Positions 1 through 64,000 of a stretch of 64,000 bases of DNA are shown here, in pieces. The translations under genes were made by a program, and so were the position numbers. Source of the DNA: Agrococcus sp. KRD186 (lineage in GTDB: Bacteria; Actinomycetota; Actinomycetes; Actinomycetales; Microbacteriaceae); assembly GCF_017168255.1 (NCBI RefSeq), contig NZ_JABFAP010000001.1:500141-564140 (forward strand). The letters are read 5' to 3'. Position 1 is the first letter of the stretch; each line of letters begins with the position of its first letter. The notes under the pieces were generated by a model that saw only the letters and a list, made by a program, of their open reading frames with translations, was not told the DNA's origin and searched no databases.

Positions 1-1
1 C

Positions 2-796
2 GCCCGCCCCCTCCTCGCCCTGGCAGCGGCAGGCCTCGCCCTCGCGCTCGGCGCCTGCGCGGCGCCCGCCGGCGAAGCCGCATCCGACACCGTCACCATT
101 CGCGTCGCGGCGACCGTCACGCCGATGACGGATGCGGTCGAGGCCGCCGCCGAGGTGATCGAGGAGGGCTACGAGGTCGAGCTGGTGCCGGTGAACGACT
201 ACGTGCAGCCGAACATCCTGCTGCAGCACGGCGAGATCGACGCCAACGTCGTGCAGTTCGAGGGCTTCATGGAGGAGTTCAACGCCGGCAACGACGCCGA
301 CCTCGTGGTCGTGCAGCCGGTCTACGCGACCGTCGTCGCCTTCTACTCGAAGACGCTCACGCAGCTCGACGAGCTGCCGGAGGGCGGCAGCGTCGTGATC
401 CCCAATGACAAGTCGAACGGCGCCCGCGCGCTGCAGATGCTCGCCGACGAGGGGCTCATCACCCTCGACCCGGCCGTGGAGCGCTACCAGGCCCGGCTGA
501 CCGACGTGACCGAGAACCCGCGCGGGCTCGAGATCACCGCGGTCGACCTGCTGCAGCTCAACACCGCGTACGACGAGGCGGATGCGGTGTTCAACCTGCC
601 GTCGTTCGCTCGGCAGCTCGGGCTGACGCCCGAGCTCGACGGGCTCGCGGTCGAGCAGGATGAGGCCTTCGAGGTGGCGCTCGTGAGCCGCTCCGACAAC
701 GCGGACTCGCCGGAGATCGCTGCGCTCGTGCGCGCGATCACGAGCGAGCACGTGCGCGAGCGGCTGCAGGAGCTGGGGGTGCCGGCGGCGTTCTGA
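2..796 (+). CDS. MetQ/NLPA-family substrate-binding lipoprotein (5' end outside window)
   Basis: Extracytoplasmic lipoprotein of the NLPA family, which delivers D/L-methionine (or a related amino acid) to a MetNI-type ABC importer. The open frame continues to the left window edge, so the start is missing. The visible N-terminus is an Ala/Leu-rich signal-peptide core ending in a lipobox LGAC, followed by an Ala/Gly linker. Family landmarks follow: NILLQHGEIDANVVQFEGF, the VYATVVAFYSKT strand and the hinge IPNDKSNGARAL. The length from the Cys to the stop is normal for MetQ. The partner permease and ATPase genes would lie to the left and cannot be seen. The methionine specificity is family knowledge; the exact ligand is not proven here. 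Confidence 0.88.
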   Translation, partial: ARPLLALAAAGLALALGACAAPAGEAASDTVTIRVAATVTPMTDAVEAAAEVIEEGYEVELVPVNDYVQPNILLQHGEIDANVVQFEGFMEEFNAGNDADLVVVQPVYATVVAFYSKTLTQLDELPEGGSVVIPNDKSNGARALQMLADEGLITLDPAVERYQARLTDVTENPRGLEITAVDLLQLNTAYDEADAVFNLPSFARQLGLTPELDGLAVEQDEAFEVALVSRSDNADSPEIAALVRAITSEHVRERLQELGVPAAF

Positions 797-805
797 CGCT
801 GCCGG

Positions 806-1207
806 TCAGGGCGCCACGGAGTAGCCGAGCGCGCGCGCCTTGGCGGCGAGCCATTCGTCGAAGGTCAGGATCGGGTGGCCGGTCGCGGGCTTGCCGGCCG
901 TCAGGATGACGAGGCAGTCGGGTATCGGCAGTCCCGTCGAGGCGCGCAGCTGCGCAACATCGAGCGGAGACGCGGCAGTTGCTGCCTGCCGGATGCCCAT
1001 CTGCAGCATGCTCGTCCAGACCCGCTCGGCTGCCGCTCGGTCGACCTGCGCCGGCCCAGCCAGCACTTCGGCCATCGTCACCTCGTGCATCACGAGCGGT
1101 TCGCTCTCGCGCGCTCCGAGGAGCTCGACGGCCCGCGCATGATTCGCGTTCGTGCTGTCGAGGAATCCGACCACCACGTTCGCGTCGACGACGTTCACGT
1201 CGCCCAC
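806..1207 (-). CDS. VapC/FitB-type PIN-domain toxin
   Basis: 133-residue PIN-domain protein, probably an endoribonuclease toxin. The acidic residues expected of the Mg-binding active site are visible: Asp in VVDANVVVGFLD near the N-terminus, Glu in the MHEVTMAEVLAG helix, and Asp in LPIPDCLVILTA. The length is typical of VapC. The start overlaps the end of the upstream antitoxin gene by 13 nt, the usual translationally coupled arrangement. It reads away from the metQ-type gene and ends 9 bp from its stop. The annotation as a toxin rests on family and context; the RNA target is unknown. All expected acidic positions appear intact, unlike the second PIN relic at 5.7 kb. Confidence 0.85.
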   Translation of the reverse strand: MGDVNVVDANVVVGFLDSTNANHARAVELLGARESEPLVMHEVTMAEVLAGPAQVDRAAAERVWTSMLQMGIRQAATAASPLDVAQLRASTGLPIPDCLVILTAGKPATGHPILTFDEWLAAKARALGYSVAP

Positions 1208-1413
1208 TCCTCATCCAGGGTGCTCAGGATGTCGGGCGGGAACATGCCGGTCGCTGAACCGGCGAGCTCCCGCATGCAGGGAGCGTCGCGCTGTGCCGCT
1301 TCATGGATCACCCGACGCAGGTATTCGGCCTGTGAGACGCCGGCACGCGCCGCGAGCGCCGCGATCCGCGCAGCATCGGGCTCAGGGACCGCTCGCACGA
1401 GGATATTCGCCAT
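1195..1413 (-). CDS. FitA/VapB-like ribbon-helix-helix antitoxin
   Basis: 72-residue antitoxin. Starting at the ATG at 1413 gives MANILVRAVPEPDAARIAALAARAG, an N-terminal beta strand followed by helices (AGVSQAEYLRRVIHEAA), the ribbon-helix-helix fold of FitA-type antitoxins. A longer in-frame reading upstream to 1497 is Arg-rich and lacks homology-like character, so the internal ATG is preferred. The C-terminal acidic tail (LSTLDEEWAT) is the usual toxin-binding segment. It overlaps the toxin gene by 13 nt. A perfect 14-bp palindrome 18 bp upstream of the start is the likely autoregulatory operator. Confidence 0.82.
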   Translation of the reverse strand: MANILVRAVPEPDAARIAALAARAGVSQAEYLRRVIHEAAQRDAPCMRELAGSATGMFPPDILSTLDEEWAT

Positions 1414-1420
1414 GCGGTGA

Positions 1421-1444
1421 CGATATAACTGCGCGATATCGCGC
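1421..1444 (-). promoter_or_regulatory. Palindromic operator and -10 region of the toxin-antitoxin operon
   Basis: GCGCGATATCGCGC at 1431-1444 is a perfect 14-bp palindrome. On the minus strand it is followed at once by AGTTATATCG, which contains a -10-like TTATAT, then the antitoxin ATG at 1413. An RHH dimer bound here would overlap the promoter, the classic autoregulatory layout of fitAB/vapBC operons. The sequence symmetry is seen; binding is inferred. Confidence 0.6.
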
Positions 1445-1520
1445 GGTAGGGGCCAGGTGGAAGGTTTGGCCCGCCGTCTGGCGCTGGAGCGCGTCACGAG
1501 AAGAGGAGATGTCCTGAACA

Positions 1521-1572
1521 GAGGACGATGCGTCCTCGATTCGTGACGATCTCCGAATCGATCCTCGATTCG
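1521..1572 (-). terminator. Double hairpin downstream of the ketosynthase gene
   Basis: Two small inverted repeats lie between the ketosynthase stop and the antitoxin promoter: GAGGAC/GTCCTC (1521-1526 with 1532-1537) and CGAATCGA/TCGATTCG (1554-1561 with 1565-1572). The segment TCCTCGATTCG occurs twice (1533-1543 and 1562-1572). There is no T-run, so the terminator call is tentative; it could equally be a short repeat element. Confidence 0.35.
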
Positions 1573-1599
1573 GGACGGGCGGCGCGCGCGACGAATGCG

Positions 1600-2859
1600 T
1601 CAGAGCGCGCGCAGCACGATGGCGGCGTTGTGGCCGCCGAAGCCGAACGAGTTCGAGAGCACCGTGCGAAGCCGTGCCGTGCCGCCGGTGCCCGTCTCGC
1701 GCGCCTCGTGCGCGACCACGTCGAGCTGCGGGAACTCCAGGTCGTCGAGGTTGATCGTCGGCGGAATGACCTGCTCGCGCAGCGCCATGAGCGACAGCGC
1801 CGCCTCGAGCGTGCCGGCGGCGCCGAGCAGGTGGCCGGTGGTCGACTTCGTCGAGGTGACGGGCACCGCCGCGAGCGATGAGCCGAAGACCGTCTCGAGC
1901 GCACGCGTCTCCATCGCGTCGTTGAGCGGCGTGCCGGTACCGTGCGCGTTCACGTGGCCGACGTCGGCGGGGGAAAGCCGCGCGTCGTCGAGCGCCGCCT
2001 GCATCGCGGCCGCCGCGCCGCTGCCGTCGGGACGCGGAGCGGTCGCATGGAACGCGTCGGAGGTGACGCCGTAGCCGGCCAGCTCGCCCAGCACGTCCGC
2101 GCCGCGGCGGCGCGCGTGCGCCTCCGACTCGACCAGCACCGCCACGGCGCCGGCCGACATGACGAAGCCGCTGCGCGCGCGGTCGAAGGGGCGGGATGCC
2201 CGTGCGGGCTCGTCGGCGAACCCTGCGGCGAGCGAGCCCAGCGTCGCGTTGACGCCCAGGTTGACGCGGTTGAGGCAGTCCTCCGCGCCCACGACGAGCA
2301 CCGCATCCGCATACCCGTGCCGGATCGTGCGGAGGGCGTCGCCGAGGCCGACGGTGCCGCTCGCGCAGGTGGCGGAGGTGCCGGCGCTCGCGCCGCGCGC
2401 GCCGTAGCGCTGGCTGAGGTAGGCGGCGGCGCCGTCGGCTCCGCCGTAGAGCACGACCCCCGGCGGCACCCGGCGCGGGCCCTGGGCGTCGAGGGCGCGC
2501 ACGGCATCCTGTGTGAGCGAGACGGCTCCGGAGCCGGTCGCGGCGGTGATGGCGAAGCGCGCGGGGTCGGGGGTGGCGAAGCCCTCGAGCGCCTCGGCGG
2601 CCGCCGCGATCGCGTACAGCGCATGCCGGTCGAGGCGGCGCGCATCGGTGCGCGACACGTGCGCGAGCGCGTCGAAGCCGCGCACCTCGCCGCCGACCTT
2701 GACGGCGAGATCGCTGACATCGACGCTGTCGAAGGCGCGGATGCCGCTGCGGCCGTTCACGACGGAGTCCCACGTCGAGCGCATGTCGAGGCCGTTCGGG
2801 GTCACTGCGCCGAGGCCGGTGATGACGGCGCGGGCGCAGTGCGCGGTGGCGCTGCTCAT
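1600..2859 (-). CDS. FabF-type beta-ketoacyl synthase
   Basis: 419-residue condensing enzyme of the KAS I/II thiolase-fold family. The catalytic triad is complete: Cys165 in TSATCASGTVGLGDALR, His306 in VNAHGTGTPLNDAMET and His343 (with Lys338) in TSTKSTTGHLLGAAGT, followed by the usual C-terminal SFGFGGHNAAIVLR. The ATG at 2859 has a GGAGAGGG ribosome site; upstream in-frame extension is Arg/Trp-rich and unconvincing. It lies 40 bp behind an AMP-forming ligase on the same strand, with no acyl carrier protein, malonyl transferase or reductase nearby. So it is probably not the housekeeping FabF but a dedicated condensing enzyme for a ligase-activated starter. The product is unknown. Confidence 0.88.
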   Translation of the reverse strand: MSSATAHCARAVITGLGAVTPNGLDMRSTWDSVVNGRSGIRAFDSVDVSDLAVKVGGEVRGFDALAHVSRTDARRLDRHALYAIAAAAEALEGFATPDPARFAITAATGSGAVSLTQDAVRALDAQGPRRVPPGVVLYGGADGAAAYLSQRYGARGASAGTSATCASGTVGLGDALRTIRHGYADAVLVVGAEDCLNRVNLGVNATLGSLAAGFADEPARASRPFDRARSGFVMSAGAVAVLVESEAHARRRGADVLGELAGYGVTSDAFHATAPRPDGSGAAAAMQAALDDARLSPADVGHVNAHGTGTPLNDAMETRALETVFGSSLAAVPVTSTKSTTGHLLGAAGTLEAALSLMALREQVIPPTINLDDLEFPQLDVVAHEARETGTGGTARLRTVLSNSFGFGGHNAAIVLRAL

Positions 2860-2899
2860 GGTCGTCCCTCTCCGGCGTTCGGGAGCCCGGCGGCGCCGT

Positions 2900-4600
2900 T
2901 CACAGCCGCTCCGCCTCGCCCGCGGCGACCAGCTCGGCCACGGCCACCCGGCGGATCTTGCCACCGGCCGTGCGCGGCAGCCGATCGGCCCGGTAGTAGC
3001 GGCGCGGCACGAACTGCTCGGGCAGCAGGCGGCGCAGCTCGCGCTGCATCACCGCCTTCGGCGGCACGACACCGGCACCGAGCATTTCGCCGGCACCGAG
3101 CATTTCGCCGACACTGAGCATTTCGCCGACACTGAGCATTTCGCCGACACTGAGCATTTCGCCGACACTGAGCGCGTCGCCCGCAGCGGCCGTCGGCTCG
3201 CCGCCGGGCGCTCTCTCGACCACCGACGCGCCCTCGACCACCACCGCGACGATCGAGCCGAGCGCGGCATCCGGCAGCGCGATCGCGCAGCACTGCTCGC
3301 AGCCGGGCACGGTCGCCAGCGCCCGCTCGACCTGCGGCAGCGACACCTTGTGGCCTCCGGTCACCGCCATGTCGCCGGCACGGCCGGCGAGCACGATCTC
3401 GCCATCGACGAGCGCGGCCAGATCGCCGACGCTCGACCATCCGTCATCGCCGGTGATGCGCTCGTGGCTCGTCGCGGTCAGGTAGCGCTCGACCTGCGAG
3501 GCGACGCGGATGTGCAGGGTGCCGATCTCGCCGTCGGGCACGCGGGTGCCGGCATCGTCGCGCACCTCGGCCTCGAGCCCGGCGAACGGGGTCAGGCGCG
3601 TGCCGTCGCCGGCGTCGCTGTAGCCGATGAAGCCGATCTCGCTCGCGCCGTAGTAGCTGCGCAGCACCGCCTGCGGGGCGGCCTCGGCGAAGCGCTCGCG
3701 GATCGCCTGGCTCTGGTTCGCGCCGCCGGTGATCACCCAGCGCAGCGAGGCGAGCGCGCTGCCGGCGCCCGGCGGCTCGCGCCGGGCCGCGGCGGCCAGC
3801 GCCAGGAGCATCGACGGCACGCCCACGAAGCGCGCGATGCCGTGCTGCGCGATCGTGCGCACCGCATCCGTCGCGTCGAACCGCGACTGCAGGTGCAGCG
3901 AGCCGCCGGTCGCAAGCGCCTCGACGAGCGCGTAGAGCGTGAGGCTGTAGGAGACCGGGCCGGGTGCGATCGTCTGCACACCGGCCCTCGCGAACAGCGG
4001 GCCGCGGCTGGCCTCGACGTTGTAGTCCCAGCTGCCGCGGGTGCGGAGGAAGCCCTTCGGCAGATCGGTCGTGCCGCTCGTGAACAGCAGCAGGTAGGGC
4101 TCGTCGCGCGGGCGCACCTCCGGCCCGGCCGAGACCGGGGCGGCAGCGGCCAGCGCGTCGAAGCGCTCGAGCCCGATCACGCTGCCGTGCCAGGCTCCAT
4201 GCTCGAGCCCGGCCAGCGCCCCCTCGAAGTCGCCATCGTCGGTGATCACGATCGCCGCGTCGACTCGCCGGATGGTCGTCAGTCGGTGCTCGAGCGGCCA
4301 CAGCGGGTCGATCACCGCGACGATGGCGCGGAACGAGGCGATGCCGACGACGAAGCGGCCCACGTCGATCGCGCGGGAGAGCGAGACGGCGACGATCGGC
4401 ACGCCGCCGGTCTCACCGTCGCTGGCGCTCGCGGGCCGGCCCTCTCGGTGACGAGCGTCGAGCAGCTGCTCGAGACCCGAGCGGATGCGCGTGCTGGTCT
4501 CGCGCAGGTCGCCGTACGTCAGGCGCTCCCCGTCTCCCGCGAGCGCGAGCCGGTCGGGGTCGCTCGCGGCGAGCTCGATCGTCGTGCGGGTGAACGTCAC
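2900..4600 (-). CDS. AMP-forming acyl/aryl ligase (ANL superfamily) with hexapeptide repeat
   Basis: 566-residue adenylate-forming enzyme that would activate a carboxylic acid with ATP. Motifs seen: the P-loop-like LLLFTSGTTDLPKG (about 171-183), YYGASEIGFIGY, the hinge region SSVGDLAALVDGEIVLAGRAGDM and a C-terminal TAGGKIRR containing the catalytic Lys. The GTG start at 4600 lies 6 nt after a TAGGAT hexamer, so the mRNA may be leaderless. Between the core and the catalytic-Lys subdomain (about residues 477-508) sits an in-frame tandem repeat of LSVGEM/LGAGEM units. It is followed 40 bp downstream by a ketosynthase, suggesting starter-unit activation and condensation. The substrate (fatty or aromatic acid) cannot be read from the sequence. 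Confidence 0.85.
   Translation of the reverse strand: MTFTRTTIELAASDPDRLALAGDGERLTYGDLRETSTRIRSGLEQLLDARHREGRPASASDGETGGVPIVAVSLSRAIDVGRFVVGIASFRAIVAVIDPLWPLEHRLTTIRRVDAAIVITDDGDFEGALAGLEHGAWHGSVIGLERFDALAAAAPVSAGPEVRPRDEPYLLLFTSGTTDLPKGFLRTRGSWDYNVEASRGPLFARAGVQTIAPGPVSYSLTLYALVEALATGGSLHLQSRFDATDAVRTIAQHGIARFVGVPSMLLALAAAARREPPGAGSALASLRWVITGGANQSQAIRERFAEAAPQAVLRSYYGASEIGFIGYSDAGDGTRLTPFAGLEAEVRDDAGTRVPDGEIGTLHIRVASQVERYLTATSHERITGDDGWSSVGDLAALVDGEIVLAGRAGDMAVTGGHKVSLPQVERALATVPGCEQCCAIALPDAALGSIVAVVVEGASVVERAPGGEPTAAAGDALSVGEMLSVGEMLSVGEMLSVGEMLGAGEMLGAGVVPPKAVMQRELRRLLPEQFVPRRYYRADRLPRTAGGKIRRVAVAELVAAGEAERL
3080..3172. repeat. 18-bp minisatellite inside the ligase gene
   Basis: Five consecutive 18-bp units beginning GAGCATTTCGCC (starts at 3080, 3098, 3116, 3134, 3152) plus a diverged sixth start at 3170. 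On the coding strand each unit reads GEM-L-S/G-V/A-G, so copy-number change would stay in frame. The two units nearest the C-terminal side carry GGCACC instead of GACACT. Confidence 0.9.
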
Positions 4601-4612
4601 CCCCTGATCCTA
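4601..4612 (-). promoter_or_regulatory. Candidate leaderless -10 element for the ligase-ketosynthase operon
   Basis: On the minus strand TAGGAT (4612-4607) is followed by six bases and then the GTG start codon at 4600. Spacing of 6 nt from the -10 hexamer to the start codon would place transcription start on the GTG itself. No Shine-Dalgarno is present, which agrees. Confidence 0.4.
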
Positions 4613-4656
4613 CGGAGCGCCGGGATAGCGTGGGGCTCGACGAAGGGGGCTGCCGG

Positions 4657-5688
4657 ATGACCGATCGGGATGTGTTCGCGCGCGACTGGCAGGTATGGCA
4701 GGAGCGCCGCTGGCGAGACGTCGCCGGCCCGCACGGGATCGCGGCGCTCGCGGCGACGCACTGGCTCGGCGCCGCCGAGCAGCGGCTGGAGGGCATCCCA
4801 GGCCGCTGGCGAGCAGAGGGAGCGGCGGCGATCGGCGCCGGGCTGCTCGAGGCCGATCCGATGGGCGCGGCGGTCACGCGCCTCGACGGCACCGCCGTGG
4901 AGGACGAGGTGCTGCTGGTCGGCGGCGACGAGCTGCGCCTCGGCGTCGGGCAGGGCGCTGCTCAGCTGCCGCGCAACCACGAAGATGCGCGGCTGCGCAT
5001 CTTCGTGCGCGAGGGCGTGCCGGCCCTGCGTCGCATCGACCCGGCCGCCGAGGGACGCACGAGCCTGCGTCGCATCGACGCGCACGAGCCCGACCCCGCG
5101 TGGGTGGTCGAGGCGCAGTGGACCGCAGGCGGCACAGCGCTCGGCGCGGACACGCTCGAGATCGAGCAGGTCGACGGACACCGCACCCGGCGCAGCGACG
5201 TCGGCTCGCTCGCCTTCGAGCTCGACGGTCGCGAGCTGCGCCTCACGACCACCGGCGGGATCGACGCGGACGGCAACCCCGCGCTCGCGGTCGTGTTCAC
5301 CGATGCGACCAGCGGCGACGGGAGCTACCGCTTCCGCTTCCTGCGCCTGCCGCTGCCGGACGCATCCGGCGCCGTCACCATCGACTTCAACCGCGCGTTC
5401 CTGCCGCCGTGCGCCTTCAGCGATCACTACGTGTGCCCGATGCCGAGCCCCGAGAACCGTCTCGACATCTCGATCCGGGCCGGCGAGCGAATGCCCGTTC
5501 TGCACAGTGCTGGCGCCGCCGCCGCCGCCGGGCAATCGCTGCAGGAGTACCTGCGCGCGAAGCTGGAGGCCGAGTCGGCGCGGCCCACGCTCGAAGATGT
5601 GCTGGCTCGAGCCGGCGGTCGTGCCGGCGGGTCGCTGTCGTTCAGCGAGGCCGTCGAACTGGTGCGGGGTGACCGTGATCATCGTTGA
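4657..5688 (+). CDS. DUF1684 protein with a C-terminal tail derived from a VapB/FitA antitoxin
   Basis: 343 residues from the ATG at 4657, which has a GAAGGGGG ribosome site. Residues 1-290 match the DUF1684 pattern, with the landmark segment FNRAFLPPCAFSDHYVCP and PSPENRLDISIRAGER close to where the family normally ends. The function of DUF1684 is unknown. The last 50 residues are different: GQSLQEYLRAKLEAESARP then a Gly/Ser turn and LSFSEAVELVRGDRDHR, which reads like the C-terminal half of a FitA/VapB antitoxin. A truncated VapC follows directly in the overlapping frame. The simplest reading is a deletion that joined this gene to a toxin-antitoxin module. The body of the protein is probably still functional. 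Confidence 0.8.
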   Translation: MTDRDVFARDWQVWQERRWRDVAGPHGIAALAATHWLGAAEQRLEGIPGRWRAEGAAAIGAGLLEADPMGAAVTRLDGTAVEDEVLLVGGDELRLGVGQGAAQLPRNHEDARLRIFVREGVPALRRIDPAAEGRTSLRRIDAHEPDPAWVVEAQWTAGGTALGADTLEIEQVDGHRTRRSDVGSLAFELDGRELRLTTTGGIDADGNPALAVVFTDATSGDGSYRFRFLRLPLPDASGAVTIDFNRAFLPPCAFSDHYVCPMPSPENRLDISIRAGERMPVLHSAGAAAAAGQSLQEYLRAKLEAESARPTLEDVLARAGGRAGGSLSFSEAVELVRGDRDHR

Positions 5689-5842
5689 CGCCAGTGTGCG
5701 CGCCACCGCACTGCTGGACGACGGGCCTTCCGGCGATCGAGCGCGTGAGCACGCCGGTTTGCTCGATGCCGTCCTGGTCACTGCCGGCGCGCGGCTGAGC
5801 CGAGCGCCCGGCATTCGATGCGCCGTAGAGGTGCTCGGCTGA
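5669..5842 (+). pseudogene. VapC PIN-domain toxin remnant with internal deletion
   Basis: A 57-codon frame starting at a GTG that overlaps the end of the fused antitoxin tail by 20 nt. It keeps a PIN N-terminus (VIIVDASVRATALLDDG) and then jumps straight to a PIN C-terminus (LLDAVLVTAGARLSRAPGI). VapC proteins are about 130 residues, so roughly 70 central residues, with the second and third acidic active-site positions, are missing. It cannot be an active nuclease. Together with the antitoxin tail just upstream it marks the site of a decayed toxin-antitoxin operon. Confidence 0.78.
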
Positions 5843-5847
5843 CGAGG

Positions 5848-6408
5848 GTGCGCACGGTCGTGCTCGTCGAGGGGCGCAGTGATCGCATCGCGCTCGAGGC
5901 GCTCGCGAGGCTGCTCGGCCGCGACCTCGCCGCCGAGGGCACGCGGGTTCTCGCCATGGGCGGCATCACGAACACGCGCGCGTTCGCGCTGCGCCACGGG
6001 CCGCTCGGTGAGGGTGCACGGCTGGCCGGGCTGTACGACGCGCCGGAGGAGCGCCGCGTGCGCGGCGGGCTCGCGCAGGCCGGCATGCCCGAGGCGCGCA
6101 CCGCCGCGCTCGAGCCGCTCGGCTTCTTCCGCTGCACGCTCGACCTGGAGGACGAGCTCATCCGCGCGCTCGGCGCCGACCGCGTCCAGGCCGTGATCAC
6201 GGCGGCGGGGGAGACGGCATCGCTCGAGCGGCTCGCGCAGATGCCCGCGCAGCGCGGATGGTCGCGCGAGGCGGTGCTGCGGCGCTTCTTCGGCTCGCGC
6301 TCGGGCCGCAAGGCGATCTACGCGCGCCTGCTCGTCGAGGCGCTCGACCCGGTGGCGGCGCCTCGCCCGCTCGCCGCGCTGCTCGCGCACCTCGCGCTGG
6401 TCGCGTAG
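5848..6408 (+). CDS. TOPRIM-domain protein (OLD-nuclease/topoisomerase-primase fold)
   Basis: About 186 residues from the GTG at 5848; an in-frame ATG at 5818 would add ten residues overlapping the VapC relic, and neither start has a good ribosome site. The N-terminus RTVVLVEGRSDRIALEAL is the first TOPRIM strand with its conserved Glu. A later Asp-rich segment (GLYDAPEERRV and CTLDLEDELIRAL) supplies the expected acidic metal ligands. There is no attached ATPase domain as in full OLD nucleases. Stand-alone proteins of this type are common in actinobacteria and their role is unknown, presumably nucleic-acid or nucleotide phosphotransfer. Confidence 0.75.
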   Translation: MRTVVLVEGRSDRIALEALARLLGRDLAAEGTRVLAMGGITNTRAFALRHGPLGEGARLAGLYDAPEERRVRGGLAQAGMPEARTAALEPLGFFRCTLDLEDELIRALGADRVQAVITAAGETASLERLAQMPAQRGWSREAVLRRFFGSRSGRKAIYARLLVEALDPVAAPRPLAALLAHLALVA

Positions 6409-6447
6409 CGTCGCGAGCGGAAGGCCGCGAGCACAAGGAGAAGCGCG

Positions 6448-7290
6448 ATGATCCCCACCACCACCGCCCACGGCGGCCTGACCCTGCCAGTGCTCGGTTT
6501 CGGCACCTACAAGCTCAAGGGCCACGCCGGCACGGCGGCCATCGAGCGGGCCATCGCCAGCGGCTACACGCTGCTCGACTCGGCCTTCAACTACGAGAAC
6601 GAGGGCTCCGTCGGGGCCGCAGTGCGCGCATCCGCCCATCACCATGCCGCGCGCGACGAGCTGATCGTGACCTCGAAGCTGCCCGGCCGGCATCAGCAGC
6701 ACGCCGCCGCCATCGCGACGATCGAGGAGAGCGCGGCGCGCATGGGGCTCGCATCGCTCGACCTCTACCTGATCCACTGGCCGAACCCCGGGCAGGGCAC
6801 CTACGTGGAGGCCTGGCGGGCGCTGATCGAGGCGAAGGAGCGCGGGCTGGTCGGCGCGATCGGCGTCTGCAACTTCCTGCCCGAGCACCTCGAACGGCTG
6901 CACGCCGACACCGGCGTCTTGCCGGAGGTGAACCAGATCGAGCTGCACCCGTACTTCCCGCAGGAGGAGCAGCTCGTCTACGACCGCGAGCACGGCATCA
7001 TCACGCAGGCCTGGAGCCCGCTGGGGCGCGGCGGCGAGGTGCTGGAGGAGCCGACGATCGTCGGCATCGCCGAGGCGCACGGGGCGACGCCCGGCCAGGT
7101 GATCCTCGCCTGGGGCATCGCGCGCGGCGTCGTGCCCATCCCGAAGGCGGCCTCGGAGGAGCGGCAGCGCGAGAACCTCGGCGCGCTCGAGCTGCGGCTC
7201 ACGGGCGACGAGGTCGCGGCGATCACGGCACTCGGCCGCGCCGACGGCAGGCTGAAGGGCCAGGATCCGGCGGTCTACGAGGAGTTCTGA
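6448..7290 (+). CDS. Aldo/keto reductase
   Basis: 280-residue NADPH-dependent oxidoreductase of the AKR superfamily, close to the 2,5-diketo-gluconate reductase type. The catalytic tetrad is visible: Asp44, Tyr49 (LLDSAFNYENE), Lys77 (VTSKLPG) and His110 (LYLIHWPN). The cofactor-binding C-terminal motif IPKAASEERQRENLGAL is present. The ATG at 6448 has an AAGGAG ribosome site. It ends five bases from the convergent sugar-dehydrogenase-like gene. The natural substrate is not determinable. Confidence 0.92.
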   Translation: MIPTTTAHGGLTLPVLGFGTYKLKGHAGTAAIERAIASGYTLLDSAFNYENEGSVGAAVRASAHHHAARDELIVTSKLPGRHQQHAAAIATIEESAARMGLASLDLYLIHWPNPGQGTYVEAWRALIEAKERGLVGAIGVCNFLPEHLERLHADTGVLPEVNQIELHPYFPQEEQLVYDREHGIITQAWSPLGRGGEVLEEPTIVGIAEAHGATPGQVILAWGIARGVVPIPKAASEERQRENLGALELRLTGDEVAAITALGRADGRLKGQDPAVYEEF

Positions 7291-7294
7291 CCCG

Positions 7295-8431
7295 CTACGA
7301 CGTGAACGACAGGATGCGGTCGTCGCCCTCAGCGGGCTGACCGCGGCCGTCGGTGGCGTTGGTGAGCACCCAGAGCGAGCCGTCCGGCGCGACCGCGACG
7401 TCGCGCATCCGCCCGAATCTGGCCTGCCAGTGCTCGGTCGAGGACGACGGCTCGGGCAGCGGCACCTCGCGCAGCACCGCGCCGCGCAGGTTCGCGATCC
7501 AGATGCTGCCGTCGGCGATCGCGATGCCGCTCGGGCTCGCCTCCGCCGGCCGCCATTGCTGCACCGGATCGGTGAAGCCGGCCTCGCCCGCGATGCCCTC
7601 GACGGTCGGCCAGCCGTAGTTCGCGCCGGCCTCGATGCGGTTGAGCTCATCCCAGGTGTCCTGCCCGAACTCGCTCGCCCACATCGTGCCGTCGGGCGCC
7701 CACGCGATGCCCTGCGGATTGCGGTGCCCGAGGCTGTAGACGGGCGAGCCGGGGAAGGGGTTGTCGGCGGGGATGGCGCCGTCGGGCTCGAGCCGCAGGA
7801 TCTTGCCCGCCAGGCTGCCCGGATCCTGCGCGGCGCCGGGCACGCCGGCGTCGCCGGTCGTGACGTAGAGCATCCCGTCAGGCCCGAAGGCGATGCGGCC
7901 GCCGTTGTGGTTGCCGCTCGCGGGGATGCCCGTGATGACCTCCTGCGGCTGCCCGAGCTCGAGGCTCCCGGGCTCGCCCGCGAGCGCGACCCGCATCACC
8001 CGGTTGCCGTCGGCCGTCGTGCCGTACGAGTAGAGGTGGCCGTCGCCGATGGCGAGCCCGAGCAGGCCGCCCTCCCCGCCGTGCGAGAGGCCGGCGATCT
8101 GCGCGAGCTGCCGCACTGCGCCGCTCGCCGAGACCTCGAGGATCGTGCCGCTGTCGCGCTCGCTCACGAGCGCCGTCCGCTCGTCGACGAACGCGATCGA
8201 CCAGGGCGCCTCGAGGTCGGTCGCCAGCACCGCCGGCTCGTCGAGCGTGCCCGGCTCGGCTCGCTGCCCGGTCGACGCAGGGTCGGATGCGGCGGGCTCG
8301 GGCCGCTGGCCACCGTCGGTACCGTTCGGCGCGGGCTCGGAGGGCCCGCAGCCGGCGAGCAGCAGCGCGGCTGCGACGGCGGCCGCGGCGGCGGCCGCGG
8401 CGGCAGTGCGGATGCTGCTGCGGCGTCGCAT
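7295..8431 (-). CDS. PQQ-dependent glucose/sorbosone dehydrogenase-like lipoprotein
   Basis: 378 residues from the ATG at 8431 (GAGGTG ribosome site). The N-terminus has Arg residues, an Ala-rich hydrophobic core and a lipobox LLAGC, then a Pro/Gly linker, so it is exported and lipid anchored. The body is a six-bladed propeller of the GSDH family: LEAPWSIAFVDERTALVSE, NHNGGRIAFGPDGMLYVTTGD and GHRNPQGIAWAPDGTMWASEFG, including the conserved His and Arg-Asn residues around the quinone site. It would oxidise sugars outside the membrane if PQQ is available. No PQQ biosynthesis gene is seen in the window. Confidence 0.9.
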   Translation of the reverse strand: MRRRSSIRTAAAAAAAAAVAAALLLAGCGPSEPAPNGTDGGQRPEPAASDPASTGQRAEPGTLDEPAVLATDLEAPWSIAFVDERTALVSERDSGTILEVSASGAVRQLAQIAGLSHGGEGGLLGLAIGDGHLYSYGTTADGNRVMRVALAGEPGSLELGQPQEVITGIPASGNHNGGRIAFGPDGMLYVTTGDAGVPGAAQDPGSLAGKILRLEPDGAIPADNPFPGSPVYSLGHRNPQGIAWAPDGTMWASEFGQDTWDELNRIEAGANYGWPTVEGIAGEAGFTDPVQQWRPAEASPSGIAIADGSIWIANLRGAVLREVPLPEPSSSTEHWQARFGRMRDVAVAPDGSLWVLTNATDGRGQPAEGDDRILSFTS

Positions 8432-8478
8432 CGCGGGCACCTCGTCTCGGCCGGTGGGTGGGCTCACACTCCGTGCGC

Positions 8479-8808
8479 ATGGGGGATGACCCCACTGCGC
8501 ACATCCGTGCACGAGCCTACGATCGACGCAGCAGCCGACGGAAGGGACCGAACGTCATCGTGATGGCGATGAACGGCTGGGCCGAGCCGCACCCCGCCTG
8601 GTGGTTGAACCTCAGGGCGCACCCTGACGCATCCATCGACCTTCCCGGAGGCCACCGCGAGGTGCACGCCCGCGAGGCACAGGGCTCGGAGCGGCAGCGG
8701 CTCTGGACCGACTGGAGCCGGTACCAGGAGGGGCCGTCGATGGACGACTACGCGACGCTGCGCTCGAAGCGGACCCCCATCATCGTGCTCGAGCCGCTCG
8801 CGTCCTGA
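8479..8808 (+). pseudogene. N-terminally truncated deazaflavin/nitroreductase-family (Ddn-like) fragment
   Basis: The segment from about 8554 reads VIVMAMNGWAEPHPAWWLNL and continues through an Arg/Glu-rich helix to a C-terminal IIVLEPLAS. This corresponds to the C-terminal half of small F420/flavin-binding Ddn-type proteins (about 130-150 residues). The N-terminal part carrying the GRKSG-type motif is absent: upstream sequence in this frame is low-complexity antisense of the neighbouring lipoprotein gene. The ATG at 8479 or 8563 could still be used for a short product, but the fold would be incomplete. Confidence 0.65.
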
Positions 8809-8857
8809 GCGCTCCGCCGCAGCAGCACGGCCGGGCTGTTGGGCAGAACCGACGCGG

Positions 8858-10879
8858 ATGCGTACGGTTTGGTCTGTGAGCACCGTCGACCACGGCACCG
8901 ATGCCGGTCGCGCACCCTACGCGGAGCACACGACGGGTGCGCGGCCGGTGCTGCCGTGGTGGGCCTGGATCATCGCCGGGGTGGCGATCTTCCTGGCGGA
9001 CGTCTCGGGCGTGCTCTTCATGCCGGCGGAGACGGGCGTGGCCATCTGGTGGCCCGCCGCAGGGCTGTCGGTGGCATTCGTGCTGCTGCAGCCGCGCTCG
9101 CGAATCGCCGCCGCCATCGTGCTGGTGCTGGTGGTGACCACCGTGGCGAACGCGATCGCAGGCAGGCCGCTGGCCGTCTCGCTGGCGTTCGGCGTCGCGA
9201 ACACCGCCGAGGTCGCCGTCATCGTCGCCCTGCTCGGCTCGGCGACGCGCAGGTTCGAGCTCTCCACCGTGCGGGCCGGCATCCGCTTCGCGGTCGCGGT
9301 CGTCGCGGGTGCCCTGGCGGTTGGTCTGCTCGCGGCAGCCACGGTCGCGCTGCTCGAGGGCGGCGAGTTCTGGTCGACTGTCGGGTTCGCCGCCGCCTCG
9401 CACGGTGCCGCCGTGTGCTTGATCGCACCGCTGGCCGCGCTGCCGCCGCCCGTGCCGGTGGCGGCCGGCCGGGTGGAGATGGCGGTGCAGGTGCTGCTGC
9501 TCGCGGTGGTGCTCGCCGTGGTCTTCCACCCCTCGTCGTCGCTCCCGCTCGCGTTCGCGCCGTTCCCGCTGGTCGCCTGGGCGGCATTGCGGTTCCCGAT
9601 CCGGTTCGTCATCGCCGAGACGGCGCTGGCCACGCTCGTCATGATCGCGCTGACGCTCGACGGCGGCGGCCCCTTCCGTCGCGAGGGGCTCGACATGACC
9701 GTGGGCGCGGCGATGTTCGAGACGCTGCTGATCTCGTTCGCCGGCTTCGCGGTCGTGCTCTCTGCGGCGCAGTACGAGCTGCGCGCGCTGACGCGGCAGG
9801 TGCGCGCGGCCAACCTGCTGCTGACCGGCAGCGTCGTCGATGCCCGGATCGGTCTGGTGGTGGCCGAGCGCGACGCGCAGGCGACGCGGGTGACGTGGGC
9901 GAACCGGGCGGGCAGGAGGCTGCTGGCCGACGAGCTCGACGGCGAGCGCTGGGCCGGACCGCTGCGGGTCGCGGCGATGTCGGCGCTGCGCACCGGGGAG
10001 CAGGTCACGGTCGGCGCCCATGGCGAGCGCACCATCACGGTCGCAGCCAATCCCATCGACGGCGTCGCCGATCGCATCGCGGTGCAGCTGCTCGACGTGA
10101 CCGCCATGCTGCGCGCTCGCCAGGCGCAGCTCGAGGCTGCCGTCGAGCGGGATGCGGCCAGGGCCATCCGCGCGGAGCTGGAGCGGCAGCGCGACGACTT
10201 CCTCGTCACCACCAGCCACGAGCTGCGCACGCCCATCACGAGCATCGTCGGCTATGCCGAGCTGCTGCAGGACGGCGGCACGCTCAGCAGCACCGAGCAG
10301 GCCTGGGTGCGCGTCATCGCCCGCAACGGCCAGCGGCTCGCTGAGCTGGTCGAGGATCTGCTGACGCTCGGCCGTGGCGTGAGCGGTGCGCCGCTGCAGA
10401 TCCGGCAGGAGGCGGTGCGCTGCGCCGAGCTGTTCGAGGAGGTGGCGGCGAACCTGCGCGTGGTGACCGAGCAGCGGCGGCTGCGGGTCCGGCTGGAGCC
10501 GGGCGGCCACGCGGTGTTCGCCTCGCGCGGCGACGCGGGCCGGATGCTCTCGAACCTGCTGGTGAACGCGTGCAAGTTCACGCCCGAGGGCGGCGAGATC
10601 CGCCTCAGCGCGCGGGCCGACGGCGATCTGGTGCTGGTGCTCGTCGAGGACACCGGCCCCGGCATGTCCGCCGACGAGCGCGCCCAGGCGTTCGAGCGCT
10701 TCTACCGAGCACCCGGTGCCGAGCGCGACAACGTGGCGGGCACCGGGCTGGGCCTTGCGATCGTGGCGGAGCTCGCCGCGCGCAACGGCGGCTCGGTGGC
10801 GCTGCGGCCGGCTGCGCCGCACGGCCTCGTCGTCGAGCTGCGCCTGCCTGCGGCGCATGCGACACGCTCGGCGGCCTAG
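8858..10879 (+). CDS. Orphan sensor histidine kinase with MASE1 membrane domain
   Basis: 673 residues. The first 310 residues are hydrophobic with about eight membrane segments and the MASE1 signature WWPAAGLSVAF. A PAS-like region follows (about 325-425), then the HisKA dimerisation box with the phospho-acceptor His454 in TTSHELRTPITSIVGY. The ATPase domain has its N box (NLLVNACKFTPEGG), G1 (VEDTGPGMS) and G2 (GTGLGLAIV). A GTG 18 nt downstream is an alternative start. No response regulator is adjacent, so it is an orphan; its signal and partner are unknown. It is followed 45 bp later by a BASS transporter on the same strand. Confidence 0.92.
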   Translation: MRTVWSVSTVDHGTDAGRAPYAEHTTGARPVLPWWAWIIAGVAIFLADVSGVLFMPAETGVAIWWPAAGLSVAFVLLQPRSRIAAAIVLVLVVTTVANAIAGRPLAVSLAFGVANTAEVAVIVALLGSATRRFELSTVRAGIRFAVAVVAGALAVGLLAAATVALLEGGEFWSTVGFAAASHGAAVCLIAPLAALPPPVPVAAGRVEMAVQVLLLAVVLAVVFHPSSSLPLAFAPFPLVAWAALRFPIRFVIAETALATLVMIALTLDGGGPFRREGLDMTVGAAMFETLLISFAGFAVVLSAAQYELRALTRQVRAANLLLTGSVVDARIGLVVAERDAQATRVTWANRAGRRLLADELDGERWAGPLRVAAMSALRTGEQVTVGAHGERTITVAANPIDGVADRIAVQLLDVTAMLRARQAQLEAAVERDAARAIRAELERQRDDFLVTTSHELRTPITSIVGYAELLQDGGTLSSTEQAWVRVIARNGQRLAELVEDLLTLGRGVSGAPLQIRQEAVRCAELFEEVAANLRVVTEQRRLRVRLEPGGHAVFASRGDAGRMLSNLLVNACKFTPEGGEIRLSARADGDLVLVLVEDTGPGMSADERAQAFERFYRAPGAERDNVAGTGLGLAIVAELAARNGGSVALRPAAPHGLVVELRLPAAHATRSAA

Positions 10880-10924
10880 TGGATGTGGTCCCGAGCGCGC
10901 AGACGGTGAGCCATACTTTGCGCC

Positions 10925-11824
10925 ATGGACTCAGCGCTGACCTCCATCGGGCTCCCGATCGCCCTCGGCATCATCATGCTGGGCCTCGGCCTCAGCCTCA
11001 CCGTGCAGGATTTCGCGCGGGTGGCGAAGCACCCCAGGGCGGTGATCATCGCGCTCGCCTGCCAGCTGCTGCTGCTGCCGGCACTGGCCTTCGGGCTCGT
11101 GCTGCTGTTCCAGCTGCCGCCGGTGCTGGCGGTCGGCATGATGATGCTCGCAGCATCGCCGGGCGGCACGACCGCCAACCTCTACAGCCACCTGTTCCGC
11201 GGCGACGTCGCCCTGAACATCTCGCTCACGGCAGTGAACTCCGTCGTGGCCGTCGTCACGCTGCCGCTGATCACGAACGCCGCGATCTGGTACTTCCAGC
11301 CGTTCGACGGGCAGCTCGGCCTGCAGTGGTCGAAGACCCTCGAGGTGTTCGCGATCGTGCTGCTGCCGGTGATCCTGGGCATGCTGCTGCGACGCTTCCA
11401 GCCGCGCTTCGCCGACCGCTGCGACAAGCCCGTGCGCATCGCCTCGGTCATCATCCTCGCGGTCGTGGTCGCGGGCGCCGTGATCGTCAACTGGCAGTTG
11501 CTGATCGACAACGTCGCGCAGCTGGCGCTCATCACGGTGCTGTTCTGCCTGCTGAGCCTCGCGGTCGGCTACTGGGTGCCGCGACTGCTGCGCGTCGAGC
11601 GCCGGCAGGCGATCGCCGCCTCGTTCGAGATCGGCATCCACAACGCCACGCTCGCGATCGTCATCGCGCAGAGCGTGCTCGGCTCGATGGAGCTCAGCCT
11701 GCCCGCCGCGGTCTACGGCGTGCTGATGTTCTTCGTCGCCTTCGCGTTCGGCTTCGCCCTGTTCAGGCGAGCGGATGCGTCGGCCGACCAGGCGGTGCCG
11801 GTCACCGACGCGAGCGCGGCGTAG
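10925..11824 (+). CDS. Bile acid:sodium symporter (BASS) family transporter
   Basis: 299-residue integral membrane protein with nine to ten hydrophobic segments. BASS landmarks are present: the N-terminal IMLGLGLSLTVQDF and the discontinuous-helix motif ASPGGTTANLYSHLFRGDV, and later EIGIHNATLAIVIAQ. Bacterial members carry organic anions (pantoate, keto acids, bile acids) with sodium. The related Acr3 arsenite pumps belong to a different subfamily, and the diagnostic Acr3 Cys motif is not seen, so I do not link it to the arsenic genes 7 kb away. Translation begins at the ATG at 10925. Confidence 0.9.
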   Translation: MDSALTSIGLPIALGIIMLGLGLSLTVQDFARVAKHPRAVIIALACQLLLLPALAFGLVLLFQLPPVLAVGMMMLAASPGGTTANLYSHLFRGDVALNISLTAVNSVVAVVTLPLITNAAIWYFQPFDGQLGLQWSKTLEVFAIVLLPVILGMLLRRFQPRFADRCDKPVRIASVIILAVVVAGAVIVNWQLLIDNVAQLALITVLFCLLSLAVGYWVPRLLRVERRQAIAASFEIGIHNATLAIVIAQSVLGSMELSLPAAVYGVLMFFVAFAFGFALFRRADASADQAVPVTDASAA

Positions 11825-11839
11825 CCGAGCACCTCGGCG

Positions 11840-13030
11840 TCAGCCGGCCGCCGCGATCGCCTGCTCGAGATCGGCGATCAGGTCTGCGGGGTGCTCGAGC
11901 CCGATCGAGAGCCGCAGCACGCCGGCGCCCGGCTTCGCCTCCGGCGCCACCGGGCGGTGCGTGAGCGAGGCGGGCTGCTGGATGAGCGAGTCGACGCTGC
12001 CGAGCGAGACCGCGTGCGTGAACAGCCGCACGCCCTCCGCGACGGCAGCCGCGCGCGCATGGGTGCCGAGCTCGATCGCCAGCATCGAGCCGGGGCCGGC
12101 CATCTGGCGGCCCTCGCCGACCAGGCCGCCGGGGTCGCTGCCCTCGAGCCCCGGATAGTGCACGCGGTCGACGCCCGCCATCGCGGCGAGCGCCTCGGCG
12201 ACCTGCTGCGCGTTCGCCTGCTGCGCCCGCACCCGCAGCGGCAGCGTCTGCAGCCCCCGGTGCATGAGGTAGGCGCTGAAGGGATGCGCGATGGCACCGG
12301 TGATGGCGCGGATCGGGCGGATCGCGTGCGCCCAGTCGTCATCGCACGCGACGACGCCGCCCATCACGTCGCCGTGGCCGCCGATGTACTTGGTCGCGGA
12401 GTGCAGCGAGAGCGCCACCCCGTGCTCGAGCGGCCGCTGCAGCACCGGGGTCGCGAAGGTGTTGTCGATCAGCACGGGCGCGTCGCCCGCCGCCGCGACG
12501 AGCGCGGCGAGGTCGACGAGCTCGAGCGTCGGGTTCGCCGGAGTCTCGGCGATCACCAGCCCCGTGTCGGGCCGCACCGCTGCCGCCACCTGCTCCACCG
12601 CATCCACGAACGTCGTCTCGGTGCCGAGCAGGCCGGTCGCCAGCAGGTGGTCGGTGCCGCCGTAGAGCGGCCGCAGCGCCACCACGTGGCTGCCGCGGCG
12701 CTGCTTGGCGGCGGTGAGCACCGCCGTGGTGGTGGCCATGCCCGAGGCGAACGCGACCGCCTGCTCAGCGCCCTCGAGCGCCGCGAATGCCCGCTCGAAG
12801 CGCGCGACGGTCGGGTTCCAGAGGCGCTGGTAGACCGCGGTGGTGTCGTGCAGGTCGCCGCCGGTCGCACCTCGCTCGTACGCCTCGCCACCGATGTCGA
12901 TGCTGGGCAGCGGATACGTGGAGGAGAGGTCGATGGGGGTCGCGTGCACGCCCAGCGCCTCGAAGTCGTCGCGGCCGGCATGCACCGCGAGCGAGTCGAG
13001 TCGGAGGGGAGCGTCATTGCTCGTCGTCAT
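11840..13030 (-). CDS. Cys/Met metabolism PLP enzyme (trans-sulfuration family)
   Basis: 396 residues from the ATG at 13030, preferred over an ATG 12 nt upstream because MTTSNDAPLRLDSLAVHAG aligns with the family N-terminus. PLP is bound by Lys214 in SATKYIGGHGDVMGG. Other landmarks are the phosphate-site motif FASGMATTTAVLTA, ETPANPTLE and VLIDNTFATP. The family includes cystathionine gamma-synthase, beta/gamma-lyases, methionine gamma-lyase and O-acetylhomoserine sulfhydrylase; the sequence alone does not decide among them. The MetQ-type lipoprotein at the left edge is too far away to be decisive. Confidence 0.9.
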   Translation of the reverse strand: MTTSNDAPLRLDSLAVHAGRDDFEALGVHATPIDLSSTYPLPSIDIGGEAYERGATGGDLHDTTAVYQRLWNPTVARFERAFAALEGAEQAVAFASGMATTTAVLTAAKQRRGSHVVALRPLYGGTDHLLATGLLGTETTFVDAVEQVAAAVRPDTGLVIAETPANPTLELVDLAALVAAAGDAPVLIDNTFATPVLQRPLEHGVALSLHSATKYIGGHGDVMGGVVACDDDWAHAIRPIRAITGAIAHPFSAYLMHRGLQTLPLRVRAQQANAQQVAEALAAMAGVDRVHYPGLEGSDPGGLVGEGRQMAGPGSMLAIELGTHARAAAVAEGVRLFTHAVSLGSVDSLIQQPASLTHRPVAPEAKPGAGVLRLSIGLEHPADLIADLEQAIAAAG

Positions 13031-13066
13031 GCATCCGATCATGCCGCATACGCAGAGTGATGGGGC

Positions 13067-13087
13067 GCCGCCCCGCTCAGGGGCGGC
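13067..13087 (-). terminator. Hairpin directly after the mycoredoxin gene
   Basis: Perfect 8-bp stem GCCGCCCC/GGGGCGGC (13067-13074 with 13080-13087) and a 5-nt loop, abutting the stop codon of the minus-strand mycoredoxin gene. There is no clear T-run, but the stem is very stable and separates this gene from the next one downstream on the same strand. Confidence 0.5.
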
Positions 13088-13342
13088 TCAGCGCAGCGAG
13101 AGCTCGGCCAGCTTCGCCTCGACGTCGGCGTTGGAGGGCTCCACCTGGTGGCTGCCGTCGGGGAAGACGACGACGGGGATGTTCATGCGGCCGGAGATGC
13201 GCTTGGCCTCTTCGGCCGCCGCGTCGTCGTGCTCGATGTCGATGTACGCGTAGTCGATGCCGAGCCCGTCCAGCTGCGCCTTGGTGCGGCGGCAGTCGCG
13301 GCACCAATCAGCGCCGTACATCGTGATGGTCGTGACAGTCAT
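13088..13342 (-). CDS. Mycoredoxin-like glutaredoxin
   Basis: 84-residue thioredoxin-fold protein with the active-site pair Cys14-x-x-Cys17 in YGADWCRDCRRTKAQLDGLG, the cis-Pro segment MNIPVVVFPDGSH and a normal glutaredoxin length. Actinobacteria use such proteins to resolve mixed disulfides with mycothiol. One known role is recycling mycothiol-dependent arsenate reductases, and two ArsC-type reductases lie 5 kb to the right. That link is suggestive only, since mycoredoxin has many clients. The ATG at 13342 gives MTVTTITMYG, the standard first strand. Confidence 0.88.
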   Translation of the reverse strand: MTVTTITMYGADWCRDCRRTKAQLDGLGIDYAYIDIEHDDAAAEEAKRISGRMNIPVVVFPDGSHQVEPSNADVEAKLAELSLR

Positions 13343-13388
13343 GCTTCGATCGTAGCCGCCGCCTCGGTCGGCGACCTCCGCTCGCGGC

Positions 13389-14753
13389 TCACTCGCCCGA
13401 GTGCTGCTCCGACTGCGTCGGCGGCGGCAGCTCGATGCCACCCAGCGCGGGGGGCGCAGGCTGCTCGGGGTCGTGCTCGGGCTCCGGCTCGGGTGCGGGC
13501 TGCGCCGGCTCGGTGGGTGCGGGCTCCACCGGCTCAGGCGCGGGCGTCGTCGGCGCAGGCTGGGTCGGCGGAGGCTGGGTCGGCGCAGGCTGGGTCGGCG
13601 CAGGCTGCACCGGCTGCGTCGGCGCTGTGGTGGGCGCGGGCAGGGTCGGCCCGGGGGCGTCCCCGCGCGGCGGCACGGTCGGGGGCACCGGGCGCGTGAT
13701 GCCGGGGTCGGTGACCGGCCGCGGCGCGGCGTTCGCGATCGCGTCCCTCGTGCTCTGCGACGCGGCCGCGAGCGCTGCAGCGGCCTCGGCCTCGCCCTGC
13801 GCCTCGAGCTGCCAGGCCTCGGCCATCCACGCGGATGCCAGGTGCAGGGTGAGGCTCTCGACCAGGTCGAGCACGTCGGAGGGCGTGTGACCGGCGCGCA
13901 GCACGCCGAGCACAGCGGTGAGATGCGCGTCGGAGTCGCGCAGGCTCGCGATGGCCTGATCGGGCGCGAGGTCGAGCTCTGCCTGCAGCGACGCGAAGTC
14001 GGCCCTGCCCTGCGCCGTCGCCGCCGCAGAGACCCGCAAGCGGTCGATCGCCGCCTCGAGCTGGTCGATGCGCGCATCGTCGAAGTCGCGCGGGTCGCCG
14101 AGCGCCCGCAGCTCGCGGGCGAGCGCGTCGGCGCGCTCGGCGGTGACCCCAGAGACGGGCTCGCGCTCCGCGGCGGCGGCGGCGATGCACGCCTCGAGCA
14201 CGTCGAAGGACTGCGGGTCCTCCGCGGCGGCGGCCCGCGCCTCCCAGGTGTCCGCCAGCTCGCGATCCTCCGCGGTGACGAAGCCGCCGTCGGCGATGGT
14301 CTGCAGCAGCGCTTCGCGATCGCTCGCGAACGCGGCGCGCTCGCCATCGGGCAGCAGCCAGCTCGCGCCGCCCACGTGCTCGGCCGCCTCGAGCACGTCC
14401 TGCGCGCGGCGCTCGAGCCCCACGGCGCTCACGATCCGCACCGCGAGCTCGCAGCTGGCGCGGTCGTGCTCCTCGTGCCAGGCCTCGATCTTGCCGGCGA
14501 GCTCGCCGGCGCGCGCCTGCGAGCTCCAGGCGACCACGGAACCGGAGACGATCAGCGCGGTCGCGGCGACCGTGGAGAGCCCGACGATCCAGCGCCGCCG
14601 ATTGCGGCGTCGACGAAGCTCGGCGAGCACCACGATGCGGCGCCGCGCCTCAGCGTCTGCGGAGCCCGCGGGCTCGCGCTCGGGCTGCTCGTCCACCGGG
14701 AGACCCTCGCATTCGTGCATGAAGTGCATATTCATGCTACGTGGCTTTCGCAT
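13389..14753 (-). CDS. Hypothetical membrane-anchored protein with Pro/Thr/Gln-rich tail
   Basis: 454 residues from the ATG at 14753, which has a GGAG ribosome site; ATGs at 14735, 14729 and 14720 are alternatives. The N-terminal 45 residues are charged and cytoplasmic, followed by an Arg-rich stop and one membrane helix (WIVGLSTVAATALIVSGSVVAW). The outside portion of about 260 residues is Ala/Glu/Leu-rich and helical, probably coiled coil. The last 110 residues are a low-complexity tail with several PTQPAPTQP-type repeats. No enzyme motif is recognised. A role at the cell envelope, possibly crossing peptidoglycan by the Pro-rich tail, is inference from architecture. Confidence 0.7.
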   Translation of the reverse strand: MRKPRSMNMHFMHECEGLPVDEQPEREPAGSADAEARRRIVVLAELRRRRNRRRWIVGLSTVAATALIVSGSVVAWSSQARAGELAGKIEAWHEEHDRASCELAVRIVSAVGLERRAQDVLEAAEHVGGASWLLPDGERAAFASDREALLQTIADGGFVTAEDRELADTWEARAAAAEDPQSFDVLEACIAAAAAEREPVSGVTAERADALARELRALGDPRDFDDARIDQLEAAIDRLRVSAAATAQGRADFASLQAELDLAPDQAIASLRDSDAHLTAVLGVLRAGHTPSDVLDLVESLTLHLASAWMAEAWQLEAQGEAEAAAALAAASQSTRDAIANAAPRPVTDPGITRPVPPTVPPRGDAPGPTLPAPTTAPTQPVQPAPTQPAPTQPPPTQPAPTTPAPEPVEPAPTEPAQPAPEPEPEHDPEQPAPPALGGIELPPPTQSEQHSGE

Positions 14754-14820
14754 GCTCCGCATCCGATTCGGGGCGATTCCTGCCGCGCTCGCGGCGATCG
14801 ACTGCCAGGATCGAGCCGTG

Positions 14821-16788
14821 AGCCTCCTCGCCCAGCCGCTGCGCATCGGCAGCTTCGAGACCCCGAACCGCCTGATGCAGGCCGCGCACTCGAAGCAGTA
14901 CTCCGATCGGGTCGAATCCGATCGCGAGACCGCCTACTTCGTGCGCCGCGCGCAGGGCGGCTGCGGCCTCTTCGTCGCCGGCAACCACCTCGTGCACCCG
15001 AGCGCGGCCACGCGCGGCTTCCAGGACGCCTGGCGCCGGGAGGCGGTCGATGCCAACCGCCGCATGACCGACGCGATCCACGACGCCGGCGCGCGCGTGC
15101 TCGTGCAGCTCAACCACCACGGCGCGCAGGCATCGCCCGAGGGCCCTGACGGGCCGCGCGCGGTGCTCGCGCCCAGCCGCATCCTCTCGCCCTCGACCGG
15201 CGCGGCCACGCGTGCGGCGAGCGAGCGCGACATCGCCGGCCTCGTGACCGCATGGGCCGACGCGGCCGAGCGCTCCCGGCTGGGTGGCTTCGACGGCGTC
15301 GAGATCCACATGGCGCACGGCTACCTGCTGCACCAGTTCCTCAGCCCGCTCTACAACCGTCGAACGGATGCGTACGGCGGCGACCTGGAGGCGCGCACCC
15401 GGTTCCCGCGCGAGGTGCTGCGGGCGGTGCGGGCACGCGTGGGCGACGACTTCACCGTCGGCATCCGGATCGTGGCGAACGAGCACAACGAGGCCGGGCT
15501 CGACGCCGCCGACTGCCGCGAGATCGTCGCGGCGCTGCGGGGGGAGGCGCGCGTCGACTTCCTCGACACGGCCGCGGGCGGCTACCACGACGTGCACTGG
15601 GTGTTCCCGTCCTCGGCGATGCCGGTCGCCTGGCTGCGCGACGACGTCGCGGCGCTCAAGCGCGCGAATCCCGACATCCCGGTGTTCGGCGTCGGCGCCG
15701 CCACCTCGGTGGAGGCGGCGGAGGAGGTGCTGGCCAGCGGCATCGCCGACATGGTGGCGCTCACCCGCGGCCAGCTCGCCGACCCCGATCTCGCCAGCAA
15801 GCTGCTCAGCGGCGCGACCGGCGGCATCCGCCACTGCATCCGGTTGAACCAGGGCTGCCTGGGGCGCGGCAGCGTGGGCCTGGCCGTCACCTGCACCGTC
15901 AACCCCGCGGCGGGCCACGAGCTCGAGCCGGTGCCCGCCCGAGCAGCGCGGCCAGGGCGCTGGACGGTCGTCGGCGGGGGGCCCGCGGGCATGCGCGCGG
16001 CGCTGGATCTCGCGCAGCTCGGGCACACGGTGACCCTGCTCGAGCGCGACGAGCAGCTCGGCGGCCAGCTGCGGCGCGCTGCCCGCGTGCCGGGCAGGGC
16101 CTCGGTGTCGCTGCTGGTGGCCGACCTGGAGCGCGACGCGCGCGCCGCCGGCGTCGACATCCGGCTGGCCACGCCCGCGACGCTCGAATCGATCCGCGCG
16201 ACCTCGCCCGACGGCGTCGTGCTGGCGGCGGGCGCCCGCGCGCCCGAGGGGACCGCACTCGCCGTCGACGGCGCCTTCGCGGGGGAGCGGCCGGTGACGA
16301 TCGATGCGTGGACGGCGATGGATGACCCTGCGGGCCTGGGCGGGCGCGTGCTGGTGGTCGACGACGACGGCACCGCCTACGCCTCCGGCGTGCTGCTGAG
16401 CCTGGTGGTAGCCGGCGCCAGCGTGGAGGTCGTGACACCGTTCGAGCAGCTGCTGCCGCACGTGGGCACCGGCTACGAGCGGCAGCTCGTGCAGCGCACG
16501 CTCGCCGCCGGAGACTTCACGCGCATCACCAGCTCGCGGGTGCGCGCGGCAGGCGACGCGGTCGTCGCCGTCGATGCGCTGACCGGTGGCGAGACGCGGC
16601 TCCAGCCGCCCACCGCCATCGTCGCGCTCACGCCCCGGCAGTCGGCGACGGTCGAGGGCCTGAGCGCCGAGGCACTGGAGGCGAGCCTGGGCGTGCCCGT
16701 GACCGTCATCGGCGATGCGCGCTCGCCCCGCGGCATCGATGCGGCGATCGCCGAGGCCTGGCGCTTCGCGCTCAGCACCGCGGAGTGA
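14821..16788 (+). CDS. Old-Yellow-Enzyme/2,4-dienoyl-CoA reductase-type flavoprotein lacking one Fe-S cysteine
   Basis: 655 residues from the GTG at 14821. Residues 1-335 form the FMN-binding TIM barrel (VLVQLNHHGAQAS, the HMAHGYLLHQFLSPLYNRRTD catalytic segment). Residues 380-655 form a two-part NAD(P)/FAD Rossmann module beginning WTVVGGGPAGMRAALDLAQLGH. Between them the family has a 4Fe-4S site, Cys-x2-Cys-x3-Cys-x11-Cys. Here the positions are Cys339, Leu342, Cys346 and Cys358, so the second ligand is replaced by Leu. Relatives reduce enoyl-CoAs or degrade N-methyl and chlorinated compounds. The substrate here is unknown, and the altered cluster site may change electron transfer. It is divergent from the Pro-rich membrane protein. 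Confidence 0.88.
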   Translation, partial: SLLAQPLRIGSFETPNRLMQAAHSKQYSDRVESDRETAYFVRRAQGGCGLFVAGNHLVHPSAATRGFQDAWRREAVDANRRMTDAIHDAGARVLVQLNHHGAQASPEGPDGPRAVLAPSRILSPSTGAATRAASERDIAGLVTAWADAAERSRLGGFDGVEIHMAHGYLLHQFLSPLYNRRTDAYGGDLEARTRFPREVLRAVRARVGDDFTVGIRIVANEHNEAGLDAADCREIVAALRGEARVDFLDTAAGGYHDVHWVFPSSAMPVAWLRDDVAALKRANPDIPVFGVGAATSVEAAEEVLASGIADMVALTRGQLADPDLASKLLSGATGGIRHCIRLNQGCLGRGSVGLAVTCTVNPAAGHELEPVPARAARPGRWTVVGGGPAGMRAALDLAQLGHTVTLLERDEQLGGQLRRAARVPGRASVSLLVADLERDARAAGVDIRLATPATLESIRATSPDGVVLAAGARAPEGTALAVDGAFAGERPVTIDAWTAMDDPAGLGGRVLVVDDDGTAYASGVLLSLVVAGASVEVVTPFEQLLPHVGTGYERQLVQRTLAAGDFTRITSSRVRAAGDAVVAVDALTGGETRLQPPTAIVALTPRQSATVEGLSAEALEASLGVPVTVIGDARSPRGIDAAIAEAWRFALSTAE

Positions 16789-16858
16789 CCCCTGGCGGGC
16801 GGCGAGCCGCTGCGGAATGCTGAGCAGCGTCGGCCGTGCGGCCGCAGGAGGGACGACG

Positions 16859-17269
16859 ATGACGACACTGCTCAACCCGTACCTGGCCTTCGAGCGCGAC
16901 GCCCGCGAGGCGATGAACTTCTACCACGGCGTCTTCGGCGGCGACCTGGTCGTCTCCACCTTCGCCGACGGCGGCATGGCGGAGGACCCAGCGGACGCCG
17001 AGCGCATCATGCACTCGCAGCTCACGACCGCCGACGGGCACACGATCATGGCCAGCGACTCGCCGTCGGCGATGCGGCTCGACCGCGGGCGCCAGCAGGT
17101 CTCGATCTCCGGCGACGACGCCGAGCTGCTGCGGCGCTACTGGGATGGGCTCGGCGACGGCGCGGAGGTGCTGCAGCCGCTCGAGCGCGCACCCTGGGGC
17201 GACACCTTCGGCATGCTCGTCGATCGCTGGGGCGTGCTCTGGATGGTGAGCATCGCCGTTCAGCCGTGA
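16859..17269 (+). CDS. PhnB-like VOC-family protein
   Basis: 136 residues from the ATG at 16859, with a GGAGG ribosome site. It starts LNPYLAFERDAREAMNFYHGVFGG and ends WGDTFGMLVDRWGVLWMV, both typical of the PhnB/3-demethylubiquinone-methyltransferase-like branch of the vicinal-oxygen-chelate superfamily. These small dimeric proteins are widespread, and their role is rarely known. No phosphonate genes are adjacent, so the PhnB name should not be taken as function. Confidence 0.85.
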   Translation: MTTLLNPYLAFERDAREAMNFYHGVFGGDLVVSTFADGGMAEDPADAERIMHSQLTTADGHTIMASDSPSAMRLDRGRQQVSISGDDAELLRRYWDGLGDGAEVLQPLERAPWGDTFGMLVDRWGVLWMVSIAVQP

Positions 17270-17362
17270 GCGAACCGGAGGGTATTGGGGAATCGCATAG
17301 CGGCCATAAGCGCTGCACTCTGCGCGGCGACATCACGCCGCCCCAGAGCAAAGGAACATGCA

Positions 17363-17935
17363 ATGACCTCGATCACCATCTTCGGCACCGGCACCATGGG
17401 CACCGCGATCGGCGGCCTGCTCGCTGCGGGCGGCGCCGACGTGCAGCACATCGGCTCCGGCGAGACGCAGCAGGTGCAGGGCGACATCGTCGTGCTGGCC
17501 GTGCCCTACGCCGCGCTGGCGCCGATCGCCGAGCAGTACCGCGAGCAGCTCGCGGGCAAGACCGTGGTCGACATCACCAACCCGCTCAACTTCGAGACCT
17601 TCGACTCGCTCGTCGTGCCCGCCGGCTCATCGGCTGCGGCACAGCTCGCGGCGCTGCTGCCGGGCTCCGCCGTGCTCAAGGCGTTCAACACCACCTTCGC
17701 GGCCACGCTCGCATCGAAGCAGGTCGGCGCGCTCACCACCACCGTGCTCGTCGCCGGTGATGACGCCGACGCCAAGGCCGCGCTCATCGCAGCCGTCAAG
17801 GCCGGCGGTGCCGACGCGATCGACGCCGGCAGCCTCGCCCGTGCACACGAGCTCGAGGCCCTCGGCTTCCTGCAGCTCACGCTCGCCGCCGGTGAGCAGA
17901 TCAGCTGGACGGGCGGCTTCGGCATCGTCCGCTGA
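17363..17935 (+). CDS. NADP-dependent F420 reductase-like oxidoreductase
   Basis: 190 residues starting at the ATG at 17363 (AAAGGA ribosome site). The N-terminal Rossmann motif ITIFGTGTMGTAIGGLLAAG and the segments IVVLAVPYAALAP, VVDITNPLNF and VLKAFNTTFA are those of the F420-dependent NADP oxidoreductase (NPD) family. Members either transfer hydride between NADPH and F420 or act on other small substrates, so the cofactor is not certain. A strong terminator follows the stop within 10 bp. Confidence 0.87.
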   Translation: MTSITIFGTGTMGTAIGGLLAAGGADVQHIGSGETQQVQGDIVVLAVPYAALAPIAEQYREQLAGKTVVDITNPLNFETFDSLVVPAGSSAAAQLAALLPGSAVLKAFNTTFAATLASKQVGALTTTVLVAGDDADAKAALIAAVKAGGADAIDAGSLARAHELEALGFLQLTLAAGEQISWTGGFGIVR

Positions 17936-17944
17936 CCCACCTGC

Positions 17945-17983
17945 ACGACGAGAGGCCTCGCGATCCGCGAGGCCTCTCGTCGT
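17945..17983. terminator. Strong bidirectional terminator hairpin
   Basis: A perfect 18-bp inverted repeat (17945-17962 with 17966-17983, arms beginning ACGACGAGAGGCC) around a 3-nt loop. It sits between two convergent genes, the NADP oxidoreductase and the 45-residue small protein. No T-run follows, but symmetry and position support termination in both directions. Confidence 0.75.
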
Positions 17984-17994
17984 GGCAGCTCTGC

Positions 17995-18132
17995 TCAGGC
18001 GGGCGGCTGAGGCGCGCCTCCCGAGGCCGTGTCCTCCTCGGTCGTCGGGTCGTGCTGATCGGGCGTCGGCGGCTGCTCGTCGTGCTCCGCGCCCCCCTCG
18101 GGCTGCTGCGACTGCTTGTCCTGCTCGCTCAT
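17995..18132 (-). CDS. Small acidic disordered protein (45 residues)
   Basis: A 45-codon frame starting MSEQDKQSQQPEGG at the ATG at 18132, with a good GAGGAG ribosome site 8 bp upstream. The product is rich in Glu, Asp, Gln and Pro, and it has no hydrophobic core, so it is probably intrinsically disordered. It lies between a strong terminator and the arsenate reductase gene on the same strand. The coding case rests on the ribosome site, the clean frame and placement. The function is unknown. Confidence 0.5.
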   Translation of the reverse strand: MSEQDKQSQQPEGGAEHDEQPPTPDQHDPTTEEDTASGGAPQPPA

Positions 18133-18194
18133 CGTGCGACTCCTCTCGTCGTCGTGCCTCTGTTCTATCTCTGATGCGGCACGCGCGCGCTCGG

Positions 18195-18629
18195 CTACCG
18201 CACAGGTTCGATGCCGAGCGAGGTCAGCAGACCGCGGATGCGCTGCTCGATCTCGTCACGGATCGGTCGCACCGACTCGATGCCCTGACCCGCCGGATCG
18301 GCGAGCTCCCAGTCCTCGTAGCGCTTGCCTGGGAAGATCGGGCAGGCGTCACCGCAGCCCATCGTGATGACGACATCGGAGGTGCGCACCGCATCCGTCG
18401 TCAGCACTTTCGGCGACTCGGCGGTGATGTCGATGCCTGCCTCGCGCATCGCCTCGACCGCCACCGGGTTGATCTGCTCGGCGGGCATGCTGCCGGCCGA
18501 GCGCACCTCGATCGCGCCGCCTGAGAGCTCGCGCAGGAAGCCCGCTGCCATCTGCGAACGACCCGCGTTGTGCACGCACACGAAGAGCGCGCTGGGAGTG
18601 TGGGCGGCGGGAGTCGGGGTGTCGGTCAT
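18195..18629 (-). CDS. arsC: Arsenate reductase (LMW-phosphatase-type ArsC)
   Basis: 144-residue arsenate reductase of the low-molecular-weight phosphatase fold. The phosphatase-type P-loop Cys18 lies in LFVCVHNAGRSQMAAG, and two further Cys are in ITMGCGDACPIFPG (Cys92, Cys96). The segment RYEDWELADPAGQ carries the conserved Asp-Pro. In actinobacteria such enzymes reduce arsenate to arsenite with thioredoxin or mycothiol/mycoredoxin. It lies 29 bp downstream of an ArsR-ArsC fusion gene and is probably co-transcribed. No ArsB or Acr3 efflux gene is in the window, so the arsenite produced must be exported by something encoded elsewhere. Confidence 0.92.
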   Translation of the reverse strand: MTDTPTPAAHTPSALFVCVHNAGRSQMAAGFLRELSGGAIEVRSAGSMPAEQINPVAVEAMREAGIDITAESPKVLTTDAVRTSDVVITMGCGDACPIFPGKRYEDWELADPAGQGIESVRPIRDEIEQRIRGLLTSLGIEPVR

Positions 18630-18658
18630 GGTGTTCCTCGTCTGGTGGTCGGATGCGT

Positions 18659-19657
18659 TCAGGTGGCGGGGGCGAGCTCGGCGAGCAGGTGCTCCACGCG
18701 TCGCGCGATGTCGTCGCGGATGGCGCGCACGCCCTCGGGGGAGGCGAGGGCGGGGTCGCCCACCGCCCAATCCTCGTAGCGGACGCCCGGGATGATCGGG
18801 CAGACGTCGCCGCAGCCCATCGTGACGACCACGTCGGCGGCGCGCACGGCGTCGTCGGTGAGCGGCTTGGGGAAGGGGTCGCCGTCGACGCCCAGCTCGT
18901 CGATGAGCGCGCGCACCTCGGGGTGCACGTCGGCGGCGGGCATCGAGCCGGCCGAACGGGCGACGACACGGCCGCCGGAGCGCTGCTCGACGAGGGCGGC
19001 AGCCAGCTGCGAGCGACCGGCGTTCTGCACGCAGACGAACAGCACGTGCGGTGCGCTCGCGATGCGGTCGCGCAGCACGTCGGCGATCCGCTGCTGTGCG
19101 AAGCGCTCGGTGAGCACCAGCAGGTGACTCGAGACGCGCGAGGCTCGCGCCAGCGCCGCGTAGGACTCTCGCACGATGCGCAGCACCGCGTCGCCCGAGA
19201 GGTCGGGCGTCGCATCGGCGAGGCGTCGCGCCATGCGGGACAGGCGCCCATCGACGTCGACGAGATCGCGGTCGCCCTGGCCGGGGTGCCAATAGGGCTG
19301 CGCATCGGAGGGCAGCGCACGCCCGAGTCCATCGATGAGGGCGCTCACTGCGCGCTGCATCGCGGGCGCGAACCGGTAGTACACCCAGGTGCCGCGCCGC
19401 TCAGCGGTGAGCACACCAGCCTCTCGCAGCACCTTGAGGTGGTGCGAGACGGTCGGCTGCGAGACGGCGGACAGCTCGGCGAGATCGCACACGCACGCCT
19501 CATCGCCCGGGGCGGCCGCGATCATCGAGAGCATCCGCAGCCGCAGCGGGTCGCCCATCGCCTTGGCCACCGCAGCCATCGGGACGGCGGTGGCCTCATC
19601 GATGGCGCTCGCGGAGTCGACGCGATCGCACGCTGCTGCGCTCCCGGTGGTCGTCAT
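18659..19657 (-). CDS. ArsR repressor fused to arsenate reductase
   Basis: 332 residues in one frame with three parts. Residues 25-115 are an ArsR/SmtB winged helix with the As(III) ligand pair Cys55/Cys57 in ACVCDLAEL and recognition helix AVSQPTVSHHLKVLREAG. Residues about 130-200 form the three-helix dimerisation segment found ahead of some actinobacterial ArsC proteins (SYAALARASRVSSHLLVL). Residues 203-332 are a second ArsC with P-loop Cys209 (LFVCVQNAGRSQLAAA) and Cys282/Cys286 (TMGCGDVCP). The sensor, repressor and enzyme are therefore one polypeptide. The ATG at 19657 begins MTTTGSAAAC. A TATAGA-N6-TCGATA element 42 bp upstream is the likely operator. Confidence 0.9.
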   Translation of the reverse strand: MTTTGSAAACDRVDSASAIDEATAVPMAAVAKAMGDPLRLRMLSMIAAAPGDEACVCDLAELSAVSQPTVSHHLKVLREAGVLTAERRGTWVYYRFAPAMQRAVSALIDGLGRALPSDAQPYWHPGQGDRDLVDVDGRLSRMARRLADATPDLSGDAVLRIVRESYAALARASRVSSHLLVLTERFAQQRIADVLRDRIASAPHVLFVCVQNAGRSQLAAALVEQRSGGRVVARSAGSMPAADVHPEVRALIDELGVDGDPFPKPLTDDAVRAADVVVTMGCGDVCPIIPGVRYEDWAVGDPALASPEGVRAIRDDIARRVEHLLAELAPAT

Positions 19658-19696
19658 GGTCGCCTCGCGAACTCGGAGAAGGAACGGAACGTCTTC

Positions 19697-19716
19697 AATA
19701 TAGACCGATCTCGATA
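19697..19716 (-). promoter_or_regulatory. Candidate ArsR operator overlapping the ars promoter
   Basis: TATAGA (19699-19704) and TCGATA (19711-19716) form an imperfect inverted repeat with a 6-nt gap, an AT-rich island in otherwise GC-rich DNA. On the minus strand the adjoining TATATT is a plausible -10. ArsR proteins typically bind such imperfect dyads over the promoter; binding here is inferred. Confidence 0.5.
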
Positions 19717-19843
19717 CAGCCCGCGAGCGGCGCGGACATCGGACCGTGCGGCGCCGAGATGAACCGCTCGTCAGGTTGACGTGCCGCTCACGCCCGGCGG
19801 CGGTACGCTGGAGCTGACCCCTCACCTGCGAAGGAGCAGCCCC

Positions 19844-21022
19844 ATGCCCGAGACGATCATCGCCGGCTACGCCCGCACGCCGTTCGCCAAGTTCCTGGGC
19901 CAGCTGGCGCAGACGCCCTCCACCGAGCTCGGCGCGCACGCCGCCAAGCACGCGCTCGAGAAGGCCGGCGTCGCGGCCTCCGCGGTCGACGCGGTCGTGG
20001 TCGGCCAGGTGCTGCAGGCCGCCGTCGGCCAGAACCCGCCGCGCCAGACGGCCGTCGGCGCCGGCATCCCGATGACCGTGCCGGCGCTCGGCATCAACGC
20101 CGTCTGCCTCTCCGGCACCGAGGCGATCGTGGCCGGTCACCGCATGATCCAGCTCGGCGAGGCCGACGTGGTCGTGGCGGTCGGCCAGGAGTCGATGACG
20201 CTCGCCCCGCACGCCGCGGCCATGCGCGCCGGCAGCAAGTTCGGCAACGCGAGCCTCATCGACACCATGCAGTTCGATGGGCTGACGGATGCCTTCGACC
20301 GCGTCGCGATGGGGGCGTCGACCGACCAGTACAACGGCACGTTCGAGATCACCCGCGAGCAGCAGGACGAGCTCGCCGCCGCCTCCCACGCGCGGCTCGC
20401 CCGCGCGCAGGCCGACGGCACCCTCGACGACGAGATCGTCCCGATCGAGGCGAAGGCCGGCCGCAAGAGCGTGACCGTCTCCGCCGACGACGGCGTGCGC
20501 GCCGAGACGACCGCCGAGTCGCTCGCCGGGCTGCGCCCCGCCTTCACGCAGGACGGCACGGTCACCGCCGGCAACGCATCCCAGATCACCGACGGCGCCG
20601 CCGCCGTCGTGCTCGTCTCCGACGCCTACGCAGCCGAGCACGGGCTGCAGGGTCTCGCGAAGATCCGCTCGACGGGCTTCGTGGCGGGCAAGGACGTCTC
20701 GCTGCACTCGCAGCCGGCCGACGCGATCGAGCAGGCGCTCGGGCGCGCCGGGCTGAGCACGAGCGACCTGCAGGCGGTCGAGATCAACGAGGCCTTCGCG
20801 GCGGTCGGCGTCGCCTCCACCCGCCAGCTGGGCATCGACCCCGAGATCGTGAACGCCAACGGCGGCGCGATCGCCATGGGCCACCCGATCGGCGCCTCGG
20901 GCCTGCGCATCGTCGGCCACCTGGCGCGGCGGCTGCAGCAGCTCGGCGCCGGCTCGATCGGCGCGAGCGGCATCTGCGGCGGCGGCGGCCAGGGCTCGGC
21001 AGTGGTGCTCGAAGCCATCTGA
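19844..21022 (+). CDS. Acetyl-CoA C-acyltransferase (thiolase)
   Basis: 392 residues from the ATG at 19844, which has an AAGGAG ribosome site. The acyl-accepting Cys88 is in NAVCLSGTEAI. The acid-base His lies in IAMGHPIGASGLRI, and the second catalytic Cys in GICGGGGQG near the C-terminus. The enzyme either condenses two acetyl-CoA or cleaves 3-ketoacyl-CoA; the sequence resembles the biosynthetic acetoacetyl-CoA thiolase group. No fatty-acid or polyhydroxybutyrate gene is adjacent. The stop is followed directly by a decayed NlpC/P60 gene, so the right flank is rearranged. Confidence 0.92.
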   Translation: MPETIIAGYARTPFAKFLGQLAQTPSTELGAHAAKHALEKAGVAASAVDAVVVGQVLQAAVGQNPPRQTAVGAGIPMTVPALGINAVCLSGTEAIVAGHRMIQLGEADVVVAVGQESMTLAPHAAAMRAGSKFGNASLIDTMQFDGLTDAFDRVAMGASTDQYNGTFEITREQQDELAAASHARLARAQADGTLDDEIVPIEAKAGRKSVTVSADDGVRAETTAESLAGLRPAFTQDGTVTAGNASQITDGAAAVVLVSDAYAAEHGLQGLAKIRSTGFVAGKDVSLHSQPADAIEQALGRAGLSTSDLQAVEINEAFAAVGVASTRQLGIDPEIVNANGGAIAMGHPIGASGLRIVGHLARRLQQLGAGSIGASGICGGGGQGSAVVLEAI

Positions 21023-21024
21023 GG

Positions 21025-21694
21025 ACATCGAACCGCATTGGTGTCATCGCCATAGCCACCGGCCTTGCGACACCGCTCGCGCTGCCGGCGTTCGCCGCTG
21101 ACACCGGCGCTGAGCAACTGCCGTCGAGTCTCAGCGCGAACGCGCAGACCGTGTCGGGTGTCGTCACCGCTGGAGGCAACGGACAGCGACGAGCGCCTCG
21201 ATGTGCAGGTGACCACGGCCGAGGAGCTCTCCCAGATTCGCACGGATCTCGAAGCGGAGATGGAACGAGTGGAGCGGGCCCGCGCGGCGGTGACGGCCGG
21301 CACCGCGGGCGGCGGCACCGCAGCGCAGTCCGAACCCGCACAGGCCTCGACTGCCCCAGCGACGGATGCCTCCGGCAGCGTCATCGCGGAGGCTGCGATC
21401 GCGCAGGTCGGTGTCTTACAGGACTGCGTCGCGATGGTGCGCCGGGCGATTGCCGCAGCGGGGCTGCCGTACTCCGGGATGAATTCGCTGTTCAACCTCG
21501 GCCCGACGATCCCGATGTCTGCCGCCTCGCCCGGTGACGTCATCTACTACGCCGACGGCGGTGTGAGGCGCGCGCACATCGGCATCTACATCGGCGGAGG
21601 CCGTGCGGTGCACGGCGGCTGGTGAGACTTCAACACCGTGATCGCCGGCGTTGACATCGGCGGCTCGGCACCGGTGTTCATCGACATCACCTAA
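21025..21694 (+). pseudogene. NlpC/P60 peptidoglycan hydrolase pseudogene
   Basis: Three lesions are visible. (1) The frame beginning near 21031 encodes the end of a signal peptide (IGVIAIATGLATPLALPAFA) but has no start codon, because it begins right after the thiolase stop. (2) Around 21165-21175 coding shifts to the next frame, which carries a coiled-coil segment (TAEELSQIRTDLEAEM) and the NlpC/P60 core with catalytic Cys in LQDCVAMVRRA and His in RRAHIGIYIGGG. (3) An in-frame TGA at 21623 interrupts it after AVHGGW, while the homologous tail (FNTVIAGVDIGGSAPVFIDI) continues to a TAA at 21692. The intact enzyme would have cleaved cell-wall peptides. Confidence 0.8.
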
Positions 21695-21706
21695 GCGTGC
21701 AGAGGA

Positions 21707-21733
21707 TTGGCCCGCCCATCGTGGGCGGGCCAA
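21707..21733. terminator. Hairpin after the NlpC/P60 pseudogene
   Basis: Perfect 12-bp stem TTGGCCCGCCCA/TGGGCGGGCCAA with a 3-nt loop, 13 bp after the final stop of the pseudogene and 114 bp before the response regulator. It is a good intrinsic-terminator candidate. Confidence 0.7.
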
Positions 21734-21847
21734 CTGAGTAGTACTGCCGCTCATCCGGGTCTCCAGCGCGACTCGCGGTCGCGTGTCTACAGACGCAGGT
21801 AGGCTCGCCAGTGGCTTGCCGCTGCGAGAGCCGGGCAGGATAAGGCC

Positions 21848-22558
21848 ATGATGAGTCCGACTGACCCCGGTCTCCGCGTGTTGGTCGTCGAGGACGAGGA
21901 GCCGCTGGCCCGGCTCGTCGCGACGTACCTCCAGCGGAGCCGGTTCGCCGTCCAGACCACGGGTGACGGCGCGGAGGCGCTCTCGATCGCGCGCCAGTGG
22001 GATCCAGACGTCGTGGTGCTCGACCTTGGGCTTCCGGGCGCCGACGGCATCGAGGTATGCCGCGCGCTTCGAACGTTCTCCGACTGCTACGTCGTGATGC
22101 TCACTGCCCGCGCCGAGGAGTTCGACAAGCTGTTCGGCCTCTCGGTCGGCGCGGACGACTACATCACCAAGCCGTTCAGCCCTCGCGAGCTGGTCGCCCG
22201 CGTGAAGACGATGCTGCGTCGGCCGCGTGGGCGTGCTCGGTGGGCGGCGAGCTCGCCGCTGAGGTTCGGCGTGCTCACGCTGGTCCCAGGGGGACGGGAG
22301 GTCCTCGTCGCTGGCGAGCCGGTGCGACTGACAAGGACGGAGTTCGATGTCCTCATGGCACTCGCCAGCCATCCCCAGCTGGCGTTGTCGCGCAGACAGA
22401 TCATCGATGACGTTTGGGGACCGGACTGGGTCGGGGACGAGCATCTCGTCGACGTGCATGTCGCGCACATGCGCCGCAAGCTCGGCGATGACCCCGCCGC
22501 GCCCGACTTCATCTGCACAGTGCGCGGTGTCGGCTACCGCATGGGGCCGGGCCGGTGA
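21848..22558 (+). CDS. OmpR-family response regulator
   Basis: 236 residues. The N-terminal receiver has the acidic pocket (VVEDEEP) and phospho-acceptor Asp59 in VVVLDLGLPGADG, with the conserved Thr (MLTARAEE) and Lys (YITKPFSPREL). The C-terminal winged helix (about 135-235) ends in the usual DVHVAHMRRKLGDD and RGVGYRM. Its stop overlaps the start of the kinase gene by 4 nt (GTGA), so the two form a coupled pair. It is followed by copper-type genes, so it may regulate metal stress genes, as CopR/CusR-like systems do; that is contextual inference. Confidence 0.93.
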   Translation: MMSPTDPGLRVLVVEDEEPLARLVATYLQRSRFAVQTTGDGAEALSIARQWDPDVVVLDLGLPGADGIEVCRALRTFSDCYVVMLTARAEEFDKLFGLSVGADDYITKPFSPRELVARVKTMLRRPRGRARWAASSPLRFGVLTLVPGGREVLVAGEPVRLTRTEFDVLMALASHPQLALSRRQIIDDVWGPDWVGDEHLVDVHVAHMRRKLGDDPAAPDFICTVRGVGYRMGPGR

Positions 22559-23730
22559 ACGGCTCGGCGGTGCTCGATGATGGCGCGCTGCGGCCCCCGT
22601 GGGGGCTGAGCAGCCGGCTGCTCGCCGCGACCGCCGTCGCAGTGCTCGCCGGCTCTCTGACGGCCTGGGCCGTGGCTTCTGCGATAGGGCCCCCCATCTT
22701 CGACGCACACCTGCTCGAGTCCGGCACCGCCGACCCGGCCGTGAATCGGCACGCGGGAGAAGCGTTCGCCACCGCCTCTGGGCTGAGCCTGGGGCTGGCG
22801 CTGGTCGCCGCCGCGGTCAGCTCGATCGTCGTCAGCGCGTTCCTTGCCCGCCGGATCCAGCGTCGGCTCATCGGGGTCCGCCGCGCAGCCGAGCAGGTTG
22901 CGGTCGGTGACTACTCGGCTCGCGCCCCGCTGATCGGCATGGGGTCGGAGTTCGACGAGCTGGCCGGGGCCTTCAACACGATGGCGGCCGACCTGGCCGG
23001 GATGGAGGCCGCCCGCACCCGCATGCTCAGCGAGCTCGCTCACGAGATGCGGACACCTGCTGCCATCTTGGAGGCTTATCTGGAAGCCATTCGCGACGGC
23101 GTCGCCCACGCCGACGAACCGACCATCCAGATGCTGCGGGCACAGGTCGCACGCCTCACCCGCCTCAGTCAGGACATCACCCTGGTCACGACGGCCGAGG
23201 AGGGACGGCTCGCCATGCGGCGCACGCGCGTGTCCGCACGCCGGCTCCTCGACGACGCTGCCGCTCAGATCGCCGGACGAGCCGCCGGCGCGGGCGTGCG
23301 GTTCAGTGTGGATGTCGCAACGAGCGCGGCGACTGCCCTGCTCGACGCGGATGTCGACCGGCTGGGCCAGGTGCTCACTAACCTGCTGGACAACGCCCTG
23401 CGGCATACCCCGCCCGGTGGCCACATCAGCCTCTGTGCGGCACGCGTCGGCGATCGGCTCCGGGTCATCGTGCGCGACGACGGCGAGGGCATCACGCCAG
23501 AGCAGCTGCCGCGCATCTTCGATCGCTTCTACCGCGTGGATACGGCTCGCGACCGGGCACACGGCGGCTCGGGCGTCGGGCTTTCGATCGCCCGGTCGAT
23601 CACGGAGGCCCACGGCGGCTCGGTCAGCGCCCGCAGCGACGGGCCAGACCGAGGAGCCGTCTTCGCGGTCGAGCTGCCCGTGGTGACCGACCGCCACGCG
23701 GCAGGCGGAGCCGACCGAGCCGGATCATGA
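22555..23730 (+). CDS. Sensor histidine kinase (partner of the adjacent regulator)
   Basis: 391 residues from the GTG at 22555. Two membrane helices (about 25-45 and 78-102) enclose a short extracellular loop of about 30 residues. HAMP sequence follows (RRAAEQVAVGDYSARAP). The HisKA box has phospho-acceptor His163 in SELAHEMRTPAAILEAYLEA. The ATPase domain has NLLDNALRHTPPGG, VRDDGEGITPEQLP and GSGVGLSIARSI. The short sensor loop resembles kinases that read membrane or metal stress rather than large ligands. It forms an operon with the regulator just upstream. Confidence 0.93.
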   Translation: MNGSAVLDDGALRPPWGLSSRLLAATAVAVLAGSLTAWAVASAIGPPIFDAHLLESGTADPAVNRHAGEAFATASGLSLGLALVAAAVSSIVVSAFLARRIQRRLIGVRRAAEQVAVGDYSARAPLIGMGSEFDELAGAFNTMAADLAGMEAARTRMLSELAHEMRTPAAILEAYLEAIRDGVAHADEPTIQMLRAQVARLTRLSQDITLVTTAEEGRLAMRRTRVSARRLLDDAAAQIAGRAAGAGVRFSVDVATSAATALLDADVDRLGQVLTNLLDNALRHTPPGGHISLCAARVGDRLRVIVRDDGEGITPEQLPRIFDRFYRVDTARDRAHGGSGVGLSIARSITEAHGGSVSARSDGPDRGAVFAVELPVVTDRHAAGGADRAGS

Positions 23731-23903
23731 AGGTCCTGTGAAGACCACGCCCCTGGGAGCCGCTGGCTCACGATCCGCGATAGACATGACAGTGAAGATC
23801 AGTGCGGGCGCCCCGTGCTCAGCGCGGCGGACTACGGTCGGACGCGCCGCGCGCTTCGGCGGCGCAGTCAGCCGCGCTGCGAATGCGTCAAGGAGAGATC
23901 AAG

Positions 23904-24521
23904 ATGATGAAGAACATGCGCAAGCTCGGTGTCGTCGCCGGTACCGCCATCGCGGTGAGCCTCACGCTCGCCGCGTGCAGCGGCGGGGGGAGCACGACGC
24001 CGAGCGCGGCACCGACGAGTGCCGCGTCGACGGCGCCGGCATCCGGGGACGCCAGCGAGACCCACAACGACGCGGACACAATGTTCGCCCAGATGATGAT
24101 CGTCCACCACGAGGGTGCCATCGAGATGGCCGACCTCGCCATGGAGCAGGCGGAGAGCGAAGAGGTCCGTTCCCTCGCGGAGGGCATCTCCGCGGCCCAG
24201 GGGCCGGAGATCGAGAAGATGACCTCCTGGCTCGAGGCCTGGGGAGAGGAGACCGAGCCCATGGGTGGGATGGACATGGGCATGGACATGAACGGCATGA
24301 GCCAGGAAGAGGCGATGGCCGATCTCGGGGACCGCTCTGGAGTCGACTTCGATCGCCAGTTCCTCGAGCTCATGATCGCGCACCACAAGGGCGCCGTGGA
24401 GATGGCCCAGACCGAGTTGCAGGACGGCCAGAACCCCGAGGCGCTCGAGCTGGCCGACCAGATCGTCGCGGACCAGGAGGCGGAGATCGCCGAGATGGAG
24501 CAGCTGCTCTCGGCGCTCTGA
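23904..24521 (+). CDS. DUF305 lipoprotein, probable copper-binding
   Basis: 205 residues from the ATG at 23904 (AAGGAG ribosome site). It has a lipoprotein signal peptide with lipobox LAAC, then a Ser/Thr/Ala linker. Two DUF305 (ferritin-like) repeats each carry a His-His pair: MIVHHEGAIEMADLAMEQA and MIAHHKGAVEMAQTEL. Between them is a Met-rich segment MGGMDMGMDMNGM of the kind that binds Cu(I). DUF305 proteins often accompany copper-resistance genes in actinobacteria, and this gene lies between a two-component system and a Cu-ATPase relic. Copper binding is inferred from residues and context. Confidence 0.88.
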   Translation: MMKNMRKLGVVAGTAIAVSLTLAACSGGGSTTPSAAPTSAASTAPASGDASETHNDADTMFAQMMIVHHEGAIEMADLAMEQAESEEVRSLAEGISAAQGPEIEKMTSWLEAWGEETEPMGGMDMGMDMNGMSQEEAMADLGDRSGVDFDRQFLELMIAHHKGAVEMAQTELQDGQNPEALELADQIVADQEAEIAEMEQLLSAL

Positions 24522-24690
24522 GGCGACAGGGCGATCCCTCGGCCCGTCGCGCCATCCGAGCCGTGGCGGGCCGAGCCAGCCGGCGGCAGTCGACCGCCCA
24601 CCGTCGAATGCTCTCGGCATATTGACGATCGGGACGCAGTCCCGAGTGAGGCAGGGCCTCACGACCGATGCCTGAGGGGAACGAGACGGC

Positions 24691-25360
24691 GTGAGCGACA
24701 AGACGCAGACCGCCGTGATGGAAGTGGCCGGTGTCCACTGGGCATCGTCGAAGTCGATCGCGGAGGCGAGCCTGTCCCGCCGGCCGGGTGTGGTGAGCGT
24801 GGAAGCGAATCCCGTCCCGCAGAGCGCGAACGTCACCTTCGACCCGAAGGTGACATCGATCGCTGACCTGACCGAGTGGATCCGCGACTGCGGCTATCAC
24901 TGCTCAGGCCGGTCCGTGCCCGACCACATCTGCGATCCGATGGGCGCGGGCGCCGGCGCTGAGCCGGCCGACGCCGGCTTCGGGGGCCACGAGGAGGCTT
25001 CCGGCGGCCATCCGGGGACGGCTGCCGAGGGGGCGCCGACGACGGGCGGACGCAGTCCCGGTCCGTGCCCCAACGACGGTCATGCCGGCATGGGCCACGT
25101 CAGCGAGCGCCAGCCCGTCGCCCGCGACGCGCAGGAGGTCATGGGTCACGGAGGCGGTCACGGCGTGTCGATGGAGTCGATGATCCGCGACATGCGGAAT
25201 CGGTCCCTGGTCGCGGCGATCCTGTCGGTGCCGATCACGCTATGGTCGCCCATCGGACGGGACCTCGGCTTCAGCGTCCCGGCGCCGTTCGGTCTGCGCG
25301 ACGACGTCTTCGCGCTCATCCTGTCCCTGCCGGTCATCTTCTACTCGGCGTGGATGCGCG
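24691..25360 (+). pseudogene. Truncated heavy-metal (Cu) P-type ATPase, N-terminal part only
   Basis: GTG at 24691 starts an N-terminal metal-binding-like domain without the usual CxxC (VAGVHWASSKSIAEASLSRR). It continues through a Cys pair region (DCGYHCSGRSVPDHICDP), a His/Gly-rich linker and the first two membrane helices (SLVAAILSVPITLWSP and FALILSLPVIFYSA). At about 25355 homology stops: the phosphorylation motif DKTG, the CPC-type helix and the ATP domain are absent. The frame stays open for another 1.2 kb only because it runs antisense through the next gene. About 220 of an expected 700-800 residues remain, so it cannot pump. Confidence 0.78.
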
Positions 25361-25452
25361 GCAAAGGCCGTGCCATAGGATCCGGGCCCGCCGTCCCCAT
25401 GCATCTGTGCGTTGATCAGCACACCGCCAAGCCAGCTTCAGCGATGCCGTCG

Positions 25453-26070
25453 TCAGTCAGTCGAGCACTGGCGCTCGGCGGACTCTTGGTAGGACGGCAC
25501 AGTACGAGCCGCTGCGTCCTGTTGTGTGGTCGCCGCTCCGTTGGAGGCGATGTCATCGATGAGCCACTGCATCTCGAAGATCTCACGCCGTTGCGCCTCA
25601 CTGATCTCGACCGCCAGCTCGCACACCCGGAGATCCTCGATGCCGGCGCGCTCGGAACGCGTGATCGCGAGCGAGTGGTGGGGAATCATCGCGCTCATGA
25701 AGTCGATGTCGTTCACTGTGGCCTGGGTGCGATCGAGGACAATGCCGCCACCAAGCAGCAGGACGCTCACTACGACCACCGCGATGTTGCCCTTGGGGTT
25801 CTTGTACATCTGCAGCATCCACGCGAGCATGACGAGCCCCATCGCGCCGCCCATCGTCAACGCCATGAACAAGCGGCTCTCGCTCCACCGCACATGGCCC
25901 CACTCCCACGAGCCCGCGTACATCGCCGCGTACATGACGACCATGCCCGTCAGGATCATGGCGGCGAAGCGGAGGTACATCCTCATGTCGCCGTGGGAAC
26001 GAGGTGCGCTCTCGTTGGAGCCTTGTCGTTGCTCGTGCTGGTGGCCATCATCGTGCTCCATCGTCGCCAT
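25453..26070 (-). CDS. DUF305-domain integral membrane protein
   Basis: 205 residues from the ATG at 26070, which has a GGAGGG ribosome site; an upstream in-frame ATG (26160) adds an unlikely Arg-rich leader. A His-rich cytoplasmic start (MEHDDGHQHEQ) precedes three membrane helices (MYLRFAAMILTGMVVMYAA, LFMALTMGGAMGLVMLAWML, IAVVVVSVLLLGGGIVL). A C-terminal DUF305 domain follows with MIPHHSLAITRSERAGI and a Cys (RVCELAVEI). The Met- and His-rich make-up suggests copper or related metal handling. It points away from the ATPase relic and is encoded next to a Cys-rich copper-storage-type protein on the same strand. Confidence 0.85.
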   Translation of the reverse strand: MATMEHDDGHQHEQRQGSNESAPRSHGDMRMYLRFAAMILTGMVVMYAAMYAGSWEWGHVRWSESRLFMALTMGGAMGLVMLAWMLQMYKNPKGNIAVVVVSVLLLGGGIVLDRTQATVNDIDFMSAMIPHHSLAITRSERAGIEDLRVCELAVEISEAQRREIFEMQWLIDDIASNGAATTQQDAAARTVPSYQESAERQCSTD

Positions 26071-26256
26071 GATCGATGCTTCCCTCCGTGCGTTGGTTCG
26101 ACGCTGTTCGACGAGCCGGGTCACGGTCTGGCGATGTCTGTGTTGCCATCGACCGTTCACAACGTCACTTGCTATGCCTCACGACCTCACCATTCACCCC
26201 CTGCATGGATGCCGGCACATGGTTGTCGGGACTTGGCTGGTCGTCCGCGCTGCAGT

Positions 26257-26667
26257 TCAGTCGAGCGTGGCAAGCAGATCGGCGCATGCGCGCTCGCAGC
26301 GCCGGCATGCCTCGGCGCACACTCGGCAGTGCTCATGCATCTGCGAGTGCCGTTCGCACTCGTCGGCGCAGGCCTTGCACGCCGTCTGGCACGCCTCCAG
26401 GATGGCGCGGGTGATGTTGGCGTCGTATCCGGTGTGGCGCGAGAGCAGACGCCCGGTCACTTCGCACACATCGGCGCAGTCGAGGTTGGTGCGGATGCAC
26501 TTGGTGAGTTCCGCCACCATGTCCTCTGACAGGCATGCGTCGGCACACGCTGTGCACGTCTGTGCGCACTCGAAACACGCGGCGATGCACGTCGCGAGCG
26601 CTTTCTTGTCGATCCCACCGAGACCCTTCGGGTAGGTGTCGAGCATGGCTTCCACGTGATGACTCAC
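26257..26667 (-). CDS. Cys-rich four-helix-bundle copper-binding protein (DUF326/Csp-like)
   Basis: 136 residues from the GTG at 26667 (GAAGGAG ribosome site). It contains 18 cysteines spread over four helices in C-x3-C and C-x2-C spacings (for example ATCIAACFECAQTCTACADA and CRVCAEACRRCERAC), plus several His. This is the pattern of the Csp copper-storage proteins and related DUF326 proteins, where the Cys line the inside of a four-helix bundle and hold many Cu(I) ions. There is no signal peptide, so it would act in the cytosol like Csp3. Its place beside two DUF305 genes supports a role in copper buffering. Confidence 0.87.
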   Translation of the reverse strand: MSHHVEAMLDTYPKGLGGIDKKALATCIAACFECAQTCTACADACLSEDMVAELTKCIRTNLDCADVCEVTGRLLSRHTGYDANITRAILEACQTACKACADECERHSQMHEHCRVCAEACRRCERACADLLATLD

Positions 26668-26850
26668 GGGTCTCTCCTTCGGTCGCTGGGTTCTATCTGT
26701 ACCCCATGAAACCGACTGCAGCGCGGGTTGTCCACACTTCGGTTTGCGCGCTCGCCTCATGTGTCGCCAGCCGCACGGTCAAGACTGACCCGGCTCGCGC
26801 CGTAGGGCCGTGCGATCACGGGAGGCGTCCGCGACGCCTACGCTGGACGG

Positions 26851-27852
26851 GTGCGTCTCTCTGTCCTCGACCTTGCCCACATCAACCCCGGCGAGGCTGT
26901 CGCCGAGAGCCTGGCGGGCTCCGTCGAGCTGGCGCAGGCCGCCGAGCGGCTCGGCTACGCGCGGGTCTGGTACGCCGAGCACCACAACATGGCGACCATC
27001 GCCTCGAGCGCCACGAGCGTGCTCATCGCGCACATCGCCGCGCACACGAAGACCATCCGTCTCGGCGCCGGCGGCGTCATGCTGCCCAACCACTCGCCGC
27101 TCGTGATCGCCGAGCAGTTCGGCACGCTCGCCGAGCTGCACCCCGGCCGCATCGACCTCGGGCTCGGGCGCGCGCCAGGCACCGACCAGCGCACCTGGAC
27201 GGCGCTGCGCCGCGACATCCGCGCCTCCGAGCAGTTCCCGCAGGACGTCGTCGAGCTGCGCGGCTACCTCGCAGGCGAGCCGGTCGTGCCCGGCATCAAG
27301 GCGGTGCCCGGCCACGGCACCAAGGTGCCGCTCACCATCCTCGGCTCGTCGCTGTTCGGCGCGCAGCTCGCCGCCGCGCTCGGACTGCCCTACGCCTTCG
27401 CCTCGCACTTCGCGCCCGACGCGCTGCACCAGGCGGTCGCCGTCTACCGCGAGCGCTTCGAGCCCAGCGAGCAGCTCGCCGAGCCCTACGTGATCGCCGG
27501 CATCAACGCCGTCGTCGCCGACACCCGCGACGAGGCGATGACGATGCAGCGGCAGGTCGTGCGAGCGCGGGTGCGCAGCCTGCTGCTGCGCGACAGCCCG
27601 GTCGCCGCGACGGTCGGGGATGACGAGCTGGATGCGCTGGCGGCGAGCCCGCAGGGCGCCCACGTCGCGAAGATGGTGCAGTACACCGCGCTCGGCACCG
27701 GCGAGGAGGCGACGGCGACCCTCCGCCGCTTCCAGATCGAGGCGGACGCGGACGAGCTGATCATGGCCGTGCAGGGACGCACGCCGGAGCGCATCCGGGC
27801 GCTCGAGCTGCTCGCGGCCGCGGGCGCGCTCGGCGAGACGGCCGCAGCCTAG
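26851..27852 (+). CDS. LLM-class (luciferase-like) flavin monooxygenase
   Basis: 333 residues from the GTG at 26851. Family landmarks of the MsnO8/luciferase-like group: [38 protein letters not shown], the [20 protein letters not shown] strand and [17 protein letters not shown]. Such enzymes use FMNH2 or F420 to oxidise or reduce small molecules; the substrate is not predictable. Its stop overlaps the stop of the convergent xdhC gene by 4 nt (CTAG). Confidence 0.9.
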
Positions 27853-28688
27853 CCGCGCACGGCGCTGCGCAGCCCGGCGAGCGCGCTCATGGGCTCGCGC
27901 TGCAGCACCTGCACGAGGGCGGCGGCGACGCTGATCGCGATCACGGCCGGCTCCTTGCCGCGCAGCTCCGGCAGCCCGATGGGGCTGGTGATGGTGTCGA
28001 TGGCGGCGTCGGCGTGCCCCGCCTCGCGCAGGCGCTTGCGGAACCGCTGCCACTTCGCGGAGGAGCCGATCACGCCGACCGAGGCGAGATCGCCGCGTCG
28101 CAGCGCGGCCTCGCACAGCACGAGATCCTCGGCGTGGTCGTGCGTGAGCACGAGCACGTGCGCCTCGGCGGGCAGGGCGGCGAGCACGGTCTCGGGCGCC
28201 GGCGCATGGATCAGGCGCACATCGGCGAGCCCGTCGTCGAGCCCCACCGCCGCCAGCTGCTGCACCTGCGCCGCGCGGCTGTCCACCAGCCGCACCGCCA
28301 GCGGCAGCCGCGACAGGATGCGAGCCAGCTCCTGCCCCACGTGGCCGAGCCCGAACACCGCGACCACGGCGCGCGCGGGCTGCGGCTCGAGCAGCAGCGC
28401 CACCTCGCCGCCGCAGCACTGCCGCCCGTAGTCGTTCGCGGCGTGCTCGTTGAGCGCGAGCTCCAGCCGCTCCGGCGTCGCGGTGCCGGCGGCCAGCAGC
28501 GCCCGCGCACGCGCCACGGCGCTCGCCTCGAGATTGCCGCCGCCGATGCTGTCCCAGGTGGCGCCGGCGGTCACCACCATCTTGGCGCCCGTCTCGCGCG
28601 GCGCGTGGCCGCGCACCGAGGTGACGGTGACGAGCACGCCTGAGCGGCCCTCCCGGCGGAGGTGCTGGAGCGCGCGCAGCCAGTCCAT
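27849..28688 (-). CDS. xdhC: XdhC-family molybdenum cofactor maturation protein
   Basis: 279 residues. XdhC proteins bind the molybdenum cofactor, protect its sulfurated form and insert it into xanthine dehydrogenase. Seen here: the N-terminal [21 protein letters not shown], a Cys-Cys-Gly-Gly motif at 91-94 ([15 protein letters not shown]), a Rossmann segment [18 protein letters not shown], and the conserved [10 protein letters not shown]. The start at 28688 is 2 nt from the stop of the xdhB gene, so it is the last gene of an xdhABC operon. Length and motifs are normal. Confidence 0.92.
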
Positions 28689-28690
28689 CG

Positions 28691-32517
<3,827 letters not shown>

Positions 32518-32620
32518 CCGGCGCTCCCTCCGGCAGTCGCCCCGCGAGCGGCTCCGGCCGCGGTGCCCTGCAGTGAGTCACGAGCATAGGCCCGCGGCCA
32601 CGGCGGCGGAACCGTGCGAG

Positions 32621-32645
32621 GCCGACGCTGACCGGGGCGGTCGGC
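32621..32645 (-). terminator. Possible hairpin between the histidine-phosphatase gene and xdhA
   Basis: GCCGAC (32621-32626) pairs with GTCGGC (32640-32645), or alternatively GACCG with CGGTC inside it. It begins 7 bp after the stop of the minus-strand phosphatase gene. The stem is short and there is no T-run, so termination may be partial. Confidence 0.35.
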
Positions 32646-32651
32646 TTCGGC

Positions 32652-33233
32652 TCAGCCGCTGCGCCCCGCTCCCTCGAGCAGCGCGCCCCCGCGGCGCCAC
32701 ATGCGCGCGCCGCCGTCGTCCGGCAGACGCTCGAGCACGATCGCCTCGGCGTTCGCGAGCCGCGTCATGGGCTCGCCCGTCAGCACCGCGATGCCTGCGC
32801 GGAGCGCGATGCCGTGACTGACGACGATCGCACCGTCAGCGGCGTCTGCGAGCTGCGTCAGCGCATCCGCCACCCGCCGTCCGACGGCGTCGAGGGTCTC
32901 ACCGCCGGCGTAGTCGAGCTCGGGCCAGCGGGCATGCGCCTCCTCGACGCTGAGCCCCTCGGCCTCGCCGCAGTCGCGCTCGGCCAGTGCAGGCACCTGA
33001 TCGTGCAGCGGCAGGCGCAGACGGGCGGCGATGATCGCCGCCGTCTCGTGCGCGCGCAGCAGCGGCGAGGCGATGACGAGCGTCCAGCGGCCGAGGGCTG
33101 CCAGTGCGGCGGCCGCCTCCTCTGCCTGGGCCCGCCCCGTGTCGTCGAGCGGGATGTCGGTCGTGCCCTGGATGCGCCGGGCGGCGTTCCAGGCGGTCTG
33201 GCCGTGGCGCACGAGCGCGAGCCGGCGGGTCAC
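32652..33233 (-). CDS. Histidine phosphatase (phosphoglycerate-mutase-like)
   Basis: 193-residue cytoplasmic phosphatase of the histidine-phosphatase superfamily. The phospho-accepting His10 is in LALVRHGQTAWNAARRIQG, the Arg pair in SPLLRAHETA, and the second His in VVSHGIALRAG. It has no signal peptide. Members hydrolyse phosphosugars, phosphoglycerate-type esters and cofactor precursors. Its GTG start overlaps the stop of the ABC ATPase gene (GTGA), so it belongs to the same transcript and is the third distinct phosphatase of this operon. The substrate is inferred to be the importer's cargo or its breakdown product. Confidence 0.9.
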   Translation of the reverse strand: MTRRLALVRHGQTAWNAARRIQGTTDIPLDDTGRAQAEEAAAALAALGRWTLVIASPLLRAHETAAIIAARLRLPLHDQVPALAERDCGEAEGLSVEEAHARWPELDYAGGETLDAVGRRVADALTQLADAADGAIVVSHGIALRAGIAVLTGEPMTRLANAEAIVLERLPDDGGARMWRRGGALLEGAGRSG

Positions 33234-34303
33234 GCCGCGACCGACTCAGCCAGCGGTCGCGCAGCGCTCACGTCTGCCGCCGGGTAGGCGATCGCGCGGT
33301 CGACGACCACGCGCATCCGATCGCCCACGCTCGGGCGGTGCGCTCGCGAGCGGCACCGCACCGACAGGCCGGCCCAATCGAGCACGACGTCGCTGCCGTC
33401 GCGGCCGTACAGCGAGCTGGTGACGACGGCGTCGTCGCCCGGCTCGATCGCGATGGCCTCCGGCAGCACTGCGAGCGTGACCGCGCCGCGGGCGCCGGCG
33501 ACGGCGGAGGCTGGGAGCCGCAGTGGGTGGTTGTAGGCGGCGAAGCCCTCAGCGTCGAGGCAGCCCTCAACCAGCGCCGCGTCCGAGAGGAAACGGGCGA
33601 CCGCTGCCGAAGCGGGCCGCTCGACGAGGTCCTCCGGTGCACCCACCTGCACGATGCGGCCGCCATCGAGCATCACCACGCGGTCGGCGAGCGCGAGCGC
33701 CTCGTCACGGTCGTGCGTCACGTGGATCACCGTCAGGTCCAGCTCGCGCGTGAGGGCCTGCAGCTCGAGCCGCAGGCGGTCGCGCAACGGCTCGTCCAGC
33801 GCCGACAGCGCCTCGTCGAGCAGCAGCACCCGCGGCTCGGCCACGAGGGCCCGCGCGAGGGCCACCCGCTGCCGCTGCCCGCCGGAGAGCGTTGCGGGGT
33901 CGCGCCGCTCGTAGCCGCCGAGGCCGACGCGCTCGAGCGCCGCGGTCGTGAGCGCCGCGCGTCGAGCCTTGGGGACGCGCTGCATGCGCAGCGGATACTC
34001 CACGTTGCGCCCGACATTCCAGTGCGGCCACACCGCGTGCTGCTGGAAGACCATGCCGAGCCCGCGGTGCTCAGGCTCGATGAAGCCGCCGGCACCCGCG
34101 ACCACGGTGCCGTCGATGTCGATGGAGCCGGCCGCCGGACGGAGGAATCCCGCCACGGCGCGCAGCAGGGTCGTCTTGCCGGAGCCGGAGGGGCCGACGA
34201 GCGCGACGAACTCGCCGTCGCGGACGTCGAGCGAGATCTCGCGCAGACCGACGGTGCCGTCGGGGAATCGCACGTCGATCCGGTCGAGTGAGACGGTTGC
34301 CAT
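33230..34303 (-). CDS. ABC transporter ATP-binding protein (Fbp/Pot type)
   Basis: 357-residue ATPase. Walker A GPSGSGKTTLLRAVAG, the Q-loop VFQQHAVWPHWNVGRN, signature LSGGQRQRVALARAL, Walker B VLLLDEALSALD and the His switch VIHVTHDRDEAL are all intact. A C-terminal TOBE-like domain of about 100 residues follows, as in importers of the iron, polyamine and 2-aminoethylphosphonate group. The spacing is 11 bp after the permease gene, and it overlaps the downstream phosphatase by 4 nt. Start at the ATG at 34303. Confidence 0.93.
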   Translation of the reverse strand: MATVSLDRIDVRFPDGTVGLREISLDVRDGEFVALVGPSGSGKTTLLRAVAGFLRPAAGSIDIDGTVVAGAGGFIEPEHRGLGMVFQQHAVWPHWNVGRNVEYPLRMQRVPKARRAALTTAALERVGLGGYERRDPATLSGGQRQRVALARALVAEPRVLLLDEALSALDEPLRDRLRLELQALTRELDLTVIHVTHDRDEALALADRVVMLDGGRIVQVGAPEDLVERPASAAVARFLSDAALVEGCLDAEGFAAYNHPLRLPASAVAGARGAVTLAVLPEAIAIEPGDDAVVTSSLYGRDGSDVVLDWAGLSVRCRSRAHRPSVGDRMRVVVDRAIAYPAADVSAARPLAESVAA

Positions 34304-34314
34304 GGGGATCCTTC

Positions 34315-35991
34315 CTAGCGTCGGCGCGGCGCGGCGAGCCCGAGGCCCGCGAGGCCGACGACGGTGACGATGAGGGCGAGCGCAGAGGCGGCGTTGGAGC
34401 CGCCGCCCTGCTGGAGGCTGAAGATGACCACGCCGAGGGTCTGGCTGCCCGGGGAGAGCAGCAGTGCCGAGAGCGTGAGCTCGCGCACGGCGGTGAGGGC
34501 GACGAGCACCCCGCCGCCGATCGCGGCGGGCATCGCCATGCGCAGCGAGATGTCGAGCAGTGCGCGCCCGCGGCTGGCACCGGAGACCCGCGCGGCCTCT
34601 TCCGCGGTGAGCGGCGTGGCCGACAGCGGCGCGTGCACCGACTGCACCACGAGCGCCAGGAACGAGGTGACGTAGGCGACCAGGATGAGCCACGGCGTGT
34701 TGAACAGGCCGATGCGCGGGGCGATCACGAGCCAGGCGACGGCGATGACCAGGCCCGGGATGGCCTGGGGCATGATCGCCAGCGTGTGCAGCGCCCGGTT
34801 GTCGCGGGCCCTCGTGCGGGTGACGAGCGTGCCGATGACGAGCCCGATGACCGTGCAGATGACGGCGGCGAGCCCTGCCAGCCAGATGGAGGTGACCGCC
34901 CCCGTGATGGTGCCGCTGGCGGTGAGCGCCCGCTCGATCGAGTCGGTCGTGATGGTCTCGGGCGTGAGCGGCACACCGGGTGCAGGCAGCAGCGACTGCT
35001 CGAGCAGCGCCAGCAGCGGCAGCAGCGTGATGGCCAGCACGCCGCCCCAGGACAGGACCGCAGCGGCCGGTCGCCAGCGTCCCAGCGGCAGCGGTTCGGC
35101 GGGTGATGCCGAGGCGTCGAGCTCGACGCTCGTCCGGCCGATGAGCACGTCGAGCACCAGTGCGAGCAGCGCCACCGCCAGCAGCACGACCCCGATGGTC
35201 GCGACCACGGCGAGCGGGTCGTCGACCGTGCCCGACTGGATGTAGCGGTAGACGAGGGTCGAGAGCGTCGTGAAGCGCTCGGGCGTGCCGAGGATGGAGG
35301 GGATGCCGAAGTCGGCCAGGTTCGAGACCGCGGTGAGCGTGAAGGCGGAGAGCACGGCGCCGCGCAGCAGCGGCACGGTGACGGTGAGCATCGCGCGTGG
35401 GGCGGAGGCGCCGGCGATGCGGGCGGCCTGCTCGAGGTCGGCCGGCACGCGGCGCAGCGCCGCGGTGATGATGAGCATCGCGATCGGGTACGAGTGCACG
35501 ATCAGCAGCATGATGACGCCGTCGGCGCCGTAGACCGACCACAGCGGCTCGCCGAACTGCTCGCGCCACCAGCGGTTCACGGGGCTCGCCGGTCCGGCCA
35601 GCCCGACCCAGGAGATGGCGCCGACGAAGGGCGGCACGAGCATGGGGCTGAACGCGAACAGTCGCAGCGCGCCCTTGCCGGGAATGTCGGTGCGCTCGAT
35701 GATGAGCGCGAGCGCACCGCCGACGAGCACCGCGCCGAGCGCGGAGGCGAGCGAGGAGACGAGGCTGTTGAGGCCTGCCTCCACGACGTCGCCCTCGAAC
35801 AGGGTGGCGAGATGCTCGGTGCCCGCGAGCACGATCATCGAGCCGAAGGGCACGAGCACGAGCGCGGCGACCGCGAGCCAGGCCGCGAGCCTGACGAGGC
35901 TCAGGCCGTCCGTCAGTCGTCGGCGCACGAGGCTGAGCCCGGCCGCGGGGCGGCCGGGCTCAGCGAGCAGCGTGCTACTGGAAGAGCGCAT
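34315..35991 (-). CDS. ABC importer permease, fused double-permease type
   Basis: 558 residues with about twelve membrane segments, made of two binding-protein-dependent transport domains in tandem. EAA loops are visible in each half (EQAARIAGASAPRAMLTVTVPLL and EEAARVSGASRGRALLDISL). This is the FbpB-type architecture used for ferric iron and for 2-aminoethylphosphonate or related anions. Translation from the ATG at 35991 overlaps the end of the binding-protein gene by 17 nt. The fused permease means no second permease gene is needed, so the importer is complete with its ATPase and lipoprotein. Confidence 0.92.
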   Translation of the reverse strand: MRSSSSTLLAEPGRPAAGLSLVRRRLTDGLSLVRLAAWLAVAALVLVPFGSMIVLAGTEHLATLFEGDVVEAGLNSLVSSLASALGAVLVGGALALIIERTDIPGKGALRLFAFSPMLVPPFVGAISWVGLAGPASPVNRWWREQFGEPLWSVYGADGVIMLLIVHSYPIAMLIITAALRRVPADLEQAARIAGASAPRAMLTVTVPLLRGAVLSAFTLTAVSNLADFGIPSILGTPERFTTLSTLVYRYIQSGTVDDPLAVVATIGVVLLAVALLALVLDVLIGRTSVELDASASPAEPLPLGRWRPAAAVLSWGGVLAITLLPLLALLEQSLLPAPGVPLTPETITTDSIERALTASGTITGAVTSIWLAGLAAVICTVIGLVIGTLVTRTRARDNRALHTLAIMPQAIPGLVIAVAWLVIAPRIGLFNTPWLILVAYVTSFLALVVQSVHAPLSATPLTAEEAARVSGASRGRALLDISLRMAMPAAIGGGVLVALTAVRELTLSALLLSPGSQTLGVVIFSLQQGGGSNAASALALIVTVVGLAGLGLAAPRRR

Positions 35992-37009
35992 TGAAGGTCG
36001 CGACGGCGTCGGCCTTCGTCTCGGCGATGACCTCGAGGTCGGGATTCAGCAGCGCGATGTCGCTCATCTCCGGAGCGCCCTCGGGCGTGCCGACGTCACC
36101 GCGGACGGGCAGGTACGCCTGCTCGACGGCGATGGCCTGGCCCTCGGCGCTGACCAGGAAGTCGATGAACGCCTGCGAGGCCTCGACGTCGTCGCTGCTC
36201 GAGAAGATGCCGGCCGGCTGGCTGACGAAGGGCACGCCCTCCTCGGGGTACGACACGGCGATGGGTGAACCGGCTGCCGCGAGGTCGCGCACCAGGTAGT
36301 CGACGACCACGCCGACCGGCTGCGCGCCGCTGGCGATGGCCTGCGAGGTGGGCCCGTTGCTGTCGACGATGACCGGCTCGTTCGCGGCCAGCGCCGTCAT
36401 CCACTCCTCGCCCAGCTGCTGGTCGTCGAGCCACACCGCGGCGTTGAACGCCGCCGCGCCCGAGACATCCGGGTTCGGCATGACGAGCTGGTTCGCGTAG
36501 CTCGGGTCGGTGAGCTCCTGCCACGACGTCGGCGGGCTGTCGACCATGTCGGTATTGTAGGCGATCACGGTGGGGATGATGCGGGTGCCGACGTAGTAGT
36601 CCTCGGCATCCAGCACAGCCGGGTCGAGCGCGTCGACGTCGGCGACGTCGAGCTCGGCCAGCAGCCCGTCGGCGGCGTAGCCCTCGAAGGTCGGGGCGTC
36701 GGCGGCGAGCAGCACGTCTGCCTGCACCTCGCCGGCGACCCGCTCGGACTCGATGCGGGCGGTCAGGTCGCCGGTGCCGGCGCGGAAGACCTCGACGGTG
36801 ATCTCGGGGCGCTGCTCGTTGAACGCGCTGATGATCTCGTCGATCTTCTCCTGAGGCTCCGAGGTGTAGAGGGTGATGGTGGTGGCTTCGGCAGCGGCCT
36901 CGGGGGCGCCCGAGTCGCTGGTCGCGGGCTCGGCCTCGGCTGCGCTGCAGCCGGCGAGGACGATGGCGGATGCTGCGAGCGCCGCGAGGCGAACGGTCTT
37001 GCGATGCAT
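35975..37009 (-). CDS. Extracellular solute-binding lipoprotein (Fbp/phosphonate-binding type)
   Basis: 344 residues with a lipoprotein signal peptide and lipobox LAGC. The mature protein is a type 2 periplasmic-binding fold: ITLYTSEPQEKIDEIISAFNEQ, a segment VFRAGTGDLTARIESER, IPTVIAYNTDMVDSPPTSW and VVVDYLVRDLAAAGSPI. Ferric-binding FbpA proteins use a pair of adjacent Tyr in the C-terminal half to hold iron; that pair is not evident. The segment TGDLTARIESE is common in anion (phosphonate or phosphate-ester) binders. With three phosphatases in the operon, an organophosphate cargo is the better guess than iron, but this is inference. Confidence 0.9.
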   Translation of the reverse strand: MHRKTVRLAALAASAIVLAGCSAAEAEPATSDSGAPEAAAEATTITLYTSEPQEKIDEIISAFNEQRPEITVEVFRAGTGDLTARIESERVAGEVQADVLLAADAPTFEGYAADGLLAELDVADVDALDPAVLDAEDYYVGTRIIPTVIAYNTDMVDSPPTSWQELTDPSYANQLVMPNPDVSGAAAFNAAVWLDDQQLGEEWMTALAANEPVIVDSNGPTSQAIASGAQPVGVVVDYLVRDLAAAGSPIAVSYPEEGVPFVSQPAGIFSSSDDVEASQAFIDFLVSAEGQAIAVEQAYLPVRGDVGTPEGAPEMSDIALLNPDLEVIAETKADAVATFNALFQ

Positions 37010-37068
37010 GTCGTTCCTTCTTCGATGGGTGGGAATGGGGGCGGATGGGTCGGGTCGGCCCGGCTGGG

Positions 37069-37884
37069 TCAGGCCGGCACGGCGATGTGCCTGGTGAACA
37101 GCGGCGCGGGGGAGGCGAGGCGCACCGACGAGGCGCTGACGGTCGATGGGGTCACGTGCACGAGGGAGAACATCGCCTCGCCGTCGCCCGCGACCGTGCC
37201 GGGCACCGCATCCATCACCTGCTGGTAGACGAGCGAGGGGCCGACGCTGATCGGGACGCCGGCCTGGACGGCCCACATCGGGTGGTGGAAGTGGCCGGCC
37301 AGCACGAGGCGCGCATCGGTGTCGCTGAGCAGCTGCATCAGTGCCTCGCCCTGCACGAGCGATTGCTTGGCGAGGCTCGGCAGCGGGGAGGGCAGCGGCG
37401 GGTGGTGGAGGGTGACGACGGTGCCGATGCCGAACGGCTCGGCGAGCTGCTCGCGCAGCCAGTCGAGCTGCTGCGGGTGGAGGCCGCCGTCGGCCGAGTC
37501 GAGCAGGGCGAAGCGCAGCTGGCCGACGTGCACGACGCGGTCGGCGGTGAGCGAGCCGGGGGCCACGGCTGCGCCGGCTCGCCCGAGCAGCGCGTCGACG
37601 GCGGCGGTGTCGTGGTTGCCGGGTACGGCGAGCACGGGTGCGCCGAGGGCCGCGGAGAGCCGGTCGAAGGCGACAGCCAGCGCGGGGTAGGCGGCCTCGT
37701 TGCCGCGCTCGATCAGGTCGCCGGTGACGACGATCGCCTCGGGCGTGACGCCGGCGTCGATGGCGTAGCGGCCCACCTGCTCGAGGCGCTCGATGCCGTC
37801 GACGGGGTCGTAGAGCAGCGCCCCGTCGGTGGCGTGCACGTCGCTCAGGTGCAGGATCGTCAGCCTGCCGCTCGCGGCGCTCAT
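37069..37884 (-). CDS. Calcineurin-like metallophosphoesterase (GpdQ/CpdA type)
   Basis: 271 residues with all five dimetal phosphoesterase motifs: Asp15-x-His17 (HLSDVH), GDLIERGN with Asp56, GNHD at 89-92, His160-His161 (LHHPP) and GHFHH near 197-201. Length and motif spacing match class III cyclic-nucleotide phosphodiesterases and the glycerophosphodiesterase GpdQ, rather than generic metallophosphatases. No signal peptide is present, so it acts inside the cell. Its start overlaps the stop of the protein-tyrosine-phosphatase-like gene by 4 nt, and it lies 59 bp before the ABC binding protein. A phosphodiester cargo that it opens is an attractive inference. Confidence 0.9.
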   Translation of the reverse strand: MSAASGRLTILHLSDVHATDGALLYDPVDGIERLEQVGRYAIDAGVTPEAIVVTGDLIERGNEAAYPALAVAFDRLSAALGAPVLAVPGNHDTAAVDALLGRAGAAVAPGSLTADRVVHVGQLRFALLDSADGGLHPQQLDWLREQLAEPFGIGTVVTLHHPPLPSPLPSLAKQSLVQGEALMQLLSDTDARLVLAGHFHHPMWAVQAGVPISVGPSLVYQQVMDAVPGTVAGDGEAMFSLVHVTPSTVSASSVRLASPAPLFTRHIAVPA

Positions 37885-38585
37885 GCCTGCACCACGCTGC
37901 TCGCCTTCGCGCGCAGCATGACGATCCGCTGCGCGCCGATGCCCGCGTCGAGCAGCAGCCGCTCGGCGCCACCGGCTGCCTCGATGCGGTCGAGCGTGTC
38001 CTCCATCGCCTGCGCGGGGCTCGCGAGGTGCAGCCGCAGCGCCGCGGCACGAGTCTCGGAATCGAGCGCGAGTGCATCGATCTCGCGCGTCACCTCGGCG
38101 ATGCGCTCGCTGCTGATCGCCGCGCCGGAGCGCGCGTAGTCCGCGACGACCTGCTCGCGGGTGGCACCGGCCGCCAGCAGCGCGAGGGCGACGACCAGCC
38201 CGGTGCGGTCCTTGCCGACGGCGCAGTGCACGATCGCGGCGCCGTCCGCATCCGCGATCGCGGCGACCGCCGCGGCGAGCTGCGGCATGCGATCGGCCAG
38301 CAGCATCTCGGCGACGCCCTCGAGCGAGCCGACCAGCGGCGGGCCGTCGGCGAGCCCGTACAGCGGGATGTGCACGACCGGCAGGCCGTGCGCGGCGGGC
38401 TCAGCGGACGCCGCTCGTTCGATCGGCTCGCGCAGGTCGACCACGACGGTCGCACCCGCCTCGCGCAGGCCGGCGGCGCCTTCGGCGGTCAGATCGTCGA
38501 GGTGCGCCGAGCGGATGAGCCAGGCAGGGGAGCCGAAGACTCGGGTGTTGCGGGTGCCGTCGAGGGCGAGCTCGTGCGCCTGCAT
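37881..38585 (-). CDS. Tyrosine-phosphatase-family phosphatase (MptpB/lipid-phosphatase type)
   Basis: 234 residues. The Cys-x5-Arg P-loop is intact: Cys121 and Arg127 in IVHCAVGKDRTGLV, and the Lys after Gly is the feature of the atypical group that also accepts phosphoinositides and other small phosphate monoesters. Upstream landmarks are LIRSAHLDDLTAEG and VVVDLREP. The usual N-terminal N-F-R-D signature is replaced by N-T-R-V. There is no signal peptide. It is the first gene after the RpiR regulator and overlaps the metallophosphoesterase start by 4 nt. In this context a small-molecule phosphatase role is more likely than a protein phosphatase role. Confidence 0.88.
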   Translation of the reverse strand: MQAHELALDGTRNTRVFGSPAWLIRSAHLDDLTAEGAAGLREAGATVVVDLREPIERAASAEPAAHGLPVVHIPLYGLADGPPLVGSLEGVAEMLLADRMPQLAAAVAAIADADGAAIVHCAVGKDRTGLVVALALLAAGATREQVVADYARSGAAISSERIAEVTREIDALALDSETRAAALRLHLASPAQAMEDTLDRIEAAGGAERLLLDAGIGAQRIVMLRAKASSVVQA

Positions 38586-38693
38586 CTGCCACCCCGTTCG
38601 AATTCCCGCCGTTCCGCATCGCTCGGAACGTGATTCCAGACTCGTCGGGCAGCGTGAACGGGAGGTGTCGGGCGGCTGACGCCCGGGCGAAGG

Positions 38694-39521
38694 TCAGGCG
38701 TCGTCGGCGAGCGCGTCGGCGACCACCTCGCGCATGCCGGGCACGGTCGACGGCGAGCGCCGCGCGACGCCGTCATGGATGGCGTGGAGGGCCACGAGGT
38801 GCCCGAGCCTGGTGAGGAAGGGGTCGACATCGTGCACGCGGTTCGCCTGACCGGTGACGACGAGCACGTCGGCGAGCCGAGCGATGGGCGACTGGGCGAA
38901 CGAGGTCACCGCGATCAGGGTCGCGCCCGCGGCGCTCACGGCGCGGCAGGCGGCGAGCGTGTGGGTGTTGGCGCCCGAATAGCTGAGCGCGAGTGTGACG
39001 TCGCCGGGGCGCAGCGACTGGCACGCGAACTGCTGACCGAGCACGTCGATGGGTGCCTCGACCCTGCGGCCCAGCGTCGACAGGCGCAGCGCGGCGTCCT
39101 GCAGCGGCGGGCCCGAGAAGCCGTTGCCGACCAGCACGATGCGATGGGTCGAGGCCACGGCGGCGACCGCGGCCTCGATCGCCTCCGCATCGACGGCTGC
39201 GGCGCTGTGGCGCAGCGCCTCGATCGCGTCGGTGAACGCCGGCAGTGCCGTCGCCGGCTCGTCGGCCGCGACGGCTGGCAGGGCACGGGCGAGCTCGAGC
39301 CGCAGGTGCTGGAAGCCGCGGAAGCCCAGGCTCTGGCACGCTCGGATCACGGTCGCGGGCGCGGTGCCGGCGATCTGGGCGAGCTCCGAGGTCGACCACT
39401 CGACCACCGCCTCCGGGCGGCTCAGCACGACATCGGCGACGCGGCGCTCGCTCGGCCCGAGCGCGCCGGCGGCGGCGCGAAGGCGGGCGATGGTCGAGGC
39501 GTTCGGGTCGACGCGAGTCAT
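38694..39521 (-). CDS. RpiR/MurR-family transcriptional regulator with SIS domain
   Basis: 275 residues from the ATG at 39521, which has a GGTGAG ribosome site; an ATG three codons upstream lacks one. The N-terminal helix-turn-helix (STSELAQIAGTAPATVIRACQSLGFRGFQHLR) is RpiR type. The C-terminal SIS domain (about 115-245) carries VLVGNGFSGPP and LALSYSGANTHTL. SIS domains of this family bind phosphorylated sugars or related phospho-ligands, so the regulator probably senses a product of the imported compound. It lies 108 bp upstream of the phosphatase-importer genes on the same strand. Confidence 0.9.
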   Translation of the reverse strand: MTRVDPNASTIARLRAAAGALGPSERRVADVVLSRPEAVVEWSTSELAQIAGTAPATVIRACQSLGFRGFQHLRLELARALPAVAADEPATALPAFTDAIEALRHSAAAVDAEAIEAAVAAVASTHRIVLVGNGFSGPPLQDAALRLSTLGRRVEAPIDVLGQQFACQSLRPGDVTLALSYSGANTHTLAACRAVSAAGATLIAVTSFAQSPIARLADVLVVTGQANRVHDVDPFLTRLGHLVALHAIHDGVARRSPSTVPGMREVVADALADDA

Positions 39522-39564
39522 GCTCACCATCTAACCGGGCGATCTGCCAGCGCCGGGCCCGAGG

Positions 39565-40710
39565 TCAGCGCAGGGTCAGGCGGGTGACGGCTGCGGCGGC
39601 CGCCTCGAGCAGGCCGGCCGCGTCACGCTGCAGCTCGGTCAGCGTCGCGGGCCCGGCCGCGAGCGAGAAGGCCGGCACGCCCATCGCTCGTGCGGCGGCC
39701 GCATCGACCGATCCCGCCAGCACGCACAGCGGCACGCGGTGGCGCTGCGCGGCGGCGTGCACCACCGAGACCACCTTCCCGCCGGCCGACTGGCTGTCGA
39801 AGCGTCCCTCGCCGGTGAGCACCATGGCGGCGCCGGCGAGCGCGTCGTCGAGCCCGGCGAGCTCGGCGAACCAGTCGCCGCCGGCGACGATCGCGCCGCC
39901 GGTGAGCGCCCGCAGCACGCTCGCCACGCCGCCGGCGGCGCCGGCGCCGGGCACCTCGGTGATCGCCGCCGCGTCGACCCCGAGGGCCGCGGCGCCCACG
40001 CGCGCGAAGCGGTCGAGCGCGGCATCGAGCGCGGCCGCCTCGGCGGCGCTCGCGCCCTTCTGCGGCCCGAACACGGCCGCTGCGCCGCGCGGGCCCAAGA
40101 GCGGTGCGTCGACGTCGGTGACGAAGCGCCAGGTGGCGGCGAGGGCGCGCGGGTCGATGCGGCTCGCGTCGAGGTGCGCGATCGCGCCGAGCCCACCGCC
40201 GCCGGCCTGCACGGGGCGGCCCGACGCATCCGTCAGCCGCGCCCCGAGGGCGGTCAGCAGCCCGGCGCCGCCGTCGCTGGTCGCCGAGCCGCCCAGCAGC
40301 AGCGTGAGCTCGTCGGCACCGCGCTCGAGCGCGGCGAGCACCACCCGGCCCAGCCCCGCGGTGGAGGCGGCCAGCGGCTGCAGCGGTGCGTCCTCGACCT
40401 GCGGGAGCCCGGCGGCCTGCGCGAGCTCGATGACGGCGTGCGTGCCCTCGAGCGCCCAGCGCGCCCGGGCCGGGCGGCCGATGGCGTCGACGGTGGCGGT
40501 GACGACCTCCTCGCCGCCGCGGGCGAGCAGCGCATCGAGCGAGCCCTCGCCGCCGTCGGCCATCGGCACGAGCAGCACCTCGGCATCCGGCACCACCGCG
40601 CGGATGCCGCGGGCGGCCGCCGCGCACGCCTCGGCGGCGGTCAGGCTGCCCTTGAAGGCGTCGAAGGCGACGACCGCGCGCGGCCCGGCGGCGCTCGCGG
40701 CAGCCGTCAC
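39565..40710 (-). CDS. Glycerate kinase
   Basis: 381 residues from the GTG at 40710. Landmarks of the GlxK/GarK-type glycerate kinase: VVAFDAFKGSLTAAEACAA, VPMADGGEGSLDALL, LLLGGSATSDGGAGLLTALG and VLTGEGRFDSQSAGGKVV. The enzyme phosphorylates D-glycerate to 2-phosphoglycerate (some members make the 3-isomer). The start overlaps the stop of the amidotransferase gene (GTGA). It lies 43 bp upstream of the RpiR gene on the same strand and could share the transcript. No other glyoxylate or glycerate genes are near. Confidence 0.9.
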   Translation of the reverse strand: MTAAASAAGPRAVVAFDAFKGSLTAAEACAAAARGIRAVVPDAEVLLVPMADGGEGSLDALLARGGEEVVTATVDAIGRPARARWALEGTHAVIELAQAAGLPQVEDAPLQPLAASTAGLGRVVLAALERGADELTLLLGGSATSDGGAGLLTALGARLTDASGRPVQAGGGGLGAIAHLDASRIDPRALAATWRFVTDVDAPLLGPRGAAAVFGPQKGASAAEAAALDAALDRFARVGAAALGVDAAAITEVPGAGAAGGVASVLRALTGGAIVAGGDWFAELAGLDDALAGAAMVLTGEGRFDSQSAGGKVVSVVHAAAQRHRVPLCVLAGSVDAAAARAMGVPAFSLAAGPATLTELQRDAAGLLEAAAAAVTRLTLR

Positions 40711-41471
40711 CGCGTGAGCCCGTAGCGCTCGGCGAAGCGGGCGAGGATGGTCTGCGGATGCGTCACCTGCGCCGCGCGGCCGGCGGCGACCAGGTCGTCG
40801 ACCTCGGCGGGGGAGAAGTAGCCGTGGTCGCGGTAGACGCGGATGCGCTGCTCGAGCCCCTCGGCGTCGAGCTCCGGGTGGAACTGCGTGCCCACCACGT
40901 GCTCGCCGACCCGGATCATGTGCACGCAGGCCGCCGAGACCGCGAGCGTCGTCGCGCCCTCCGGCGCCTGGGCGATGCCCTCCTTGTGGCCGCCGAACGC
41001 GGTGAAGGCGCGCGGCAGGCCGTCGGTGAACCAGTCCTCGCCGACCAGGCTCAGCTCGACCGGCGCCACCGACTCGGCGATGCCGCGCACCATGCGATCG
41101 CCCAGCGCGTGCACGAGGGCGCCCAGGCCCAGGCACGCGCCGAGGTAGGGCACGTCGTCGCGGATGACGCGGGTGGCGAGCTCGGTGAGCCACGTGACGG
41201 TGGCGGCGTGGCCCGGCGGCCGGCCGTGCTCGTCGCTGAAGTTCGCGGGGCCGCCGCCGACCAGCACGGCATCGATGTCGGCCAGGTCGACGACGCTCGC
41301 GCCCACGCCGCCGCTGCCCACTCCGTCGCTGCCCAGGGCCGGCTGTTCGCGGTCGAGCCGCACGCGGCGGATGCGGGCCTCGTCGAGCCGGCCGAAGCGC
41401 ACCATCGCCTCGAGCTCGGCGTCGGCGACGGCGTCCTCCGGCCGCGACTGGACGATCAGGATCTGCCTCAT
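40707..41471 (-). CDS. Class I glutamine amidotransferase-like protein
   Basis: 254 residues with the class I amidotransferase triad: nucleophile Cys113 in VPYLGACLGLGAL, and His198 with Glu200 in GTQFHPELD. The family is the stand-alone GATase group (GMP-synthase-like, YfeJ) without a synthetase partner. Such proteins may hydrolyse gamma-glutamyl compounds. Its start overlaps the end of the glycosylase gene by 4 nt. The three-gene string Tag, amidotransferase and glycerate kinase is translationally coupled, but the functions show no obvious link. Confidence 0.88.
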   Translation of the reverse strand: MRQILIVQSRPEDAVADAELEAMVRFGRLDEARIRRVRLDREQPALGSDGVGSGGVGASVVDLADIDAVLVGGGPANFSDEHGRPPGHAATVTWLTELATRVIRDDVPYLGACLGLGALVHALGDRMVRGIAESVAPVELSLVGEDWFTDGLPRAFTAFGGHKEGIAQAPEGATTLAVSAACVHMIRVGEHVVGTQFHPELDAEGLEQRIRVYRDHGYFSPAEVDDLVAAGRAAQVTHPQTILARFAERYGLTR

Positions 41472-42073
41472 GCTCTGCTCCCATCGGCTGCCCAGATGCC
41501 GCTCGAGCCGCGCCGGTGCGAGCCGACGAGGTGCGTGTCGATGATGCCCACAGCCTCCATCAGCGCGTGCATCGTCGTCGGCCCCACGTGCGCGAATCCG
41601 CGCCGCTTCAGCTCCTTCGACAGCGCGATCGACTCCGCGCTCTGCGTCGGCACCTCGGCGAACGTCGCCGGCCTCGGCGTCGCCTGCGGCTGGAACGACC
41701 AGATCAGGGCCGCCAGCCCCTCCGCCTCGCGCAGCGCCACGGTGGCACGGGCGTTCTGGATGGTGGCGGCGATCTTGCGCCGGTTGCGCACGATGCGCGC
41801 ATCGGCCATCAGCCTGGCCGTGTCGTCCTCGTCGAAGCGGGCCACCGCATCCGCCTCGAACCCCAGGAAGGCCTCGCGGAACGCCGGCCGCTTGCGCAGG
41901 ATGGTCGACCACGACAGCCCCGACTGGAAGGCCTCGAGCGAGAGCCGCTCGAACAGCCCGGTCTCGTCGCGCACCGGCATGCCCCACTCGCGGTCGTAGT
42001 AGTCGCGCATGAGCGGGTCGGTCGCGGCCCACGCGGGCCGGGCGAGGCCGTCGTCGCCGGCAAGCAGGCTCAT
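41468..42073 (-). CDS. tag: DNA-3-methyladenine glycosylase I (Tag), zinc ligands replaced
   Basis: 201 residues from the ATG at 42073. Core segments QSGLSWSTILRKRPAFREAF, RNRRKIAATIQNA and HVGPTTMHALMEAVGIIDTH are those of the Tag family, which removes 3-methyladenine. In E. coli Tag a zinc snap uses Cys4 and His17 plus C-terminal His and Cys. At the aligned places here are Pro13 (RPAW) and Tyr26 (DYYDREWG), and the C-terminus has SHRRG rather than a Cys cluster. So the zinc site is probably missing, while the DNA-binding core is intact. Activity is likely but not guaranteed. Confidence 0.87.
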   Translation of the reverse strand: MSLLAGDDGLARPAWAATDPLMRDYYDREWGMPVRDETGLFERLSLEAFQSGLSWSTILRKRPAFREAFLGFEADAVARFDEDDTARLMADARIVRNRRKIAATIQNARATVALREAEGLAALIWSFQPQATPRPATFAEVPTQSAESIALSKELKRRGFAHVGPTTMHALMEAVGIIDTHLVGSHRRGSSGIWAADGSRA

Positions 42074-42134
42074 GCGCTCCAGGCTAGCGGCGCAGTCGGC
42101 GAGGCCGGCCGCGAGCAGCACTGCGCCCGCCGAA

Positions 42135-42140
42135 TAGGCT
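42135..42140 (+). promoter_or_regulatory. Candidate leaderless -10 element for azlCD
   Basis: TAGGCT at 42135-42140 lies six bases before the GTG start codon at 42147. No ribosome-binding site fits between them. The layout agrees with a leaderless transcript that begins at the GTG. Confidence 0.45.
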
Positions 42141-42146
42141 GATCCG

Positions 42147-42875
42147 GTGCAGACGGATGCGGTGGGTCGCGCTTGGCGGGAGGGCGTCTCGGTCGTCGTC
42201 GCGACCAGTGCCTACGGCCTCTCGTTCGGTGCGCTCTCGATCGCGAGCGGCCTCGATCTGTGGCAGACGATGGTGCTCAGCCTGCTGATGTTCTCGGGCG
42301 GCTCGCAGTTCGCGTTCATCGGCGTCATCGCCGCCGGCGGGGGCATCGCGGGCGTCGCGAGCGCCGGCATGCTGGGCCTGCGCAACGCCCTCTACGGCAT
42401 GAGCATGCGGCGGGTGGTGCAGCCGCGACCGATGATGATGCCGCTGGCCGCGCATGTGACGATCGACGAGTCCACCGCGGTGGCGCTGGCGCAGTCGGAG
42501 CCGAGGGCGCAGCGGGTGGGCTTCTGGGTGACGGGCGTGGGCATCTTCGTCGGCTGGAACCTGGCGACTCTCGCCGGTGCACTGCTGGGCGACCTGCTCG
42601 GCGACCCGAAGCAGTGGGGGCTCGACGCCGCTGCCGCCGCGGCCTTCGTCGGCCTGCTCTGGCCGCGGCTCAAGGCGAGGCAGGCGATCGCGGTGGCCGC
42701 CGCCAGCGCCGTGCTCGCCGCCGCGCTGCTGCCGGTGGCGCCCTCTGGCACGCCGGTGATCCTGGCGGCGGTCGTCGGCGTCGTCGTGGGGCTGACGAAC
42801 TGGTTCGGGCCCAAGCACGAGTCCGATCTGCCCGACCCCGGCGGGCCCGAGCATCGCGAGGGGCAGCACGCGTGA
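42147..42875 (+). CDS. azlC: AzlC-family branched-chain amino acid exporter, large subunit
   Basis: 242 residues with about seven membrane segments. Family landmarks: WREGVSVVVATSAYGLSFGAL, LMFSGGSQFAFIGVIAAGG, and ALYGMSMRRVVQPRP, followed by VTIDESTAVALAQ. AzlC works with the small AzlD subunit to export branched-chain amino acids or analogues. The stop overlaps the azlD start (GTGA), showing coupling. The start codon is a GTG immediately after a -10-like hexamer. No regulator is adjacent. Confidence 0.9.
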   Translation: MQTDAVGRAWREGVSVVVATSAYGLSFGALSIASGLDLWQTMVLSLLMFSGGSQFAFIGVIAAGGGIAGVASAGMLGLRNALYGMSMRRVVQPRPMMMPLAAHVTIDESTAVALAQSEPRAQRVGFWVTGVGIFVGWNLATLAGALLGDLLGDPKQWGLDAAAAAAFVGLLWPRLKARQAIAVAAASAVLAAALLPVAPSGTPVILAAVVGVVVGLTNWFGPKHESDLPDPGGPEHREGQHA

Positions 42876-43186
42876 CCCTCTGGCACCTCATCCTGCTCGC
42901 GTCCATCGCGGTGCTCGCGATCAAGCTGCTCGGCTACGCCGTGCCGCCGCGCCTGTTCGATCAGCCGCGACCGCGCCGCACGCTCGAGCTGCTGACCGTC
43001 TCGCTGCTGGCGGGCCTGGTCGCCGTGCAGACGCTCGGCGGCGGCGAGGGGATCGTGCTCGACGCGCGCATCCCCGCCGTGCTGGTCGCGGCCGGCCTGT
43101 TCGCGGTGCGCGCGCCGTTCATCGTGGCGGTCGCGGCGGCCGCCGCGGTGGCCGCGCTGCTGCGCCAGTTCGCAGGCTTCGCCTGA
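42872..43186 (+). CDS. azlD: AzlD-family small subunit of amino acid exporter
   Basis: 104 residues with three to four membrane helices and the AzlD pattern IKLLGYAVPPRLFDQ and a second helix set near VLVAAGLFAVRAPFIVAV. It follows azlC with a GTGA overlap and is the required partner. The very small size and hydrophobicity are normal for the family. The start is GTG at 42872. Confidence 0.9.
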   Translation: MTLWHLILLASIAVLAIKLLGYAVPPRLFDQPRPRRTLELLTVSLLAGLVAVQTLGGGEGIVLDARIPAVLVAAGLFAVRAPFIVAVAAAAAVAALLRQFAGFA

Positions 43187-43341
43187 GCCTCCCGCCGCGC
43201 CCGCGCATTCGCTAGGGTGGCGTCTCAGGGCGTCGGTGCCTACGTCGGCGAGGGTCCCAGCGATGGGCTCTCCGCACAGGCTCCGACGCTATGCTGAACG
43301 TCCGCCAGCGCCCGCTGGCACCATTCGCGTGGAGGAACCGC

Positions 43342-43785
43342 ATGACCGAGCACGACGGCCGCGACGGCGAGAGCACGCAGTCATGGGGTGACGACTACCG
43401 CGCACAGCTGGCGGCGATGATCGAGGGCACCTCGCCCGAGGACCGCGAGGCTGTCGCCTCGCTTCCCTCTGGCTCGGCGATCCTGGTCGTGCGCCGCGGG
43501 CCGAACGTGGGCGCGCGCTTCCTGCTCGACCAGGACTCCACCGTCGCCGGCCGCCACCCCGACGCCGACATCTTCCTCGACGACGTCACCGTCTCGCGCC
43601 GGCACGCGGAGTTCGCCCGCTCCGGCACGGCCTTCGAGCTGCGCGACCTCGGCTCGCTCAACGGCACGTACCACAACGGCGAGCGCGTCGAGTCGGTCGT
43701 GCTGCGCGACGGCGCCGAGGTGCAGGTCGGCAAGTTCCGGCTCACGTTCTACCGCTCGCGGCTCGACCTCGAGCAGCGGGCGTGA
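43342..43785 (+). CDS. FHA-domain protein (GarA-like)
   Basis: 147 residues from the ATG at 43342, with a GGAGGA ribosome site. The N-terminal 45 residues are acidic and flexible with a possible phospho-Thr (MIEGTSPED). The FHA domain follows: AGRHPDADIFLDDVTVSRRHAEF, with the conserved Arg, Ser-Arg-Arg-His and Asn of LGSLNGTYHNGERV. GarA relatives bind their own phosphorylated N-terminus and control 2-oxoglutarate metabolism under Ser/Thr kinases; a PASTA kinase gene lies 12 kb to the right. It overlaps the MerR gene by 4 nt. Confidence 0.88.
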   Translation: MTEHDGRDGESTQSWGDDYRAQLAAMIEGTSPEDREAVASLPSGSAILVVRRGPNVGARFLLDQDSTVAGRHPDADIFLDDVTVSRRHAEFARSGTAFELRDLGSLNGTYHNGERVESVVLRDGAEVQVGKFRLTFYRSRLDLEQRA

Positions 43786-44465
43786 GCGCACAGGCGGCGA
43801 GGAAGCCCGCCGGCCTCCTCTCCATCGGCCAGGTGCTGGCGAAGCTGGGCCCGGAGTTCCCCGACCTGTCGCCGTCGAAGCTGCGCTTCCTCGAGGACCA
43901 GGGGCTCATCTCGCCCCAGCGCACCAGCTCCGGCTACCGCAAGTTCGACGCCGCCGACCTCGAGCGGCTGCGCTACATCCTGACGCTGCAGCGCGACCAC
44001 TACCTGCCGCTCAAGGTGATCCTCGGCCACCTCGACGACATCGACGCCGGTCGCACGCCGCAGATCCCCGGCGCGAACGTGCGCGTCGAGGCTCCCTCCA
44101 TCCTGGGCGCCGAGCGGCGGCTGTCGCGGGCGGAGCTGCAGGCCGAGACGGGCGCATCGAAGCAGCTGCTCGCCGATGCGCTCTCCGCGCAGCTGGTGCC
44201 GGGCGCCGAGCCGTTCGGCGATGCCGCCGTGCAGGCGCTGAAGTCCCTGGTCGAGCTGCAGCGCTTCGGCATCGAGCCGCGCCACCTGCGCGGCATGCGG
44301 CAGTCGGCGCAGCGCGAGGCGGCGCTGATCGAGTCGGCGCTGAAGCCCATGCGCGGCCGTCGCGAGACCGGCAGCCAGGCGAAGGCGGCGGAGGCGGCGC
44401 GCGACCTCGCCGGCCAGATCCAGTCGGTGCGCGAGCTGCTCACGCGCGACTCGCTCGGCGCCTGA
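43782..44465 (+). CDS. MerR-family regulator (FtsR-like)
   Basis: 227 residues from the GTG at 43782. The winged helix-turn-helix is LSIGQVLAKLGPEFPDLSPSKLRFLEDQGLISPQR followed by the MerR core SSGYRKFDAADLERLRYIL. A C-terminal helical region (about 110-227) holds no metal-binding Cys. The gene order FHA protein then MerR is that of the actinobacterial ftsR locus, where the MerR protein activates ftsZ. That role is inferred from synteny and family. Its start overlaps the FHA gene stop. Confidence 0.85.
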   Translation: MSAQAARKPAGLLSIGQVLAKLGPEFPDLSPSKLRFLEDQGLISPQRTSSGYRKFDAADLERLRYILTLQRDHYLPLKVILGHLDDIDAGRTPQIPGANVRVEAPSILGAERRLSRAELQAETGASKQLLADALSAQLVPGAEPFGDAAVQALKSLVELQRFGIEPRHLRGMRQSAQREAALIESALKPMRGRRETGSQAKAAEAARDLAGQIQSVRELLTRDSLGA

Positions 44466-44503
44466 TCGCTGGCGCGCCCCTGTCCGTCGTCGGCGGCAGG
44501 GCG

Positions 44504-44604
44504 TAGACTCGGCCCCGACACGCCGCCCGATCCGGATATCCCCGGGGACGACGCGTCGGGTCGCTACGGTGGGGCCAACACTCAACCATTACTTGAAGGT
44601 TGAG
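44504..44604 (+). promoter_or_regulatory. Promoter and inverted-repeat operator ahead of the second MerR gene
   Basis: A TAGACT -10-like hexamer is at 44504-44509. Nearer the gene, CTCAACC (44581-44587) and GGTTGAG (44598-44604) form a perfect 7-bp inverted repeat with a 10-nt spacer, in a stretch that is clearly AT-richer than its surroundings. It lies 22 bp before the start codon. MerR-type autoregulation through this site is a plausible inference. Confidence 0.5.
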
Positions 44605-44626
44605 CCCAGCAGTGGAAGGGACGGCA

Positions 44627-45196
44627 ATGCGCGACGGCAGCCGGGATGCAGACCAGGGCGGGACGAACCGCCACGAGCTCGGTCTGCTGTTCACCGACGG
44701 CCTCCCGCAGGAGGACGACGCCGTCGGCTACAAGGGCGCCATCGCCGCAGACGCGGCTGGCATCACCTACCGCCAGCTCGACTACTGGGCGCGCACCGGG
44801 CTGGTCGAGCCGACCGTCCGCTCGGCCACCGGCTCCGGCAGCCAGCGCCTCTACTCCTTCCGCGACATCCTGGTGCTGAAGCTCGTCAAGCGCCTGCTCG
44901 ACACCGGCATCTCGCTGCAGCAGATCCGCGTCGCCATCGTGCAGCTGCACGACGCCGGCGTGCGCGACCTGACCCAGACCACCCTCATCTCCGACGGCGC
45001 GAGCGTCTACCTGTGCACCTCGAACGACGAGGTCATCGACCTCCTCGGTCGCGGCCAGGGCGTGTTCGGCATCGCGGTCGGCAAGGTGCTGCGCGAGGTC
45101 GAGACGCAGCTGATCGAGCTCGAGGTCACCCAGGTCGACCAGCAGCCGGTCGACGAGCTCGCCGCCCGCCGCGCGCGCAAGAGCCGCACGGCCTGA
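44627..45196 (+). CDS. MerR-family regulator (second copy)
   Basis: 189 residues from the ATG at 44627, with a GGAAGGG ribosome site. The helix-turn-helix is AADAAGITYRQLDYWARTGLVEPT with SGSQRLYSFRDILVLKLVKRLLDTGISLQQIRVAI. A C-terminal domain with DGASVYLCTSNDEVIDLLGRG follows, as in the Rv1828-type regulators. It carries no metal ligands, so it likely senses protein or small-molecule cues. Together with the FHA and first MerR genes it forms a conserved actinobacterial neighbourhood. Confidence 0.87.
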   Translation: MRDGSRDADQGGTNRHELGLLFTDGLPQEDDAVGYKGAIAADAAGITYRQLDYWARTGLVEPTVRSATGSGSQRLYSFRDILVLKLVKRLLDTGISLQQIRVAIVQLHDAGVRDLTQTTLISDGASVYLCTSNDEVIDLLGRGQGVFGIAVGKVLREVETQLIELEVTQVDQQPVDELAARRARKSRTA

Positions 45197-45210
45197 GCCC
45201 GCGCCCGGTA

Positions 45211-45438
45211 GCAGCCGCGCGGGTCGGGGACCGGGTGACGGCCGGCCAGCAGCCGGCCGAGTGCGGTGGCTCCGGCAACAGCACCGAGCCGCACCTGCAC
45301 CTGCAGGCCACCGACTCGCTCGACTGGCCGAGCGCATCCGGCATCGCCGTCGAGCTCGGGCCCTCCCGGCGCGTGGCCGACGGCGCGGTCGTCGAGCGCG
45401 GCATGCCGCGCACGGGGGAGCGCATCGCCTCGGTGTGA
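45211..45438 (+). pseudogene. Peptidase M23 (LytM) C-terminal relic
   Basis: The frame from about 45211 to the TGA at 45436 reads VGDRVTAGQQPAECGGSGNS followed by TEPHLHLQATDSLDWPSASG. This is the C-terminal part of a peptidase M23 domain, including the H-x-H zinc motif. The first half of the domain, with the other zinc ligands, and any start codon or signal peptide are absent. The fragment sits between the MerR stop and the convergent ParA gene. Confidence 0.65.
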
Positions 45439-45444
45439 GGTCGG

Positions 45445-46377
45445 CTACTGCTTGTCGGTCTTGCCGGGCTCGCCGCTCTCGCCCTCGGCAGCCTCTGCCT
45501 CAGCGGCGGCCTCCTCGAGCTCTGCCGCCGCCGTGGCGTCGACGGCGGCGGTCGGCGCGGGGATGCGGCGGCCGGATGCCGCCTCGTCGCCGGCGCGGCC
45601 TGCGGCGGTCAGCACCAGCTGCAGCAGCTCGTCGAACTGCAGCGCCATCTCCTGCGCGCCCTCGCCGGGCCACACGTGCAGCGGCCGGGCGGCGCCCTGC
45701 GCCTGCTGCATGGAGGTGCGCTCGGGCAGCACCGCGTCGAGCACGAGCGGGCCGAACATGTCCTTGAGCTCCTGGATGCGGTACTGGTGCTCGAGCGACT
45801 GCGGCCGCGCGCGGTTCACGACGATGCCGAGCGGCTGCAGGCGCGGGCTGAGCCCGCGGCGGATCTCCTCGATCGCGCGCAGCGCGCGGTCGGCGGCCGC
45901 GACCGAGAACAGGCCCGGCTCGGTGACCACCAGCACGCGGTCGGAGGCCGCCCATGCGGTGCGCGTGAGCGCATTGAGCGAGGGGGCGCAGTCGACCAGC
46001 ACCAGGTCGTAGTCGTTCTCGACGGTCGCGAGGGCCGTCTCGAGCTTCCAGATGTCCTTGATGGTCGGATGCGGGCCGTCGAAGTTGATCGCCGACGGGC
46101 TGCCGATCAGCACGTCGATGGTGCCGCCGTGGCCCTGGGTCCAGCCCGAGGGCGAGATCGCCTGCTGGACGACCTTGTCCTTGGGGTTGGCGAGGACATC
46201 CGCGATGTTGAGTCGGCCCTCGATCTCGATGTCCATGCCGGTGGAGGCATCGGATTGCGGGTCGAGATCGACCACCAGGGTGCGGAGACCCTTCGCGAAT
46301 GCGGCGGAGGCGAGACCGAGCGTCACCGTGGTCTTGCCGACGCCGCCTTTGAGGGAGCTGATCGAGAGTACGTGCAC
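45445..46377 (-). CDS. ParA/MinD-family ATPase
   Basis: 310 residues from the GTG at 46377. The deviant Walker A motif SSLKGGVGKTTVTLGLASAA is intact, followed by VVDLDPQSDASTGMDIE and the switch segment LVLVDCAPSLNALTRTAW. The C-terminal 50 residues are an acidic Ala/Glu-rich tail. No ParB gene or parS-like repeat is adjacent, so it is probably not the chromosome partition ParA. Orphan ParA proteins of this neighbourhood may position other cargo. The start codon lies 8 bases after a TAGGCT hexamer, so the transcript may be leaderless. Confidence 0.88.
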   Translation of the reverse strand: MHVLSISSLKGGVGKTTVTLGLASAAFAKGLRTLVVDLDPQSDASTGMDIEIEGRLNIADVLANPKDKVVQQAISPSGWTQGHGGTIDVLIGSPSAINFDGPHPTIKDIWKLETALATVENDYDLVLVDCAPSLNALTRTAWAASDRVLVVTEPGLFSVAAADRALRAIEEIRRGLSPRLQPLGIVVNRARPQSLEHQYRIQELKDMFGPLVLDAVLPERTSMQQAQGAARPLHVWPGEGAQEMALQFDELLQLVLTAAGRAGDEAASGRRIPAPTAAVDATAAAELEEAAAEAEAAEGESGEPGKTDKQ

Positions 46378-46385
46378 GGCGGCCA

Positions 46386-46404
46386 AGCCTAGCGGCACTA
46401 GATT
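46386..46404. promoter_or_regulatory. Divergent promoter pair for parA and pyruvate carboxylase
   Basis: On the minus strand TAGGCT (46391-46386) lies 8 nt before the parA GTG. On the plus strand TAGATT (46399-46404) lies 37 nt before the pyruvate carboxylase ATG. The two -10-like hexamers are separated by only 7 bp. Polymerases could therefore compete. Confidence 0.4.
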
Positions 46405-46441
46405 GGATCGGAAGCGCCGCCACACCTCGGAGGGTTCCTGC

Positions 46442-49400
46442 ATGTTCACGAAGCTGCTCGTAGCCAACCGCGGCGAGATCGCGATCCGAGCCTTCCGGGC
46501 AGCCAATGAGCTGGGAGTGAAGACGGTCGCCGTCTTCGCCCACGAGGACCGCAACTCGCTGCACAGCCAGAAGGCCGACGAGGCCTACCAGATCGGCGAA
46601 CCGGGCCGCCCGGTGCGCGCCTACCTGACGGTGAGCGAGATCATCCGGGTCGCCAAGGACGCCGGCGCCGACGCGATCTACCCCGGCTACGGCTTCCTGA
46701 GCGAGAACCCCGAGCTCGCCACCGCCGCGGCGGAAGCAGGCATCACCTTCGTCGGCCCCGGCGCCTCCGTGCTGGCCATGGCAGGCAACAAGGTGACGGC
46801 CAAGGAGCACGCGATCGCCGCGGGCGTGCCGGTGCTCGCATCGACGCCCGCCACCACCGACATGGACGTGCTCATCGCGGGCGCCGACGAGATCGGCTTT
46901 CCGGTCTTCTGCAAGGCCGTCGCCGGCGGCGGTGGTCGAGGGATGCGTCTGGTCCAGAAGCGCGAAGACCTGCGGGAGGCGCTCGAGGCCGCCATGCGCG
47001 AGGCCGACAGCGCGTTCGGGGACGCCACCATGTTCATCGAGCAGGCCGTCGTGCGCCCGCGCCACATCGAGGTGCAGATCCTCGCCGACGCCACGGGCGA
47101 GACGGTGCACCTGTTCGAGCGCGACTGCTCGGTGCAGCGCCGCCACCAGAAGGTGGTCGAGCTCGCACCGGCGCCGAACCTCAGCCAGCAGCAGCGGGAC
47201 GCGATGTACCGCGACGCGATCGCCTTCGCGAAGTCGATCGGCTACGTCAACGCCGGCACCGTCGAGTTCCTGCTCGACACCGCCGGTGAGCGCGCCGGCG
47301 AGCACGTGTTCATCGAGATGAACCCGCGCATCCAGGTCGAGCACACCGTCACCGAGGAGATCACCGACGTCGACCTCGTCGCCAGCCAGATCCGCATCGC
47401 AGCCGGCGAGACGCTGGCCGAGCTCGGCCTGCTGCAGGACAACATCGAGATGCACGGCGCCGCGCTGCAGTGCCGCGTGACGACCGAGAACCCGGCGGAT
47501 GGCTTCCGCCCCGACACCGGCCGCATCACCGCCTACCGCTCGCCCGGCGGCGCCGGCGTCCGTCTCGACGGCGGCACCATCAACCCCGGCACCGAGGTGA
47601 GCCCGCACTTCGACTCCATGCTCGCGAAGGTCACCTGTCGCGGCCGCGACCTCGACACCGCCATCCGCCGCGCCCACCGCGCGGTCAGCGAGTTCCGCAT
47701 CCGCGGCGTGGCCACGAACATCCCGTTCCTGCTGAACCTGCTCGACGACGAGGAGTTCCGCGCCGGCGACGTCTCGACACTCTTCATCGACGAGCACCCC
47801 GAGCTCACGCGCATCAACCCGCCGAAGGACCGCGCCTCGAAGGTGCTGTCGTGGCTGGCCGACGTCACCGTCAACAAGCCGCACGGCTCGGCCGACGGCG
47901 TCATCAACCCGGCGATCAAGCTGCCGGAGATCGATATCGACGCCCCCGCGCCCGACGGCGAGCGCCAGCGGCTGCTCGAGCTCGGCCCGACCGGCTGGGC
48001 GAGCGCGCTGCGCGAGCGCACCTCGCTCGCGGTCACCGAGACCACCTTCCGCGACGCGCACCAGTCGCTGCTCGCCACGCGCGTGCGCACCGCCGACCTG
48101 GTCGCCGTCGCGCCGCACGTCGCGCGCATGACGCCGCAGCTGCTCTCGATGGAGGCCTGGGGCGGCGCCACCTACGACGTGGCGCTGCGCTTCCTGGGCG
48201 AGGACCCCTGGGAGCGCCTCGCCGGCATCCGCGAGGCGATGCCCAACATCCCGCTGCAGATGCTGCTGCGCGGCCGCAACACCGTCGGCTACACGCCGTA
48301 CCCGACCGAGGTCACGGCCGCGTTCGTGGAGGAGGCCGCCGCGACCGGCATCGACGTGTTCCGCATCTTCGACGCGCTCAACGACGTCGACCAGATGCGC
48401 CCGGCGATCGATGCCGTGCTGGAGACCGGCACGACCGTCGCCGAGGTGGCGTTCTGCTACTCGGGCGACATGCTGAACCCGGCGGAGGACCTCTACACGC
48501 TCGACTACTACCTGCGGCTCGCCGAGCGCATCGTCGACGCCGGCGCGCACGTGCTGGCGATCAAGGACATGGCCGGCCTGCTGCGCGCCGGGGCGGCCTC
48601 GAAGCTCGTCTCCGCGCTGCGCGAGCGCTTCGACGTACCGGTGCACCTGCACACGCACGACACCGCCGGCGGCCAGCTGGCGACGCTGCTCGCCGCCTCG
48701 GAGGCGGGGGTCGACGCGGTCGACGTGGCGAGCGCGCCGATGTCGGGCACCACCAGCCAGCCCTCGCTGTCGGCGCTCGTCGCCGCCGTCGCCCACACCG
48801 AGCGCGACACCGGCATCTCGCTCGATGCCGTCAGCGAGCTCGAGCCCTACTGGGAGGCCGTGCGCCGCCTCTACAAGCCGTTCGAGTCGGGCCTGCCCGG
48901 CCCCACCGGCCGCGTCTACCACCACGAGATCCCGGGCGGCCAGCTCTCCAACCTGCGCCAGCAGGCGATCGCGCTCGGCCTCGCCGACGACTTCGAGAAG
49001 ATCGAGGACTGGTACGCCGCGGCATCCCGCATCCTCGGCCGCCCGACGAAGGTCACCCCCTCCTCGAAGGTGGTCGGCGATCTCGCGCTGCAGCTGGTCG
49101 CGCTGGGCGTCACCCCGGAGGAGTTCGAGGCCGACCCGCGCAAGTTCGACATCCCTGACTCGGTGATCGGCTTCATGGCGGGCGAGCTGGGCGACCTGCC
49201 CGGCGGCTGGCCGGAGCCCTTCCGCTCGAAGGTGCTCGCCGGGCGCGAGGTCGACATCTCGGTCACGCCGCTCGAGCCCGAGCAGGCCGAGCGGCTCACG
49301 GCGCCCGGCGCCGACCGTCGGCACGCGCTCAACGAGCTGCTCTTCGCCGCACCGACCAAGGCCTTCGACGAGAGCCGCGAGCAGTACGGCGACCTCTCGG

Positions 49401-49846
49401 TGGTCGACACGATCGACTACCTCTACGGCATGCAGCAGGGTGAGGAGCACCACGTCGGCATCGGCCGCGGCGTCACCCTCAACGTCGAGCTCGAGGCGGT
49501 CGGCGAGCCCGACGACGACGGCATGGTCACGGTCATGACCGTGCTGGGCGGCCAGCTGCGCCCCGTCTACGTGCGCGACCGCTCGGTGAAGGTCGACAAG
49601 CCGCAGGTGGAGAAGGCGGATGCGTCGGTGGCGGGCCAGATCGCGGCCCCGTTCGCGGGGGCGGTCACCGTCAAGGTCGCCGAGGGCGACACCGTCGCGG
49701 CCGGCGACGCCGTCGCGACCATCGAGGCGATGAAGATGGAGGCCGCGATCACGACGCCGATCGCCGGCACCGTCGAGCGCCTCGCGCTGCCCGGCACGAC
49801 GCCGGTGCAGGCGGGCGACCTGATCGTGGTGGTGGCGCCGGCATGA
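46442..49846 (+). CDS. pyc: Pyruvate carboxylase
   Basis: 1134 residues, full length for the single-chain enzyme that makes oxaloacetate from pyruvate and bicarbonate. The N-terminal biotin carboxylase domain (1-450) starts FTKLLVANRGEIAIRAFRAA and has the ATP-grasp loop AVAGGGGRGMRLV and EMNPRIQVEHTVTEE. The carboxyltransferase barrel (about 520-800) has TTFRDAHQSLLATRVRT and HLHTHDTAGGQ. The C-terminal biotinyl domain has Lys1098 in IEAMKMEAAI. The ATG at 46442 has a GGAGGG ribosome site. It is divergent from parA and overlaps the deformylase gene by 4 nt (ATGA). Confidence 0.95.
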   Translation: MFTKLLVANRGEIAIRAFRAANELGVKTVAVFAHEDRNSLHSQKADEAYQIGEPGRPVRAYLTVSEIIRVAKDAGADAIYPGYGFLSENPELATAAAEAGITFVGPGASVLAMAGNKVTAKEHAIAAGVPVLASTPATTDMDVLIAGADEIGFPVFCKAVAGGGGRGMRLVQKREDLREALEAAMREADSAFGDATMFIEQAVVRPRHIEVQILADATGETVHLFERDCSVQRRHQKVVELAPAPNLSQQQRDAMYRDAIAFAKSIGYVNAGTVEFLLDTAGERAGEHVFIEMNPRIQVEHTVTEEITDVDLVASQIRIAAGETLAELGLLQDNIEMHGAALQCRVTTENPADGFRPDTGRITAYRSPGGAGVRLDGGTINPGTEVSPHFDSMLAKVTCRGRDLDTAIRRAHRAVSEFRIRGVATNIPFLLNLLDDEEFRAGDVSTLFIDEHPELTRINPPKDRASKVLSWLADVTVNKPHGSADGVINPAIKLPEIDIDAPAPDGERQRLLELGPTGWASALRERTSLAVTETTFRDAHQSLLATRVRTADLVAVAPHVARMTPQLLSMEAWGGATYDVALRFLGEDPWERLAGIREAMPNIPLQMLLRGRNTVGYTPYPTEVTAAFVEEAAATGIDVFRIFDALNDVDQMRPAIDAVLETGTTVAEVAFCYSGDMLNPAEDLYTLDYYLRLAERIVDAGAHVLAIKDMAGLLRAGAASKLVSALRERFDVPVHLHTHDTAGGQLATLLAASEAGVDAVDVASAPMSGTTSQPSLSALVAAVAHTERDTGISLDAVSELEPYWEAVRRLYKPFESGLPGPTGRVYHHEIPGGQLSNLRQQAIALGLADDFEKIEDWYAAASRILGRPTKVTPSSKVVGDLALQLVALGVTPEEFEADPRKFDIPDSVIGFMAGELGDLPGGWPEPFRSKVLAGREVDISVTPLEPEQAERLTAPGADRRHALNELLFAAPTKAFDESREQYGDLSVVDTIDYLYGMQQGEEHHVGIGRGVTLNVELEAVGEPDDDGMVTVMTVLGGQLRPVYVRDRSVKVDKPQVEKADASVAGQIAAPFAGAVTVKVAEGDTVAAGDAVATIEAMKMEAAITTPIAGTVERLALPGTTPVQAGDLIVVVAPA

Positions 49847-50334
49847 GCGTCCGCGAGATCCGGGTCTTCGGCGACCCGGTGCTGCGAGAGCGCGCCGCGC
49901 CGGTCGACCCCGCCGGTGCCGCGACCGCCGCGCTCGTGCAGGACCTGCTCGACACCGTGCAGCTGCCGGGCCGCGCCGGCGTCGCCGCCTGCCAGATCGG
50001 CGTCGCGAAGGCGGCCTTCTCCTACTTCGTCGACGGCGAGCTCGGCTACGTGCTCAACCCGCGCATCGACGAGGTGCGGGGCGAGCCCGAGCTCGTCGAC
50101 GAGGGCTGCCTGTCGGTGCCCGAGCTCGGCTTCCCGACCCCGCGCCATCCGTTCTGCCGCGTGATCGGTGTCGACACGGCCGGCGCCGAGGTCGTGCTCG
50201 AGGGGGAGGGCCTGATGGCGCAGATGCTGCAGCACGAGATGGCGCACCTCGACGGGAAGCTCTACCTGCAGGCGCTCGAGAAGGATGTGCGCTCGCTCGC
50301 GATGGCCGAGGTGCGCAAGGCCGACTGGTACTGA
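49843..50334 (+). CDS. def: Peptide deformylase
   Basis: 163-residue metalloenzyme that removes the formyl group from new proteins. All three motifs are present: GRAGVAACQIG (motif I), EGCLS with metal ligand Cys89 (motif II) and QHEMAHLDG with His131, Glu132 and His135 (motif III). The motif I glycine-x-glycine reads G-R-A-G. Translation starts in the ATGA overlap with pyruvate carboxylase, so expression is coupled. It is probably a second deformylase in the genome, since it is not beside fmt. Confidence 0.93.
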   Translation: MSVREIRVFGDPVLRERAAPVDPAGAATAALVQDLLDTVQLPGRAGVAACQIGVAKAAFSYFVDGELGYVLNPRIDEVRGEPELVDEGCLSVPELGFPTPRHPFCRVIGVDTAGAEVVLEGEGLMAQMLQHEMAHLDGKLYLQALEKDVRSLAMAEVRKADWY

Positions 50335-50359
50335 GCCGACCCGCGCGGCAGGGCAGGCC

Positions 50360-51179
50360 TCAGCCCTGCTGGGCCGGATCGACCTTGACGAGCGTGAAGA
50401 TGCCGTACCGCATCGGGCCGATGCGGTAGGCCACGATGAGACGAGGGAACGACAGCGCGAAGATGCGGTTGCGCGCGGCGAGTCCGATCCGGCGGATCTC
50501 CCGATCGACCACCAGCGCTCGCGCGAGCCGACGCGCGCAGATCGTCCAGGTGCGCGCGACGCGCTGGCTGACGTCCTCGTAGCCGACGATCTCGAAGCCG
50601 GCGTCCCGTGCCATCGCCGCGTACTCCTCGCGCGTGCCCATCGAGGGCAGGCGGCCCTCCCGGCAGATCGGCTCCAGCAGGTGGCGGACCTTCCAGCCGC
50701 TCGCGCCCGTCTCGGCGAGCCATGCGCAGACGACGAAGCGGCCGCCGGGCGCCAGGACGCGATGGGCCTCGGCGAAGAACGCGGGCTTGTCGACCATGTG
50801 CTCGCTCGACTCGATCGCCCACGCGGCGTCGGCCGAGCCGCCGGGCAGACCGCTCTCGAGCCAGTCGCGCACGCGGATCTCCACGCCGGGAGCGGGGTGC
50901 GTCGCCGCGTGCCGGGCCTGCTCGGCGGAGAGGGTGACGCCGATGACCCCGACCTCGCGGGTCGCCGCGAGCCGCCTCGCGGTGCCGCCGTAGCCGCAGC
51001 CGATGTCGACGCACGCCTCGCTGGGCTGCAGCCTCGACAGCCTCCGCAGGCGTCTCGCGCCCGGTCGTCCAGAGCCCGTGGTGGACGTGCTCGCCCCACA
51101 CCCGGCGATAGATCAGGTCGAGCTCGTCGTAGTGATCGGCGACCGCCACGGCGTCCTGGGGGGCGTGCGGCTCGATCAT
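50360..51179 (-). pseudogene. SAM-dependent methyltransferase broken by a frameshift
   Basis: The ATG at 51179 begins a good N-terminus (ADHYDELDLIYRRVWGEHVH) typical of the cyclopropane/tocopherol-type methyltransferases. About 45 codons in, near 51035-51060, the reading frame is lost. The rest of the enzyme continues in another frame: ARRLRRLSRLQPSEACVDIG, the SAM-binding motif I CGYGGTARRLA, SSEHMVDKPAFFAEAHRVLAPGG, and on to the stop at 50360. The spacing between the N-terminal part and motif I also looks about ten residues too short, so a small deletion rather than a single base error is likely. A sequencing error remains possible. Confidence 0.75.
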
Positions 51180-51203
51180 CCGGTCACTCCGGGATCCGTG
51201 CGA

Positions 51204-53039
51204 TCACTCGCCGACGTCGTGCGCGGTCGAGTTCGACGCGTAGATGTCGTCGATCTCGGCGGCGTAGTCCTTCAGGATGTTGTGGCGCTTGATCGACATC
51301 TTCGGCGTCAGGTGGCCGTTGGCCTCGATGAACTCGACCGGGATGATCGCGAACTTGCGCACCGACTCGGCGCGCGAGACCTGCTTGTTGGCGCGCTTGA
51401 TCGCCACGCGCACCTCGTCGATGACCGGCGGGAACGCCGCCGCGTCGGCCAGTGACATGTGCTCGTCGTGGCCGTTGTTCTTGAGCCAGGTGCCGAGCAT
51501 CTCCGAGTCGAGCGTGATGAGCGCCGCGATGAACTTGCGCTGGTCGCCGACCACCACGGGCTGGCCGATGATGGTGTTGGAGCGGATCGGGTCCTCGAGC
51601 ACGTTCGGGGCGACGTTCTTGCCCGCGGCGGTGACGATGATCTCCTTCTTGCGGCCCGTGATGGTCAGGTAGCCGTCCGCGTCGAGCGAGCCGATGTCAC
51701 CGGTGTGGAACCAGCCGTCCTCGGTGAAGGACTCCTTGGTGGCCTGCTCGTTGTTCCAGTAGCCGGCGAAGACGGCGGCGCCCTTGCCGAGCACTTCGCC
51801 GTCCTCGGCGATCTTCACCCCGTTGCCGGGCAGCGCGGGGCCGACCGTGCCGATCTTGAACTTGCTGGGCACGTTGACCGTCAGCGGCGCCGTCGTCTCG
51901 GTGAGGCCGTAGCCCTCCAGGATGCGGATGCCGAGCGAGCGGTAGAAGTGGGCCAGGAAGATCGACAGCGGGGCCGAGCCGGAGACGGCGTACTTGACGT
52001 TGCCGCCCAGCGCCACCTTCAGCTTGCTGAGCACGAGCTTGTCGAGCACGGCGAAGCGCAGCTTGAGCCCCAGCGGCACGTGGCCGGCGTCGATCGCCTT
52101 CGAGTGCGCGACGGCCGCCAGCGCGGCGGCGCGGAAGATCTTGCCCTTGCCGCCGGCCTCGGCCTTCTGCTCGCTGGCGTTGTAGACCTTCTCGAACACG
52201 CGCGGCACGGCGAGGAAGAAGGTGGGCTTGAACGAGCCCATCGACGGCAGCAGCTGCTTCGTGTCGGACTGGTGGCCCACCCGCACCGCGGCGGCGATGC
52301 CGAGCACCGAGATGAAGCGCGCGAACACGTGCGCCTGCGTGACGAACAGCAGGGTGGCGGCGCCGGGGCGGACCACATCCGCCATCTCCACGGCGGCGTT
52401 GCGGCACAGCTCGACGAAGTTCGAGTGCGTCAGCATCGTGCCCTTGGGGCGGCCGGTGGCGCCGGAGGTGTAGATGAGGGTGGCGATGTCGCTGCCGACC
52501 GCGAGCGAGCGGCGGCGCTCGATCTCCTCGTCGGCAACGTCCTTGCCCTGTTCGACCAGCCGGTCGAGGTCACCGCGGTCGATGCGCCACACGTCGCTGA
52601 TGGCGGGCAGGTCGCCGTGCGCCTCATCGAAGCGCGAGACCAGCTCGGCGTCCTCGAGGATCACGCGGCTCGCGCCGCCGTCGGAGAGGATCCACTGGAT
52701 CTGCGAGGGGGCGGAGGTCTCGTAGACGGGCACCATGCGGGCGCCGGCGTACCAGAGGGCGAAGTCGACCAGCGAGAACTCGTAGCGCACCTTGCACATG
52801 AAGCCCACGGAGTCGCCCGGCTGGATGCCGGCCGCGACGAAGCCCTTGGCGAGCGCGACCACCTGGCGCTTGAACTCGGTGGCGGAGATGTCGCGCCAGC
52901 CCTCGCCCTCGGGCAAGGAGAACAGCGGGGAGTCAGGATGCTTGCGGACGGTGTCCTCGAGCAGATCGGTGACGTTCGCCTCAGGATCCGGGGTGACGAC
53001 GGGAGGGATGACACCCTCTGGGGTGGTGAGCTCGGGCAC
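51204..53039 (-). CDS. Long-chain fatty-acid--CoA ligase (FadD15-like)
   Basis: 611-residue ANL enzyme. The P-loop-like motif is TLIYTSGATGRPKGTMLTHSN. YGLTETTAPLTVN, the hinge TGDIGSLDADGYLTITGRKKEIIVTAAGKNVAP and a C-terminal LTPKMSIKRHNIL follow. Length and the GRKKEII pattern fit the actinobacterial FadD15 group, which activates long-chain acids for lipid synthesis. It has an AAGGAG ribosome site and is divergent from the acyltransferase gene, which would consume acyl-CoA or acyl-ACP for phospholipid. The pair may therefore be functionally linked. Confidence 0.92.
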   Translation of the reverse strand: MPELTTPEGVIPPVVTPDPEANVTDLLEDTVRKHPDSPLFSLPEGEGWRDISATEFKRQVVALAKGFVAAGIQPGDSVGFMCKVRYEFSLVDFALWYAGARMVPVYETSAPSQIQWILSDGGASRVILEDAELVSRFDEAHGDLPAISDVWRIDRGDLDRLVEQGKDVADEEIERRRSLAVGSDIATLIYTSGATGRPKGTMLTHSNFVELCRNAAVEMADVVRPGAATLLFVTQAHVFARFISVLGIAAAVRVGHQSDTKQLLPSMGSFKPTFFLAVPRVFEKVYNASEQKAEAGGKGKIFRAAALAAVAHSKAIDAGHVPLGLKLRFAVLDKLVLSKLKVALGGNVKYAVSGSAPLSIFLAHFYRSLGIRILEGYGLTETTAPLTVNVPSKFKIGTVGPALPGNGVKIAEDGEVLGKGAAVFAGYWNNEQATKESFTEDGWFHTGDIGSLDADGYLTITGRKKEIIVTAAGKNVAPNVLEDPIRSNTIIGQPVVVGDQRKFIAALITLDSEMLGTWLKNNGHDEHMSLADAAAFPPVIDEVRVAIKRANKQVSRAESVRKFAIIPVEFIEANGHLTPKMSIKRHNILKDYAAEIDDIYASNSTAHDVGE

Positions 53040-53071
53040 TGGGACTCCTTCGGCTTTCGTGCGTTCGGCTC

Positions 53072-53145
53072 AGTCTAGGGTCGGCGCTCGCGAGGATCCC
53101 TCAACGGCGCGCATGTCTGTAGGGAGCATCCCACTGCCCTAGGCT
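53072..53145. promoter_or_regulatory. Divergent promoter region between fadD-type and plsC-type genes
   Basis: Minus-strand TAGACT (plus-strand AGTCTA at 53072-53077) faces the ligase gene. Plus-strand TAGGCT at 53140-53145 faces the acyltransferase gene, 20 bp before its start codon. Both match the -10-like hexamer seen repeatedly in this window. Confidence 0.4.
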
Positions 53146-53165
53146 CGATCCCCGAGGAGGTGGCG

Positions 53166-53873
53166 ATGATCTACTGGCTGCTGCGACATTGGATTGTCGG
53201 CCCCTACATCACGCGGGTGTTCCGACCCTGGGTCGCCGGGCTCGAGAACCTGCCCGAGCACGGCGGCGCGATCATCGCCGGCAACCACCTCTCGGTGATC
53301 GACTCCTTTCTGATGCCGCTGGTGCTCCAGCGCCGCGTCTACTTCCTGGCGAAGTCCGACTACTTCAACGGCAAGGGCCTCAAGGGCAGGCTCATGCGGT
53401 GGTTCTTCCTCGGTGTCGGGCAGCTGCCGATGGATCGCTCGGGCGGCGAGAAGAGCTCGCAGAGCCTGAACGCGGCGCTGCAGAAGCTGCAGGAGGGCCA
53501 GCTCATCGGCATCTACCCCGAGGGCACCCGCAGCCCGGACGGCAAGATGTACCGCGGCCGCACCGGCGTCGCCCGCATGGTGCTCGACGCGCGCGTGCCG
53601 GTCATCCCGTGCGTGATGGTCGACACCGAGAAGATCATGCCGATCGGCAGCCGGCTGCCGCGCGTCGGGAGGATCGGGATGATCTTCGGCGAGCCGATCG
53701 ACTTCTCGCGCTACTACAACCTCGAGGGCGACCGCTTCGTGCTGCGCTCGATCACCGACGAGATCATGGTCACGCTCAACCGCATCTCCGATCAGGAGTA
53801 CGTCGACGTCTACGCCTCGAGCGTGAAGGCGCGCGTGGAGGCCGAGCGCACGGCCCGCTCGACGGGCCGCTGA
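53166..53873 (+). CDS. plsC: 1-acyl-sn-glycerol-3-phosphate acyltransferase
   Basis: 235 residues from the ATG at 53166, placed 5 bp after a GAGGAGG ribosome site; the GTG two codons upstream is too close to it. PlsC motifs: NHLSVIDSFLMP (His-x4-Asp), GQLPMDRSGGEKSS, YPEGTRSPDGKMYRGRTG and VIPCVMVDTEK. The enzyme adds the second acyl chain during phospholipid synthesis at the membrane. It is followed by the DAHP synthase gene after 65 bp, an arrangement seen in other actinobacteria. Confidence 0.92.
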   Translation: MIYWLLRHWIVGPYITRVFRPWVAGLENLPEHGGAIIAGNHLSVIDSFLMPLVLQRRVYFLAKSDYFNGKGLKGRLMRWFFLGVGQLPMDRSGGEKSSQSLNAALQKLQEGQLIGIYPEGTRSPDGKMYRGRTGVARMVLDARVPVIPCVMVDTEKIMPIGSRLPRVGRIGMIFGEPIDFSRYYNLEGDRFVLRSITDEIMVTLNRISDQEYVDVYASSVKARVEAERTARSTGR

Positions 53874-53890
53874 GGCGATCCGCCCGCGAC

Positions 53891-53896
53891 TAGACT
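53891..53896 (+). promoter_or_regulatory. -10-like hexamer ahead of the DAHP synthase gene
   Basis: TAGACT at 53891-53896, 42 bp before the start codon at 53939. It sits in the short gap after the acyltransferase stop, so the gene can have its own promoter. Confidence 0.4.
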
Positions 53897-53938
53897 GGAT
53901 GACGGCGCACAAGCGCCGCCGGAGCATTGAGGCAGGGC

Positions 53939-55324
53939 ATGACCGACACCATCGCGACACCTTCGTTCATGGAGCACGGCTCCATCGAGCAGGGCCTCGA
54001 TGCGTATCGAGCGCTGCCGATCAAGCAGCAGCCCACCTGGCAGGACGAGGCCGCGATCGAGCGGGTGCGGCGCGAGCTGCGCAGCTCGCCGCCGCTGGTG
54101 TTCGCGGGTGAGGTCGACATGCTGCGCGATCGGCTCGCCTCCGCCGCCCGCGGCGAGGCCTTCCTGCTGCAGGGCGGCGACTGCGCCGAGACCTTCGCCG
54201 GCGCCACGGCCGACAACATCCGCAACCGGGTCAAGACGATCCTGCAGATGGCGGTCGTGCTCACCTACGGCGCGGCGATGCCGGTCATCAAGATGGGCCG
54301 CATGGCCGGCCAGTTCGCGAAGCCTCGCTCGAGCGACAACGAGACCCGGGGCGAGCTGACGCTGCCCGCCTACCGCGGCGACATCGTCAACGGCTACGAC
54401 TTCACGCCGGAGTCGCGCGCGGCCGACCCGCAGCGCATCCTGCGCGGCTACCACATGGCCGCCTCGACGCTGAACCTGGTGCGCGCGTTCACGCAGGGTG
54501 GCTTCGCCGACCTGCGCCAGGTGCACTCGTGGAACAAGGGCTTCGGCGAGAACCCCTCGTTCGCCCGGTACGAGGCGCTCGCCGGCGAGATCGACCGCGC
54601 CGTGCGCTTCATGGAGGCGGCCGGCGCCAACTTCGACGAGCTGAAGGGCGTCGAGTTCTTCACCGGCCACGAGGGCCTGCTGATGGACTACGAGCGCCCG
54701 ATGACGCGCATCGACTCCCGCACGGGCCTGGCCTACAACACCTCCAGCCACTTCCAGTGGATCGGCGAGCGCACGCGCGAGCTCGACGGTGCCCACGTCG
54801 ACTTCTTCTCGCGGGTGCGCAACCCGATCGGCGTGAAGCTCGGCCCGACGACCACGCCCGCCGACATGGAGGCGCTCGTCGACCGGCTCGACCCCGAGCG
54901 CGAGCCGGGCCGCCTGACGTTCATCACCCGCATGGGCGCCGGCCGCATCCGCGACGTGCTGCCCGGCCTGCTCGAGGCCTCGAAGTCGCTCGAGTCGACG
55001 CCGCTGTGGGTCACCGACCCCATGCACGGCAACGGCATCACCACGAAGAACGGCTACAAGTCGCGCCGCTTCGACGACGTGGTCGACGAGGTGCGCGGCT
55101 TCTTCGAGGCGCACCGCCAGGTCGGCACGTTCCCCGGCGGCATCCACGTCGAGCTCACCGGCGACGACGTCACCGAGTGCCTCGGCGGCTCGGAGGCGAT
55201 CGACGAGGTCGCCCTCGAGACCCGCTACGAGTCGCTCTGCGACCCGCGCCTGAACCACATGCAGTCGCTCGAGCTCGCGTTCCTGGTGGCCGAGGAGCTG
55301 CGCGCCGCGCCTCGCCCTGCATAG
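53939..55324 (+). CDS. Class II 3-deoxy-7-phosphoheptulonate synthase
   Basis: 461 residues, type II DAHP synthase, the first step of aromatic amino acid synthesis (erythrose 4-phosphate plus PEP). Landmarks: QQPTWQDEAAIERVRREL, LLQGGDCAETFAGAT with a metal-ligand Cys, KMGRMAGQFAKPRSS, the GANFDELKGVEFFTGHEGLL region and WVTDPMHGNGITTKNGYKSR, and GGIHVELTGDDVTECLGG. The ATG at 53939 is chosen; a TTG 12 nt upstream is possible. The last codons and the stop lie inside a 33-bp tandem duplication. Confidence 0.93.
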   Translation: MTDTIATPSFMEHGSIEQGLDAYRALPIKQQPTWQDEAAIERVRRELRSSPPLVFAGEVDMLRDRLASAARGEAFLLQGGDCAETFAGATADNIRNRVKTILQMAVVLTYGAAMPVIKMGRMAGQFAKPRSSDNETRGELTLPAYRGDIVNGYDFTPESRAADPQRILRGYHMAASTLNLVRAFTQGGFADLRQVHSWNKGFGENPSFARYEALAGEIDRAVRFMEAAGANFDELKGVEFFTGHEGLLMDYERPMTRIDSRTGLAYNTSSHFQWIGERTRELDGAHVDFFSRVRNPIGVKLGPTTTPADMEALVDRLDPEREPGRLTFITRMGAGRIRDVLPGLLEASKSLESTPLWVTDPMHGNGITTKNGYKSRRFDDVVDEVRGFFEAHRQVGTFPGGIHVELTGDDVTECLGGSEAIDEVALETRYESLCDPRLNHMQSLELAFLVAEELRAAPRPA

Positions 55325-55365
55325 CCGTCCGCGCGCGCCGCGCCTCGCCCTGCCTAGCCGTCCGC
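55300..55365. repeat. 33-bp tandem duplication across the DAHP synthase stop codon
   Basis: Two adjacent 33-bp units (55300-55332 and 55333-55365) differ at one base (CATAGC in the first, CCTAGC in the second). The first contains the functional stop codon TAG; the second keeps a TAG outside the gene. A partial third unit follows. It is an exact slippage-type repeat. Confidence 0.85.
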
Positions 55366-55393
55366 GCGCGTCGCGCGGGGTGATGCGACGGAT

Positions 55394-55412
55394 GCGCGGC
55401 GTCGCGCCGCGC
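55394..55412. terminator. Hairpin between the convergent DAHP synthase and kinase genes
   Basis: GCGCGGCG (55394-55401) pairs perfectly with CGCCGCGC (55405-55412) around a 3-nt loop. It touches the stop codon of the kinase gene on the minus strand. The position between convergent genes supports a terminator, although there is no T-run. Confidence 0.45.
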
Positions 55413-57334
55413 TAGAAGGTCGCGTCGATCGTCACGGTCGTGCCGATCTCGACGGGGGTGCCGGCCTCGATGCTCTGCGAGAGGATCGAGGCGATGCCGG
55501 TGCCCCAGAGCGCCTCGGGAACGTTGGTCTGCAAGTCAGGCTCGAGCCTGGCCGCGCGGAGCAGGTCGAGGGCTTCCGGGATCGGCTTGCCCACCACATC
55601 CGGCACATCGACCATCTCGGGGCCGAGCGAGACGACGCCGGTGATGGTCGCGTCGCGACGCACCTCGCCCGCGGGGATGCCGACGCTGATGAGACGGCCC
55701 TGCGGCACCTCGGCAGAGTGCTGCTCGGTCGAGAAGTCGGCGACCAGCCCCACCTGCTGCAGGGCGGCCGCGGCCTCATCGGCCGGCTGGCCGGCGGCCG
55801 CCGGCACGGGCCCGAGCGAGACGCGCAGCGACACCGGCGTGCGCTCCTCGAGCGAATCGAGGTCGGTGAGCGAGGTGCCGTCGGGGTCTGCCGCGGCCAG
55901 CACCGTGCCGGCCTCGGCGCCGTCGAAGACCTCGTCGATCGGCTCGGCGACGACGAAGTCGGTCTCGAGCGCTGCCCGAGCGGCGTCGAGCTGCTGGCCG
56001 AGCACCTCCGGCACCTGCAGCTGACGGCGCCCGTCCGAGAGCACGAGCCGCACGATCTCGCCGTTGCCGATCACCGTGCCGGCGCTCGGCTCCGTGCGCA
56101 GCACGTGCCCGGCCGCCATGTCGTAGTCGGGCTCGCTCACCGTCTCCACGTCGACGTCGATGCGCTGCTCCGCGAGCGCCAGGCGCGCGTCGGCCTCGGC
56201 GACGCCCGCCACGTCGGGCACGGTCGCGCTGCCGCCGGGGCCGCCGTTGAACCACCAGCCGGCGCCGGCGGCGAGCAGCACGCCCAGCAGCACCAGCGCG
56301 AGCCAGAGGATGCCGCGTCGGCGGCGCAGGGTGACGCGTCGGGTGAGCGCGGTGGTCGCCCTGCCGTCGCCACCGTCGTGCACGACCTCGGGCTCGGTCA
56401 CGATCGGCCTGCGCTGCTTCCTCGGCCGCTCGATGATCGTGGTCGAGCGCTCGTCCTCCGAGAGGAAGGGCAGCACGGTCGTCGGCGTGTCGATGCCGCG
56501 CTCCCGGATCGCGTGCAGCTCGGCGAGCATCTCTGCGGCGTCGGCGGGCCGCAGGTTCGGGTCGCGCTGGGTCGCCCAGTGCACGAGCGAGTCCAGCGCC
56601 TCGGGGATGCCCTGGGCGCTGCGCGACGGCAGCGGCACGTCGTCGTTCGCGTGCTGGTACGCGATCTGCATCGGCTCATCACCCGTGAACGGCTGGGTGC
56701 CGGTGAGCATCTCGAACAGCATGATGCCGACCGCGTAGATGTCGCTGCGGGTGTCGGCGATGCCGCGGGTGACGAGCTCGGGGGAGAGGTAGGCGATGGT
56801 GCCCAGCAGCGCCTTGCCGGTCGCGGTGTTCTGACTCGCGGCGCGAGCGAGCCCGAAGTCGCCGATCTTGATGCGGCCGTCGTGCGCCAGCAGGATGTTC
56901 TCAGGCTTGAGGTCGCGGTGCACGATGCCTGCGCGATGCGCGGCGGCGAGGCCTGCCAGCACCGCCTCGAGCACGTCCAGCGACTGCTCCGGCGTGATGC
57001 GGCCGCGCTCGGCGAGCAGGTCGCGCAGCGTGATGGAGGGCACGAGCTCCATCACGAGCCAGGCGAGGCCGCCGTCCTCGCCCTGGTCGTAGGTGTTGAC
57101 GACGTTCGGGTGGGCGAGGCGGGCGGCAGCCTTCGCCTCCTGGATGAAGCGCTCCCGGAACTCCGGGTCGTCGCCCAGGTGCGGGTGCATGACCTTGACG
57201 GCGACCTTGCGGTCCAGCCGCAGGTCGAGCCCGGTGTAGACGCTCGCCATGCCGCCGCGCGCGATGCGATCGCCCACCTCGTACCGACGGTCGATCGTCC
57301 GTCCGATGACGGGATCGCGGGAGTCGACGGGCAC
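55412..57334 (-). CDS. Ser/Thr protein kinase with PASTA domains (PknL-like)
   Basis: 640 residues from the GTG at 57334. The kinase domain (17-275) is complete: GRTIDRRYEVGDRIARGG loop, Lys47 (VAVKVMH), catalytic HRD with Asp141, DFG at 159-161, and an activation loop with Thr residues (SQNTATGKALLGT). A juxtamembrane segment is followed by one membrane helix (ILWLALVLLGVLLAAGAGWW) and four PASTA repeats outside the cell, which sense peptidoglycan or lipid II. The PknL assignment rests on the divergent Rv2175c-type gene 78 bp away, the same pairing as in mycobacteria. Confidence 0.93.
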   Translation of the reverse strand: MPVDSRDPVIGRTIDRRYEVGDRIARGGMASVYTGLDLRLDRKVAVKVMHPHLGDDPEFRERFIQEAKAAARLAHPNVVNTYDQGEDGGLAWLVMELVPSITLRDLLAERGRITPEQSLDVLEAVLAGLAAAHRAGIVHRDLKPENILLAHDGRIKIGDFGLARAASQNTATGKALLGTIAYLSPELVTRGIADTRSDIYAVGIMLFEMLTGTQPFTGDEPMQIAYQHANDDVPLPSRSAQGIPEALDSLVHWATQRDPNLRPADAAEMLAELHAIRERGIDTPTTVLPFLSEDERSTTIIERPRKQRRPIVTEPEVVHDGGDGRATTALTRRVTLRRRRGILWLALVLLGVLLAAGAGWWFNGGPGGSATVPDVAGVAEADARLALAEQRIDVDVETVSEPDYDMAAGHVLRTEPSAGTVIGNGEIVRLVLSDGRRQLQVPEVLGQQLDAARAALETDFVVAEPIDEVFDGAEAGTVLAAADPDGTSLTDLDSLEERTPVSLRVSLGPVPAAAGQPADEAAAALQQVGLVADFSTEQHSAEVPQGRLISVGIPAGEVRRDATITGVVSLGPEMVDVPDVVGKPIPEALDLLRAARLEPDLQTNVPEALWGTGIASILSQSIEAGTPVEIGTTVTIDATF

Positions 57335-57412
57335 GCAGTGAGGATAGGCGGTGCGGGCGCCGATCCCGGTGATCCACGCCGATCCGCGCGGGGTTCAGGG
57401 CATGATGGATGC

Positions 57413-57835
57413 GTGACGCACGACGCAGCGAACCCAGACACCGTGAATCCAGACACCGCGGCCCAGGCCCCGATCGCCGACGACGCACCGGCGGCCGACG
57501 CCGCGCCGCAGCAGCCCGAGTGGCTCACCGTGCCCGACCTGGTGGAGATCCTCGATGAACCGGTGGGACGCATCCACCGCCTGATCGAGGAGCATCGCCT
57601 GCCCGCGACGCGCAGGAACGGCCCCGTGCAGGTGCCGTCAGCGGTGCTGCGCGACGGCGAGCCGATGTCCGAGATCCGCGGCACGCTGCTCGTGCTGCTC
57701 GACCTGGGCTTCACTGAGGACGAGGCGCTCGACTGGCTGATCAACGACGACGACGCGCTCGGCACCACGCCCGTCGACGCGCTCCGCCAGGGGCGCAAGG
57801 CCGAGGTGCGCCGCGTCGCCCAGATGCAGGGCTGA
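57413..57835 (+). CDS. Rv2175c-family DNA-binding protein (kinase substrate)
   Basis: 140 residues from the GTG at 57413. A disordered acidic N-terminus of about 35 residues, with repeated NPDT and several Thr, is the likely phosphorylation site. The remainder is the Rv2175c fold: EWLTVPDLVEILDEPVGRI, LIEEHRLPATRRNG, then GTLLVLLDLGFTEDEALDWL. The mycobacterial homologue binds DNA and loses binding when PknL phosphorylates it. The divergent kinase gene next door supports the same pairing. Its last 30 nt are copied exactly 625 bp downstream. Confidence 0.88.
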   Translation: MTHDAANPDTVNPDTAAQAPIADDAPAADAAPQQPEWLTVPDLVEILDEPVGRIHRLIEEHRLPATRRNGPVQVPSAVLRDGEPMSEIRGTLLVLLDLGFTEDEALDWLINDDDALGTTPVDALRQGRKAEVRRVAQMQG

Positions 57836-57838
57836 GCC
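57805..57838. repeat. 34-bp direct repeat, left copy (3' end of the Rv2175c-type gene)
   Basis: GGTGCGCCGCGTCGCCC... at 57805-57838 covers the last ten codons, stop and three bases of the gene. An identical 34-bp copy is at 58430-58463. The bases on either side of the two copies differ, so the boundary is sharp. Confidence 0.95.
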
Positions 57839-57845
57839 CTTCTCC

Positions 57846-57931
57846 GTCGCTGATCGAGTAGCGCGAAGCGCGTATCGAGATCACCCCGCGCGGTCGCTGA
57901 TCGAGTAGCGCGAAGCGCGTATCGAGATCAC
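57846..57931. repeat. REP-like repeat, two direct copies
   Basis: A 33-bp palindrome-like core beginning TGATCGAGTAGCGCG occurs at 57851-57883 and 57898-57930, each preceded by GTCGC. The core contains GCGC-GAA-GCGC, able to fold into a small hairpin. An inverted copy is at 58389-58421. The three copies are identical over 33 bp. Confidence 0.93.
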
Positions 57932-58017
57932 ACCGGCTGCCGTGGGCATCGAGGTCCCGATCCACAGCCACAGCAAGGCACGTCCGCGCTTCCGTCGTGC
58001 CATGGCATCCTCTGCCG

Positions 58018-58347
58018 ATGCCTTGGGTCTACATCCTCCGCTGCCGCGACGGCTCGACGTACGTCGGGAGCACGCGTGACATCGACCGCCGGCTCGATCA
58101 GCATCAGCGCGGCCAGGGTGCCGCGTACACGCGCCGCCGGCTGCCGGTCGAACTCGCGTTCGCGCACTTCGACGAGTCAGTGGCTGCGGCGTTCGCGCTC
58201 GAGAAGCAGATCCAGGGATGGAGCCGGGCGAAGCGCGAGGCGCTCATCCGGGGCGACTTCCAGGCGATCGCTCGGGCTGCGAAGAAGCGCGATTGGGAGG
58301 GCTACCGTCGGCGACAGAGCGCACAGGAGCGCGGCGAGCCGGCTTGA
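58018..58347 (+). CDS. GIY-YIG-family nuclease inside a repeat-bounded unit
   Basis: 109 residues from the ATG at 58018. The GIY-YIG fold is clear: Tyr5 in PWVYILRCRDGS, YVGST with Tyr15, the DIDRRLDQHQRGQGAAYTRR helix with Arg, and Glu62 in FALEKQIQGWSR followed by AKREALIRGDF, the UPF0213/YhbQ branch. The catalytic Tyr, Arg and Glu are present, so it should nick or cut DNA. It is flanked by two direct REP-like copies on its left and one inverted copy on its right, and the whole is bounded by an exact 34-bp direct repeat. This placement suggests a role in moving or copying the repeat unit. Confidence 0.9.
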   Translation: MPWVYILRCRDGSTYVGSTRDIDRRLDQHQRGQGAAYTRRRLPVELAFAHFDESVAAAFALEKQIQGWSRAKREALIRGDFQAIARAAKKRDWEGYRRRQSAQERGEPA

Positions 58348-58388
58348 GTTCGAGACGCGCTGCGCGCGCTCCACCGCCGGGGGCTGCG

Positions 58389-58421
58389 TGATCTCGATAC
58401 GCGCTTCGCGCTACTCGATCA
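58389..58421. repeat. REP-like repeat, inverted copy
   Basis: The exact reverse complement of the 33-bp cores at 57851-57883 and 57898-57930, here beginning TGATCTCGATACGCG. It lies 41 bp after the GIY-YIG stop codon. A degenerate relative (TCGAGACGCGCTGCGCGCG) is at 58350-58368, immediately after the gene. Confidence 0.93.
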
Positions 58422-58429
58422 CCGAGATC

Positions 58430-58463
58430 GGTGCGCCGCGTCGCCCAGATGCAGGGCTGAGCC
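58430..58463. repeat. 34-bp direct repeat, right copy
   Basis: Identical over 34 bp to 57805-57838, the 3' end of the Rv2175c-type gene. Here it is not in a gene and ends three bases before the stop codon of the polyprenyl synthase gene on the other strand. Between the two copies lie 591 bp containing only the REP-like repeats and the GIY-YIG gene. Confidence 0.95.
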
Positions 58464-58465
58464 GC

Positions 58466-59587
58466 TCAGCGGTCGCGCTTGGCGACCGTGTCGGCGAGCC
58501 GCTCGAGCTCGAGCACTGCCGAGCGCGAGAGCTCGCCCTCGTGCAGCGACTCGAGCGCCTCGCCGACCGCGCGGTCGATGAGCGCCTCGAGGCGCTGCGG
58601 CGCCTCCGAGCGCTGGATGGCGTCCTGCAGGATCGCGATCTGCCGCTCGTCGAGCTCGCGGTCGCCCAGCAGCTCGTCGAGCATCGTGCGCACGCCGGAG
58701 GAGAGCCGCTGGCGGGCGATCTCCACCAGCACCGTGCGCTTGCCCTCGCGCAGGTCGTCGCCGGCGGGCTTGCCCGTCACCTCCGGGTCGCCGAAGACGC
58801 CCAGCAGGTCGTCGCGCATCTGGAAGGCGACACCGACCGGCAGCCCGTAGCCGGCGAGCGCGTCGAGCTGCGCCTCGGATCCGCCGGCCAGCAGCGCGCC
58901 CAGCGTCAGCGGCGCCTCCACCGAGTACTTCGCCGACTTGTAGATCGCCACGGTGTGGGCGCGGTCGAGCAGCGTCGCGGGCTCCTGCCTGATCCACGCC
59001 GCCTCCTCGAGCACGTCGAGGTACTGCCCGAAGGTGACCTCCTCGCGCATGCGGCGGTAGGCGTCGTGCACCGCGTCGCCCTGCGCCGCCTGCCTGCATG
59101 CGCGCAGCATCCGGTCGTCCGCCCAGTTGAGCAGCAGATCGCCGGCCAGCAGCGCGGCGTGCTCGCCCCACGAGCCGGCGTCGCCGACCCACTCGCCGTC
59201 GCGGTGCAGCGCCTCGAGCGAGCGGTGCATCGACGGGCGGCCCCTGCGGGTGTCGGACTGGTCGATGATGTCGTCGTGCACGAGCGCCGCGGCGTGGAAG
59301 AGCTCGATGGCGGTGGCGACGCCCACCGCGTCTGCCCAGGCCGGGTCCTGCTCGGTGCCGGTGGTGTGGGATGCGTCGGGTCGCGCAGCCGTCACGGCAT
59401 GCCAGCCCCAGAGCACGAAGGCGCTGCGCACGCGCTTGCCGCCGGAGACCATCTCACGCACCAGCCGGATGAGGGGCGTGGCGTCAGAGGCGAGCTCGGT
59501 GAGCGCCGCCTCCCGCTCGTCGAGGTACTGCTGGATCGACGCCTCGACGGCCTGGGCGAAGCGCTGCTGTGCTGACACAGGGTCCAT
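58466..59587 (-). CDS. Polyprenyl diphosphate synthase
   Basis: 373 residues from the ATG at 59587; an ATG 15 nt upstream is possible, and neither has a good ribosome site. The two Asp-rich motifs are present: HDDIIDQSDTRRGRPS (first, DDIID) and FQMRDDLLGVFGDPE (second, DDLLG), with the KRVRSAFVLWG and KSAKYSVEAPLTLG helices. The enzyme builds prenyl diphosphates for menaquinone or carotenoids from IPP. The chain length depends on residues before the first Asp motif and cannot be stated with confidence. Confidence 0.9.
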   Translation of the reverse strand: MDPVSAQQRFAQAVEASIQQYLDEREAALTELASDATPLIRLVREMVSGGKRVRSAFVLWGWHAVTAARPDASHTTGTEQDPAWADAVGVATAIELFHAAALVHDDIIDQSDTRRGRPSMHRSLEALHRDGEWVGDAGSWGEHAALLAGDLLLNWADDRMLRACRQAAQGDAVHDAYRRMREEVTFGQYLDVLEEAAWIRQEPATLLDRAHTVAIYKSAKYSVEAPLTLGALLAGGSEAQLDALAGYGLPVGVAFQMRDDLLGVFGDPEVTGKPAGDDLREGKRTVLVEIARQRLSSGVRTMLDELLGDRELDERQIAILQDAIQRSEAPQRLEALIDRAVGEALESLHEGELSRSAVLELERLADTVAKRDR

Positions 59588-59664
59588 GCTATTCAGCCAC
59601 ATGCGATTGACAGCCGGAGGCCGTAGACTGAACGTCCGCACCGGTTGAGCGAAAGGGGTGCGAG

Positions 59665-60042
59665 ATGGGCCTCTCCGAGAACGAGCAGCGACTGCTCGAC
59701 GAGATGGAGCGCAATCTCTACAAGCACGAGGCTGACATCGTCAGCACCTCTGCCGGGCCCCGCACGGTCAACTACACCAAGGTCGCCGTCGGTGTGCTCG
59801 GTGTCGTCGTCGGGCTGGTGCTCGTGATCGTCGGCGTGAGTGCCAAGCTCCTGCTCATCGGGGTCGCCGGCTTCGCCGTCGCGGTCGTCGGTGCGCTCTG
59901 GGCGCTCTCGGCCTCGAGGCCCGCAACGGGCGATGAGGTCGCGGCGAAGCGCGCCGCTGGGCAGGGCCCCGCTGCCCCGAAGCAGGCGCCGAGCCTGATG
60001 GATCGCCTCGCGCAGGAGTGGGACGACCGCAACCAGCGGTAG
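59665..60042 (+). CDS. DUF3040 membrane protein
   Basis: 125 residues. The N-terminus LSENEQRLLDEMERNLYKHE is the DUF3040 signature, followed by two membrane helices (VAVGVLGVVVGLVLVIVG and LLLIGVAGFAVAVVGALWAL) and a charged tail. DUF3040 is found just upstream of mraZ in many actinobacteria and has no assigned function. The ATG at 59665 has an AAAGGGG ribosome site. The TAGACT hexamer at 59624-59629 is a likely -10, and a strong terminator follows. Confidence 0.9.
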   Translation: MGLSENEQRLLDEMERNLYKHEADIVSTSAGPRTVNYTKVAVGVLGVVVGLVLVIVGVSAKLLLIGVAGFAVAVVGALWALSASRPATGDEVAAKRAAGQGPAAPKQAPSLMDRLAQEWDDRNQR

Positions 60043-60075
60043 CCGCTCCACTCCGCTCCACACACCTCAGCACGC

Positions 60076-60107
60076 AGGGCCGACTCGCAAGAGTCGGCCC
60101 TTTCTCT
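60076..60107 (+). terminator. Intrinsic terminator after the DUF3040 gene
   Basis: Perfect 11-bp stem AGGGCCGACTC/GAGTCGGCCCT with a GCAA loop, followed by TTCTCT. It ends the transcript before the division cluster. Confidence 0.85.
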
Positions 60108-60124
60108 GTTGCCTGCGCGCGGCC

Positions 60125-60205
60125 GAGATGTGCACGCCCGCGCGTGCAGAGCGCCCGCACTGCGGGTCGGCGTGCCCGCCGGCGTGCTCGCGGCGTGCAC
60201 ATCTC
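60125..60205. repeat. Long imperfect inverted repeat in the region upstream of mraZ
   Basis: GAGATGTGCACGCC (60125-60138) and GGCGTGCACATCTC (60192-60205) are exact reverse complements 53 bp apart. Within the spacer a smaller palindrome CCCGCACTGCGGG is seen. The 347-bp gap 60043-60389 otherwise holds the terminator and the mraZ promoter region; no gene is apparent in it. Confidence 0.6.
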
Positions 60206-60313
60206 AGCGTCGGCACCGATGCATCGCGCCGCCTTCGCTCCAGAACCCTCCACCGCATCCGCTCAATGAATTATTGAGAACACGCCGTTCTGCATGGCGA
60301 ATCCTCAGCGATT

Positions 60314-60339
60314 GTGGTGCGAAGTGGAGTAGTGTGGAG
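60314..60339 (+). promoter_or_regulatory. MraZ-box direct repeats upstream of mraZ
   Basis: Three hexamers with strict 10-bp spacing: GTGGTG (60314), GTGGAG (60324) and GTGGAG (60334). MraZ proteins bind such GTGG-type direct repeats in their own promoter and repress the dcw cluster. The first copy is one base off the other two. Binding here is inferred from family knowledge. Confidence 0.7.
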
Positions 60340-60389
60340 GAAGTCGGCAGACGCTGGCGGATCTCGCAGGCCGGACGAGAGGGGGCGAT

Positions 60390-60821
60390 GTGTTCCTCGG
60401 CACCCACACGCCCAAGCTCGACGACAAGGGCCGCGTGATCCTCCCCGCCAAGTTCCGGCAGGAGCTCGAGGGCGGCCTCGTGCTCACGCGCGGCCAGGAG
60501 CGCTGCATCTACGTCTTCTCGAGAGCTGAGTTCGAACGAGTGCACGACCAGATCCGTCAGGCGCCGCTCACCTCCGCTGGTGCGCGCGACTTCCTGCGCC
60601 TCTTCCTCTCGGGCGCCTCAAACGAGCAGGCCGACAGCCAGCACCGCCTCACGATCCCGCCGAACCTGCGCGAGTACGCCGGCCTCGGCCGCGAGCTGAC
60701 CGTCATCGGCGCCGGCACCCGCGCCGAGATCTGGGACACCGCAGCCTGGAACGAGTACTACGCGGCCAAGGAGGCCGACTTCGCCTCGACGACGGAGGAG
60801 GTGATCCCCGGCATCTTCTGA
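60390..60821 (+). CDS. mraZ: MraZ transcriptional regulator
   Basis: 143 residues from the GTG at 60390, with a GAGAGGGGG ribosome site. The two AbrB-like SpoVT domains carry the DxxxR motifs [14 protein letters not shown] (about 10-23) and [14 protein letters not shown]. The protein forms a ring and represses its own operon through the GTGGAG repeats 50 bp upstream. It heads the division cluster here. The next gene, rsmH, follows after 97 bp. Confidence 0.95.
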
Positions 60822-60918
60822 CCCGGCTCGTGACCCTCAACTGGGCGCCGCGACACACCTTCCCCGGTGTCGCGTCGCGCGGATGGGGATCAGGAGCCGG
60901 GACGGAGCAGGGAACGAC

Positions 60919-61926
60919 ATGGACGCATCCGCCCTCCACACCCCGGTCATGCTCGAGCGCACCCTCGCGCTGCTCGCGCCCGCGATCGAGGCAGCTGTCG
61001 CTGCCGGTCGCACGCCGCTCGTCATCGACGGCACGCTCGGCATGGGCGGCCACACGGAGGCGATGCTCGCGGCGCACCCGACGCTCGTCGTCGCCGGCAT
61101 CGACCGCGACCCCGACGCCATCCGGCTCGCGGGGGAGCGCCTCGCACCGTTCGGCGAGCGCTTCATCCCCGTGCAGACGACCTATGACCGCATCGACGAG
61201 GCACTTGAGGCGGCCGGTGCCGACGCTGCCGACGGCATCCTGCTCGACCTGGGCGTCTCGAGCCTGCAGCTCGACGCCGCCGACCGCGGCTTCGCCTACG
61301 CGAAGGACGCTCCGCTCGACATGCGCATGGGGCAGGCGGGCGACGTGACCGCCGCCACGATCCTCGCCGAGCGCAGCGACCGGGAGCTCTCGCGGCTGTT
61401 CAAGGTGTACGGCGACGAGAAGCTCGCCGACCGCTACGCCCGCGCGATCGTCGCGGCCCGTGCCGTCTCGCCCATCGAGACCTCGGCGCAGCTCGTCGAC
61501 ATCCTGCAGGCGGCGACGCCGCGGGCGCTCGCCAACCAGGGCCACCCCGCCAAGCGCGTCTTCCAGGCGCTGCGCATCGAGGTCAACCAGGAGCTCGCGA
61601 TCCTCGAGCGCACGATGCCTGCCGCGATCGACGCGCTCGCCGTCGGCGGCCGCCTGGTCGTGCTGGCCTACCAGTCGCTCGAGGACCGCATCGTCAAGCG
61701 CGCGCTGCAGGCCGCCGCCGCATCCACCACGCCCCGCGACCTGCCGGTCGAGCTGCCCGAGCACGCGCCGCACCTGCGGCTGCTGGTGCGCGGTGCCGAG
61801 CTCGCCGATGAGGCAGAGCGCGCCGCCAACCCGCGTTCCACGCCCGTCCGCCTGCGCGCGGCCGAGCGCATCCGACCCCTCACCTTCACACCCGCGACCA
61901 GCCCCAGCAGGGGGGAGCAGCCATGA
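60919..61926 (+). CDS. rsmH: 16S rRNA (cytosine(1402)-N(4))-methyltransferase RsmH
   Basis: 335 residues from the ATG at 60919. SAM-binding segments VIDGTLGMGGHTEAML and DRDPDAIRLAGERL, the ILLDLGVSSLQLD motif and the signature HPAKRVFQALRIEVNQELAI are intact. It methylates the P-site cytosine of 16S rRNA. An upstream in-frame ATG (60883) is less likely, as the preferred start matches the family N-terminus HTPVML. Its stop overlaps the start of the ftsL-like gene. Confidence 0.95.
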   Translation: MDASALHTPVMLERTLALLAPAIEAAVAAGRTPLVIDGTLGMGGHTEAMLAAHPTLVVAGIDRDPDAIRLAGERLAPFGERFIPVQTTYDRIDEALEAAGADAADGILLDLGVSSLQLDAADRGFAYAKDAPLDMRMGQAGDVTAATILAERSDRELSRLFKVYGDEKLADRYARAIVAARAVSPIETSAQLVDILQAATPRALANQGHPAKRVFQALRIEVNQELAILERTMPAAIDALAVGGRLVVLAYQSLEDRIVKRALQAAAASTTPRDLPVELPEHAPHLRLLVRGAELADEAERAANPRSTPVRLRAAERIRPLTFTPATSPSRGEQP

Positions 61927-62693
61927 GCAACGCCGCCATCGCCAGCATCCACGTCGACCCCTCCGGTGTCGATCAGCACGGTGTCGATCAGCACGGTGTC
62001 GATCACCGCGTCGATCCCGGTCTCGCTCCCGATCCCCGCCGGCACCTGCGGGCGCTGCCCACGCCCAGCGTGCGACGCGCACCGCGGCTCGTGCACGGCG
62101 TGCTCGCCCTCGCCGGCCTCGCGGGCATCGTCGCGGCGCAGCTCGGCCTGACGGTCGTGATCAGCGAAGGCGCCTACACGCTCAACGCCCTCGGCGGCGA
62201 GTCGAGCGCGCTGGCCCGCACCGAGCAGGCGCTGGGGGAGGACGTCGCGGTGCTCGCCTCGCCGCAGCACGTCGCAGTCGCCGCCGACGAGCTCGGCATG
62301 CTCGCCGGGCAGCCCTCGCAGTTCCTGACCCTCTCGGGCACGGCGACCGCCGGCGGCCCCGACGCGCTGCACATGCAGGTGCCGGCACTCGACCGCTTCG
62401 GCATGTACGTGCCCAATGCGCTGCTGCAGACGCAGCCACAGACCGCCGCAGCCGTCGCGCAGGTGCGCGAGGAGATCGCGCCCTACCCGGGCATGCTACT
62501 GCCGGCCGGCGAGGGTGCTCCCGCAGCGGCAGCTGATGACGCGGCCGCCGCAGCGACGACCGAGTCCGGTGACGGCGCCGCAGCGACGACCGAGTCCGGT
62601 GACGGCGCCGCAGCGACGGCCGAGACGGGCGCGGCGGCTGACGCTGCGCAGCCCGCGCCCGGCACACTGCTGCCGGCGACTGCGGGCGAGTGA
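61923..62693 (+). CDS. FtsL-like division protein with low-complexity termini
   Basis: 256 residues, one membrane helix (VHGVLALAGLAGIVAAQLGLTVVIS) preceded by a charged cytoplasmic tail with a threefold VDQHG repeat. The short periplasmic coiled coil, with Ala/Leu repeats, is followed by an unusual 100-residue acidic Ala/Thr/Glu-rich tail with a repeated ATTESGDGA unit. The gene lies between rsmH and ftsI, the position of ftsL in actinobacteria, which supports the role as a divisome scaffold. Sequence alone does not prove it. The length exceeds the usual 120-200 residues because of the tail. Confidence 0.75.
   Translation: MSNAAIASIHVDPSGVDQHGVDQHGVDHRVDPGLAPDPRRHLRALPTPSVRRAPRLVHGVLALAGLAGIVAAQLGLTVVISEGAYTLNALGGESSALARTEQALGEDVAVLASPQHVAVAADELGMLAGQPSQFLTLSGTATAGGPDALHMQVPALDRFGMYVPNALLQTQPQTAAAVAQVREEIAPYPGMLLPAGEGAPAAAADDAAAAATTESGDGAAATTESGDGAAATAETGAAADAAQPAPGTLLPATAGE
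61965..62009 (+). repeat. 15-bp tandem repeat in the ftsL-like gene (N-terminal)
   Basis: Three consecutive 15-bp units starting GGTGTCGATCA (61965, 61980, 61995) encode GVDQH, GVDQH and GVDHR. The first two are identical and the third differs near its end. The repeats are in frame. Confidence 0.85.
62551..62630 (+). repeat. 30-bp tandem repeat in the ftsL-like gene (C-terminal)
   Basis: Two identical 30-bp units at 62551-62580 and 62581-62610 (beginning CAGCGACGACCG) plus a degenerate partial third. They encode the ATTESGDGAA repeat of the acidic tail, so copy-number change would stay in frame. Confidence 0.88.
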
Positions 62694-62794
62694 GGGCGTG
62701 GCGACGTGGCTGAGATGCCACCCGCCGATACCGTGCTGACGACCCCGGACAGAGACGACCCTCGCGCACGCGAGAGAAGGCAGCGGAGGTGACA

Positions 62795-64000
62795 GTGGCG
62801 GCCAAGCGCAAGCGCTCCCGCACCGGCATGCGGACGGCGATGGTGGCCATCCTCACCTTCGCGCTGCTGGCGACCTTCGTGGTGCGGCTGGCCGACATCC
62901 AGCTCGTGCGCGCCGAGGCGCTCAATGCCGAGGCGGATGGGCGACGTGGCGTCTCCCAGACGCTCTTCGGCACGCGCGGTCCGATCGTCGACGCCGCCGG
63001 CACCGTGCTCGCCGAGAGCGTCGACCGCTGGGATCTCACGGTCTCGCCGCAGTACACGCGCGACCTCCAGCCGGGCATCGACGCGGTCGACGAGGCGCTC
63101 ACGGTCGGCGACGCCCTCGTGCAGATCGGCGGCATCACCGGCGACGACCCGCGCGACCTGCAGGCGATGATCTACGCCGAGCTCGAGCGCAACCCCGACT
63201 CCGACTACCTGATGCTCACCGACGGGCTCGACGCGCGGCAGTACGACGCGGTGCGCGACCTCGGCATCCCCTGGGTGTACCTGCGGCTGAACCCTCAGCG
63301 CGTGTACCCGGCGGGCTCCGTCGCCGGCAACCTGGTGGGCTTCATGGGCCAGTCCGAGGCGCTCGCCGGCATCGAGCGCAGCCAGGATTCCTGCCTCGCC
63401 GCGGATTCGGGCGAGCGCACCTTCGACCGCTCGGCCGATGGCACGCCCATCCCGGGCTCTATGGTCACCGACCCCGCAGTCGACGGCGGCTCGGTGCAGC
63501 TGACGATCGACGCCGACGTGCAGTACCAGGTGCAGCAGCTGACCGCCCAGTACACCTCGCAGCTGCGCGCCCGCAGCGGCACCAGCATCATCATGCGCAC
63601 CGATGGCACCGTGGTGGCGATCGCCGAGTCGCCGACAGTCGACCCGAACGATCCGACCGCCGCCGCGCAGCGCGACCGCGGCTCGCGTGCCTTCACCGCG
63701 GCCTACGAGCCGGGCTCGATCTTCAAGACCTTCTCCTGGGCGGCCATGCTCGACCTCGGGCTCATCGAGCGCACGCAGGAGATGAGCGTGCCGTGGACCT
63801 ACAGCGGGCAGGGCACCCGCGTGCGCGACGCGCAATCGCACGGCGTCGAGCAGTGGACCGCCGCCGGCATCCTGGTGAACTCGTCGAACGTCGGCATGGT
63901 CGAGCTCGGACAGCAGCTCGACCGCGACGACTTCACCGACTACCTCGACCGCTTCGGCTTCGGCGAGCAGACCGCAGTCGGCTTCGCCGGCGAGCAGGAT
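62795..64000 (+). CDS. ftsI: FtsI/PBP3-type transpeptidase (3' end outside window)
   Basis: Visible portion about 402 codons; the frame is open at the window end. The GTG at 62795 is 5 bp after a GGAGG ribosome site; a second in-frame GTG at 62789 overlaps that site. A cytoplasmic basic start leads into a membrane helix (AMVAILTFALLATFVVRLADIQ), the PBP dimerisation domain (TRGPIVDAAGTVLAESVDRW), and the transpeptidase start with the Ser-x-x-Lys motif in YEPGSIFKTFSWAAML and the SxN motif in LVNSSNVGMVEL. The KTG motif lies beyond the edge. It makes septal peptidoglycan. Confidence 0.92.
   Translation, partial: MAAKRKRSRTGMRTAMVAILTFALLATFVVRLADIQLVRAEALNAEADGRRGVSQTLFGTRGPIVDAAGTVLAESVDRWDLTVSPQYTRDLQPGIDAVDEALTVGDALVQIGGITGDDPRDLQAMIYAELERNPDSDYLMLTDGLDARQYDAVRDLGIPWVYLRLNPQRVYPAGSVAGNLVGFMGQSEALAGIERSQDSCLAADSGERTFDRSADGTPIPGSMVTDPAVDGGSVQLTIDADVQYQVQQLTAQYTSQLRARSGTSIIMRTDGTVVAIAESPTVDPNDPTAAAQRDRGSRAFTAAYEPGSIFKTFSWAAMLDLGLIERTQEMSVPWTYSGQGTRVRDAQSHGVEQWTAAGILVNSSNVGMVELGQQLDRDDFTDYLDRFGFGEQTAVGFAGEQD

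Follow-up and report, generated by a model that had tools for sequence, protein, structure and literature searches.

A GIY-YIG nuclease gene bounded by inverted REP-type hairpins in Agrococcus, and the pairing of its relatives with repeats in two phyla

The locus

The window, a stretch of 64,000 nucleotides from Agrococcus sp. KRD186, carries a gene for a small GIY-YIG nuclease between a Rv2175c-type gene and a convergent polyprenyl synthetase gene (Table 1). Three exact copies of a REP palindrome accompany the nuclease gene; the two on its left are direct copies of each other, 47 bp apart, and the one on its right is inverted. An exact 34-bp direct repeat encloses the unit. Its left copy forms the 3' end of the Rv2175c-type gene and takes in the stop codon. 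The direct repeat, the origin of its left copy, the two direct and one inverted palindromes and the single intact GIY-YIG gene had all been described in an earlier, sequence-only reading of this DNA, and all were borne out by the searches; the 33 bp given there for the palindromes are the 31 bp of Table 1 with one flanking base per side.

Table 1 Features of the nuclease locus, in coordinates of the window
Feature	Position	Strand	Remarks
Rv2175c-type gene (wHTH + Rv2175c_C), host gene with duplicated 3' end	57413..57835	+	PF18367 2.6e-19, PF21531 3.1e-9; GTG start assumed; stop codon 57833-57835
34-bp direct repeat, left copy = host gene 3' end	57805..57838	+	exact match to right copy; single copy at relatives' empty sites
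Insertion of 625 bp when compared with empty sites: the 591-bp unit and one 34-bp copy	57839..58463		colinear alignment once removed
REP palindrome 1 (GATCGAG...CGAGATC)	57852..57882	+	exact copy
REP palindrome 2, direct copy of palindrome 1	57899..57929	+	exact copy
TCCACA, DnaA-box-like site	57961..57966	+	57 bp upstream of GIY-YIG start codon; spacing kept in many relatives
GIY-YIG nuclease gene, 109 aa	58018..58347	+	PF01541 3.8e-18
REP palindrome 3, inverted	58390..58420	-	exact copy
34-bp direct repeat, right copy	58430..58463	+	exact match to left copy
Polyprenyl synthetase gene, convergent right neighbour	58466..59641	-	PF00348 8.6e-50

With up to three mismatches allowed, the 34-bp repeat has only 2 matches in the 64-kb window, against 0 in 100 shuffles, and a simple composition model gives about 1e-9 expected pairs of exact 34-mers in 64 kb. 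The palindrome, searched with the same tolerance, matches only three times in the whole 3.10-Mb genome, all at the locus, so that the flanking repeat is not dispersed there in near-identical form. This genome contains one stand-alone GIY-YIG gene and a second PF01541 match in a long frame, presumably UvrC. Elsewhere in the window, a tandem array of an 18-bp unit (CCGACACTGAGCATTTCG, 5.7 copies) was seen at 3064-3181, and arrays of 30-bp and 33-bp units at 62537-62624 and 55300-55376; an mraW RNA (Rfam RF01746) at 60815-60912 is ordinary for a division cluster.

The nuclease and its upstream site

The window enzyme is a GIY-YIG protein of the UPF0213 type. In a 38-sequence alignment, Y5, R25 and H29 were found to be invariant and Y15 and E62 nearly so. 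With a GIY-YIG domain and conserved residues at the catalytic positions, the protein belongs to the GIY-YIG/UPF0213 group. The AlphaFold2 model of the 109-aa enzyme is confident (mean pLDDT 89). By profile, the UPF0213 structures 1zg2 and 1ywl belong to the same family (4e-23 and 9e-18), and these two were the top matches when Foldseek was run with the model, at a TM-score of only about 0.5; both are structural-genomics entries whose titles name no function. NCBIfam gave no match above its cut-off for the enzyme, and PADLOC gave only weak matches.

For comparison, a set of 128 loci was used, of which 49 are actinobacterial and 79 alphaproteobacterial. Of at least 578 further loci in a scan with one genome per species, the best 80 were taken; 79 count as alphaproteobacterial and one as actinobacterial. 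The alphaproteobacterial loci come from Methylobacterium, Bradyrhizobium, Microvirga, Rhizobium, Reyranella, Caulobacter, Sphingomonas and others, some being titled only bacterium or Proteobacteria.

Within 150 bp upstream of the GIY-YIG gene, TCCACA was found in forward orientation at 22 and in reverse (TGTGGA) at 12 of the 49 actinobacterial loci (L029-L077); in 49 far windows, the counts were 3 and 1. The forward site lies at -57 to -59 of the start codon in 21 of the 22 cases (19 in the genus and two others), and nine more actinobacterial loci have TGTGGA 47-52 bp upstream of the start. L057 and L069 carry CTGTGGATAAC at this site, a putative DnaA box. A site of this type precedes the gene at 1 of the 79 alphaproteobacterial loci (from the best 80 of at least 578).

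The repeats and their linkage to the gene

The repeats in Actinobacteria and Alphaproteobacteria share the form stem-GAG-(variable stem-loop)-CGA-stem. Examples are GATCGAGTAG...GTATCGAGATC from the window, GGTCGAGGAG...GTCACGAGACC from further genomes of the genus and CCTGAGGAGC...GTCTCGAAGG from Reyranella and Microvirga. A looser repeat pattern gave 12 matches in the window genome, where the dispersed copies keep the arms and differ in their stems. Among ten distinct sequences from this genome, the stem pairs fully in six and to 4/6 in one, and pairing stops after one or two pairs in three. In hairpin energy, the repeat from Reyranella stands out as exceptionally stable (z -4.2); the window's 33 bp, folded alone, do not (z -1.0 for either strand).

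By the rule stem-GAG...CGA-stem, which was drawn from the same loci on which it was counted, at least one hairpin lies within 400 bp of the GIY-YIG gene at 125 of the 128 loci (47/49 actinobacterial and 78/79 alphaproteobacterial, the latter from the best 80 of at least 578), L056, L067 and L116 being the three loci with none in that range; hairpins stand on both sides of the gene at 96/128 (43/49 and 53/79). The density near the gene was 5.13 hairpins per kb at actinobacterial loci, against 0.85 in far windows, which may still contain array members, and 3.50 against 0.38 at alphaproteobacterial ones (from the best 80 of at least 578). The nearest upstream hairpin is forward at 39/47 actinobacterial and 40/60 alphaproteobacterial loci and the nearest downstream hairpin inverted at 34/43 and 47/71, the alphaproteobacterial counts again coming from the best 80 of at least 578.

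A motif-free test, independent of this rule, was made by comparing the 400 bp upstream with the 400 bp downstream. Inverted similarity with a score of at least 20 was found at 40/49 actinobacterial and 40/75 alphaproteobacterial loci (from the best 80 of at least 578; 4 of the 79 were left out for short flanks) and in none of the distant windows (0/48 and 0/64, together 0/112). None of 22 windows around presumed UvrC domains reached it either, although this control is weak because the compared windows adjoin the matched domain and lie partly inside the gene; UvrC was presumed from match strength and frame length, and 46 hairpins were counted in about 70 kb of these loci. When the two sides were taken from different loci, this score was reached in 9/147 actinobacterial and 29/225 alphaproteobacterial comparisons, as expected if related genomes share repeats, and direct similarity across the gene was also common (23/49 and 44/75), because many units hold repeats in both orientations; both alphaproteobacterial counts derive from the best 80 of at least 578 loci. 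Gene and repeats are physically linked, and the linkage recurs in two phyla.

Alphaproteobacterial plasmid copies of the nuclease gene were seen at L105-L108, with a frameshift in L107 and a stop in L108; repeats were seen by eye alongside the plasmid-borne L105, L106 and L107. A duplicate unit (L048/L051) was considered as a caught transposition and rejected. The two are identical over all 3261 bp fetched and the genome has 8% contamination; the pair is therefore uninformative, and L051 was dropped from the counts.

Association across genomes

In the bacterial family, the nuclease (E <= 1e-10) was found in 74 of 299 genomes and 34 of 85 genera, with up to three genes per genome. The median number of repeats per genome was 37 with the gene and 1 without it, and at least ten repeats were present in 52/74 gene-positive against 24/225 gene-negative genomes (odds ratio 20, p 2e-22); many of these genomes hold from tens to more than 1000 dispersed copies. 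Because species are related, the comparison was repeated within genera. In the 25 genera that have both kinds of genome, carriers average more repeats in 20 and fewer in 5 (g3, g26, g57, g78 and g85), and the observed carrier difference was reached by 0 of 10000 within-genus permutations.

Fewer than ten repeats of the pattern are held by 22 of the 74 gene-positive genomes, and some of these use another repeat sequence. Conversely, 24 of the 225 gene-negative genomes still have at least ten repeats, with 1198 in G068. When these 24 were searched with PF01541, a single match, taken as UvrC, was found in 18, none in 2 and extra GIY-YIG matches of another kind in 4. Hence, this nuclease is not needed for the repeats to be kept or to come about, and these genomes count against a strict dependence on it. 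Orphan repeat populations were seen in G068, G048, G091 and G298, which have between 100 and 1198 repeats and in which no stand-alone member of this GIY-YIG family was found.

Match between repeat type and nuclease clade

The distances between repeat arms were compared with those between nucleases in Mantel tests, from which 7 of the 128 loci were left out (short protein or no usable match). The correlation was 0.62 in the genus (22 loci), 0.38 in actinobacteria (47), 0.28 in alphaproteobacteria (74, from the best 80 of at least 578) and 0.48 overall (121), and in each case 0 of 2000 permutations were as high. Within the genus, the arms GAGTAG...GTATCGA are those of clade 1, GAGGAG...GTCACGA those of clade 2 and GAGCCG...GTGTCGA those of clade 3; at its closest hairpin, L035 does not follow its nearest relative, L046. 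G013 has three nucleases and three repeat types. Genome-wide, the 8 clade-2 carriers have 6 to 167 clade-2 repeats each; the remaining 16 genomes of the genus have a median of 0 and a range of 0 to 116 (p 0.001), and four of these non-carriers hold 18 or more: G014 (116), G016 (71), G002 (59) and G018 (18). Enzyme and repeat are matched clade by clade.

It might be argued that REP clusters between convergent genes are mere safe landing pads or terminators, on which a free-standing gene of the homing type lands by chance. The slots inspected do sit at gene 3' ends, where REPs are common according to Di Nocera et al. 2013 (PMC3733652). Chance landing, however, leaves unexplained why the repeats track the nuclease clade within one genus and why a hairpin lies within 400 bp of the gene at 125/128 loci (the alphaproteobacterial ones from the best 80 of at least 578), and we regard this account as very unlikely. 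The link between palindromes and GIY-YIG family that the sequence-only reading had supposed is upheld by these same 125 loci, by the repeat-rich carrier genomes and by the clade match. The recurrence of this pairing of gene and repeat in two phyla suggests that a large class of bacterial repeats is acted on, and may be spread, by enzymes of this family.

Empty sites and the 34-bp duplication

The Rv2175c-type gene is present in 23 of 24 genomes of the genus and is adjoined by a GIY-YIG unit in 2 of these 23 (G000 and G004). In G001, G002 and G021, the convergent polyprenyl synthetase gene begins a few bases after it. Once the 625 bp are removed, the window aligns colinearly with all three (216/236, 215/240 in one block and 207/239 identical positions, respectively); hence, it was concluded that the empty sites there hold one copy of the 34 bp. 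This is the outcome that had been looked for when a comparison with relatives lacking the unit was first proposed. Among eight genomes compared by smc, G001 is the nearest (95.4%), and as its site is empty the insertion looks recent. Most simply, the unit was gained recently in the window lineage, after the split from G001.

G004 has a unit at the same place, with seven intact palindromes and one degenerate on the left and two inverted ones on the right, and without the right-hand 34-bp copy. Between G000 and G004, the GIY gene is 86.9% and the host gene alongside 87.4% identical, a divergence compatible with separate insertions of the two units into the slot as well as with an old common origin followed by several losses. 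If the unit were old here and common to G004, the 34 bp could have been duplicated later, by slippage or recombination, and have nothing to do with the insertion. The G004 unit, with no right-hand copy, and the equal divergence of the nuclease gene and its neighbour favour such a history, but a later copy that exactly gives the filled site as the empty one plus 625 bp, in one block against G002, is less simple, and old shared descent requires independent losses in G001, G002, G006, G016 and others. A later duplication is considered less likely than not.

In a search for direct repeats of at least 16 bp within 600 bp, from which those with repeat-like strings were filtered out, a flanking repeat longer than 22 bp was found at 1 of the 128 loci, the window only (the alphaproteobacterial loci being from the best 80 of at least 578). 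A constant target-site duplication, as in insertion sequences, was thereby rejected for duplications of 16 bp or more. A long target duplication as a general product of the element found no support, the duplication being absent from the G004 unit and nothing comparable being found at the other 127 loci. Most probably, the 34 bp were duplicated in the repair of that single insertion, by the filling-in of a staggered break or by a template switch, and are not a fixed target duplication of the family.

Reused slots and dispersed pairs

Different units were found in the same intergenic slots. The 3' end of opuAC is followed by a clade-1 unit in G016, by clade-2 units of one orientation in G006 and G023, by a clade-2 unit of the opposite orientation in G001, by a lone repeat in G004 and by neither unit nor repeat in G011 and G018. 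At the 3' end of smc, units lie in opposite orientations in G023 and G013, and there is none in G018 and G004. No duplication comparable to the 34 bp was found at the opuAC and smc loci examined. In G020 (L011), the slot after the Rv2175c-type gene holds a different repetitive stretch, with units containing GAGCTGCACGAGGTGGC.

The alphaproteobacterial repeat pattern was found in 20 of 22 genomes, 1 to 69 times per strand and with no control matches; two Sphingomonas genomes had none of it. Inverted pairs of repeats are spaced, among the places listed, by 27 nt in 18/19 cases in Maricaulaceae, 35 nt in 13/17 in Methylobacterium and 18-24 nt in 23/24 in Caulobacter. With their differing stems and near-constant spacing, these pairs look like REPINs; they come from three alphaproteobacterial genomes, and the two left repeats of the window are direct. 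A replication-strand bias of the repeats in G004 was hinted at in raw counts and was not significant per cluster (type 2 p 0.20, type 1 p 0.21).

Proposed mechanism

The window unit is read as an example of a widespread pairing, selfish or semi-domesticated, in which a small GIY-YIG nuclease lies between inverted copies of the REP-type hairpin that belongs to it, the enzyme nicks the hairpin and repair spreads the copies; a probability of roughly 0.6 is given to this reading. The nuclease would recognise the conserved GAG...CGA context of its cognate hairpin, probably while the latter is extruded or single-stranded during replication, and would nick it. Host repair or strand exchange may then copy the REPs into other intergenic sites and, occasionally, the whole REP-nuclease-REP unit. 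In the window, a unit would have entered the few-base gap after the Rv2175c-type gene. Transposition of the unit is something that we infer and did not observe directly. Besides the repeat-rich genomes without the gene, several findings speak against this reading: carriers with fewer than ten repeats, the five genera in which carriers have fewer, clade-2 repeats in genomes that lack the clade-2 nuclease, the lack of near-identical dispersed copies in the window genome, and the equal divergence of nuclease gene and host gene between G000 and G004.

The recently described Ssn family of Neisseria comprises GIY-YIG site-specific single-strand nucleases whose target repeats (NTS) are dispersed. The likeness lies in a GIY-YIG enzyme with cognate repeats dispersed in its genome, as was found here; to our knowledge, units bounded by inverted repeats, empty sites and reused slots do not figure in the work on Ssn. 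The present enzyme could likewise cut single strands site-specifically, with the dispersed repeats serving as its targets and thereby tuning recombination or the uptake of DNA; gene and repeats would then spread by ordinary homologous exchange. Cognate repeats beside the gene and elsewhere, the clade-specific match and the absence of a fixed target duplication would all fit this without transposition. On the other hand, the occurrence of units at a number of unrelated sites, one slot holding them in either orientation, and inverted pairs of near-constant spacing with different stems look like the work of a replicating unit, and an Ssn-like role without transposition is considered unlikely. A nuclease that spreads its own hairpins is preferred.

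Comparison with known systems

Free-standing GIY-YIG homing endonucleases of the I-TevI type resemble the window unit in their catalytic domain and in being present or absent at intergenic sites. They differ in that the 109 amino acids here leave little room for a separate DNA-binding domain, that no intron was seen and that cognate palindromes stand on both sides of the gene.

Hairpin repeats of this size resemble REPs as described in PMC3733652, and the palindromes might be ordinary REPs moved by RAYT, a Y1 transposase, encoded elsewhere in the genome. Y1_Tnp, however, was found in 0 of 22 actinobacterial genomes, the window genome and the repeat-rich ones included, and a control search matched in 5 of 14 well-known genomes. 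From these 22 genomes, RAYT was rejected as the mover of the palindromes, and the explanation is given next to no credence; the earlier view of a system different from RAYT/REPtron was supported by the same search. In alphaproteobacteria, Y1_Tnp matched in 2 of 4 genomes searched.

The CGTC-tagged REPs (Di Nocera et al. 2013, PMC3733652) are palindromic repeats mainly of alphaproteobacteria, a superfamily which, according to that paper, apparently has no dedicated transposase; the features given there are an unpaired CGTC at one end, a CCA tail and an 8-9 bp stem with AT in the first and second position. Some Bradyrhizobium repeats near GIY-YIG genes have CGTCATCC at one end and begin with CGTC, and are candidates for this class. 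A literature search, with preprints and most subscription papers outside it, found nothing linking GIY-YIG nucleases to REPs. We put forward tentatively, at somewhat less than even odds, that GIY-YIG nucleases are dedicated mobilisers of the large stem-GAG...CGA-stem class of REP-type palindromes in Actinobacteria and Alphaproteobacteria, a second, independently evolved system of REP mobilisation beside RAYT, and that this class may include repeats for which no transposase has been reported. With a clade-specific nuclease next to the repeats, it can be tested directly and cheaply what moves them, and if mobilisation is true, two unrelated nucleases have given rise to the REP life style.

There is a parallel with REPtrons and RAYT. 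Shared features are a gene for a small nuclease with inverted palindromes on its two sides, non-autonomous copies dispersed in the genome, orphan repeat populations, a repeat type matched to the enzyme clade and, among the places listed in three alphaproteobacterial genomes, near-fixed inverted pairs. The gene between the REPs of the window unit is a GIY-YIG gene, unlike the Y1/HUH transposase gene that defines a REPtron, and because this defining transposase is absent, with none found in the 22 actinobacterial genomes, the unit is not a member of the REP/RAYT system; the GIY-YIG/REP pairing works like REP/RAYT with an unrelated enzyme.
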